DNA from: Coriobacteriaceae bacterium
GTDB lineage: Bacteria > Actinomycetota > Coriobacteriia > Coriobacteriales > Atopobiaceae
Assembly: GCA_003862195.1 (NCBI GenBank)
Contig: QOUO01000015.1
Location: 1-39,682, forward strand
Reading direction: 5' to 3'
Length of the DNA: 39,682 nucleotides
The notes under the pieces are model-generated. The model was given only the letters and a program-made list of their open reading frames with translations. It ran no database searches and had not been told where the DNA came from. A program made the translations under genes and the position numbers. Of this stretch, positions 1 to 39,682 are shown one piece after another; position 1 is the stretch's first letter; the number at the start of each line of letters is the position of its first letter.

Positions 1-42
1 TGGGCTTTGGGAGCCGTACGTAAAAGGAAAGGCCACTAAGAC

Positions 43-474
43 ATGTCAGATCTTCTGAACCAGATCATCACCCCCGAGGTCCGCATGGTCCTCTACCTGA
101 TGGTCGCGTGCATCGTGATGCTCTACATCCTCTCCATCGTGTACGTCATCCGCGACGCGCAGCGCCGTGGTGCGGAGCCCTGGTGGCTGTGGGCGATCAT
201 CTCGATCATCCCGATCGTCGGCCTTCTGGCGTACGTGATCCTGCGTCCGAGCTCCTACCTGGTCGACCGCGAGGAGCAGGACCTGGACATCGCGCTTCGC
301 GAGCACCAGCTCTCGCACTACGGCATCTGCCCCAAGTGCGGCGCGCCCATCGACCGCGACTTCGTTGTCTGCCCCATCTGCAACACGCAGGTGCGCAACG
401 TGTGCCCCACCTGTCACCGTCCGCTCAACGCGGACTGGAAGGTCTGCCCGTACTGCCGCACCCGCATCCAGTAG
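43..474 (+). CDS. Membrane-anchored double zinc-ribbon protein
   Basis: The product is 143 residues. Two hydrophobic segments, about residues 17-36 and 48-68, form a hairpin like the small PLDc_N-type membrane domain. A soluble tail carries four CxxC pairs at C96/C99, C110/C113, C121/C124 and C135/C138, the pattern of two stacked zinc ribbons. The tail is probably cytoplasmic and may bind nucleic acid or protein, but no catalytic motif is visible and the function is unknown. An AAGG-rich stretch lies about 10 bases before the ATG. A weak hairpin at 500-540 follows, so it may be the last gene of a unit that begins outside the window. The reading frame and zinc-ribbon call are firm; the role is not. 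Confidence 0.85.
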   Translation: MSDLLNQIITPEVRMVLYLMVACIVMLYILSIVYVIRDAQRRGAEPWWLWAIISIIPIVGLLAYVILRPSSYLVDREEQDLDIALREHQLSHYGICPKCGAPIDRDFVVCPICNTQVRNVCPTCHRPLNADWKVCPYCRTRIQ

Positions 475-499
475 CGGCAGGGACATTTCCCGAACCCCA

Positions 500-540
500 A
501 AGGACGTCAGCGCAACCACGCGCCGGCGTCCTTCTCTTTA
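500..540 (+). terminator. Possible terminator after the zinc-ribbon gene
   Basis: The arms AAGGACG (500-506) and CGTCCTT (527-533) are perfectly complementary and are followed by CTCTTTA. The loop is long (20 bases) and itself contains a short GCGC/GCGC pairing. The T-tract is imperfect, so this is only a moderate candidate. Confidence 0.4.
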
Positions 541-784
541 CCTTGTCTGTGGCCGTGCGGCCGGCGTATGCATGTGACGATTGGACCCGGCACGGGGTGT
601 CCGCCCCCTTGGGGTAGAAGGACGCGCGACCGCCCTTGCGTCCTTATTGGATGGAATGGGCAACCATAGTGGCCATTTTGGCCCGTTGCGGCGCCAGAGT
701 GTGGTACAACCGAGGGGTAACCAAGCAGGAAAGGCACACGCGGCACATGCACGCTCGTTTTGCACGTCGAACTAGGACTATGTA
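541..784. other. Intergenic stretch upstream of the thrS leader
   Basis: I find no credible gene here. There is one 8-bp inverted repeat, AAGGACGC (618-625) with GCGTCCTT (638-645), without a T-tract. The thrS promoter should lie here, but I see no convincing -35/-10 pair. The segment near 701-712 (GTGGTACAACCG) resembles part of a T-box but lacks the rest of that element. Confidence 0.5.
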
Positions 785-863
785 GGCACCTGTCCCTTTA
801 TGAGTCGGGCTCGGCTTGTGACAGGTGCCATGGAGCCCGCATCCGTAGGAGCGGGCTATTTTT
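785..863 (+). promoter_or_regulatory. thrS leader: alternative hairpins ending in a terminator
   Basis: Three pairings can be drawn. Stem A is a perfect 10-bp helix, GGCACCTGTC (785-794) with GACAGGTGCC (820-829). A terminator follows: AGCCCGC (834-840) with GCGGGCT (851-857), then ATTTTT. The loop of stem A contains CGGGCTC (806-812), perfectly complementary to GAGCCCG (833-839), the upstream terminator arm. The terminator arm can therefore pair either with the stem-A loop, giving a pseudoknot that would prevent termination, or with its own partner. This is the layout of a transcription attenuator. I see no T-box core sequence, so the signal sensed is unknown. Confidence 0.6.
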
Positions 864-914
864 ATGCATAGCGGACGCGGCACGCCGCGTATACCAACGG
901 AAGAGGTTATCAAG

Positions 915-2681
915 ATGAAGGCACTGTTCAACGACGGCCATGTGGAGGACGTTCCCGAGGACGAGGAGCTCCACGTCATCCGTCACTCCGCCGCTCACAT
1001 CATGGCGCAGGCCATCCAGCACCTGTACCCGGAGGCCAAGTTCGCCTTTGGCCCCGCCACCGACAACGGCTTCTACTACGACATCGACCTGGGTGACAAG
1101 AAGGTCTCGGAGGACGACTTCCCCGCGATCGAGGCCGAGATGAAGAGCATCTGCAAGCAGAACCTCAAGTTCGAGGTGTTCGAGCTCCCTCGCGCCGAGG
1201 CCATCGACTACATGAAGCAGCGCGGTGCCGACTACAAGGTCGAGCACATCGGCGACCTGCCCGAGGACGCGCGCATCACGTTCTACAAGCAGGGCGACTA
1301 CGTCGACATGTGCGTGGGCCCGCACATCCTCTACACCAAGGCGCTCAAGGCGTTCAAGCTCACCGGCGTGAGCGGCGCCTACTGGAAGGGCGACAAGGAC
1401 AACAAGATGCTCACCCGCATCAACGGCGTCGCCTTCCGCAACAAGACCGAGATGGACGAGCACTTCAAGCTCCTGGAGGAGGCGGAGAAGCGCGACCACC
1501 GCAAGATCGGCCAGGAGATGGACATCTTCATGATGAACGAGGCCGGCCCCGGCTTCCCGTTCTGGCTGCCCAACGGCATGCGCATCCGCAACGCCCTCAT
1601 GCAGTACTGGCAGGAGATGCAGGACAAGTACGGGTACGACCAGGTGCAGACGCCCATCATCCTCTCGCGCAAGCTCTGGGAGACCTCCGGTCACTGGGAC
1701 CACTACAAGGAGAACATGTACACGACCCAGATCGACGACGAGGACTACGCGATCAAGCCGATGAACTGCCCCGGCGCCTGCCTCATTTACAAGAGCAAGC
1801 CGCGCAGCTACCGTGACCTGCCCCTCAAGCTCGCGGAGGCCGGCATCGACCACCGCCACGAGCTCAAGGGCGCCCTGCACGGCCTCTTCCGCGTCCGCGA
1901 GTTCCAGCAGGACGACGCGCACCTCTTCATCCGTCCGGACCAGATCACGGAGCAGGTCGAGGACGTCGCGCACCTGATCACGGCGTACTACGCGCAGTTT
2001 GGCTTCCCGTATCGCGTTGAGCTCTCCACGCGCCCGGACAACTCCATGGGCTCCGACGAGGACTGGGAGCGCGCGGAGGAGGGCCTCAAGAAGGCCCTGG
2101 AGGACATGCACGTCGACTACAAGCTCAACCCCGGCGACGGCGCGTTCTACGGCCCCAAGATCGACTTCCACCTGCAGGACTGCCTGGGCCGCGAGTGGCA
2201 GTGCGGCACCATCCAGCTCGACTTCCAGCTCCCGCACAACTTCCAGCTGGAGTACGTGGACAAGGATGGCACCAAGAAGCAGCCGATCATGATCCACCGC
2301 GCGGGCTTTGGCAGCTTCGAGCGCTTCATCGGCATGCTCATCGAGCAGTACGCGGGCAAGTTCCCCACGTGGCTGTCGCCCTGCCAGGTCAAGGTCCTTC
2401 CCGTGTCCGAGAAGACCCGCGACTACGCTAACGAGGTCGCTCAGACCCTGCGCGACGCCGGCGTGCGCGTGAAGGTGGACGACCGTGACGAGAAGATCGG
2501 CTACAAGATCCGCGAGGCCCGCTCCATCGACCGCGTGCCCTACATGCTGATTCTGGGCGAGAAGGAGAAGGAGGCCGGCAACATCAGCGTCCGCGACCGC
2601 GCGACCAACGAGACCACGCAGCGCGACCTGGCCGACTTCGTGAAGGACATCACGGAGGAGATTCGCGAGCGCCGCGGCTAA
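915..2681 (+). CDS. thrS: Threonyl-tRNA synthetase lacking the TGS domain
   Basis: This class II synthetase charges tRNA-Thr in the cytoplasm. The product is 588 residues from the ATG at 915, which has GGAAGAGG 8 bases upstream. The in-frame ATG at 864 sits directly after the leader terminator and is a poorer start. Only about 20 residues precede the N2 editing domain with its HxxxH motif (H24, H28), so the usual N-terminal TGS domain of about 60 residues is missing; the family is typically about 640 residues. The editing-domain CVGPHI segment, the catalytic MNCPG zinc-cysteine motif, class II motif 2 around FRVREFQQDDAH, motif 3 and a C-terminal anticodon-binding domain are all present. A strong terminator at 2713-2744 ends the unit. 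Confidence 0.97.
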   Translation: MKALFNDGHVEDVPEDEELHVIRHSAAHIMAQAIQHLYPEAKFAFGPATDNGFYYDIDLGDKKVSEDDFPAIEAEMKSICKQNLKFEVFELPRAEAIDYMKQRGADYKVEHIGDLPEDARITFYKQGDYVDMCVGPHILYTKALKAFKLTGVSGAYWKGDKDNKMLTRINGVAFRNKTEMDEHFKLLEEAEKRDHRKIGQEMDIFMMNEAGPGFPFWLPNGMRIRNALMQYWQEMQDKYGYDQVQTPIILSRKLWETSGHWDHYKENMYTTQIDDEDYAIKPMNCPGACLIYKSKPRSYRDLPLKLAEAGIDHRHELKGALHGLFRVREFQQDDAHLFIRPDQITEQVEDVAHLITAYYAQFGFPYRVELSTRPDNSMGSDEDWERAEEGLKKALEDMHVDYKLNPGDGAFYGPKIDFHLQDCLGREWQCGTIQLDFQLPHNFQLEYVDKDGTKKQPIMIHRAGFGSFERFIGMLIEQYAGKFPTWLSPCQVKVLPVSEKTRDYANEVAQTLRDAGVRVKVDDRDEKIGYKIREARSIDRVPYMLILGEKEKEAGNISVRDRATNETTQRDLADFVKDITEEIRERRG

Positions 2682-2712
2682 TCCGGGCCCACGGAACCCA
2701 ACGGTATGACGA

Positions 2713-2744
2713 GGGTCGTCCCACTCTGGTGGGGCGGCCCTTTT
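2713..2744 (+). terminator. Terminator after thrS
   Basis: The 11-bp stem GGGTCGTCCCA (2713-2723) pairs with TGGGGCGGCCC (2730-2740), including two G-U pairs, across a 6-base loop. TTTT follows at 2741-2744. It is a typical intrinsic terminator. Confidence 0.85.
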
Positions 2745-2847
2745 GCGTTGTGTCGCGGGCCAAGGCGGCGCGTCCTTCTCGCCCGCGTGGGCACCGCGCG
2801 ATGCGGTACAGTTGGGACGTTGACCGACGAATCTTGGGGATGCCTGC

Positions 2848-3741
2848 ATGACTGACGCGACGCTTGACGGGGGAGAAGGACGGGGCGACTCAGCGGGGGA
2901 GGCCCTGCGGGACGCGTGCCGCACGTTTGCGAGGGCGCTCGGCGGCAGGAGCCGCGCGTGGGTCGTGGCTGCCTCGGGCGTCGCGGACGTGGCACGGGAG
3001 CTGGGGCTTGACGCCGGCTCCGTCGCGACTCCGCTTGGAGGCGTGCCGCTGGCCATGACGGACGTGCGCGTGCTTGCCAGGCGAAGGGATGCGAGGCCGG
3101 CTGACGAGCGCACGCCGCTCGTGCTGGACGTGAGCCTGACGTCTGCCCTGGGATGCCCCGCGGGAAGGCTCGGTGCGGACGTGGCGCTGGCGTCGCTCGA
3201 TCGCGTGGTGCGGCGCCGCGACTGCGGCATGGTCATGGTCGGGCTGCGCCGCGAGGCATTGCAGGGCCGCAATGGGTGCGAGGGCCTGGCTGACGCGGTG
3301 GCAGCGCTGCCAGCGCCGGACGATGCCCTGGTGTGCGAGCTGGCCCGCAGCATGGCCGACTACGACCAGAGGCGCCGCACGGCAAACGACAACGCGCAGG
3401 TGGCCGCGGCGTTCCTGCGCTGCCATCCGGCCGTTGCGGAGGTGCGCTACCCGGGCCTGACCGACGATCCATCGTATGAGGCCGGGGCCGCCAACCTTGA
3501 GGATGGCTTTGGCCCGCTGGTGGATGCGAAGTTTGCGCAGGGCGTCGGACGCGACCTTGCCCGCGATTGGCACGCGGAGCTTTGCGGCAGCTATGTGCCA
3601 GGCGGCACCGCCAGCAGCGCGCGCGTGTTGCAAGATGACTCTGGTGCGCTATGGCTCAGGGTCGAGTGCGGCTGTGGCGACCCGAAAGAGCTCGTGGTCG
3701 CGCTGGAGGCACTTCTCGGCAGCATGGGCAAACGGGTCTGA
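2848..3741 (+). CDS. Degenerate Cys/Met-metabolism PLP-enzyme homologue
   Basis: The 297-residue product resembles the C-terminal two thirds of the cystathionine gamma-synthase/lyase family. Residues 91-135 match the family core (aspartate then a GAD segment), residues 190-204 match the HPAVxxVxYPGL signature, and the C-terminus resembles the family's final DPxxLxxxLEQAL segment. Where the family has the PLP-binding lysine (S-A-T-K), this protein has S-L-D-R, with Arg119 replacing lysine. About 100 N-terminal residues of the fold, including cofactor and substrate contacts, are also missing compared with the usual 380-400. It is therefore probably not a PLP lyase; a regulatory role or decay are both possible. 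The frame is intact with GGGGAT before the ATG. Fold assignment is fairly secure; function is unknown. Confidence 0.75.
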   Translation: MTDATLDGGEGRGDSAGEALRDACRTFARALGGRSRAWVVAASGVADVARELGLDAGSVATPLGGVPLAMTDVRVLARRRDARPADERTPLVLDVSLTSALGCPAGRLGADVALASLDRVVRRRDCGMVMVGLRREALQGRNGCEGLADAVAALPAPDDALVCELARSMADYDQRRRTANDNAQVAAAFLRCHPAVAEVRYPGLTDDPSYEAGAANLEDGFGPLVDAKFAQGVGRDLARDWHAELCGSYVPGGTASSARVLQDDSGALWLRVECGCGDPKELVVALEALLGSMGKRV

Positions 3742-3760
3742 TTGACACGCGGGTTAACAA

Positions 3761-3794
3761 GAGCGGCCGCCTCCGCGATGGGAGGCGGCCGCTC
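3761..3794. terminator. Bidirectional terminator between convergent genes
   Basis: GAGCGGCCGCCTCC (3761-3774) and GGAGGCGGCCGCTC (3781-3794) form a perfect 14-bp stem with a 6-base loop. It lies between the end of the degenerate PLP gene (+) and the end of folA (-). The T-tract is weak on both strands (CTTGTT on the minus strand). Confidence 0.75.
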
Positions 3795-3821
3795 ATCAAG
3801 TCTCGTATGAGCCAACCTGTG

Positions 3822-4316
3822 CTACTGGCCGTCGTGCGCGTACGTCACGAACGAGAAGGCCTTGCCCCTCTTGGTGACGCCGCCCTCCTCGACGGACTCC
3901 ACGCGCCAGGCAGGGTCCTCGTCCAGGTTGGGGAAGAACGCGTCCGCGGGCAGCGTGACGTCGAACTTGGTGACGTAGGCGCGCGCACAGTGGGGGAGAA
4001 GCGCGCGGTACACGGACTCCCCGCCGATGAGCCAGACGCGGGAGGGGTCCTCGCCCGCGACGGCCGCGAGCGCCGCCTCGGGCGACGTGACGCCCACGAC
4101 GCCCTCGGGAAGGCTCGCGGGGTCGTGGGTCACGACGACGTTCCTGCGTCCCTTGAGGGGGCCTCCGGGGAAGCTTGCGAGTGTCCTTCTTCCCATGACG
4201 ACGGTGCAACCCATGGTGAGCTCCACAAAGCGGTGCATGTCCGCCCTGCTGTGGACGAGCAGCTGTCCCTCGAGGCCGATGCCCCAGTCGTCGCACACCG
4301 CGACTATTGCGTTCAT
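3822..4316 (-). CDS. folA: Dihydrofolate reductase
   Basis: It reduces dihydrofolate to tetrahydrofolate with NADPH, closing the cycle opened by the adjacent thymidylate synthase. The product is 164 residues, normal length. The N-terminal GIG segment, the acidic catalytic residue in R-A-D-M-H-R-F (Asp26) and the NADPH-binding VVMGRRTLASFPGGPLKGR segment are present, as is the later IGGESVY motif. The tryptophan that precedes the catalytic Asp in E. coli (PWNLPAD) is replaced here by the LLVHSRAD sequence, as I recall for many clostridial-type enzymes. AAAGGAA precedes the ATG. It lies 22 bases downstream of thyA and is presumably the last gene of that minus-strand operon. Confidence 0.95.
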   Translation of the reverse strand: MNAIVAVCDDWGIGLEGQLLVHSRADMHRFVELTMGCTVVMGRRTLASFPGGPLKGRRNVVVTHDPASLPEGVVGVTSPEAALAAVAGEDPSRVWLIGGESVYRALLPHCARAYVTKFDVTLPADAFFPNLDEDPAWRVESVEEGGVTKRGKAFSFVTYAHDGQ

Positions 4317-4338
4317 GCGCTTCCTTTCGCCTGGCTGC

Positions 4339-5187
4339 CTAGATCGCGATGGGGATGTCCTTAACCTGCGGGCCGTGCTCGTAGCCCTCGACGATGAGGT
4401 CGTCCGTCGTGAAGTCGTAGAAGTCGTGCACGTACGGGTTGAGGTGCACCTTGGGTGCGGGGTAGGTGGGCCTGCTGATGAGCTCCTTCACGATGTCCAC
4501 GTGGCGGTCGTAGATGTGCGCGTCCGCGATCATGTGCACGAGCTCGCCGGCGTACATGTTGCTCACCTGCGCGACCATCATGAGCAGGATGGCGTACTGG
4601 CACACGTTCCAGTTGTTTGCCGCGAGCACGTCCTGGCTGCGCTGCACGAGGACCATGTTGAGCGTGGGGCGGTCGTCGCCCGGGTGCTCCGTCACGTTGT
4701 AGATGGCGTTGTACGCGCAGGGGTAGAGGTGCATCTCGGACAGGTCCGCAAAGGTGTAGAGGTTCGTCATGATCCTGCGGCTGAAGGGGTTCTCGCGCAG
4801 GTCCTTGAGGACGCGGTCCATCTGGTCGTAGTCGCCGTCGGCGTAGTGGCTCACCTGGCCCACCTGGTAGCCGTAGGCCTTGCCGATGGAGCCGTTCTCG
4901 TCCGCCCACTCGTCCCAGATGTGCGGCTTGAGGTCGTGCACGTTGTTGGACTTGCGCTGGTAGATCCACAGGACCTCGTCCATGCAGCTCTTGAGCGCCG
5001 TGCGGCGCAGCGTGAGCGCGGGGAACTCCTCGCGCAGGTCGTAGCGGTTGCACACGCCAAACTGCTTGATGGTGTAGGCGGGCGTGCCGTCCTCCCAGTG
5101 CGGTCGGACCTTCTGGCCCTTGGTGGTGGTTCCGTTGTTGATGATGTCCTTGCACATGGCGATGAAGATGTCGTCAGCCTTGCTCAT
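4339..5187 (-). CDS. thyA: Thymidylate synthase
   Basis: It methylates dUMP to dTMP using methylenetetrahydrofolate and produces dihydrofolate, which FolA recycles. The product is 282 residues, close to the length of the B. subtilis ThyA type. The nucleophile is Cys157 in LYPCAYN; the Ala-Tyr after PC, instead of the His of the E. coli type, fits the Bacillus/clostridial subgroup. The phosphate and nucleotide-binding QRSQD segment (182-186), N193 and the C-terminal HxYxxH region (HIYDRH) are visible. GGAGG stands 6 bases before the ATG. It lies between a small membrane protein gene (20-base gap) and folA (22-base gap), consistent with co-transcription. Confidence 0.96.
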   Translation of the reverse strand: MSKADDIFIAMCKDIINNGTTTKGQKVRPHWEDGTPAYTIKQFGVCNRYDLREEFPALTLRRTALKSCMDEVLWIYQRKSNNVHDLKPHIWDEWADENGSIGKAYGYQVGQVSHYADGDYDQMDRVLKDLRENPFSRRIMTNLYTFADLSEMHLYPCAYNAIYNVTEHPGDDRPTLNMVLVQRSQDVLAANNWNVCQYAILLMMVAQVSNMYAGELVHMIADAHIYDRHVDIVKELISRPTYPAPKVHLNPYVHDFYDFTTDDLIVEGYEHGPQVKDIPIAI

Positions 5188-5207
5188 GTCTGGCCTCCGT
5201 TCGCGAG

Positions 5208-5624
5208 TTAGCTCAGGTGGGATGCGGTTGCGGTGCCTGCGGCGGGCATGCGGTAGGCGCCCTCGCCCAGGCCGTACGCGCCGTCGTCGTAGGTGTCCTC
5301 GTCCTGGTCATGCTGCTGGTCGTTCTGGTAGTAGCTGCCCGATCCGCCGTCCTGGTACGCGCGGTCGACGACGTAGCCCACGAAGCCGGTCACAAAGGAG
5401 CCGATGGCGCTGGACAGGAGGAGAAGGACGATCACGCCGACCGCGGCGATCACCACGGGCTTGGCGCCCGAGTTCGAGTTGTCGGGCGAGGTCGTGGCGG
5501 AGGCGGTCTCTATCACCTGGGGCACCGGCGCCAGGCCTTGCTGTGCCTGTGGCTGTGCGGCCTGTGGCTGCGGTGCGGTCTGTGCCGGCTGCGCGTCTTG
5601 CGCCTGGCTTTGGTCTTCCTGCAT
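5208..5624 (-). CDS. Small single-span membrane protein, Gln/Ala-rich N-terminus
   Basis: The 138-residue product belongs to no family I recognise. Residues 1-35 are rich in Gln, Ala and Pro. A single hydrophobic span covers about residues 57-80. The C-terminal region is rich in Gly, Tyr, Asp and Gln, with an acidic patch near 103-113, and looks disordered. The start was chosen at the ATG at 5624 because GGGAGG lies exactly six bases upstream; the ATG at 5630 would have no spacing. There is no signal peptide cleavage site I would trust. It lies between a Nudix gene and thyA on the same strand and is probably co-transcribed, but nothing in the sequence links it to folate metabolism. Confidence 0.75.
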   Translation of the reverse strand: MQEDQSQAQDAQPAQTAPQPQAAQPQAQQGLAPVPQVIETASATTSPDNSNSGAKPVVIAAVGVIVLLLLSSAIGSFVTGFVGYVVDRAYQDGGSGSYYQNDQQHDQDEDTYDDGAYGLGEGAYRMPAAGTATASHLS

Positions 5625-5692
5625 GGGCATCCTCCCGTGGTCGCTTTCCGCCCTATCATAGCAGCTCATACGACGCTGGGACGTGCCCGCCG

Positions 5693-6106
5693 CTAGAAGC
5701 GGCCCTCCGTGAAGACCTCGTCCCACGCCATGCCGAGGCTGCGCGCGACGTCCGCGTCGGCGGGGAGCCAGTCGACGTCCAGGAGCTCGTCCTGCGAAAG
5801 CCAGCGCTCGGCGTCGTGCTCGTTGGAGTGCGGCTCGGAACCCTCGAGCGGGATGCACACGTAGACGTCCATGTGCAGGTGGAACGTGGGGTAGTCGCGC
5901 TCGACCGTGTCGAGGTACCACGTCGCGGAAAGCTCGAGCCCGAGCTCCTCGCGCACCTCGCGGCGCAGCGCCTGCTCCGGCGTCTCGCTCTTCTCGACCT
6001 TGCCGCCCGGGAACTCCCAGCCCAGGAGCTCGCCGTGCGTGCGGTGTGCCGCGTAGATGCGGCCGTCCTTCCAGATGACTGCCGCCACCACGTCTACCGT
6101 GCTCAC
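5693..6106 (-). CDS. Nudix hydrolase, MutT-like
   Basis: The 137-residue protein has a complete Nudix box at residues 35-57: G35, E41, then R49-E50-V-R-E53-E54-L-G56-L. This box binds the metal that hydrolyses a nucleoside diphosphate linked to another group. The segment LLGWEFPGGKVE is typical of the MutT/8-oxo-dGTP diphosphatase subgroup, so cleaning of oxidised dGTP is the likeliest role, but substrate cannot be fixed from sequence. The start codon is GTG and overlaps the stop of the upstream thioesterase gene by four bases (GTGA), indicating translational coupling. GGAGG lies about 10 bases upstream, inside the thioesterase frame. Confidence 0.9.
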   Translation of the reverse strand: MSTVDVVAAVIWKDGRIYAAHRTHGELLGWEFPGGKVEKSETPEQALRREVREELGLELSATWYLDTVERDYPTFHLHMDVYVCIPLEGSEPHSNEHDAERWLSQDELLDVDWLPADADVARSLGMAWDEVFTEGRF

Positions 6107-6846
6107 TCTGCCTGCGCCTCCGTACGCTCCTCGATCCTCACCGTCGCGTAGAACTCGCCGTCAGGCGAGTCGGGCTTTGCGAGGCGCACGGTGCGCGCGT
6201 GATCACCCACGAAGACCTGGGGCACCAGAACGTCGCCCAGGAGCGCCATGGCCTCGTACTGGACCGTGATGCGCCAGGGGAGAAGCGCGAGGCCAAGCTC
6301 GTCGAGGGCGTCGAGCGCCATCTGGATGTACTGGGCGTTGTTGACGTGGCGGTTGGTGTCGAGATGCTGACGCGTGACCGTGATGGGCGCGGCCTGCGTG
6401 AAGTCGCCGCTGACGGCGATCTTGCGGCTCGTGGGCGGCAGGTCGACGCGCGGCGTGTCCTCCACGTAGACCATCTGACGCTCCGGAACCTTGACGGGGC
6501 GGCCGAGCTCGGTGTCGAACACGAACCAGAGGGAGTCCGCCAGCACGCAGGGCGGCTCGCCGCGGCGTCCGAGTGTGAAGTCGCGGTATGCGAGCAGGCG
6601 CTTTGTGCCGTGGCTCCACGTGCTGGTGGTTATCTCCTCGCCAAAGGAGGGCAGGTCGTCGATCTGGATCTGCCAGGCGGAGAGGAACCACGCATAGTGG
6701 TTGCGGTGCATGTCGTCGAGGCCGAGGCCCACGTGCTCGCACTGGAACGTGGAACAGTCCTGCATGAGGTTCACGAGGCCGAGCACCGAGAGCCTGCCGT
6801 CCGCCGCGCACTCGCTATAGCGGACCCTGCTGTCATATGAGTACAA
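6103..6846 (-). CDS. Acyl-ACP thioesterase family protein
   Basis: It should hydrolyse acyl-ACP and release a free fatty acid, ending or diverting fatty acid synthesis. The 247-residue product matches the double hot-dog FatA/TesA-like family. The second hot-dog repeat contains D163-x-N165-x-H167-V-N169-N170, the family catalytic signature, and the N-terminal RYSECAADGRLSVLGLVNLMQD resembles the first repeat. The start is a TTG at 6846 with GGAGGG upstream at a good distance; no ATG fits nearby. It lies 33 bases after a lipid kinase gene and overlaps the Nudix gene. Acyl chain length preference cannot be read from the sequence. Confidence 0.9.
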   Translation of the reverse strand: MYSYDSRVRYSECAADGRLSVLGLVNLMQDCSTFQCEHVGLGLDDMHRNHYAWFLSAWQIQIDDLPSFGEEITTSTWSHGTKRLLAYRDFTLGRRGEPPCVLADSLWFVFDTELGRPVKVPERQMVYVEDTPRVDLPPTSRKIAVSGDFTQAAPITVTRQHLDTNRHVNNAQYIQMALDALDELGLALLPWRITVQYEAMALLGDVLVPQVFVGDHARTVRLAKPDSPDGEFYATVRIEERTEAQAE

Positions 6847-6879
6847 GCTGCACCCTCCCCAGGCGCGCCACCCGAGGCG

Positions 6880-7818
6880 CTAGTCAAAAACGACGCGGTT
6901 CTTCTCGTCAAAGTAGGGGCTTGCGTGGTCGACCACGAGCTTGTTGCAGTGCGGGATCACGTGCGCCTTGTAGCCAAGCACGGTGCCGGGGATGGTGTCG
7001 CCGTCCACCTGCATGGGGATGGGCGAGTCCGTGCGGACCTCGACCTCCCTGCCCGCGAAGTGCTCGATGAAGGGTCGGCCGCCCTTGGCCTCCTTGTCGA
7101 ACAGGCCCGTGAAGATGGGCACGAGCAGCTGCACGGCGTCCGAGGTCTCGAGCACGATAACGTCGATCTTGCCGTCGGACATGGAGCAGTCGGGCACGAT
7201 CTGGATGTCGGCCTGCATCTTGGCGGTGTTCGCGACGATGCACGCGATGCCGTCGCGCTCGAACGTCTCGCCGTCGACCGTGATGGTGAAGTGCTCGACC
7301 TTGGGGTGGGCGTTCGCGAGCGCCGCCGTGAAGTACGCGGCCTCGCCGATTACCTGCTTGCCGGGGATGGCCTCGCGCATGAGGATGGCGTCGTAGCCGG
7401 AGCCCGCCATGAGGCCGAAGCCGCGGGAGTCGCTGTTGCCGTCCGTGTCGACCCACGAGATCTCGCCGTAGTCCGCGCTCACGTAGTAGCCCTCGCGGCA
7501 GGCGGCCGCGATGGACGCGGGCTCGGGCGCGTTCGCGAGGTTCTCGAACACGAGGTTAGCCGTACCGGACGGGAAGACGCAGGTCAGGACGTTGCGATCG
7601 CGAAGCTCGTACAGCAGGCTCGTCACGGTGCCGTCGCCGCCGGAGAGCACCACCAGGTCGAAGGACTCCGCGTCGCGCAGCTCCTCGCGGCCGGCGGACT
7701 CTGGGTCGAGCCCGCGTATCACGATCTCATCGTCCTCGCGGATGATCGCGTGCATGAAGTCGAAGATGTCGCTCGACCCGATGCCAGACTTTAGGTTGTG
7801 AACGATGAGGATGCGCAC
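6880..7818 (-). CDS. Diacylglycerol kinase family lipid kinase
   Basis: The 312-residue protein belongs to the DagK/YegS/sphingosine-kinase fold. The nucleotide-binding S-GGDGT motif is at residues 59-64 and the P-S-G-T-A-N motif at 83-88. A C-terminal beta-rich domain follows with PMQVDGD, typical of the family (usually Q-x-D-G-E). It probably phosphorylates diacylglycerol or a related lipid at the membrane surface. The start is a GTG at 7818 with GGGAGGG just upstream. It is the first gene of the minus-strand string running to folA, and its neighbour encodes an acyl-ACP thioesterase, giving a small lipid pair. The gene upstream (rnd) is divergent. Confidence 0.92.
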   Translation of the reverse strand: MRILIVHNLKSGIGSSDIFDFMHAIIREDDEIVIRGLDPESAGREELRDAESFDLVVLSGGDGTVTSLLYELRDRNVLTCVFPSGTANLVFENLANAPEPASIAAACREGYYVSADYGEISWVDTDGNSDSRGFGLMAGSGYDAILMREAIPGKQVIGEAAYFTAALANAHPKVEHFTITVDGETFERDGIACIVANTAKMQADIQIVPDCSMSDGKIDVIVLETSDAVQLLVPIFTGLFDKEAKGGRPFIEHFAGREVEVRTDSPIPMQVDGDTIPGTVLGYKAHVIPHCNKLVVDHASPYFDEKNRVVFD

Positions 7819-7895
7819 GGTGCCCTCCCGCCTTGTTATGTATGATGTTGTGGCGATGCCGCGTCTGCGGGCGCCATGACCACAAAGGATAGCGC

Positions 7896-9077
7896 ATGCG
7901 CGAATTCGGCGTCAGTCCGACAAATTCCTTAAACGAAAGAGTCCCATTGTACATATCCGACAAGAGGGAGCTCGCCGCCTTCTGCGAGCGGGCGTCAGGG
8001 TCAAAGGTGCTCGCCGTCGACACGGAGTTCATTCGCGAGAAGACCTTCTATCCACGACTCTGCCTCATCCAGGTCGCGACCGAGGAAGAGTCCGCGGCTG
8101 TCGACCCCATCCTCATCCAGAACCTCTCGAGCCTCAGGGCGCTTTTGGAGGACCCCAACATCACGAAGGTCTTCCACGCCTGCAGCCAGGACCTCGAGGT
8201 GATACTCCAGGCGATGGGCTGCGTGCCCACGCCCGTGTTCGACACGCAGGTGGCCGCGGCGTTTTTGGGCTACCGCCAGCAGATCGGCTACGGCGCCCTC
8301 GTGGAGCAGTGCTGCGGCGTGCGCCTGCCCAAGGCGGAGTCGCTCACGGACTGGTCGCGCCGCCCGCTCGACGCCGAGCAGCTCAAGTACGCCGAGGACG
8401 ACGTGATCTACCTCCCGCGCATCTACCACCAGATGATGGAAGAGCTGAGGGAGAAGGACAGGCTCTGGTGGGTCGAGCCCGAGATGGCCGAGGTGACGAG
8501 CCGCGAGCACTTCTCCCGCCCGCCCGAGCAGGCCTACCTGCACCTCAAGCGCTCGGGGTCGCTCACGCGAAAGCAGCTGGCCGTGGCGCGCGAGGTGAGC
8601 GCCTGGCGCGACGTCACGGCTGCGGAGCGCAACATCCCGCGCAAGTGGGTCGTGTCCGACGAGGTCATCGTCGAGTGCTGCAAGCGCGTGCCCAAGAGCG
8701 TGGACCGGCTCAGGCGCATCCGCGGCACGGAGCAGATTGCCGACCGTGACGCCCGCGGCATCGTAGAGGCCGTGCGCAAGGGCGAGGCCTGCCCGCCGGA
8801 GGACTACCCGGAGTCCAAGCGCAAGGACCGTCCCTCGGCGGAGGCCGAGAGCGTCGCGGACCTCATGTACGCCATGCTCAGGATCATCTCCGAGAAGAGC
8901 GGCGTCGCAACGAAGGTCATAGCCACGCGCGACGACCTCCTGGACGTCGCGGCCGGCCGACTGGGCTCCAGGCTCATGAAGTCCTGGCGCTACGAGATTG
9001 CCGGCCGGCAGCTCGAGGCGCTCCTCTCGGGCAAGGTCGGCCTCACCGTCAAGGACGGCAGGGTCGAGGTCCTGTAG
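7896..9077 (+). CDS. rnd: Ribonuclease D
   Basis: This 3'-5' exoribonuclease trims the 3' ends of tRNA precursors and other stable RNAs. The 393-residue product has the DEDDy exonuclease domain: D42 and E44 in VDTEF, D99 in FHACSQDL, and Y165-x3-D169 in KYAEDD. An HRDC domain follows at roughly residues 215-295, and the C-terminal region resembles a second helical domain. The length agrees with E. coli RNase D (about 375). AAAGGA stands six bases before the ATG at 7896. A -10-like TATGAT lies at 7841-7846 in the 77-base divergent gap. It heads the plus-strand series of DNA/RNA-processing genes up to the HIT gene. Confidence 0.94.
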   Translation: MREFGVSPTNSLNERVPLYISDKRELAAFCERASGSKVLAVDTEFIREKTFYPRLCLIQVATEEESAAVDPILIQNLSSLRALLEDPNITKVFHACSQDLEVILQAMGCVPTPVFDTQVAAAFLGYRQQIGYGALVEQCCGVRLPKAESLTDWSRRPLDAEQLKYAEDDVIYLPRIYHQMMEELREKDRLWWVEPEMAEVTSREHFSRPPEQAYLHLKRSGSLTRKQLAVAREVSAWRDVTAAERNIPRKWVVSDEVIVECCKRVPKSVDRLRRIRGTEQIADRDARGIVEAVRKGEACPPEDYPESKRKDRPSAEAESVADLMYAMLRIISEKSGVATKVIATRDDLLDVAAGRLGSRLMKSWRYEIAGRQLEALLSGKVGLTVKDGRVEVL

Positions 9078-9140
9078 GCGAATTTATGTCCGCCGTGTTG
9101 GGTAAAAGTGACTCAAGCGATTAACGGATCGGAGAAGATC

Positions 9141-9827
9141 ATGTATTACGGCTACGGAATGGACTTCGCCTACCTGGGGATCGTCGTTCTCTCGATCGTC
9201 CTGGGTGGCATCACGCAGGCCTACATCAACTCCCAGTACAAGAAGTGGTCGCGCGTCCCGGCGTCCACGGGCAGGACGGGCGCCCAGGTGGCGCGCCAGA
9301 TGCTCGATTCGGAGGGCGCACCCAACGTGGGCATCGGACGCGTCGATGGCCACCTCACGGACTACTACGACCCGCGCGACAACAACCTGCACCTCTCGTC
9401 GGAGAACTTCGAGGGTGGCTCCGTCGCGTCCGTCGCGGTCGCCTGCCACGAGGCCGGTCACGCCGTGCAGACGGCCAAGGGCTACGCCATGGGCAAGTTC
9501 CGCACCGCGCTCGTGCCCGTCGTCAACTTCACGCAGCAGATCTGGATCGTCGTGCTCGTCATCGGCATGGCGCTCGGCCTCGTGGGCCTCACGCAGCTCG
9601 CCGTCGCGCTGTTCGCGTTCTCGGTGCTGTTCCAGCTGGTCACCCTCCCCGTCGAGATCGACGCCTCAAAGCGCGCCGTGAAGTACCTCTCCACCGAGGG
9701 CGGCGCGATTGACGAGAAGGGCGCCCGCCAGGTGCTGACGGCCGCCGCGCTCACGTACGTCGCCGCCGCGCTCATCTCGGTCCTCCAGCTCGTGTACCTG
9801 ATGGGCCGCACGGACAGCAGGAACTAG
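9141..9827 (+). CDS. YugP-type zinc metallopeptidase
   Basis: The 228-residue membrane protein belongs to the zinc-dependent peptidase_2 (YugP) family. An N-terminal span at about residues 10-28 is followed by the zinc motif HEAGH (103-107) and further hydrophobic segments at about 126-165 and near the C-terminus. The catalytic site probably faces the cytoplasm; the substrate is unknown. I chose the ATG at 9141 because GGAG lies six bases upstream; an upstream in-frame GTG at 9108 would add an 11-residue extension with no good ribosome-binding site. The stop is one base before the xseA ATG, so the two are translationally linked. Confidence 0.92.
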   Translation: MYYGYGMDFAYLGIVVLSIVLGGITQAYINSQYKKWSRVPASTGRTGAQVARQMLDSEGAPNVGIGRVDGHLTDYYDPRDNNLHLSSENFEGGSVASVAVACHEAGHAVQTAKGYAMGKFRTALVPVVNFTQQIWIVVLVIGMALGLVGLTQLAVALFAFSVLFQLVTLPVEIDASKRAVKYLSTEGGAIDEKGARQVLTAAALTYVAAALISVLQLVYLMGRTDSRN

Positions 9828-9828
9828 C

Positions 9829-11187
9829 ATGGCGGGCGGCAAGGAGTCGGAGGCGCTGTCCGTCCACGAGGCGGTCATGGTGGCGAGCGCCCACGTGGAC
9901 GCCATCCCCATGCTCACCGTCTTGGGCGAGGTCAGCGGCTTCAGGGGACCCAACGCAAGGTCCGGCCACTGCTACTTCCAGCTGAAGGACGACGAGTCCG
10001 CGATGGACGCCATCGTCTGGCGCGGTACGTACCAGAAGTGCGGCTTCAGGCTCAAGGACGGCATGAAGGTCCTCATGACCGGCCGCTTCAACATCTACGC
10101 GGCGTCGGGCAGGCTGTCCTTCGTGGCCAAGAGCGTGAGCCTCGCCGGAGAGGGCCTGCTGAGGCAACAGGTCGCCGCTCTTGCCAGGAAGCTCGAGGCC
10201 GAGGGGCTCATGTCCGAGTCACGCAAGCGTCCCATCCCGCGCTTCTGCACGCGCGTGTGCGTGGTCACCTCGCTCTCAGGCAGCGTGATCGACGACGTCA
10301 AGCGCACGCTCGCCAGGCGCAACCCGCTCGTCGTGATCCAGGAGGCGGGCTGCACGGTGCAGGGGCCTGGCGCCCCGCAGAGCATAATCCGCGCGCTTAA
10401 TGTTGCGGCCGCGGCAAAGCCGGACGCCATCCTGCTCGTGAGGGGTGGCGGTTCGTTCGAGGACCTGATGACCTTCAACGACGAGTCGCTGGCGCGCGCC
10501 GTCGCGGCATGCCCCGTGCCCGTGGTGACGGGCATCGGCCACGAGCCCGACACGTCCATCTGCGACATGGTGGCGGACCGGCGTTGCTCCACGCCCACAG
10601 CGGCGGCGGAGTCGGTCGCACCCGCGCTCGACGAGATCGTGAACCAGATCAACGACCGAAAGGTCAGGCTCGAGCGCACGATGCAGAACCTCGTCGCGAG
10701 CGACGAGGCCGTCGTGGAGCAGCTCGCGGAGTCCTCACGGCGTGCCATGACGACGTACCTGCAGGCAAAGCGGGCGTACGTGGAGTCGCTCGCGTCCAGG
10801 CGCTGCCTCTCGGACCCGATGGCGCCGTTCGAGGTTCGCGCCGGGGAGCTCAACCTGACGGAGGAGCGGCTTAACGCCGCCATGCCGAGGCTCGTATCCC
10901 ACGCGCGGGAGTCGCTCGAGAAGGACGCCCGCGCTCTAGGCGCGGCGGGACGGCGGCTGCTTTCGCCCTTCGAGGCGCAGCTTCGCGCAAGCGCGGGTTC
11001 GTTGGACGCGCTCTCGCCGCTTCGGGTCCTCGCGAGGGGCTACGCGATCGCAAGGGACGACAAGGGCCACGTCGTGAGCGACGCCTCGAGGCTGAGCGTG
11101 GGGGAGGACGTCACCGTCCTTCTCGGCAGTGGGTCCTTTGGCGCGAAGGTCAGCTCGGTAGACGCGGGCACAACAGACAAGGCATAG
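9829..11187 (+). CDS. xseA: Exodeoxyribonuclease VII large subunit
   Basis: With XseB it degrades single-stranded DNA from both ends. The 452-residue product has the N-terminal OB-fold (about 15-105; signature LGEVSGFRGPN...GHCYFQLKDD) and the catalytic domain with VRGGGSFEDL and TGIGHEPDTSICDMVADRR followed by STPTAAAE. A long, probably coiled-coil helical segment follows and then the short C-terminal domain ending near LARGYAI. Length matches E. coli XseA. AGGA precedes the ATG, inside the end of the metallopeptidase gene. The small subunit gene follows after 22 bases. Confidence 0.96.
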   Translation: MAGGKESEALSVHEAVMVASAHVDAIPMLTVLGEVSGFRGPNARSGHCYFQLKDDESAMDAIVWRGTYQKCGFRLKDGMKVLMTGRFNIYAASGRLSFVAKSVSLAGEGLLRQQVAALARKLEAEGLMSESRKRPIPRFCTRVCVVTSLSGSVIDDVKRTLARRNPLVVIQEAGCTVQGPGAPQSIIRALNVAAAAKPDAILLVRGGGSFEDLMTFNDESLARAVAACPVPVVTGIGHEPDTSICDMVADRRCSTPTAAAESVAPALDEIVNQINDRKVRLERTMQNLVASDEAVVEQLAESSRRAMTTYLQAKRAYVESLASRRCLSDPMAPFEVRAGELNLTEERLNAAMPRLVSHARESLEKDARALGAAGRRLLSPFEAQLRASAGSLDALSPLRVLARGYAIARDDKGHVVSDASRLSVGEDVTVLLGSGSFGAKVSSVDAGTTDKA

Positions 11188-11209
11188 GAACCTCGTCCTA
11201 GGAGGAACG

Positions 11210-11476
11210 ATGGCGGAAGAGTACAGGAACATAGACGAGATGTCGTTCAAGGAGGCCTCGATCGAGCTCGAGCAGATCGTGAGGTCGCTCGAGGCCGGCG
11301 ACCTCGAGCTCGAGGAGTCGCTCAGCAAGTACACGAGGGGCGTCGAGCTGCTCAAGAGCCTGCGCGAACGCCTGGCGAACGCCGAGCAGAAGGTGCAGGT
11401 GCTGCTCGACGCGACGGACGCCTCCGTGGGTACGGACACGACGGCCGCGCCGGCGACGGCCTTCATCAACGAGTAG
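11210..11476 (+). CDS. xseB: Exodeoxyribonuclease VII small subunit
   Basis: The 88-residue protein shows the XseB pattern: SFKEASIELEQIVRSLEAGD followed by LELEESLSKYTRGVELLKSLRERLANAEQKV. Several copies coat the helical region of XseA in known exonuclease VII. The C-terminal 20 residues are Ala/Thr-rich and probably disordered. An excellent AGGAGGA stands three bases before the ATG. It immediately follows xseA, as is usual. Confidence 0.95.
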   Translation: MAEEYRNIDEMSFKEASIELEQIVRSLEAGDLELEESLSKYTRGVELLKSLRERLANAEQKVQVLLDATDASVGTDTTAAPATAFINE

Positions 11477-11516
11477 CGCCCAGGACGAGAAGGACATCCA
11501 TAGGAGGGATTACGAC

Positions 11517-11864
11517 ATGGCAATCAAGGACGACTGCATCTTCTGCAAGATCGCGAACCACGAGATCGAGTCCGACTACGTGTACGAGGACGACCTGGTG
11601 TGCGCGTTCAAGGACATGAACCCCCAGGCACCCGTGCACGTGCTGGTGGTTCCCAAGGACCACTACGACAACCTGGTCGACGACGTCCCCGGCGAGGTCC
11701 TCGCCGCGATGGCGCACGCCGTCAAGGAGGTCGCGAAGAGGACCGGCATCGACAAGCAGGGCTTCCGCGTGATTGCCAACACCGGCGCCGACGCGGGCCA
11801 GACGGTCATGCACCTGCACTTCCACGTGCTGGGCGGCAAGAAGCTGGGCGAGAAGATCCTGTAG
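11517..11864 (+). CDS. HIT family protein (HINT-like)
   Basis: The 115-residue product is a histidine-triad nucleotide-binding protein. The opening DCIFCKIAN and the triad H99-L-H101-F-H103 in TVMHLHFHVLGG are diagnostic. HINT-type proteins hydrolyse nucleoside phosphoramidates and acyl-adenylates; the physiological substrate here is unknown. GGAGG lies about eight bases upstream of the ATG. It follows xseB after 40 bases and may share its transcript. No obvious terminator separates it from ackA. Confidence 0.95.
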   Translation: MAIKDDCIFCKIANHEIESDYVYEDDLVCAFKDMNPQAPVHVLVVPKDHYDNLVDDVPGEVLAAMAHAVKEVAKRTGIDKQGFRVIANTGADAGQTVMHLHFHVLGGKKLGEKIL

Positions 11865-11943
11865 ACCCTGCCCCAAGGTAAATGTCTATGATATGAGTGT
11901 CATTCTTGGACCCGCGTTGTGGCCATGGGGCGACGGCGCGGGT

Positions 11944-11949
11944 TACACT
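11944..11949 (+). promoter_or_regulatory. Possible -10 element for ackA
   Basis: TACACT fits the actinobacterial TANNNT -10 pattern and is 48 bases before the ackA ATG. No matching -35 is visible. A short GGGCG/CGCCC hairpin (11964-11979) lies between it and the ribosome-binding site. Confidence 0.3.
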
Positions 11950-11996
11950 TGTGCAAGTCAAGAGGGCGGGAACACGCCCCATGCGAGAGGAGACAC

Positions 11997-13178
11997 ATGA
12001 ACGTTCTGGTCATCAACGCCGGAAGCTCGTCGCTCAAGTACCAACTTCTGAACACGAAGACGCGCGAGGTCTTCGCGAAGGGCAACTGCGAGCGCATCGG
12101 CATCGACGGCTCCTTCATCGGCCACGAGGAGAAGGGCGCCGGCAAGCAGAAGCTCGAGGTCGCGCTGCCCGACCACAAGACGGCCATCAAGCACGTGTTC
12201 GACATCCTGAACGAGGCCGGCTTCGACCAGAGCAAGATCGAGGGCATCGGCCACCGCGTGGTTCAGGGCGGCTGGTACTTCCCCGAGTCCAAGGCCGTCA
12301 CGGACGAGACGCTGGGCTGGGTCCGCGAGGTCGCTCCTCTCGCCCCGCTGCACAACTACGCCGAGGCCGACGTCATCGAGATCTGCCGCGACATGTTCCC
12401 CTCCATCGGCAACGTGATCGTCGCGGACACTTCGTTCCACTACAACATGCCCGAGAAGGCCTGGCGCTACGCCCTGCCGCGTGACGTCGTGGACAAGCTG
12501 CACATCCGCAAGTACGGCGCCCACGGCACCTCGCACCGCTACATCTGGCGCACCACGAACGAGTTCCTCAAGGGTGACGTGCACAAGCTCGTGAGCTGCC
12601 ACCTGGGCTCCGGTGCCTCGCTTTCCGCCATTCAGGACGGCCACGACATGGACACCACCATGGGCCTCACGCCGCTCGACGGCCTGATCATGGGCACCCG
12701 CTGCGGCACCATCGACCCGGCGACCGTCTGCTACCTCGTCCGCGAGGGCCACTACACCATCGACGAGGTCGACACCATGATGAACAAGCAGTCCGGCCTG
12801 CTCGCGCTCTCCGGCGTCTCCTCCGACTCCCGCGACATCGAGGCGGGCGCGAACAACGGTGACAAGAACTGCCAGATGGCACTCGAGATGTTCTACTACC
12901 GCACCTCGCAGCTCATCGCCGAGATGGCCCAGTCCATGCACGGCTTCGACACGATGGCGTTCTCCGCGGGCATCGGCGAGAACTCCGCCACGATGCGTCT
13001 GGGCGTCGCCAAGCAGCTCGAGTGGCTGGGCGTCAAGATCGACGAGAAGGCCAACGAGGTCCGCTCGGATGACCCGCGCGTCATCTCCACGCCGGACTCC
13101 AAGGTAAAGGTGCTCGTCGTCCCCACGAACGAGGAGCTCATGATCGCCCTCGACGTCGAGGAGCTCCTGGGCAAGTAG
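11997..13178 (+). CDS. ackA: Acetate kinase
   Basis: It transfers phosphate from acetyl phosphate to ADP, giving acetate and ATP, the last step of acetate fermentation. The 393-residue product has the family opening NVLVINAGSSSLKY, the HGTSH motif (here GAHGTSHRY), CHLGSGAS, the MGLTPLDGLIMGTRCGTIDP segment and GIGEN near the C-terminus. The start at 11997 has GAGAGGAG four bases upstream. Its usual partner pta is not adjacent but about 7 kb away on the opposite strand. A strong hairpin terminator follows at 13205-13239. Confidence 0.97.
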   Translation: MNVLVINAGSSSLKYQLLNTKTREVFAKGNCERIGIDGSFIGHEEKGAGKQKLEVALPDHKTAIKHVFDILNEAGFDQSKIEGIGHRVVQGGWYFPESKAVTDETLGWVREVAPLAPLHNYAEADVIEICRDMFPSIGNVIVADTSFHYNMPEKAWRYALPRDVVDKLHIRKYGAHGTSHRYIWRTTNEFLKGDVHKLVSCHLGSGASLSAIQDGHDMDTTMGLTPLDGLIMGTRCGTIDPATVCYLVREGHYTIDEVDTMMNKQSGLLALSGVSSDSRDIEAGANNGDKNCQMALEMFYYRTSQLIAEMAQSMHGFDTMAFSAGIGENSATMRLGVAKQLEWLGVKIDEKANEVRSDDPRVISTPDSKVKVLVVPTNEELMIALDVEELLGK

Positions 13179-13204
13179 GGTTCCGCGCAAAGGCAAGACA
13201 AATG

Positions 13205-13239
13205 AGGGGCGCGTGCCACGTCGGTTGGCACGCGCCCCT
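13205..13239. terminator. Bidirectional terminator between ackA and epimerase gene
   Basis: AGGGGCGCGTGCCA (13205-13218) and TGGCACGCGCCCCT (13226-13239) form a perfect 14-bp stem with a 7-base loop. The genes on each side converge on it. The minus-strand side ends in CATTTGTCTT, a weak T-rich tail. Confidence 0.75.
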
Positions 13240-13284
13240 TCGCATGGGTCGAACGTGTTGGCTCGCGGTCCCGGGCGCACTGGC

Positions 13285-14166
13285 CTACAGGGGCATGAGC
13301 GAGAAGGACCTCACGAACTTCTCGCCCGCGGGAAGCAGCGTCATGCCGCGCTTGTGCTCGAACTCGTCGTCCTCGTCGGTCGCCGTGGCGCAGCCCGTCC
13401 AGGGCTCGAGCGCCACGAACGGCGCGTCGTGCGCGGCGGACCAGACGCCCAGGTAGTCGAAGCCGTCGAAGTCGACCTGCATGCCGCGGCCGCTCGGGCC
13501 AACGAGGCGCACGGTGCGGTCGGGCACGTCCTCGAAGACGAGCGTGTCGACGTCGAAGGTGCGGTGCGTGAGCGGAAGCGTGCTTGCGTCGCGCAGGAGT
13601 TCGAAGCGGTCCTGGAAGTCGAGCAGGCCGGTCGAGGTGTCGATGCGGGGGCTCGCGTACGTCCACGGGCACGAGAACTCCAGGCGGTAGTCCGAGAAGG
13701 ACTCGCCCCCGTCCTTGGTGACGGGCACGTTGAACGCGGGGTGGCCGCCGAGCACGAAGGGGAGCGTGACGTCGCCCGTGTTCTCGACCTCGAACGTTTG
13801 GGTTAGACGACCGTCGGAGGCCCGATAGGTCATCGTGAGCCTGAAGTCGTAGGGGTAGGCGGCGCGGGACTCCTCGCTCGAGTCGAGCCGGAGGGCAAGC
13901 GCACCCTTGGACGCGTCGAGAGGCGTGAACTCGAGGTTGCGCGCGAGACCGTGGCGCTTGAGGGTGACGTCGCCCTGCGCGGAGTGCGCGCGGTCGTTAC
14001 GAATGTTGCCCACGATGGGGAAGAGCACGGGCGCCCTGCGCGGCCACCACGTGGGGTCTCCCTGCCAGAGGTACTCGGTGCCGGACTTGGCGAGGCTCAT
14101 CAGCTGAGCCCCCTTGGAGTCGACGGCGAAATCGATTCCGTCGCCGTCTGCGCGATAGAGCGTCAC
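13285..14166 (-). CDS. Aldose 1-epimerase family protein
   Basis: The 293-residue product belongs to the galactose mutarotase-like superfamily, in the LacX/YeaD-type branch. Candidate catalytic residues are H72 (KRHGLAR), H142 (GGHPAFN) and the base E254 (ALEPWTG). It probably interconverts anomers of a free or phosphorylated sugar; the substrate is not evident. The start is a GTG with GGGAG six bases upstream. It is monocistronic between ackA (convergent) and pckA (divergent). Confidence 0.9.
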   Translation of the reverse strand: MTLYRADGDGIDFAVDSKGAQLMSLAKSGTEYLWQGDPTWWPRRAPVLFPIVGNIRNDRAHSAQGDVTLKRHGLARNLEFTPLDASKGALALRLDSSEESRAAYPYDFRLTMTYRASDGRLTQTFEVENTGDVTLPFVLGGHPAFNVPVTKDGGESFSDYRLEFSCPWTYASPRIDTSTGLLDFQDRFELLRDASTLPLTHRTFDVDTLVFEDVPDRTVRLVGPSGRGMQVDFDGFDYLGVWSAAHDAPFVALEPWTGCATATDEDDEFEHKRGMTLLPAGEKFVRSFSLMPL

Positions 14167-14359
14167 GTTCTTCTCCCTTCCTCGAAACCTGCCAAGAGTA
14201 TCCCACGCCGCGTTTGCGTTGAGGCAAGCTTTGCGGCGAAATGCATGAGCAGAAGCGTCTGATATCGTTCATGTTAACTTTTTCAGGCAGGTTACAAGCT
14301 ATGTGCAATATAGTGATTTGTGAAGAGTCCATGTACGTATAGGGAGGTTCGGAGGTTCT
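14167..14359 (+). promoter_or_regulatory. AT-rich divergent control region before pckA
   Basis: This 193-base gap is clearly more AT-rich than the flanking genes and must hold the promoters for pckA (+) and the epimerase gene (-). TATAGT at 14309-14314 is a reasonable -10 for pckA, but I see no good -35 at normal spacing. No hairpin or clear operator stands out. Confidence 0.35.
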
Positions 14360-15958
14360 ATGGTTATCGAAGAGTTGGCCAAGTATGGAATCAACCATAC
14401 CGACGACAGGACCGTCGTCGATGGCTCGTGTGCCGCCCTGATCGAGAAGGCACTCGAGCGTGGCGAGGGGACCCTCACCGAGACGGGCAGCCTGCGCGTT
14501 CTCACGGGAAAGTACACGGGGAGGTCGCCGCATGACAGATTCATCGTGGACACGCCTGACGTCCACGACAAGATCGCATGGGGCAACGTCAACGTCCCGT
14601 TCTCGGAGGAGGGGTACGAGAAGATCAGGGCCGAGGTAATCGGCTACCTCTCCGAGCGCCGCATTTTCATGGTCCACGCGCTGGCCGGCGCCGACAGGCG
14701 CTACTCCCGCAAGGTCCTCGGCCTCTGCGAGCTCGCGAGCCAGGCGCTCTTCATGAGGCAGATGCTCGTGCGCCCGACCGAGGAGGAGATGGCGAACTTC
14801 GGCGACGCCGACTTCGTGGTCATGGCGGCGCCGATGCTCAAGCTCGACCCCAAGGAGTTCGGCACCAACTCCGAGGCCGCCGTCCTTCTCAACTTTAAGA
14901 AGCACGAGATCCTGGTCGTGGGCACGCAGTACAGCGGCGAGATCAAGAAGTCGATCTTCTCGATGATGAACTACCTGCTTCCCGTGGAGAACAACGTGCT
15001 GAGCATGCACTGCTCCTGCAACATGAACCCGCGCTCGCACGGCACGACCGTGTTCTTTGGCCTGTCCGGCACCGGCAAGACAACGCTCTCCGCGGCCGAG
15101 GACCGTTTGCTCATCGGCGACGACGAGCACGGCTGGTCGGCCGACTCGGTGTTCAACATCGAGGGCGGCTGCTATGCCAAGACCATCAACATCACGCCTG
15201 AGACCGAGCCGCAGATCTACAACGCGATCCGCTTTGGCTCCCTGTGCGAGAACGTGGTGATCGACCCCCAGACGCGCAAGCCTGACTACTTCGACACGTC
15301 GCTCACGCAGAACGGCCGCGTGGCGTACCCCGTCGAGTACATCGACAACGCCGTGGTCAAGGGTGTCGCCAAGCGCACCCCGGATGTCGTGATCTTCCTG
15401 ACCTGCGACGCCTTTGGCGTGCTGCCCCCGATCTCGAAGCTCGACCAGAACTCCGCCATGTACCACTTCATGACGGGCTTCACGTCCAAGGTCGCTGGCA
15501 CGGAGCGCGGCATCAAGGAGCCCACGCCCACGTTCTCCTCGCTCTTCGGCGAGCCGTTCATGCCGCTTGACCCTATGGTGTACGCCAAGATGCTCGGCGA
15601 GCGCATCAACCACAGCGGCACCCGCGTCTACCTGGTCAACACCGGCTGGAGCGGTGGCCCCTACGGCGTCGGCAGCCGCATCAAGCTCAAGTACACGCGC
15701 AAGATGGTCGAGGCCGCGCAGTCCGGCCTTATCGACGAGTGCGAGTTCGTGCATGACGACCGCTTCAACGTCGACGTACCTACCGAGTGCCCGGGCGTTC
15801 CCTCGGAGCTGCTGAATCCCAAGTCCACGTGGGCCGATCCCGAGAAGTACGACGAGACCGCGGAGAAGCTCGCCCGCATGTTCGAGGACAACGCCGAGAA
15901 GCGCCTCACGTCCATGACCGAGGAGGTCCGCGCGGCCGGCCCGCATCACCTTGGGTAG
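14360..15958 (+). CDS. pckA: Phosphoenolpyruvate carboxykinase (ATP)
   Basis: It interconverts oxaloacetate + ATP and PEP + CO2 + ADP. In fermenting anaerobes the carboxylating, ATP-forming direction is common. The 532-residue product has RVLTGKYTGRSPHDRF near the N-terminus, the P-loop-like kinase-1a motif GLSGTGKTTLS, the metal-binding IGDDEHGW, and the adenine-binding RVYLVNTGWSGG region. Length is normal for the ATP-type enzyme. CGGAGG precedes the ATG by four to five bases. A terminator lies about 105 bases after the stop. Confidence 0.97.
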   Translation: MVIEELAKYGINHTDDRTVVDGSCAALIEKALERGEGTLTETGSLRVLTGKYTGRSPHDRFIVDTPDVHDKIAWGNVNVPFSEEGYEKIRAEVIGYLSERRIFMVHALAGADRRYSRKVLGLCELASQALFMRQMLVRPTEEEMANFGDADFVVMAAPMLKLDPKEFGTNSEAAVLLNFKKHEILVVGTQYSGEIKKSIFSMMNYLLPVENNVLSMHCSCNMNPRSHGTTVFFGLSGTGKTTLSAAEDRLLIGDDEHGWSADSVFNIEGGCYAKTINITPETEPQIYNAIRFGSLCENVVIDPQTRKPDYFDTSLTQNGRVAYPVEYIDNAVVKGVAKRTPDVVIFLTCDAFGVLPPISKLDQNSAMYHFMTGFTSKVAGTERGIKEPTPTFSSLFGEPFMPLDPMVYAKMLGERINHSGTRVYLVNTGWSGGPYGVGSRIKLKYTRKMVEAAQSGLIDECEFVHDDRFNVDVPTECPGVPSELLNPKSTWADPEKYDETAEKLARMFEDNAEKRLTSMTEEVRAAGPHHLG

Positions 15959-16029
15959 GGTTCGCCAGGGGAATACGCAACGTCGCGAACACTTTACCGC
16001 CGATTCTGACACCTTGGCCGATGACGTGG

Positions 16030-16059
16030 TTACGGTAGGGAAGGACTCGCAAATATGAT
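16030..16059 (+). promoter_or_regulatory. Candidate promoter of the hydrogenase operon
   Basis: TTACGG (16030-16035) and TATGAT (16054-16059) are separated by 18 bases. The -10 is close to consensus; the -35 is weak. Transcription would begin around 16066, inside the upstream arm of the following hairpin. Confidence 0.35.
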
Positions 16060-16062
16060 GGC

Positions 16063-16096
16063 AAGGGGTGCCCTTTGCGGTGCCCCTTGTCTTTTT
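16063..16096 (+). terminator. Terminator between pckA and the hydrogenase operon
   Basis: AAGGGGTGCC (16063-16072) pairs over ten positions with GGTGCCCCTT (16079-16088), two of them G-U, across a 6-base loop, followed by GTCTTTTT. It is well placed to end pckA transcription. It also shows that the in-frame GTG at 16068 is not the start of the next gene. Confidence 0.8.
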
Positions 16097-16154
16097 GTAT
16101 GCGGGTGCGCCGATGTGGGTGGCGTTTCTCGCACTTGCCTTGATTGGGGGAACT

Positions 16155-17978
16155 ATGGCAAGAATGCACGTGATGGAGAGGAGCGAGGCCCAGCAGATCA
16201 TGGATGAGCTCCATGACGCGGTAGGGCGCCGCTTGGCGGTGAGCTCGCTCGCGCCGTGCCCGGTCGAGTTCACGATGGCCTTTGTTGACATGTGCTCGAC
16301 CCAGAGCTGCGGAAAGTGCACGCCGTGCCGCGTGGGCCTCAGGATGCTTAGGCACATGCTTTCGGACGTGCTGACCGGCAGGGCGACCATGCAGACGCTC
16401 GACGACATCGAGCGGCTTGCGCGGGGCATCTACCTGTCGGCCGACTGCGCGATCGGCTACGAGGCGGGCGCGATGGCGCTCAAGGCGATACTGGGCTTCC
16501 ACGACGACTTCGTGCACCATGTCGAGCACCACGCGTGCGGCTTCTCGCAGTCCAAGCTCGTGCCGTGCGTGTCGGGCTGCCCGGCGGGGGTTGACATCCC
16601 GGGGTACATCGCGCTCGTGAAGGCGGGCCGCAACACGGACGCCGTGCGCCTCATCAGGAAGGACAACCCGCTGCCACTGGTCTGCGGCCTGGTGTGCGAG
16701 CATCCCTGCGAGATGAACTGCCGCCGCGGCATGGTGGACGACCCGATGAACATCCGCGCCATCAAGCGCTACGCCTGCGAGCACATGGAGTCCGACTACC
16801 GGCCCTGGATCGCGGCGGACACGGGCAAGCGCATCGCCGTCGTGGGCGGCGGACCTGCCGGCCTCAGCTGTGCGTACTACCTCGCGATTATGGGGCACCA
16901 CGTCACGATCCTGGAGCAGCGCAAGCACCTGGGCGGCATGCTGCGCTACGGCATTCCGGCGTACCGCCTGCCGCGCGAGCGCCTGGAGAGCGAGATCAAG
17001 TGGATCCTGGACTGCGGCATCGACGTCAGGTACGAGACCCCCGTGGAGGACGTGGACGAGCTGCGCGAGAAGTACGATGCCGTCTACCTGGCAATCGGCG
17101 CTCACGCGGACAGGAAGCTCGGGTTGCCGGGCGAGGATGCCGAGGGCGTCGAGTCCGCCGTGGAGATGCTGCGCTCCGTGGGCGACGACGAGCTTCCCGA
17201 CTACCGCGGCCAGCGCGTGTGCGTGATCGGCGGGGGCAACGTGGCCATGGACGTCGCGCGCACGAGCGTGCGCTGCGGCGCGGAGAAGGTCACCATCGTG
17301 TACCGCAGGCGCGTGGCGGACATGACCGCCCAGGACGAGGAGATCGCGGGTGCCCAGGCGGAGGGCTGCGAGCTCCTGGAGCTCAACGCGCCGCTCCGCA
17401 TCGCGACCGACGAGTCGGGTAGGGTCGCGGGGCTCGTGGTGCAGCCCCAGATCATCGGCGAGGTCAAGAGGGGTCGTCCTTCTCCCCGTGCGGCGGACAA
17501 GCCCGAGGTCACCATACCGTGCGAGCGCGTGATGGTGGCCATCGGCCAGGCTATCGACTCCAAGCCGTTCGAGCGCTTTGGCGTTCCGACCAAGTGGGGA
17601 CGCATCGTGACGGACGAGGCCGCGGAGGTGCCAGGCCTTGATGGCGTCTTTGCGGGCGGCGACTGCCAGACGGGGCCGGCCACGGTCATCCGCGCGATCA
17701 ACGCGGGCAAGGTGGCCGCGGGCAACATCGACAGCTACCTTGGCTTCGACCACAGGATCGAGCTGGACGTGGAGATCCCGCAGGTGCAGTTCCAGGGCAA
17801 GATGGAGTGCGGCCGCTGCGAGACGACGTTCCGCGAGGCCGAGGAGCGCAAGCGCGACTTTGACGAGATCGAGAACGGCCTTACGACCGAGGAGGTCATG
17901 CAGGAGTGCTCCAGGTGCCTGCGCTGCGACCACTTTGGCTATGGCGCGTTCCGTGGCGGGAGGATCCAGGAATGGTAG
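16155..17978 (+). CDS. NuoF-type Fe-S/GltD-like NAD(P) flavoprotein, hydrogenase partner
   Basis: This 607-residue fusion should pass electrons between NAD(P)H and the adjacent hydrogenase. Residues 45-100 match the Fe-S region of NADH dehydrogenase NuoF (CGKCTPCRVG; C52, C55, C58 and C98), but NuoF's FMN/NADH-binding domain is absent. From about 135 it matches the small subunit of glutamate synthase (GltD): cysteines at 138, 142, 177, 181, 185 and 189, an FAD site (VVGGGPAGL, 229-237) and an NAD(P) site (VIGGGNVAMD, 357-366). YRRR at 383-386 suggests NADPH. A C-terminal tail adds C552, C555, C585, C588 and C591, perhaps another cluster. No glutamate synthase large subunit is nearby. GGGGG precedes the ATG. 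Its end overlaps the hydrogenase gene by seven bases. Confidence 0.88.
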   Translation: MARMHVMERSEAQQIMDELHDAVGRRLAVSSLAPCPVEFTMAFVDMCSTQSCGKCTPCRVGLRMLRHMLSDVLTGRATMQTLDDIERLARGIYLSADCAIGYEAGAMALKAILGFHDDFVHHVEHHACGFSQSKLVPCVSGCPAGVDIPGYIALVKAGRNTDAVRLIRKDNPLPLVCGLVCEHPCEMNCRRGMVDDPMNIRAIKRYACEHMESDYRPWIAADTGKRIAVVGGGPAGLSCAYYLAIMGHHVTILEQRKHLGGMLRYGIPAYRLPRERLESEIKWILDCGIDVRYETPVEDVDELREKYDAVYLAIGAHADRKLGLPGEDAEGVESAVEMLRSVGDDELPDYRGQRVCVIGGGNVAMDVARTSVRCGAEKVTIVYRRRVADMTAQDEEIAGAQAEGCELLELNAPLRIATDESGRVAGLVVQPQIIGEVKRGRPSPRAADKPEVTIPCERVMVAIGQAIDSKPFERFGVPTKWGRIVTDEAAEVPGLDGVFAGGDCQTGPATVIRAINAGKVAAGNIDSYLGFDHRIELDVEIPQVQFQGKMECGRCETTFREAEERKRDFDEIENGLTTEEVMQECSRCLRCDHFGYGAFRGGRIQEW

Positions 17979-19795
17979 AGGAGCTCAAGACAAAGGTGAG
18001 CGAGAAGGACGCGTCCAGGGTCGTCACCGTCACGGTGGACGGCAAGACGGTGCAGGTTCCCGCCAACACGACCATACTGGACGCCTGCCGCAAGGCGGGG
18101 CAGGACGTTCCAACCCTGTGCTACCTGCGCGACATTAACGAGATTGGCTCCTGCCGCGTATGCGTGGTCGAGGTCGAGGGGATAGACCAGCTCGTGGCCT
18201 CGTGCAACAACTACGTGCTCGACGGCATGGTCGTCCACACCAACAGTCCCAAGGTGCGGCTTGCCCGACGCGAGAACGTGATGCTGCTTCTGGCGCAGCA
18301 CGACACCACGTGCACCACGTGTGCGCGGGGCGGCAACTGCAGCCTCGCGCAAGTCTCCAACGACCTGGGGATCATCGACTTTCCGTACAAGACCATCCTC
18401 GCGAACACCAAGTGGCCGCACGACTTCCCGCTTATCCGCAACAACGACAAGTGCATCCGCTGCATGCGCTGCATCCAGGTGTGCGACAAGATCCAGGCGT
18501 CCCACGTGTGGGACATCACCAACCGCGCGACGCACACGCTCGTGGACGTGGCCGGTGGCGCGGACATCCACGACGTGGACTGCACGCTGTGCGGCCAGTG
18601 CATCACGCACTGTCCGACGGGCGCCCTGCGCGAGCGCGACGACGTCATGCGCGTGTACGAGGCGCTCGCGGACCCGGACGTCACCACGATCGTCCAGATC
18701 GCGCCCTCCGTGCGCACGAGCTGGGGCGAGTACTGGAACCTCCCGGAGGAGAAGGCCACCATCAACCACCTGGTGGCGGCGCTCCGCCCGATGGGCTTCG
18801 ACTACATCGTCAACACGGACTTCTCCGCGGACCTCACCATCATGGAGGAGGGCACGGAGCTGCTCGGCCACATGGCGAGAAACGCCAACGGCGGGTCCGG
18901 CTACCCCATGTTCACGTCGTGCTGCCCAGGCTGGGTGCGCTTCGTGAAGGCGCACTACCCCGAGCTCGTGGACGACGTCTCCACGAGCAAGAGCCCGCAG
19001 CAGATGTTCGGCGCGGTGGTCAAGAGCTACTACGCCGAGCTGCTCGGAGTCGACCCGCACAAGATCTTCTCGCTCTCAATCATGCCCTGCGTCGCCAAGA
19101 AGGCGGAGTGTGCCTACCCCAACATGAACGACGCCTGCGGCGACCCGGACGTGGACTGCGTGCTCACCGTCCGCGAGCTGCAGCGGATGCTTCGCGCCGA
19201 CCACATAGACGTCGCCAACCTCGAGCCCGAGCCCTTTGACGAGCCGCTCGGCTACGGTTCGGGCGCCGGCATCATCTTCGGCGCGACGGGCGGCGTGATG
19301 GAGGCCGCGCTCAGGACCGCCTACCACATCGTCACGGGACAAAGGCCCAAGGACGACATGTTCGAGCAGGTCCGTGGGCTCAGGGGCTGGAAGGAGGCCA
19401 CGTTCGACCTGGCCGGGACAAAGGTGCGCGTCGCCGTCGCCTCCGGCCTCGCCAACGCGCGCGACCTGTGCGACGCGATCCTTTCCGGCGAGGTCAGCTA
19501 CGACTTCGTGGAGGTCATGGCCTGCCCCGGCGGCTGCGTGGGCGGCGGTGGGCAGCCCATCCACGACGGCGAGGAGCTCGCCGGTGAGCGTGGCAAGGTG
19601 CTCTACGGTCTGGACAAGGTGTCCCACTACCGCAACTCGTACGAGAACCCTGACATCGTACGCTGCTACAAGGAGTACTTCGGAAAGCCCATGAGCGAGC
19701 TTGCGGAGAGGCTCCTGCACACGGACCAGCACGGCTGGATGATGCCCGCGGAGTGGATCCGCCAGGCGGAAGAGGCGCCAACGGCGGGGGAGTGA
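17972..19795 (+). CDS. hydA: [FeFe] hydrogenase, catalytic subunit
   Basis: It interconverts H2 with protons and electrons in the cytoplasm; no signal peptide is visible. The 607-residue product has, in order: a [2Fe-2S] domain (C50, C61, C64, C78), a His-Cys [4Fe-4S] motif (H110, C114, C117, C123), two ferredoxin clusters (C161, C164, C167, C171; C204, C207, C210, C214), and the H-cluster domain. All three signatures are intact: TSCCPGW (315-321), MPCVAKK (371-377) and MACPGGC (516-522). The proton-path residues I can place (C317 and the IMEE glutamates) are also kept. A small-subunit-like tail follows. The modular length is that of multimeric, pyridine-nucleotide-linked enzymes. The maturases HydE, HydF and HydG are not in the window. 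The start overlaps the upstream gene (ATGGTAG). Confidence 0.96.
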   Translation: MVEELKTKVSEKDASRVVTVTVDGKTVQVPANTTILDACRKAGQDVPTLCYLRDINEIGSCRVCVVEVEGIDQLVASCNNYVLDGMVVHTNSPKVRLARRENVMLLLAQHDTTCTTCARGGNCSLAQVSNDLGIIDFPYKTILANTKWPHDFPLIRNNDKCIRCMRCIQVCDKIQASHVWDITNRATHTLVDVAGGADIHDVDCTLCGQCITHCPTGALRERDDVMRVYEALADPDVTTIVQIAPSVRTSWGEYWNLPEEKATINHLVAALRPMGFDYIVNTDFSADLTIMEEGTELLGHMARNANGGSGYPMFTSCCPGWVRFVKAHYPELVDDVSTSKSPQQMFGAVVKSYYAELLGVDPHKIFSLSIMPCVAKKAECAYPNMNDACGDPDVDCVLTVRELQRMLRADHIDVANLEPEPFDEPLGYGSGAGIIFGATGGVMEAALRTAYHIVTGQRPKDDMFEQVRGLRGWKEATFDLAGTKVRVAVASGLANARDLCDAILSGEVSYDFVEVMACPGGCVGGGGQPIHDGEELAGERGKVLYGLDKVSHYRNSYENPDIVRCYKEYFGKPMSELAERLLHTDQHGWMMPAEWIRQAEEAPTAGE

Positions 19796-19831
19796 CGCTT
19801 GGCGCGCGGCTCCGTTGGACAGGCAGCAAAA

Positions 19832-19871
19832 AGGGGCGCCGCCGCAACCCATGTGGTGCGGCGGCGCCCCT
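19832..19871 (-). terminator. Terminator of pta, shared with hydrogenase operon end
   Basis: AGGGGCGCCGCCGCA (19832-19846) and TGCGGCGGCGCCCCT (19857-19871) form a perfect 15-bp stem with a 10-base loop. On the minus strand it is followed by TTTTTGCTG, so it is a strong terminator for pta. On the plus strand it lacks a T-tract but lies just after hydA. Confidence 0.85.
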
Positions 19872-19900
19872 CGTGCGCTCGGTATGTGCCAGGCGAAGGC

Positions 19901-20878
19901 CTACTCGGCCATCTGGGCCTGGACCGCGGTGATCGCGATGACGCCCACGATGTCATCGGCGGAGCAGCCGCGCGACAGGTCGTTCACAGGCTTCGCGATG
20001 CCCTGCAGGATGGGGCCGTACGCGTCGGCGCCGGCAAAGCGCTGCACGAGCTTGTAGCCGATGTTGCCCGCCTCGAGGTCGGGGAAGACCAGCACGTTGG
20101 CGTTGCCGGCGACCTTGGAGCCGGGGGCCTTGAGCGCGGCAACGCTCGGGACGAGGGCCGCGTCAAGCTGCAGGTCGCCGTCGACGGAGAGCTCGGGCGC
20201 CTTCTCGTGGGCGAGCTCGGTGGCCTCCTGGACCTTCGTCGGGACGTCGCCCTTGGCGGAGCCCATGGTGGAGAAGGACAGCATGGCCACTCGCGGCTCG
20301 GTGCCCATGTACTTCTCCCACGACTTGGCGGACGCGATGGCGATCTCGGAGAGCTCGTCGGCGTTGGGGGCGATGTTCAGGCCGCAGTCGGCAAACAGCA
20401 GCGTGCCGTCCTCGCCGTACTCCTTCTTGTCCGTGCACATGATGAAGAACGCGGACACGAGCTTCGTGCCGGGGGCGGTCTTCAGGATCTGCAGCGCGGG
20501 TCGCAGCGTGTTGGCGGTGGAGTGGCAGGCGCCGGAGACCAGGCCGTCGGCATCGCCCATCTTCACCATCATGGTGCCAAAGTAGGTGGCGTCGTTCATC
20601 TGCTCCATGGCCTCGGGCAGCGTGACGCCCTTCTTCTTGCGGAGCTCCGCAAAGGCGGCGGCGTACTCGTCGTGCTTCTCGGCGGTGCGCGGATCGATCA
20701 CCTTGACGCCCTCAACGTCGATTTTGCTGGGGTCGCCAAGAATCACGAGGTTGGCCAGGCCCTCCGCGACGACCTTCTTGGCCGCCTCGATGGTGCGCGG
20801 GTCCTCGCCCTCGGGCAGGACGATGGTCTTCTTCTCCTTCTTGGCAGCGGCCTTCATCCTGTTCAGAAAATCGCTCAA
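19901..20878 (-). CDS. pta: Phosphate acetyltransferase
   Basis: It converts acetyl-CoA and phosphate to acetyl phosphate, the substrate of acetate kinase. The 325-residue product is the short, single-domain Pta type without the regulatory N-terminal domains of E. coli Pta. Family segments include VLPEGEDPRT near the N-terminus, DGLVSGACHSTANTLRPALQ, and MLSFSTMGSAKG, and the end NDLSRGCSADDIVG. I chose the TTG at 20878 because GGAG lies five bases upstream; the next ATG has no ribosome-binding site. It is monocistronic and divergent from glf. Confidence 0.94.
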   Translation of the reverse strand: MSDFLNRMKAAAKKEKKTIVLPEGEDPRTIEAAKKVVAEGLANLVILGDPSKIDVEGVKVIDPRTAEKHDEYAAAFAELRKKKGVTLPEAMEQMNDATYFGTMMVKMGDADGLVSGACHSTANTLRPALQILKTAPGTKLVSAFFIMCTDKKEYGEDGTLLFADCGLNIAPNADELSEIAIASAKSWEKYMGTEPRVAMLSFSTMGSAKGDVPTKVQEATELAHEKAPELSVDGDLQLDAALVPSVAALKAPGSKVAGNANVLVFPDLEAGNIGYKLVQRFAGADAYGPILQGIAKPVNDLSRGCSADDIVGVIAITAVQAQMAE

Positions 20879-20898
20879 TTTATCTCCTCTCCGCGCCT

Positions 20899-20921
20899 TC
20901 TGCGGCGGATTTTGCCGCAGA
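20899..20921 (-). other. Hairpin in the pta leader
   Basis: TCTGCGGC (20899-20906) and GCCGCAGA (20914-20921) form a perfect 8-bp stem with a 7-base loop, about 20 bases before the pta start. There is no T-tract. It may stabilise the transcript or be incidental. Confidence 0.4.
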
Positions 20922-20969
20922 GGCAAACATTTTTGCGCGTCGGCTGGGTATTTCTGCCTACGAACAAGT

Positions 20970-20975
20970 ATTATA
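20970..20975 (-). promoter_or_regulatory. Candidate -10 of pta
   Basis: On the minus strand this is TATAAT, a perfect -10, about 92 bases before the pta TTG. No good -35 is seen, which is common in actinobacteria. On the plus strand, TAGAAT at 20987-20992 could serve glf. Confidence 0.4.
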
Positions 20976-21085
20976 TGCCCTCGTGCTAGAATCGGATTCG
21001 TGAACGCTTGGCGTATGGCTTGGTGCCAAGGGCCGTGTGGCGACCGTACTAGACGGCGCCAATGTCATGAAGGGATCTTTTCCAC

Positions 21086-22285
21086 ATGGGTATCACCAAT
21101 GGTCTGCCGGAGGACTTCAACCCCCAGAACTACGATGCCATCGTCGTGGGCGCTGGCTACGCGGGTGCCGTCTGCGCGCGCAGGCTCGCGGAGGCCTGCG
21201 GCGACAAGGTCGCAATCGTCGAGCGTCGCAACCACATCGCCGGCAACGCGTACGACTGCCTGGACGATGCGGGCGTTCTGATCCACAAGTACGGTCCGCA
21301 CATCTACCACACCGCCAACGAGCGCGTGGACGAGTACCTCTCGCGCTTCACGGAGTGGACCGACTACAGCCACAAGGTCCTCGCCAACATCCACGGCACG
21401 CTCATGCCTGTGCCGTTCAACCACCAGTCCCTCAAGCTCGCGTTTGGTGACGAGAAGGGCGAGCACCTTTACCAGAAGCTCGTCGCCACCTTCGGCGAGA
21501 ACAAGAAGGTCCCCATCATGGACCTCAGGGAGAAGAACGATCCCGAGCTCTCGGAGGTCGCGGACTACGTGTACGAGAACGTCTTCCTGCACTACACCAT
21601 GAAGCAGTGGGGCAAGACGCCCGACCAGATCGACCCATCCGTCATGGGCCGCGTCCCCGTCTTCGTGGGCGACGACGACCGCTACTTCCCGCAGGCGCCG
21701 CACCAGGGCATGCCGAAGGTCTCCTACACGGACCTCTTCGAGCACATGCTCGACCACGACCTCATCTCCGTCTTCCTCGAGGTCGACGCGCGCGACATCC
21801 TCAAGGTGGGCGACGGCCACGTCTACGTGTGCGGCAAGCCCTACGGCGGCGAGGTCATCTACACCGGCGCCCTTGACGAGCTCTTCGACTTCGACCTTGG
21901 CGCGCTCCCGTACCGCACCGTCGACATGGTGTTCGAGACGCTGGACGAGGACCAGTTCCAGCCCGTCGGCACCGTCAACTACACCGTGTCCGAGAACTTC
22001 ACGCGCATCACGGAGTTCAAGAACATGACGGGCCAGGTCGTCCCGGGCAAGACCACGATCCTGCGCGAGTACTCCAGGACGTACCTGCCGGGCGTGGGCG
22101 AGACCCCGTACTACGTCATCAACGAGCCCGAGAACATCGAGCTCTACAAGCGCTACCGTGCCCGCGTCGAGGACGTGCTCAACTTCCACGTCGTCGGCCG
22201 CCTCGCGGAGTACCGCTACTACGACATGGACGGCGTCACGGCCTCCGCGCTCGACCTGTCCGACGAGCTCATCGCGAGCCACTAG
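21086..22285 (+). CDS. glf: UDP-galactopyranose mutase
   Basis: This flavoenzyme converts UDP-galactopyranose to UDP-galactofuranose, the donor for galactofuranose in surface glycans. The 399-residue product has the FAD motif VVGAGYAGAVCARRLAE, then ERRNHIAGNAYD and HKYGPHIYHT, and the substrate-binding REYSRTYLPG. Length is normal for bacterial Glf. GAAGGGA lies about 10 bases before the ATG. It is followed after 68 bases by a GT2 glycosyltransferase on the same strand. The gap holds only an imperfect GC-rich hairpin. A galactofuranosyltransferase role for the neighbours is possible but unproven. Confidence 0.96.
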   Translation: MGITNGLPEDFNPQNYDAIVVGAGYAGAVCARRLAEACGDKVAIVERRNHIAGNAYDCLDDAGVLIHKYGPHIYHTANERVDEYLSRFTEWTDYSHKVLANIHGTLMPVPFNHQSLKLAFGDEKGEHLYQKLVATFGENKKVPIMDLREKNDPELSEVADYVYENVFLHYTMKQWGKTPDQIDPSVMGRVPVFVGDDDRYFPQAPHQGMPKVSYTDLFEHMLDHDLISVFLEVDARDILKVGDGHVYVCGKPYGGEVIYTGALDELFDFDLGALPYRTVDMVFETLDEDQFQPVGTVNYTVSENFTRITEFKNMTGQVVPGKTTILREYSRTYLPGVGETPYYVINEPENIELYKRYRARVEDVLNFHVVGRLAEYRYYDMDGVTASALDLSDELIASH

Positions 22286-22353
22286 ACAAACCAAGAACGC
22301 CTTGGCCGGTCGTCGCTGGTGCGTCGGCCGGCTTTGGCATAGGGAACGGAAAC

Positions 22354-23388
22354 ATGAATAAGATCCTGAGCTTCGGCATCCCCTGCTATAACTCCTCCGA
22401 GTACATGGACCACTGCATCTCGTCCATCCTCGAGGGCAGCGACTACGCGGAGGACGTCCAGATCATCGTGGTGGACGACGGCTCCAACAAGGACGACACC
22501 CTGGCCAAGGCCCAGGAGTGGGAGAGGCGCTACCCCACGATCGTGAAGGCCGTCCACCAGGAGAACGGTGGTCACGGCATCGCGGTCATGAAGGGCCTCG
22601 AGAACGCCGAGGGCACCTACTACAAGGTGGTCGACTCCGACGACTGGGTCGATGGGGACTCGCTCAAGGAGCTGCTCGATCTTCTCCGCCGCTTCGAGGA
22701 GCTGGGCACGAGGGTCGACCTCGTCATCTCGAACTACGTGTACGAGCACGTGGAGGACGGCAAGCAGAACGTCGTGGACTACGAGGGCTCGCTTCCCACC
22801 AACAAGATCTTTACCTGGGACGACATGGGGCACTTCAGCGTCAAGAAGTACCTGCTCATGCACTCGCTCTGCTATCGCACGGACGTCCTGCGCGACGGCG
22901 GTCTCCCCATGCCGCCGCACACGTTCTACGTGGACAACATCTATGCGTACGTGCCGTTCCCGCGCTGCAAGACGCTCTACTACCTGCCCGTGAACCTGTA
23001 CCGCTACTTCATCGGCCGTGCGGACCAGTCCGTCAACGAGAAGGTCCTCACGTCCAGGATCGACCACTACTGGCGCGTGGCGCGCATCATGATGAAGTCG
23101 TACCACCTCTACGACGACATCCAGAGCCCCAAGCTCCGCACCTACATGCTCAACTACTTCACGATCATCATGGCAATCTGCTCCGTGTTCTCGCGCCTGT
23201 CCGACCGCCCGGACGCCATGGACCAGCTGCAGCAGCTCTGGGACGACCTCAAGGCCTACGACCCCAGGATGTACCGCCACGCCAAGCACGGCATGGTCGG
23301 CACGTTCAGTAACCTTCCCACCAAGGCGGGCGAGAAGACCACCCTCGGAATCTACAAGCTCGCCCAGAAGATCGTCAAATTCAACTAG
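22354..23388 (+). CDS. Family 2 glycosyltransferase
   Basis: The 344-residue protein is a GT-A fold transferase. It opens with ILSFGIPCYNSSEYMDHCI, has the nucleotide-binding IIVVDDGSNKDDT segment, and the metal-binding VVDSDDWV. The remaining C-terminal 200 residues are less conserved, with a partly hydrophobic segment near 265-285 but no clear membrane anchor. Donor and acceptor cannot be deduced. Its place after glf suggests action on a cell-surface glycan. A perfect 12-bp terminator hairpin follows. Confidence 0.92.
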   Translation: MNKILSFGIPCYNSSEYMDHCISSILEGSDYAEDVQIIVVDDGSNKDDTLAKAQEWERRYPTIVKAVHQENGGHGIAVMKGLENAEGTYYKVVDSDDWVDGDSLKELLDLLRRFEELGTRVDLVISNYVYEHVEDGKQNVVDYEGSLPTNKIFTWDDMGHFSVKKYLLMHSLCYRTDVLRDGGLPMPPHTFYVDNIYAYVPFPRCKTLYYLPVNLYRYFIGRADQSVNEKVLTSRIDHYWRVARIMMKSYHLYDDIQSPKLRTYMLNYFTIIMAICSVFSRLSDRPDAMDQLQQLWDDLKAYDPRMYRHAKHGMVGTFSNLPTKAGEKTTLGIYKLAQKIVKFN

Positions 23389-23434
23389 TCGTCGGCGCGT
23401 GGGGGCCGACTGCCCCATGCAAGCGAAACGAAAG

Positions 23435-23462
23435 GGCCGCCCCGGATGAATCCGGGGCGGCC
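23435..23462. terminator. Bidirectional terminator between GT2 and GT8 genes
   Basis: GGCCGCCCCGGA (23435-23446) and TCCGGGGCGGCC (23451-23462) form a perfect 12-bp stem with loop TGAA. It lies between converging genes. Tails are TTGCCGTTCTT (+) and CTTTCGTTTCG (-). Confidence 0.85.
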
Positions 23463-23526
23463 TTGCCGTTCTTCTCGCCCGTCGTGACGTGACGGGAATC
23501 GTGCGGACGCCTGATGCCGCGGGAGC

Positions 23527-24639
23527 CTAGCCCAGGTCGCCGCCTATGGCCACGTAGCTCTTGATGGCGCGGGTGCGACGCTTGGTGCCAGGAGGGAACG
23601 TCTTGTCGAACAGCGGCATGATGCCCTTGAAGATCACGCTCACCTTGGCACGGTCGAGCTTGCCCGCGACGGAGTTCTGCGAGTCGTCAAGCCTCTGGTT
23701 GAGCACGTCCACAAACGCGCTCCGGCGCGCGTACTCCCAGAAGTAGTCGCCCATGTCGCAGTCGGGGTAGTCCCAGGGCCTGTCGTCCGGGCCCGCGTAG
23801 TGGACGATGGCCGGGTTCGCGCGCGCGGCCTCGTACTGGTCCCGCAGCTCCTGCGGGTCCTGGGCGATGATCTTCTCGCGCCTCAGGTGCTTCCAGTCCA
23901 TCAGGGTGTTCCAGCGCATGTCGATGCGGACGTAGTTGCCGTCCGCGAGCATGTTGAGGATGTCCTGGTCGAGCCAGCGCCACACGCGGACGGTGGAGAG
24001 GCTCAGCATGTCCCTCACGGTGAAGGCGTAGCGGAACGCCTCGAGGTTCATCACGAGTACGCCGGCCTGGAAGTACTGCATGGGGTCGGACAGCTTGATG
24101 TCGTTCTTGAGGTAGGGCCCCACGGTGCCGTCGTAGCCGAGCATCATTCCCACGGTGTCGGCGTCGCGCGTGGCGCCCAGCAGGCAGCCGTCCACGTCCA
24201 CGTCATAGAGCGTGGCGATGTCCTCCAGAACCACGAGGTCGGAGTCGAGGTAGACGGCCTTCCTCACGTTGGGGAGGAGCCACGGAGCCAGCAGGCGGAA
24301 GAACGTCTCGGGCCTGAAGTGGCCGTGGTGGGGGAGCTTGGTCCCGTGCAGGGCGATCTCGGGGTTAAGGAAGCCGAGCCGCATGTTGGGATAGGGGAGA
24401 TGCCCCACGAGCGTGTCAATCGAGTGCTGCGACAGGTCGCGCGTGAGCACGACGATGTCATAGTGGCGGTCGGGAGACATGTGCTCCACGATCGACTGGA
24501 TGGTCACCGCGGTGTACGGCACGAAGTACTCGTTGCAGGCGAGGACGATGACGACGTCCGAGAAGGACATCCCCATCTCCTCGACGGTGCACGAGAGCTG
24601 CGTGAGCCTGCCGGCCTCGGTGTTCGAGCTGTTAGGCAT
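23527..24639 (-). CDS. Family 8 glycosyltransferase
   Basis: The 370-residue protein matches the GT8 (LgtC/GlgA-like galactosyl/glucosyl) family. It shows VVIVLACNEYFVPYTAVTIQSI at the start, the metal-binding KAVYLDSDLVVLEDI, a FQAGVLVMNLEAFR segment, and the late HYAGPDDRPWDYP, equivalent to the family HFxGxxKPW. A 150-residue C-terminal part after this is basic and may contact the membrane. GT8 enzymes usually transfer galactose or glucose from a UDP-sugar. GAGG lies four bases before the ATG. It faces the glf/GT2 pair and probably acts on the same class of surface glycan, an inference from position. Confidence 0.93.
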   Translation of the reverse strand: MPNSSNTEAGRLTQLSCTVEEMGMSFSDVVIVLACNEYFVPYTAVTIQSIVEHMSPDRHYDIVVLTRDLSQHSIDTLVGHLPYPNMRLGFLNPEIALHGTKLPHHGHFRPETFFRLLAPWLLPNVRKAVYLDSDLVVLEDIATLYDVDVDGCLLGATRDADTVGMMLGYDGTVGPYLKNDIKLSDPMQYFQAGVLVMNLEAFRYAFTVRDMLSLSTVRVWRWLDQDILNMLADGNYVRIDMRWNTLMDWKHLRREKIIAQDPQELRDQYEAARANPAIVHYAGPDDRPWDYPDCDMGDYFWEYARRSAFVDVLNQRLDDSQNSVAGKLDRAKVSVIFKGIMPLFDKTFPPGTKRRTRAIKSYVAIGGDLG

Positions 24640-24697
24640 AGGACCTCACTGGTGCCAGCGATGCTGGCGTGATGGGAAACAAATCCATAACATGCAG

Positions 24698-24706
24698 ATT
24701 CTAACA
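24698..24706 (-). promoter_or_regulatory. Extended -10 for the GT8 gene
   Basis: On the minus strand this reads TGTTAGAAT, an extended -10 (TGn-TAGAAT), about 60 bases before the GT8 ATG. A short CCAGC/GCTGG inverted repeat lies between the two. Confidence 0.4.
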
Positions 24707-24776
24707 GAGCGGGCGAGAAGTGCGTGCATGCGTAGCAGAAAGCCAGATGAAACGCGCAACGATGCCGCTGGGTGGT

Positions 24777-25751
24777 CTATATGTCCCGTGCGGCGGGGAA
24801 CCCGTAGGCGCCGGCGGCGTCCGTCGCGGCGCTCACGATGGCGCGCTCGAGCGCCTGGGTCGAGAGCATGCCGACCACGTCGACGGGGGCCTCGACTTCG
24901 CCCGTTGCCATGACGAAGATGGTGTCCCCGTCGTTGGTGGTGTGCGTGGGGCAGATCGTGTGCGCGTAGGCGTCAGCGGACATCTGGGCGACCTTGGTGG
25001 CCTGGGCCTTCGTGAGCGCGGCGTTGGTGACGACGCAGGATATGGTCGTGTTGGTGCGGAGCCACGGCTCCCGCTCGGCAAGCTGGCGTATGGCCTCCGT
25101 GGGGTCGAGTATGGCCCTGCGGTCGCCGTCGAGCGCGCCGGCGATGGCGCGCCCCGTGGCGGGGTCGATTACGTTGCCGCAGGCGTTCACGGCCGCGATG
25201 CCCACGCAGGCAAGAGACCCGGCGGAGGCGCTGCCCTGGCCGAGGCCGGACTTCATGGCGCGCTCGGGGCCGGCGAACTTGCCCACCGTGCAGCCGCAGC
25301 CCGCGCCCACGTTGCCCGTCTCGAGCTGGAGCGTGCGCTTCTCCAACGCGCGTCGCGTCGCCTCCGCACCCGCCTCCGCCGTGGGGCGCACGGACGCGTC
25401 GCCGCAGGCGAGGTCGAACAGGCATGCCGAGGATACTATGGGCACGATGCCGACGCCCACGTCGAGCCCCACGCCCTGGCGCTCGAGCTCCTGCGCGACT
25501 CCGCAGGACGCCGCGAGACCGTATGCGCTTCCGCCCGACAGCACGACGGCGTGGAGCACGTCCACCGTCTCTTCCGGACGCAGCAGGTCGGTCTCGCGCG
25601 TTGCCGGCGCACCCCCGCGCACGTCCACGGCGCCCCGAGCGCCCTTGGGGCACACGATCACGGTGCAGCCCGTACCAGACTCCGCGTACGTGTAGCTTGA
25701 GGCGTATACGCCCGTCACGAGCTCCTGGGCCGCATTGTTGATGCTAGGCAT
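24777..25751 (-). CDS. P1-family (DmpA/NylC-like) peptidase
   Basis: The 324-residue protein belongs to the self-cleaving N-terminal nucleophile hydrolases related to DmpA aminopeptidase and NylC. Family segments are VVLSGGSAYGLAAS, TGNVGAGCGCTVGK and NTTISCVVTNAALTKAQATK. By analogy with NylC, cleavage is expected between N234 and T235, freeing Thr235 as nucleophile. The natural substrate is unknown; aminopeptidase or amidase activity on small peptides is likely. I chose the ATG at 25751, preceded by GGAGGG with five bases spacing. The start overlaps the end of maf by eight bases, so the two are translated together. Confidence 0.92.
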   Translation of the reverse strand: MPSINNAAQELVTGVYASSYTYAESGTGCTVIVCPKGARGAVDVRGGAPATRETDLLRPEETVDVLHAVVLSGGSAYGLAASCGVAQELERQGVGLDVGVGIVPIVSSACLFDLACGDASVRPTAEAGAEATRRALEKRTLQLETGNVGAGCGCTVGKFAGPERAMKSGLGQGSASAGSLACVGIAAVNACGNVIDPATGRAIAGALDGDRRAILDPTEAIRQLAEREPWLRTNTTISCVVTNAALTKAQATKVAQMSADAYAHTICPTHTTNDGDTIFVMATGEVEAPVDVVGMLSTQALERAIVSAATDAAGAYGFPAARDI

Positions 25752-26355
25752 GTCTTCCCTCCAGAATCTTGCAGAGCAGCGGCTCCTCCGCGGTGGCACC
25801 CATGTCCTCGAGCTCCCTCACGAGCCGCGCCACGGGCAGTCCCACGATGTTGAAGTAGTCGCCGCGGATCTCCCTCACGAGCAGCCTGCCCAGCCCCTGG
25901 ATCCCGTAGGCGCCGGCCTTGTCCATAGGCTCCCCGCTGCTGACGTAGGAGTCGATCTGGGCGTCCGTGAGCTCGTAGAACGTCACGTCGCTCGTCTCCA
26001 CAAAGGAGCGCTCCTCGCCCGCGCGGGCAATGGCCACGCCCGTGGAGACGTGGTGGGTGTGGCCGGAGAGCGCCCTCAGCATGCGGCGCGCGTCGTCTGT
26101 GTCCGCAGGCTTCCCCAGCTCGACGTCCCGGAACCACACCGTCGTGTCCGCCGCGACCACGGTCTGCCCGCGCAGCTCAGGGGGCAGGTCCTTCTCGCAC
26201 GCGTGAGCCTTGCCCCTGGCGAGGCGGAGCACGAGCTCCGTGGGCGACTCGCCGGGGAGGGGAGTCTCGTCGATGTTCGAGGGCTTCACGACGAGCGTAA
26301 AGCCCAACTGGGAGAGAAGCTCGCGCCTTCGCGGCGAGCCCGATGCCAAGATCAT
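25744..26355 (-). CDS. maf: Maf-like nucleotide pyrophosphatase
   Basis: The 203-residue product is a Maf/HAM1-related house-cleaning enzyme that hydrolyses non-canonical or pyrimidine nucleoside triphosphates to monophosphates. It begins with ILASGSPRRRELLSQLG and contains VVAADTTVW and the late MDKAGAYGIQGLG, all typical of Maf. The family has also been linked to septum formation in Bacillus. AAAGG lies about seven bases before the ATG. It overlaps the peptidase gene by eight bases and begins just after the ferredoxin terminator, so its promoter is not obvious. Confidence 0.94.
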   Translation of the reverse strand: MILASGSPRRRELLSQLGFTLVVKPSNIDETPLPGESPTELVLRLARGKAHACEKDLPPELRGQTVVAADTTVWFRDVELGKPADTDDARRMLRALSGHTHHVSTGVAIARAGEERSFVETSDVTFYELTDAQIDSYVSSGEPMDKAGAYGIQGLGRLLVREIRGDYFNIVGLPVARLVRELEDMGATAEEPLLCKILEGRHA

Positions 26356-26400
26356 GCGTCTGCCTTTCGCGTCCGTGCGGCCGGACGCCTCGCCCTACAG

Positions 26401-26427
26401 AAAAGGGGCCGCCCAAGGGCGACCCCT
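26401..26427 (-). terminator. Terminator of the ferredoxin gene
   Basis: On the minus strand GGGGTCGCCC pairs with GGGCGGCCCC (one G-U) and is followed by TTTT. It sits 28 bases after the ferredoxin stop and before maf. Confidence 0.85.
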
Positions 26428-26454
26428 CCATACTAGCCTTTGACCAGCGACGTG

Positions 26455-26640
26455 CTACTCGATGGTAATGGCGCCGACGGGGCAGCCCTCCTCGGCCTCC
26501 TTGGCAGCGTCCTCGTTCTCCTCGGGGATGTCCTCCTCGATGGCAACAGCGGTGCCCTCGTCGCCGATGCTGAAGACCTCGGGGCAGGTGCCCTCGCAGA
26601 GACCGCAGCCGATGCACTCTTCGCTAACAGTAGCCTTCAT
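26455..26640 (-). CDS. Small single-cluster [4Fe-4S] ferredoxin
   Basis: The 61-residue protein carries one cluster motif, C-I-G-C-G-L-C-E-G-T-C-P, and the distal cysteine in GCPVGAI, as in Thermotoga/Desulfovibrio-type ferredoxins. The middle is strongly acidic, as expected for a soluble electron carrier. The ATG at 26640 has GAGAGGA seven bases upstream; the longer frame to 26679 lacks such a site. It is a single-gene unit with its own terminator. It could serve the hydrogenase encoded 7 kb away or other ferredoxin-dependent enzymes, but nothing in position proves a partner. Confidence 0.94.
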   Translation of the reverse strand: MKATVSEECIGCGLCEGTCPEVFSIGDEGTAVAIEEDIPEENEDAAKEAEEGCPVGAITIE

Positions 26641-26781
26641 GGTGAAATCCTCTCGTTGTGCCTTGGGCCCCTTACCCAAGTCGGTACATGACCCTTTTTA
26701 CTCTAAAGTGCGCCAGAGTTCTAGTGAGAATGGGACTTTTTCCCCAAGCGTCGGGCGCGCTGTTGGCTACGTCTAACTCGC

Positions 26782-28176
26782 TTACGCGTTTTGCCTGGTC
26801 AGGATTGTGACGGTCTCGACATGAAACGTTTCCGGGAACAGGTCGACCGGCGTCACGCTCGTTGCGGAAAACGTTCCCAGCGCCTCGAAGCGCCCGATGT
26901 CGCGTGCGAGCGTCGCCGGGTCGCACGAGACGTAGGCGATGGCGCGTGCCGGCTGGCGTGAGAGCTTCTCCACCACGTCCTTGGCGAGTCCCGCGCGCGG
27001 CGGGTCCACCACGATGACGTCCGCGTCGGAGTCCGGGAACTCTCGTCCGGCGTCGCCACCCACGGCGTCCGCGTTGGAGAGGCCCGCGCGCTCGAGGTTG
27101 CGGCGCAGGTCGCGCACCGCCGGACCGTAGGACTCCACGGCGTCGACCCATGCCGTGCGCCGCGCGAGCGGCAGCGTGAACGTGCCTGCGCCGGAGTACA
27201 GGTCCATCGCGACGTCGTCCTCGGTTGGCTTGAGGCCGTCGAGCACAAGGGACACGAGCTTCTCCGCGCCCCTGGTGTTGACCTGGAAGAACGACGGTGC
27301 GGACACCGTCATGCGCTCGTCCAGCACCTGCTCGCTCCAGCTGCCGGCGCCCGAGAGCCTCTCGACGCCGGTCACGCGCCGCGCCTTGGTCGGGCCCTTG
27401 GTGAGTACGCGCACGATCGAGCTTGCGCCCGTGGCGTCGCCCAGGATCTTGGCGGCCTGCGCCCGCGGGAAGGGGCCCGGCGCCGTCCAGAGCGCGACCT
27501 CGACGTTGCCCGTGCGCTTTGAGGCGCGGATGCCCACACGGTCGATCTGCAGCGCGTGCGAGTTGGAGAGGTACGAGAGCGCGCCGCTCGTGGCCTTGAC
27601 GAGCTTCTGGAAGCGCGTCTGCAGCAGGAGGCAGCGATCGACCTTGACGACGCCGGTGCCGCTGGCATCGTGCATGCCCACGACGGCACGGCCGCGCACG
27701 CGCTGGAACGCGAGCTCGACCTTGTTGCGGTAGCCCCAGGGCTCCCCGGGCGCCACGCACTCCGCCACGAGCGACTCCGCGCGGTCGCGGTCCAGGTGCC
27801 CGATCCTCGCGAGCGAGTCGACCACGTTGCCCCGCTTGGCGCGGAGCTGCGCCTCGTACGACACGTGCGCCCACGGACAGCCGCCGCACACGTCCGCAAA
27901 GGGGCAGGGCGAGTCCACCCGGTCCGGCGACGGCTCCAGGACCCGCGTCACCTTTGCGCGCGAGAAGGACGGGCCGTCCTGGTAGACGCTCGCCTCCACC
28001 GTGTCGCCGGGAACCGCCCCCTGCACAAACACGGTCTTCCCGTCCTGCGCGTGGGCGATGGAGTCGGGGCCATACGTCGCCCGCTCCACCTTGAGCACAA
28101 GGGGCGTGCCCGCCTGGAGCACGCCCTCGTTTGATACATCTTCAGTTTGCCGACCGATGCGCTGAGCCTCTGTCAA
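26782..28176 (-). CDS. rlmD: TrmA/RlmD-family RNA (uracil-5-)-methyltransferase
   Basis: It should methylate C5 of a uridine in rRNA or tRNA using S-adenosylmethionine. The 464-residue product has an N-terminal TRAM domain (about 20-80), a [4Fe-4S]-type cysteine set (CPFADVCGGCPW plus a later RCLLLQ), the SAM-binding DLYSGAGTFTLPLA, VVDPPRAGL, and the catalytic cysteine in SCDPATLARD. RlmD is the likeliest label, but related RlmC or RlmCD specificity cannot be excluded. The start is a TTG at 28176 placed directly after the ppk stop, with AGGAG seven bases upstream, so it is co-transcribed with ppk. Confidence 0.9.
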   Translation of the reverse strand: MTEAQRIGRQTEDVSNEGVLQAGTPLVLKVERATYGPDSIAHAQDGKTVFVQGAVPGDTVEASVYQDGPSFSRAKVTRVLEPSPDRVDSPCPFADVCGGCPWAHVSYEAQLRAKRGNVVDSLARIGHLDRDRAESLVAECVAPGEPWGYRNKVELAFQRVRGRAVVGMHDASGTGVVKVDRCLLLQTRFQKLVKATSGALSYLSNSHALQIDRVGIRASKRTGNVEVALWTAPGPFPRAQAAKILGDATGASSIVRVLTKGPTKARRVTGVERLSGAGSWSEQVLDERMTVSAPSFFQVNTRGAEKLVSLVLDGLKPTEDDVAMDLYSGAGTFTLPLARRTAWVDAVESYGPAVRDLRRNLERAGLSNADAVGGDAGREFPDSDADVIVVDPPRAGLAKDVVEKLSRQPARAIAYVSCDPATLARDIGRFEALGTFSATSVTPVDLFPETFHVETVTILTRQNA

Positions 28177-31074
28177 CTACTTTCTCCTTTTGGTGAGATT
28201 GCCCGTGAAGAGCTCCGCAAAGCCGAGCCCTATGAGCTTAAATGCTACGGCAAATCGGTTCGGCCTGCGAATCTCGATCGACGTGGTCTGCGTGTTGGGC
28301 TCGCTTTCGGCGGCGGACGGCTTCTCGTCGATCACGTGCGCGTCCACCGGGCTCGCCTCGCGGGGTGCCTCCGGCTCTGCCGGCTCCGCCGCCGTGGGCT
28401 CGGGCTTAACGGTCTCCGCGGCAGCCTTCGTGTCAAAGTGCTTTGGAGCTGCGCTCGCGGGCTGCTCGGGCTCCTCGGCTTCAGGCTCCGGCTCAGTCTC
28501 TGCAACCTCCGGTTCCGGCTCGGGCTCGGTAGAAGGCGCCTCGGCCGCAGGGGCCTCCTCGGCCACCGGCTTTGCCTCGGGCTCGGTGGCCATGTTCTTC
28601 TCCACCGGCGATGCCTCGCTCACGGGGGCGGGAGTGGGAACCTGCGTGGCCTTGGCCTTCGCCTCCTCCTTGTGCTCCACCGCGAGCAGTGCGCGCTCCT
28701 GGTCCAGGAACTCAGCCGGGGTCACGATGCGCGTGTGCACCTGCTCCTGGCCGTCGCGGTCCTCCTCGAAGCTGCCGATGTAGGGGAGCGCGACCAGCGT
28801 GCGCGTCTCCTCGGGAGTGAGCATGGGGTTGGCCTTCGCGACGAGCTTTGCGTCCATCGCGGCGTCGGCCACCTCCTGCGTGTTGAGATACGCCTGCGCC
28901 AGCAGCAGCTCCTGCGCGTCGATCTTGGGGTCGTCTGGTTCGGTCTCGAGGCGCTCCCACGTGCCGTCCTCCGTGAGCCTGCGAGCCTTCACGTTGTCCG
29001 CGAGCTGCAGGTTCGCAAACTCGACCACGCGCTTCTTGCACGTGGGGTCGAGCACGGGGTAGGCGATCTCGACGCGGCGCTCGGTGTTCCTGGTCATCAT
29101 GTCGGCGGACGAGAGGTACAGGATGTCCGTGTCGGCACCAAAGGCGTAGATGCGCGCGTGCTCCAGGAAGCGGCCAACGATCTGGTGCGCGATGAGGCCC
29201 TCGGTCTTGCCGGGCACGTTCGCCTTGATGCAGCAGATGCCGCGGATCATGAGCATGACGCGGACGCCGGCCTGGCAGGCTTCGGCGATCTTGTCGATGA
29301 CGTCGCGGTCCGTGAGGGAGTTCATCTTCATGAAGACCTGAGCGGGCTCGCCCATGCGGGCACGGCCGATCTCGCGGTTGAGTCCGCGCATGACGAGCGG
29401 CTTGAGGCCAACAGGTGCCACGCCCAGGAAGTTGTAGCTTCCCTTGAGGTTGCCGAGAGAGAGGTTGCGGAAGAACGTGTTGCCGTCGTCCGCGATGCCC
29501 TTGTGGGCCGTCATCAGCATGAAGTCGGAGTACAGCTTTGCCGTCTTCTCGTTGAAGTTGCCGGTGCCGAGGCAGGTGATCCTGTTGATGCCCGAGCCGT
29601 CGTGGTAGGTGATCTGGCAGATCTTGGAGTGGACCTTGAAGCCCTCCTGGCCATAGATGACGGTGCAGCCGGCCTGCTCGAGCCTGTCCGCCCACTCGAT
29701 GTTGTTCGCCTCGTCAAAGCGGGCGCGCAGCTCCATGAGGACGGTGACCTCCTTGCCGTTCTCGGATGCGGCGATGAGGCTCTCGCAGAGCTTGGAGCGC
29801 TTGGCGACGCGGTACAGCGTGATCTTGATGGAGATGCACGCCTCGTCCGTGGAGGCCTCGCGCAGGAGCTTCAGCAGCGGGGACATGCTCTCGTACGGGT
29901 AGGTGAGAAGGACGTCGTGGTCATCGACCTGCGGGCGCATCGGCTTCGAGAGGTCGACCATGGAGCTGGGCTGCGGCTCGAACGGGTCGAACACGAGCTC
30001 GTGCCTTTCGGACTCGGGAATCTTGGACTCGAGGCCGTAGACGTAGTCGTCGAGGTCGAGCGGCATGTCGCACCTGAAGACGCGCTCGTCCGTGAGGCCC
30101 AGGCGCTCCTGGACCTCGTGGAGTTGCTCCTCTGGGAGGTAGCCCTCAACCTCGAGGCGCACGGGCTGGAGGCGCTGCCTGCGCTTCAGCACCTTCTTCA
30201 TGTGCTGGCGGTAGTCTTCCTCCTCCTCGACGCCCTCGCCGTCGGGGTCGATGTCCGCGTTCCTCGTCACCCTGATGACCGCGCTCGCCGTGGGGACGTA
30301 GTCGCCAAAGCAGCCCTCGAGCAGCTCCTGCATCACGTCCTCCATGAGGATATAGCGATACTGGCCCTCGCGGGAGGGGAGCGGGATGACCCTGCCCTGC
30401 GTGGTGGGGACCTCGACGATGCCGAGCAGGCCCTTCTCGTCCGTGCCGTCAAGCGTGCAGGTCACGTAGAGGTTGCCGTTGCGCAGGTTGGGGAAGGGGT
30501 GCCTGGGGTCGATGATCATCGGCGAGATGATCGGTGCGATCTGCCGCTCGTAGGTGCGGACCATCGCCGTGCGGTCGGCGTCCGTGAGGTCCTCGCGCGC
30601 GACGCGCGTCAGGCCGTGCTCGGAGAGCGCCTGCTCGATCTGGGCGCACGCCTTGCCCTGGCGCTCGATGAGCGCGGGCAGCATGCCGAGGACCGTGTCG
30701 ATCTGCTCGGAGGGCGTCTGGTTAGACTTGTTGTCGCGCGGCTGGTGCTTGAGCAGCGTGAGGTCGCTCAGGCCGCCGATGCGGATCATGAACCACTCGT
30801 CGAGGTTGCTGCCAAAGATCGATACGAACTTCAGCCTCTCGAATAGTGGGACGCTCTCGTCGTACGCCTCGTCCAGCACGCGGTCGTCGAACCTGAGCCA
30901 GCTCACCTCGCGGTTCTGCGTGTAGGAGAAGTCCCTGGTCTCGCTTGCCTTGTTCTTCTCGTCCTTCGCGTTTGCGAACTTTGCGGCGCGCTTCTCGAGC
31001 CCCTCCTCGGAGTGCTCGAACTCCTCGGTCTCGGCGTCAATCGACTTGCCCTTGTTCTTCTTGCCCTTACCCAT
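28177..31074 (-). CDS. ppk: Polyphosphate kinase with long acidic C-terminal tail
   Basis: It polymerises ATP gamma-phosphate into inorganic polyphosphate. At 965 residues it is well above the usual 690-740. The PPK1 core runs from about 48 to 735: REVSWLRFDDRVLDEA at the start, the autophosphorylated His482 in FKVHSKI, H639 in HARIYAFG, and SADMMTRNTERRVE. After about residue 800 a tail of 130 residues is dominated by Glu, Pro and Ala (repeats such as EPEPEPE). It ends in a basic and amphipathic stretch, RRPNRFAVAFKLIGLGFAEL, then TKRRK. The N-terminus is also Lys-rich. Tail function is unknown. The ribosome-binding site is weak. rlmD follows with no gap. Confidence 0.95.
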   Translation of the reverse strand: MGKGKKNKGKSIDAETEEFEHSEEGLEKRAAKFANAKDEKNKASETRDFSYTQNREVSWLRFDDRVLDEAYDESVPLFERLKFVSIFGSNLDEWFMIRIGGLSDLTLLKHQPRDNKSNQTPSEQIDTVLGMLPALIERQGKACAQIEQALSEHGLTRVAREDLTDADRTAMVRTYERQIAPIISPMIIDPRHPFPNLRNGNLYVTCTLDGTDEKGLLGIVEVPTTQGRVIPLPSREGQYRYILMEDVMQELLEGCFGDYVPTASAVIRVTRNADIDPDGEGVEEEEDYRQHMKKVLKRRQRLQPVRLEVEGYLPEEQLHEVQERLGLTDERVFRCDMPLDLDDYVYGLESKIPESERHELVFDPFEPQPSSMVDLSKPMRPQVDDHDVLLTYPYESMSPLLKLLREASTDEACISIKITLYRVAKRSKLCESLIAASENGKEVTVLMELRARFDEANNIEWADRLEQAGCTVIYGQEGFKVHSKICQITYHDGSGINRITCLGTGNFNEKTAKLYSDFMLMTAHKGIADDGNTFFRNLSLGNLKGSYNFLGVAPVGLKPLVMRGLNREIGRARMGEPAQVFMKMNSLTDRDVIDKIAEACQAGVRVMLMIRGICCIKANVPGKTEGLIAHQIVGRFLEHARIYAFGADTDILYLSSADMMTRNTERRVEIAYPVLDPTCKKRVVEFANLQLADNVKARRLTEDGTWERLETEPDDPKIDAQELLLAQAYLNTQEVADAAMDAKLVAKANPMLTPEETRTLVALPYIGSFEEDRDGQEQVHTRIVTPAEFLDQERALLAVEHKEEAKAKATQVPTPAPVSEASPVEKNMATEPEAKPVAEEAPAAEAPSTEPEPEPEVAETEPEPEAEEPEQPASAAPKHFDTKAAAETVKPEPTAAEPAEPEAPREASPVDAHVIDEKPSAAESEPNTQTTSIEIRRPNRFAVAFKLIGLGFAELFTGNLTKRRK

Positions 31075-31340
31075 ATATCTACATCCGTTCTGAAGAATGG
31101 TATTGACCCTTAGATTTTAAGTCTGCGAGAAGTGCGTGTGATGCTCGGTCGCGCAACCTTACGTAGACGTAACTACCCGGCTGATGTCGAGAGTGCCAAT
31201 ACGACCCTGTCCGACTCTCGAAAGGCTTACGAGAACGGCTTGCTCTCGTGTTGCGAAACCATATTGCGTATTGGCAAAAATAGTATAAAGACGAAATTCC
31301 ATAGTATGTTTTTGTTGGCAAATAATCGTTTCACGCATAG

Positions 31341-31387
31341 GGTTGAGTAAGGTTTGTCTGGTTTTGAAGATTGGTTGAGTCTGGTTT
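31341..31387. repeat. 15-base direct repeat, three helical turns apart
   Basis: GGTTGAGTAAGGTTT (31341-31355) recurs as GGTTGAGTCTGGTTT (31373-31387), differing at two central bases. The 32-base spacing is three turns of DNA, as expected for side-by-side binding of a regulator. GTCTGGTTT also occurs at 31356 and 31379. Confidence 0.6.
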
Positions 31388-31449
31388 AGGCGTAAGAAAA
31401 CAAGCAGGTAAAACATGGTGTAAATCATTACATTCCGACAGAATCGACC

Positions 31450-31488
31450 GTTCGGGAACAGAAAGCTACCGTTCCCCCAGAGGGAACG
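31450..31488 (+). other. Alternative hairpins in the arcA leader
   Basis: GTTCCC (31471-31476) can pair with GGGAAC upstream (31454-31459) or GGGAAC downstream (31482-31487, extendable to 7 bp with flanking C-G). The two pairings exclude each other. GTTC/GAAC at 31450-31459 gives a third small stem. Confidence 0.45.
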
Positions 31489-31663
31489 AATTTCGGATTT
31501 GCGAAAAAAGTTATTGGATATAGTTGGGGTTGGCGTTATTGTTAGTGCTGCAAGTTCGAAGCAGGGCGGCGATCCGGTCCGCCGGTTTCGCATCCTGTCA
31601 GAACGCAGCGTAGTATCCATTGCGTTGGTCGGGATTTCCCCGACGCGAAAGGAGTGGGAGGAC

Positions 31664-32917
31664 ATGGCTAACGGACTCTACGTCCACAGCGAGATTGGCC
31701 CCCTGAAGAAGGTCTGCCTTCACCGTCCTGGCGAGGAGCTTCTGAACCTCACCCCGGATGACCTCGAGCGCCTTCTGTTCGACGACATCCCCTTCCTGGA
31801 GGTTGCTCAGGCCGAGCACGACAAGTTCGCCGAGCTGCTCCGCGAGCAGGGCGTTGAGGTCCTCTACATCGAGAACCTCGTTGCCGAGGCCCTCGACGCT
31901 GCAGGTTCCCGCGAGGAGTTCACGCAGCAGTGGCTGGACGAGTCCGGCCTGAAGGGCAAGGAGGCCCGCGCGGCTGTCAAGGAGTACATGGACTCCATCA
32001 AGGACACCAAGGCCTTCGTCGACAAGTGCATCGCCGGTCTCCGCAAGAACGAGATCGACCTGCCCGTTCACTCCAGCAGCACCCTGTCCGAGCTCGTCGG
32101 TGCCGATCAGGATGGCGAGACCGACCTCCTCGTCGACCCGATGCCCAACACGTACTTCACGCGCGACCCGTTCGCCGTCGTCGGCCGTGGCGTCAACCTG
32201 AACCACATGTTCTCCGTGACGCGCAACCGCGAGACGCTGCTTGGCAAGTACGTCTTCCGCGATCACCCCGACTACAAGGACGCTCCGCTTTGGTACCGTC
32301 GCGACAGCGCCTTCCACACCGAGGGTGGCGACGTCCTCAACATCAACGCGCACACGCTGGCCATCGGCATCTCGCAGCGCACCCAGGCTGCCGCCATCGA
32401 CAAGCTCGCTCAGAACATGTTCTGGGGCGCCAACGCCGAGAAGTGCGAGATTACGGACATCTACGCGTTCAACATCCCCGTGTCCCGTGCCTTCATGCAC
32501 CTCGACACCGTCTTCACCCAGATTGATGTTGACAAGTTCACCATCCACCCGGGCATCATGGGCACCCTGCAGGTCTTCAGGCTCACCAAGGGCGCTACCG
32601 AGGGTGAGGTCAAGATCGAGGAGCTCAACGACACGCTCGAGCACATCCTTGAGAAGGCCACCGGCGTCGACGCGATCAAGCTCATCAAGTGCGGTGGCGG
32701 CGACCCCGTCGCGGCTGCTCGCGAGCAGTGGAACGACGGCTCCAACACGCTGGCCGTTGCCCCTGGCAAGATCTGCGTCTACCAGCGCAACTCCGTCACC
32801 AACGACGTGCTCTACAAGGAGGGCCTCGACCTCATCGTCGTGCCGTCCGCAGAGCTCTCCCGCGGCCGTGGCGGCCCCCGCTGCATGAGCATGCCCTTCG
32901 AGCGCGAGGACATCTAA
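31664..32917 (+). CDS. arcA: Arginine deiminase
   Basis: It hydrolyses arginine to citrulline and ammonia, the first step of the arginine deiminase pathway. The 417-residue product has MPNTYFTRDPF, HTEGGD, and the nucleophile Cys407 in GGPRCMSMPFERED at the C-terminus. Length is normal. The ATG at 31664 is preceded by AAAGGAG (nine bases) and GGGAGG (two bases); the first is probably used. A small hairpin, GTCGGG (31628-31633) with CCCGAC (31639-31644), ends just before the ribosome-binding site. Codon choice shows more GCT and CGT than in neighbouring regions, consistent with high expression. Confidence 0.97.
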   Translation: MANGLYVHSEIGPLKKVCLHRPGEELLNLTPDDLERLLFDDIPFLEVAQAEHDKFAELLREQGVEVLYIENLVAEALDAAGSREEFTQQWLDESGLKGKEARAAVKEYMDSIKDTKAFVDKCIAGLRKNEIDLPVHSSSTLSELVGADQDGETDLLVDPMPNTYFTRDPFAVVGRGVNLNHMFSVTRNRETLLGKYVFRDHPDYKDAPLWYRRDSAFHTEGGDVLNINAHTLAIGISQRTQAAAIDKLAQNMFWGANAEKCEITDIYAFNIPVSRAFMHLDTVFTQIDVDKFTIHPGIMGTLQVFRLTKGATEGEVKIEELNDTLEHILEKATGVDAIKLIKCGGGDPVAAAREQWNDGSNTLAVAPGKICVYQRNSVTNDVLYKEGLDLIVVPSAELSRGRGGPRCMSMPFEREDI

Positions 32918-32936
32918 TCGGTGTAGCTGCTTAAGG

Positions 32937-32971
32937 CGATACCGGGGACGCATGTTGCGTCCCCGGTATCG
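32937..32971 (+). other. Perfect 16-bp hairpin between arcA and arcB
   Basis: CGATACCGGGGACGCA (32937-32952) and TGCGTCCCCGGTATCG (32956-32971) pair perfectly around a three-base loop TGT. It is not followed by a T-tract, so it is unlikely to be an efficient terminator. It may protect the 3' end of processed arcA RNA or partially terminate. Confidence 0.75.
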
Positions 32972-33035
32972 ATGCGTTGTCAATTGCATACCTGCCGACA
33001 AGGACGGCGGGGTGTAAATATTCGAAAGGATCAAA

Positions 33036-34031
33036 ATGGGCGTTAATCTTCGTGGTCGTCACTTCCTGAAGCTTCTGGACTTCACCCCCGAGGAGATCAA
33101 CTATCTGCTCGACCTGTCCGTCGACTTCAAGAACATGAAGCGCGCTGGCGTTCCTCACCGCTACCTCGAGGGCAAGAACGTCGCCCTTCTCTTCGAGAAG
33201 ACCTCGACCCGTACCCGTTGCTCCTTCGAGGTTGGCGCCTATGACCTCGGCATGGGCTGCACCTACCTTGATCCCAGCGGTTCTCAGATGGGCCACAAGG
33301 AGTCCATCGCCGACACCGCTCGCGTCCTCGGCCGCATGTTCGACGGCATCGAGTACCGTGGCTTCGAGCAGACCAAGGTTGAGGAGCTCGCCAAGTACGC
33401 TGGCGTCCCCGTCTGGAACGGCCTCACCAACGAGTTCCACCCCACCCAGATGCTCGCTGACATCCTTACGATGAAGGAGAACTTCAACAACGACATCAAG
33501 GGTCGTCAGCTCACGTTCATGGGCGACGCTGGCAACAACGTCGGCAACTCCCTCATGGTCGTCTGCGCCAAGCTCGGCGTCAACTTCGTCGCCTGTGGCC
33601 CCAAGGAGAACATGCCTGAGGCTGACCTCGTCAAGCAGTGCGAGGCCATCGCCGCCGAGAACGGCTCCACGGTCAAGCTGACCGAGGACGTCCACGAGGG
33701 CGTCAAGGATGCCGACGCGATCTACACCGACATCTGGGTTTCCATGGGCCAGCCGGACGAGCTCTACAAGGAGCGCATCCCTCTGATGGAGCCCTACCGC
33801 GTCACCTCCGACGTCATGGCTCAGGCTCACGACGACTGCATCTTCCTGCACTGCCTGCCCTCCTTCCACGACACCAACACCACCAAGGGTGCTGAGGTCG
33901 CGAAGAAGTTCGGCATCACCGAGATGGAGGTCACGAACGAGGTCTTCGAGTCCCGTGCGTCCAAGGTCTTCGACGAGGCCGAGAACCGTATGCACACCAT
34001 CAAGGCCGTCATGTACGCGACCCTGAAGTAA
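33036..34031 (+). CDS. arcB: Ornithine carbamoyltransferase, catabolic
   Basis: It phosphorolyses citrulline to ornithine and carbamoyl phosphate. The 331-residue product has the carbamoyl-phosphate motif S57-T-R-T-R61, the HPTQ motif, and the ornithine-binding HCLPSFHD near the C-terminus. Length and the [19 protein letters not shown] segment fit the catabolic ArcB type. GAAAGGA lies five bases before the ATG. It follows arcA after 118 bases containing only the long hairpin. A strong terminator follows. Carbamate kinase, the enzyme that would use the carbamoyl phosphate, is not in the window. Confidence 0.97.
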
Positions 34032-34055
34032 CCAATACATAGGTCTTGGTTAACG

Positions 34056-34088
34056 AGGCCTCCCCACGTATATGGGGAGGCCTTTTTC
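34056..34088 (+). terminator. Terminator after arcB
   Basis: AGGCCTCCCCA (34056-34066) and TGGGGAGGCCT (34073-34083) form a perfect 11-bp stem with loop CGTATA, followed by TTTTC. This is a strong intrinsic terminator, so arcD needs its own promoter or read-through. Confidence 0.92.
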
Positions 34089-34155
34089 GTGCAATTGTTT
34101 CATAAAATATATTGGAAATGCATGAGATTTGTCGCTGCATTGTGAAGCATTCGTA

Positions 34156-34161
34156 TACAAT
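34156..34161 (+). promoter_or_regulatory. Candidate -10 of arcD
   Basis: TACAAT lies 40 bases before the arcD ATG in an AT-rich gap after the arcB terminator. No clear -35 is seen at normal spacing. A half-site-like TTGTGAA stands at 34140-34146. Confidence 0.3.
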
Positions 34162-34201
34162 ATGTGTGTAAGGTCCATCACAAATTCTTAGGAGGAATTC
34201 G

Positions 34202-35683
34202 ATGGCAAACGAAGAAAAGGTGGACAACCCTAATGGCGTTGGCTTCTTCGGCCTCGTCGGTCTGGTTGTCTCATCCTGCATCGGCTCCGGCGTCTTCGCC
34301 CTTACTGGGCAGCTCGCCAACGTGGCATCCCCTGGTGCCGCGCTTGTCGCATGGGTGATCTGCGGCCTGGGCTTCCTGTTCCTGGCCCTGTCCCTTGCGA
34401 ACCTCGGTGCGAAGCGTCCTGACGCCGACGGCGTCGTCGCCTACGCAGAGGAGGGCTTCGGCAAGTTCGCCGGCTTCATCTCCGGTTGGGGATACTGGCT
34501 GTCCGCATGGCTGGGCAACGTCGGCTTCGCGACCATGGTCGCCCAGGTCCTCGGTTCCCAGTACTGCCTCGGCAAGGTGTTCCCTGGCTTCTTCTCCGTT
34601 CCCAGCACCGGCAACCCCGCCGTCGGCGGCGTCATCGTCATCTCCCTCGTCCTGTGGGCACTCACGTACCTCGTCATCCGTGGCGTCGAGAGCGCCGCGT
34701 TCTTCAACGCGGTCGTGATGGTCGTCAAGGTCGCCACCATCCTCATCTTCATCGTCTTCACCATCTTCTCCTTCAACGCCGGCGTCTTCTCCGCTGACTT
34801 CTGGGGAACCGCTGCCCGTAACGCCACCATCATCGCCGCCGGCACCAAGGGCGGTCTCGGCAGCGTCGCGAATCAGGTCACGCAGTGCATCCTCGTCATG
34901 ATGTGGGTCTTCATCGGCATCGAGGGCGCTTCCGTCATGTCCAAGCGTGCCCAGAAGAAGTCCGAGATCGGCTCCGCCACCATCCTTGGCCTTGTCGTCC
35001 TTCTCGTCCTCTACATCGGCGCTTCCGTGCTTCCCTACGGCGTCCTTCCCTACAAGGAGCTCGTCGCTGCCCCGAAGCCGGCCACCATCACCGTCTTCGA
35101 GCACATGGCTCCCGGTTGGGGCGGTGCCTTCATCTCCTGGGCAATCATCATCTCCGTCTGCGGCTCCTGGCTGTCCTTCACCATGCTGCCTGCAGAGTGC
35201 GCCTCGATGATGGCCGACCACGGCCTGCTCCCCAAGTCCTGGGACGAGCGTAACGCCGCCAACGCGCCTCAGATGTCGCTGCTGATCGTCGGCGTCCTCA
35301 CCGAGATCTTCATCATCATCGCGAGCTTCGCTGCCGACGCCTACACCTTCGCGATCTCGATGTGCACCGTCACCATCGTCATCACCTGGGCCTTCGCCGC
35401 TGCCTACCAGGTCAAGTACAGCGCACAGAACCACGAGGGCGGCCAGCTCGTCTGCGGCCTTCTCGCGCTCATCTTCCAGGTCGTCGGCGTCCTGTTCACG
35501 GGCTGGGGCTTCCTGCTGCTTGCCTGCCTGGGCTACATCCCCGGCATGTACTTCTACGTCAAGGCTCGTAAGGAGAACGGCGCCTCCGTCACCAAGGCCG
35601 AGTGGGCTGTCTACGCTGTCCTGACCATCCTGGGCATCATCTCCATCCCTCTGACGGCCGTCGGCATCATCCCGGTCTTCTAA
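34202..35683 (+). CDS. arcD: Amino acid antiporter, ArcD-type (APC superfamily)
   Basis: The 493-residue polytopic protein has about 12 hydrophobic spans and the APC-superfamily opening GLVVSSCIGSGVFALTGQLA. It belongs to the basic amino acid/polyamine antiporter (APA) branch. Given arcA and arcB upstream, it most probably exchanges extracellular arginine for ornithine. An agmatine/putrescine or lysine role is possible on sequence alone. TAGGAGG stands six bases before the ATG. Transcription is separated from arcB by a terminator and ends at another at 35706-35740. Confidence 0.9.
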   Translation: MANEEKVDNPNGVGFFGLVGLVVSSCIGSGVFALTGQLANVASPGAALVAWVICGLGFLFLALSLANLGAKRPDADGVVAYAEEGFGKFAGFISGWGYWLSAWLGNVGFATMVAQVLGSQYCLGKVFPGFFSVPSTGNPAVGGVIVISLVLWALTYLVIRGVESAAFFNAVVMVVKVATILIFIVFTIFSFNAGVFSADFWGTAARNATIIAAGTKGGLGSVANQVTQCILVMMWVFIGIEGASVMSKRAQKKSEIGSATILGLVVLLVLYIGASVLPYGVLPYKELVAAPKPATITVFEHMAPGWGGAFISWAIIISVCGSWLSFTMLPAECASMMADHGLLPKSWDERNAANAPQMSLLIVGVLTEIFIIIASFAADAYTFAISMCTVTIVITWAFAAAYQVKYSAQNHEGGQLVCGLLALIFQVVGVLFTGWGFLLLACLGYIPGMYFYVKARKENGASVTKAEWAVYAVLTILGIISIPLTAVGIIPVF

Positions 35684-35705
35684 ATCGGGGAATATGGGTT
35701 AACTT

Positions 35706-35740
35706 GGGGCAGGGTCCGTGGTGGTCCCTGCCCCTTTTTT
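35706..35740 (+). terminator. Terminator after arcD
   Basis: GGGGCAGGG (35706-35714) and CCCTGCCCC (35726-35734) form a 9-bp stem followed by TTTTTT. The ribosome-binding site of the next gene begins within ten bases, so read-through may supply it. Confidence 0.9.
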
Positions 35741-35755
35741 ATCTAAGGAGTCGAA

Positions 35756-36886
35756 ATGAACAACCCCATCAAGCTCATCGGCTGCGAGGACTGGCTCAAC
35801 GTCTACGAGAAGAGCGCAAAGTGGGACATCGCGCAGTCCACCTTTGCCTCGTTCACGATGGACGAGCTCATGAACCTGGATGACGAGGGCGGTGCGACGT
35901 TCTACGAGAGTCTCAACCGCGAGGTCATGAACTACGGCTGGATCGAGGGCTCTCCCGAGTTCAAGGACGAGGTCGCGAAGCTGTACCGCAAGCCCGTGAG
36001 CCCCACGAGGATCCTGCAGACCAACGGATGCACTGGCGCGAACCTCAACGCGATGCACGTCCTAATCGAGCCGGGAGACCACGTCGTTGCCGAGTGGCCG
36101 ACCTACACGCCGCTCTACGAGGTGCCGAGGCAGCTCGGTGCCAAGGTCGACTACTGGGAGCTCGAGGAGGGACTTGGCTGGAGGCCCGACATCGAGAAGC
36201 TCAAGAAGCTCGCGAAGCCCTCGACCAAGCTGATTTGCATCAACAACGCATCGAACCCCGTCGGCTGCGTACTCGACAAGGAGACGCTCGAGCAGATCGC
36301 GGAGATTGCCCGCTCGGTCGACGCATACGTGCTCTCCGACGAGGTCTACATGCCGATGGACAACACCGACCAGTACTGGTCCATGGCGGACGTGTACGAG
36401 AAGGCCATCGTCACGAACTCCATCAGCAAGACCTACTCCACCCCCGGCGCACGCATCGGCTGGGTGCTCGCCGATGAGGAGGTCGCTCAGCGCATCCGCG
36501 TGTACAGGGACTACTCGATGATCTGCGCTGGTGTCTTCAACGACATCCTCGCGACGTACGTTCTGAGGAACCGCGAGACGATTCTCAAGCGCAACCGCGA
36601 CATCTGCCATACCAACCATGACATCGTGGCCGAGTGGGTCAAGGGCCAGCCGCGTGCCAAGTGGAACGACCCCAAGGGCGTCTCCGTCTCGTACCTCCAG
36701 CTCGACATCCCCGAGTCCGACGAGGAGTTCTGCAAGAGGATCCTGAGCGAGAGGGGAGTGCTGCTCGTGCCCGGCACCCGCTTCGAGCTGCCCAACGGCG
36801 CGAGGCTTGGCTACTGCTGCCACGAGGACGTGCTGAGGAAGGGCCTGTCCCTCCTGGGTGACGCGCTTGCGGAGTACGACGCGTAA
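35756..36886 (+). CDS. Class I/II aminotransferase (ArcT-like)
   Basis: The 376-residue PLP enzyme has N167 in SNPVG, D195 in SDEVY, and the Schiff-base K225 in NSISKTYSTPGARIGW. The remainder fits fold-type I aspartate-aminotransferase-like enzymes of normal length. The substrate cannot be read from sequence. Putative aminotransferases named ArcT occur in some lactobacillus arc clusters, which supports a link to arginine or ornithine use, but a PLP lyase role cannot be excluded. AAGGAG lies five bases before the ATG. A terminator at 36921-36952 follows, so it forms a unit with, or just after, arcD. Confidence 0.88.
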   Translation: MNNPIKLIGCEDWLNVYEKSAKWDIAQSTFASFTMDELMNLDDEGGATFYESLNREVMNYGWIEGSPEFKDEVAKLYRKPVSPTRILQTNGCTGANLNAMHVLIEPGDHVVAEWPTYTPLYEVPRQLGAKVDYWELEEGLGWRPDIEKLKKLAKPSTKLICINNASNPVGCVLDKETLEQIAEIARSVDAYVLSDEVYMPMDNTDQYWSMADVYEKAIVTNSISKTYSTPGARIGWVLADEEVAQRIRVYRDYSMICAGVFNDILATYVLRNRETILKRNRDICHTNHDIVAEWVKGQPRAKWNDPKGVSVSYLQLDIPESDEEFCKRILSERGVLLVPGTRFELPNGARLGYCCHEDVLRKGLSLLGDALAEYDA

Positions 36887-36920
36887 GGTGCGCGTGCGGT
36901 CAGATAAATAGATATTGATG

Positions 36921-36952
36921 AAGCGGATATGCAGAAAACATATCCGCTTTTC
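36921..36952 (+). terminator. Terminator after the aminotransferase gene
   Basis: AAGCGGATATG (36921-36931) and CATATCCGCTT (36939-36949) pair perfectly over 11 bases with loop CAGAAAA, followed by TTTC. Confidence 0.88.
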
Positions 36953-37270
36953 ATTTCTCAACTATCTATTTGAGAAGATTATTGGAATACTTCCAAAAGG
37001 TTGGCGTGGCTCTGAGCTTGCCTTTTGTTATTGAGAAGAACAATGAGCCGGATGAGCGCTCGATATTTTCCCGCAAACGGTAATTGTCAAATTCATGACC
37101 GCTCGTGTAACAATTCACCGACTATTGCATAACGCTGGCGAATGTCACTCGTCCACTTTGACGAAGTCATGTAGGATATGTAGCGGAATTAAGCGGATTG
37201 TGTAGCCAAACTGTTACGCAGCCGCTGGCACTAGGTCGAGTGACGCATTGCGTCGAAAGGAGTTGCGGTC
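36953..37270. promoter_or_regulatory. AT-rich gap upstream of the first YfcC gene
   Basis: This 318-base stretch holds no credible gene. TTGACG around 37158-37163 is a possible -35, but the sequence 17 bases further (TAGCGG) is a poor -10. A short direct repeat, GCGGAATTAA then GCGGATT, lies just after. I cannot assign an operator. Confidence 0.35.
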
Positions 37271-38872
37271 ATGTCAGACACGACAGCGCAGCCGAAGAAG
37301 AAGAGGAAGATGCTCACGTCCTTCTCTATCATCTTCATCTTGCTGGCCATTGTGGCCATCGTCTCGATCCTCATGAACGGTACGCCGTACCACTATGAGG
37401 ACATCCAGGGGACGGTAACGGGCGCCACGCTTGGCAGCTTCATGATGGCCTCCGTCAACGGCTTCAAGGACGCCGTCGACGTCTGCCTCTTCGTGATGGT
37501 CCTCGGTGGCTTCCTCGGGATCGTCAACAAGACCGACGCGCTTGCGACGGGCATCGACGTCCTGGTCGAGAAGATGAACGGCAACGAGCTCAAGCTCATC
37601 CCGATCCTCATGGCCATCTTCGCCTTCGGCGGCACCACCTACGGCATGTGCGAGGAGACCGTCGGCTTCTACGCTCTGCTCTCCGCCACGATGATCGCGG
37701 CCGGCTATGACTCCCTCAGCGGCGCGATGATCGTCCTTCTCGGCGCTGGCGTCGGCTGCCTCGGTTCCACGGTCAACCCGTTCGCCACCGGCATCGCGAG
37801 CTCCGCGCTCACGGACATGGGCATCAAGGTCAACCAGGCCGTCGTCATCGGCCTTGGCCTCGTCCTTCTTGTCGTCTCCTATGGCATCTCCGTCTTCTTC
37901 GTGCTGCAGTACGCGAAGCGCGTCAAGGCCGACCCCTCCAAGTCCCTCATGAGCCAGGACGAGATCGATGCGTCCGTCGCGGCGTATGCCAACGAGGACG
38001 CGACCGACGAGAAGAAGAGCCTCTCTGGCAAGCAGAAGGCCGTCCTCTGGGTGTTCGCGGCAGCGTTCATCATCATGGTCATCTCCTTCGTGCCTTGGGA
38101 GGACCTCGGCAACAACTTCTTCGTCGCGGGCGCATCTTCCCACGAGGAGACCACCAAGGTCACCGCTTCCGACATCATCCAGCAGTACAGCGATGACAGC
38201 CTTGGCGACCTCAAGCTGACCCCGAAGAACACCAAGGGCACCCTCACCACCACCGTCACCGACAACGCTGGCTGGTCCGCGTTCCTGACGGGCACCCCGC
38301 TCGGCCAGTGGTACTTCGCAGAGTCCACCACCTGGTTCCTGCTCCTCGCAATCATCATCGGCATCATCGGAGGGCTTTCCGAGCATGAGATCGTCGACAC
38401 GTTCATGGCGGGCGCAGGCGACATGATGTCGGTCGTCATGATCATCGCGGTCTCCCGTGGCGTCTCCGTCCTGATGAAGAGCACGGGCATCGCGAACCTG
38501 GTCCTGGCCGACTCCGCCAACGCGCTGAAGGGCACCCCGGCAGTCGTGTTCACCATCGGCTCGTTCCTGCTGCTGTTCCTGCTCTCCTTCCTCATCCCGT
38601 CGACGTCCGGCCTGGCAACGCTGTCCATGCCCATCCTCGGGCCCCTGGCCGCAAAGCTCGGCTTCAACCCCGCGATCATGATCATGATCTTCTCCGCCGC
38701 ATGCGGCGTCGTGAACCTGATCACCCCTACGTCCGGTGCAATCATGGGCGGCCTTGCCCTGTCCCGCATCGAGTACGGCACGTGGGTCAAGTTCTGCCTC
38801 AAGATCGTCATCGCGATCTCTGTGGCCTGCATGGTCATCCTCTCCATCGCCATGGTTGCCATCCCGGCATAG
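37271..38872 (+). CDS. YfcC-family (DcuC-like) transporter
   Basis: The 533-residue polytopic membrane protein belongs to the C4-dicarboxylate anaerobic carrier-like YfcC family. Conserved segments include FVMVLGGFLGIVNKTDAL, EETVGFYALLSATM, and GCLGSTVNPFATGIASSAL. A soluble loop of about 40 residues, roughly 285-340, separates the two halves. YfcC proteins are often found with arginine deiminase genes and some act as arginine/ornithine antiporters, so that is the likely role here; peptide or dicarboxylate transport is an alternative. AAAGGAG lies eight bases before the ATG. A strong terminator follows and a second family member comes next. Confidence 0.92.
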   Translation: MSDTTAQPKKKRKMLTSFSIIFILLAIVAIVSILMNGTPYHYEDIQGTVTGATLGSFMMASVNGFKDAVDVCLFVMVLGGFLGIVNKTDALATGIDVLVEKMNGNELKLIPILMAIFAFGGTTYGMCEETVGFYALLSATMIAAGYDSLSGAMIVLLGAGVGCLGSTVNPFATGIASSALTDMGIKVNQAVVIGLGLVLLVVSYGISVFFVLQYAKRVKADPSKSLMSQDEIDASVAAYANEDATDEKKSLSGKQKAVLWVFAAAFIIMVISFVPWEDLGNNFFVAGASSHEETTKVTASDIIQQYSDDSLGDLKLTPKNTKGTLTTTVTDNAGWSAFLTGTPLGQWYFAESTTWFLLLAIIIGIIGGLSEHEIVDTFMAGAGDMMSVVMIIAVSRGVSVLMKSTGIANLVLADSANALKGTPAVVFTIGSFLLLFLLSFLIPSTSGLATLSMPILGPLAAKLGFNPAIMIMIFSAACGVVNLITPTSGAIMGGLALSRIEYGTWVKFCLKIVIAISVACMVILSIAMVAIPA

Positions 38873-38893
38873 CCTGCACGGCACAGGTAGAGA

Positions 38894-38922
38894 AGGGCGC
38901 CTCCCAAGGGGGCGCCCTTTTT
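38894..38922 (+). terminator. Terminator after the first YfcC gene
   Basis: AGGGCGCCTCC (38894-38904) pairs over 11 bases with GGGGGCGCCCT (38908-38918), one G-U, around loop CAA, followed by TTTT. Confidence 0.9.
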
Positions 38923-39031
38923 GCGTATGGAGAAGTTGGGGCAAATTGCATCAAGTTGTGAGAATAACGTTTACCGAGCAGCTTGACGCTGCGACAGATA
39001 AGACAAACTCACATGTTACAGAACGATTACG

Positions 39032-39045
39032 ATACATAAATGTAT
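39032..39045. promoter_or_regulatory. Palindrome before the second YfcC gene
   Basis: ATACATAAATGTAT is a perfect 6-2-6 palindrome in AT-rich DNA, 50 bases before the start of the next gene. Its size and base content resemble ArgR-type operators, but the match to a known consensus is not good enough to name it. Confidence 0.4.
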
Positions 39046-39095
39046 TCTATAAGTTGGCCGCGTGAGCGGCCATTGCTTTGAAGGGATGTGTAGCG

Positions 39096-39682
39096 GTGTC
39101 GGAGGGAAAGGGAAAGAAGAGAAGGGTACTCACGTCCTTCTCGATCATGTTCATATTGCTGGCGGCTATCGCGCTCATAAGCGTCGTGCTGTCGGCGTTC
39201 ACGAGTGAGGTCAAGGCCGTGTCGTTTGGCACACTCATGATGTCGCCCGTCAACGGTTTCAAGGACGGCCTTGGGGTCGCCCTCTTCGTGATGGTGCTGG
39301 GAGGTTTCCTCGCCATCGTGAACGCGACCGACGCGCTCTCCGCGGGCATCGGTGCGCTGGTCAAGCGCATGGGCGGCAATGAGCTCAAGCTCATCCCCGT
39401 GCTCATGTTCATCTTTGCGGTGCTGGGCAGCACCTATGGCTTCTGCGAGGAGACCGTCGGGTTCTACGCGCTGCTTTCGGCCACGATGATGGCCGCCGGC
39501 TTCGACTCGCTGACCGGTGCCATGATGGTGCTCCTGGGCGCCGGAGTCGGCTGCCTGGGCTCCACGGTGAACCCGTTCGCGACGGGCATCGCGTCTGACG
39601 TCCTGAGCTCGTGCGGCATCGTGGCGAACCAGGGAATCGTCATCGGCCTTGGCCTCGTCCTTCTCGTCACCTCGTACGTTGT
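39096..39682 (+). CDS. Second YfcC-family transporter, cut by window end
   Basis: The open frame runs from a GTG at 39096 to the end of the window (195 codons seen). The AAGGGA ribosome-binding site is nine bases upstream. The visible protein is a close paralogue of the preceding gene: both open with a basic patch then LTSFSI, and share FVMVLGGFL, NGNELKLIP-like (here GGNELKLIP), EETVGFYALLSATM and GVGCLGSTVNPFATGIAS. The second copy lacks about 12 residues in the first external loop after the first span. It begins a new transcription unit after a terminator. A recent tandem duplication with divergence of substrate or regulation is plausible. Confidence 0.9.
   Translation, partial: MSEGKGKKRRVLTSFSIMFILLAAIALISVVLSAFTSEVKAVSFGTLMMSPVNGFKDGLGVALFVMVLGGFLAIVNATDALSAGIGALVKRMGGNELKLIPVLMFIFAVLGSTYGFCEETVGFYALLSATMMAAGFDSLTGAMMVLLGAGVGCLGSTVNPFATGIASDVLSSCGIVANQGIVIGLGLVLLVTSYV

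Follow-up and report, generated by a model that had tools for sequence, protein, structure and literature searches.

In the window (the whole 39,682-nt stretch of Coriobacteriaceae contig QOUO01000015.1 that was analysed), the threonyl-tRNA synthetase gene thrS (915–2,681, + strand; 588-aa ORF from ATG 915) is preceded by a hairpin and an intrinsic terminator, which raises the question of what signal this leader might read. A sequence-only reading had suggested that threonine, tRNA or the synthetase might be sensed directly, through an H-type pseudoknot between hairpin loop and terminator. Comparison of leaders fetched with thrS orthologues points instead to a ribosome-mediated transcription attenuator of thrS that responds to Thr-tRNA charging and belongs to a new leader family, an interpretation that we consider probable. 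The gene name is that given in the sequence-only reading, with which the sequence is consistent.

Layout of the thrS leader

All leader features are on the + strand (Thr codons are numbered relative to the leader stop). A probable extended -10 promoter element, TGTGGTACAAC (700–710), includes TGTGGTA (700–706), a motif also found upstream in relatives (49/91 leaders against 0.5 expected from shuffles, mostly 67–91 nt ahead of the sensor codon). The Shine-Dalgarno-like sequence AGGAAAGG (727–734) is separated by 12 nt, a long spacing, from an ATG at 747 that opens a 12-codon leader ORF, MHARFARRTRTM (747–785), closed by UAG (783–785); related leaders have GAAAGG and related motifs before the leader start. 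This ORF, absent from the sequence-only reading, contains two ACT threonine codons near its end, Thr(-4) (771–773) and Thr(-2) (777–779; the sensor codon). The G of the UAG is the first base of hairpin P1 (segments 1:2; 785–829), the arms of which, GGCACCTGTC (785–794) and GACAGGTGCC (820–829), form the perfect 10-bp stem previously described and enclose an inner hairpin (800–807/812–819).

The terminator (segments 3:4; 834–863), also as previously described, is evident in both sequence and fold. It pairs 834–840 with 851–857 and 842–844 with 848–850 (AGCCCGC-ATCCGTAGGA-GCGGGCT, 834–857), followed by ATTTTT ending at 863 (U-tract 859–863), and thus lies between the leader ORF and the structural gene, as in a leader-peptide attenuator. 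Folding also predicts an alternative, candidate antiterminator hairpin (segments 2:3; 806–839), in which 806–812 (CGGGCTC) pairs with 833–839 (GAGCCCG), the exact 7-bp reverse-complementary match already noticed in the sequence-only reading, and 813–815 with 827–829. Folding of the leader region in the window beats that of 199/200 dinucleotide shuffles (z -3.1). No Rfam family, T-box included, was matched in the window at gathering threshold and none was plausible at E values up to 10, bearing out the earlier observation that there is no T-box core.

Conserved reading frame and threonine codons

The regions upstream of thrS orthologues share a block consisting of Thr-x-Thr-x-stop followed directly by GGCGYCTGTC...GACAGGCGCC. 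Codon tables were compiled from 91 leaders, i.e. 94 non-identical leaders minus three that were doubtful or divergent: L130 (weak match, thrS not located) and L131 and L132 (weak matches, divergent thrS). The latter two, from genomes G023 and G048, have weak matches to the unit (LTLTQTI-stop) and thrS only ~45% identical to that of the window. Position Thr(-2) is threonine in all 91 leaders and the codon is ACT in 88, while ACT accounts for just 2/106 threonine codons in eight window genes. Thr(-4) is threonine in 83/91 (ACG 47, ACT 24, ACC 9, ACA 3), and in 55 diverged representatives 33% of the codons at the final seven positions specify threonine. Many leaders have a start codon, often placed 12 codons upstream of Thr(-2) and with GAAAGG ahead of it.

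Among similar leaders, 528/1357 single-base codon changes are synonymous in frame, versus 112/1452 and 136/1292 for the two alternative frames, counts that come from leader pairs that are not independent. The commonest ending is T-Q-T-I-stop (Q in 68/91, I in 72/91). Residues beside the threonines vary (R/T, Q/E/V/P, I/M/L/R), so the peptide itself is not constant. The leaders thus have what is expected of a leader-peptide attenuator in this respect, a translatable ORF with cognate codons under coding constraint. Frameshifting past the stop into thrS is not supported: over all leaders the downstream frames are somewhat more open than shuffled ones, and the excess is weaker, and slight, among representatives (18 and 22 of 42, versus 16 and 14 expected).

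P1 and the codon-to-stem spacing

In all 91 retained leaders P1 starts exactly 8 nt after the first base of Thr(-2) (5-nt gap), a figure to be read knowing that the covariance model was built on the 8-nt spacing, so that matches with other spacings are under-reported. The distance is unchanged when the stop codon moves one codon early (L018) or is lost (L024, L050). In L024, L025 and L050, GAG stands in place of the leader UAG and the ORF enters P1, with the Thr-to-stem distance kept; the leader stop is also absent from L130.

Covariation support for P1 is strong: 98.4% of cells are paired, six of the ten pairs are changed on both sides, and none of 500 shuffles scored as high; 38 cells are changed on both sides versus 7 in shuffles, and a slid alignment pairs only 32–48%. 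The sequence of P1 is also strongly conserved, including in leaders that have no terminator, beyond what a plain 1:2 stem needs. Covariation had been proposed earlier as a check on the leader helices; it supports P1 and, more weakly, the inner hairpin, and does not extend to 806–812/833–839. The apical loops of P1 vary among leaders, and a mutual-information scan for other long-range helices returned only P1 and loop-region pairs and no convincing new helix.

Distribution of the leader

A covariance model of the Thr-codon/P1 block matched 100/397 genomes of the order, from 26 genera in two families, with one match per genome, at the thrS leader. The second-best match in the window's own genome is at chance level (E=1.07). 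Genomes drawn from the class and phylum yielded essentially nothing beyond the two families, with one borderline match (G801). Close thrS sequences are found in Olsenella, Atopobium, Lancefieldella, Thermophilibacter, Collinsella and others, and because of these named records the families (f1 and f10) are taken as probably Atopobiaceae and Coriobacteriaceae. Also, thrS genes ~65–67% identical to that of the window are present in Gemmiger-like and other Clostridia (L192-L210, L212), a similarity that may reflect gene transfer. Rfam T-boxes were absent from 20 related loci searched, including thrS leaders of Gemmiger-like and other Clostridia (L192, L196, L197, L201, L203, L212).

A terminator follows P1 in 63/91 leaders, compared with 0–3 in shuffles. 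In about one third of leaders no intrinsic terminator was detected, and in twenty of these P1 ends 39–96 nt before thrS. Terminator-less leaders with P1 and threonine codons include L002-L004, L007-L009, L021, L085, L086, L095, L098, L110, L120, L123, L125 and L128, with a weak terminator candidate in L002 and L003. In leaders of genus g4 (e.g. L034), CATATCGCTCGA forms a direct repeat, with one copy within the leader ORF and the other at the 5′ arm of the terminator. L037, L042 and L045 have no separate leader ORF upstream of thrS; here, an upstream zinc-ribbon gene ends in a CRTR-like tail and stop shortly before a hairpin and a terminator (TGT CGA ACT CGC ATC CTC TAG in L037). Judged from these sequences, the C-terminus of the zinc-ribbon protein may have taken over the leader role.

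A predicted switch at the sensor codon

The pseudoknot would require conservation of the loop/terminator pairing among relatives, the point on which the sequence-only reading had staked it, and this was not found. Among 52 distinct leaders with terminators, pairing between P1 loop and terminator reached p<0.05 in two (mean z -0.1 versus shuffled loops), and loops from the same species paired no better than loops swapped between species. A match similarly good to that of the window is present in L031. In the unconstrained fold of the window, 806–812 belongs to the stem and tip of the inner hairpin (800–807/812–819), which a pseudoknot must therefore first melt. What stands of the proposal is an attenuator in the thrS leader with a third pairing able to compete with the terminator, without a conserved H-type pseudoknot.

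That third pairing behaves as a switch when folding is simulated up to the 5′ arm of the terminator with the 5′ end of the leader occluded. P1 holds until the first free base is 787, and the probability of the 2:3 hairpin, 0 with P1 intact, rises to 0.50 when the first free base is 788, 0.91 at 789 and 0.98 at 790 (0.91–0.99 from 789 onwards). If the leading edge of the ribosome is taken to lie 15–16 nt from the first P-site base, a ribosome with 777–779 in the A site should reach ~788–789, and a ribosome at 771–773 should leave P1 whole. Once the 3′ arm of the terminator is out (RNA end at 856), the terminator wins in every P1-blocked state of the window, and equilibrium folding with P1 blocked retains it (mean 0.85–0.94). 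The switch must therefore be kinetic, occurring during transcription, and only stepwise folding is informative about it.

The 7-bp match recurs in ~1% of shuffled window loops and ~6% of shuffled loops equal the native loop in switching, making the 2:3 hairpin alone modest evidence. Among relatives, a conserved loop-based antiterminator was not found: the terminator arm is sequestered to a mean of 0.01 when P1 is whole and ~0.32 once four of its bases are occluded, but native cores do no better in this than swapped or shuffled cores. In terminator-less leaders, blocking P1 produced no consistent change in sequestration of the Shine-Dalgarno sequence. Since no conserved antiterminator was found and about a third of leaders are terminator-less, it is the sensor (Thr codon plus P1) that is conserved, and not the readout.

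Proposed mechanism and alternative readings

In the proposed attenuator, RNA would start near 716 and a ribosome would translate MHARFARRTRTM. With ample Thr-tRNA, both ACU codons would be passed and the ribosome would terminate and depart, allowing P1 (1:2) to form, leaving segment 3 free and letting the terminator (3:4) end transcription. With scarce Thr-tRNA, the ribosome would stall with ACU 777–779 in the A site, its edge at ~788–789 hiding the first 4–5 nt of P1. If 806–815 then paired with 827–839 (2:3) before polymerase reached the 3′ arm of the terminator, this hairpin would act as antiterminator in vivo, and termination would be delayed or missed and thrS made. On this sequence evidence, stalling at the Thr codons of the leader ORF is the most likely signal, more so than recognition of threonine, tRNA or synthetase by the RNA itself, which found no support.

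The variable readout also suits a different, possible though rather less expected, reading, that the Thr-codon/P1 unit is a portable stall sensor. With Thr(-2) in the A site, P1 would meet the mRNA entry site and, like hairpins that stimulate frameshifting, would enforce a pause that varied devices could read (terminator, Rho, translation start, RNA decay), differing between genera and including leaders without a terminator or visible alternative pairing. The fixed 5-nt gap between Thr(-2) and the stem, the conservation of P1 sequence even without a terminator and the failure to find a conserved alternative pairing among relatives all fit; on the other hand, the alternative hairpin predicted in the window is strong and switches at the expected position, and most leaders have a terminator. 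The ending RTQTI-stop might alternatively mark a TnaC-like arrest peptide, acting independently of codon hunger. This would account for the prevalence of T-Q-T-I-stop, yet Thr(-2) alone is invariant, Q and I are widely replaced, the stop is movable or absent and leaders such as TTTTTTI exist, making arrest improbable.

Direct sensing by the pseudoknot appears more doubtful still. The exact match in the window and the comparable one in L031 speak for it, against pairing that is no better in native than in cross-species combinations, an inner hairpin that occupies 806–812, and conservation upstream of P1 that translation of the leader explains. The remaining reading, and in our view the least credible, is a weak, unregulated terminator with constitutive partial readthrough next to a fortuitous hairpin: P1 and the terminator are compatible and coexist in the fold of the lone RNA, but chance would hardly keep threonine codons, frame and spacing across 26 genera. 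The attenuator remains the preferred reading.

Comparison with known systems

In E. coli, ThrRS binds an operator of thrS in translational feedback, through a mimic of the tRNA-Thr anticodon arm beside the ribosome binding site. This is likewise control in a thrS leader, but the leaders described here lack a conserved P1 apical loop, P1 of the window ends ~85 nt before the thrS start, so that its apical loop is far from that start, and a terminator is present. The closest layouts are those of the pheST attenuator of gamma-proteobacteria and of trpS and leuS in Streptomyces, for which leader-peptide attenuation has been predicted (PMC1262725), all with a short ORF containing cognate codons, a stem and a terminator before a synthetase gene. 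The present leaders differ from these in serving thrS, in having one invariant Thr codon at a fixed distance from the stem rather than a codon run in segment 1, in the conserved stem sequence and non-conserved antiterminator, and in the existence of terminator-less versions.

The thrS T-box riboswitch of Firmicutes (PMC2494555) controls the same gene and would be expected to respond to the same signal (uncharged tRNA-Thr), but here there is no Rfam T-box match in the window or the 20 related loci searched, and sensing would be via a translated ORF. Swaps between T-boxes and leader peptides have been described (Naville and Gautheret, PMC2965389). In Actinobacteria, Seliverstov et al. (PMC1262725) described cys leader peptides without obvious terminators and the LEU element, with conserved structure; ahead of threonine operons their survey detected no RNA structure that was conserved. 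Those leaders resemble the present ones in combining a leader peptide with conserved structure (LEU) or with lack of a terminator (cys), but serve other amino acids and differ in structure. A literature search with few subscription papers in its scope returned no description of a leader-peptide attenuator of thrS.

As far as the literature searched shows, a leader-peptide attenuator is thus new for thrS, and the fixed codon-to-hairpin spacing is unusual. Firmicutes are known to control this gene through T-boxes and E. coli through an operator bound by protein; a leader peptide would be a third solution, spanning Atopobiaceae and Coriobacteriaceae, which have gut bacteria among their members. 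Together with the terminator-less variants, the fixed spacing would provide a natural series on how a stalled ribosome must alter RNA to change transcription.
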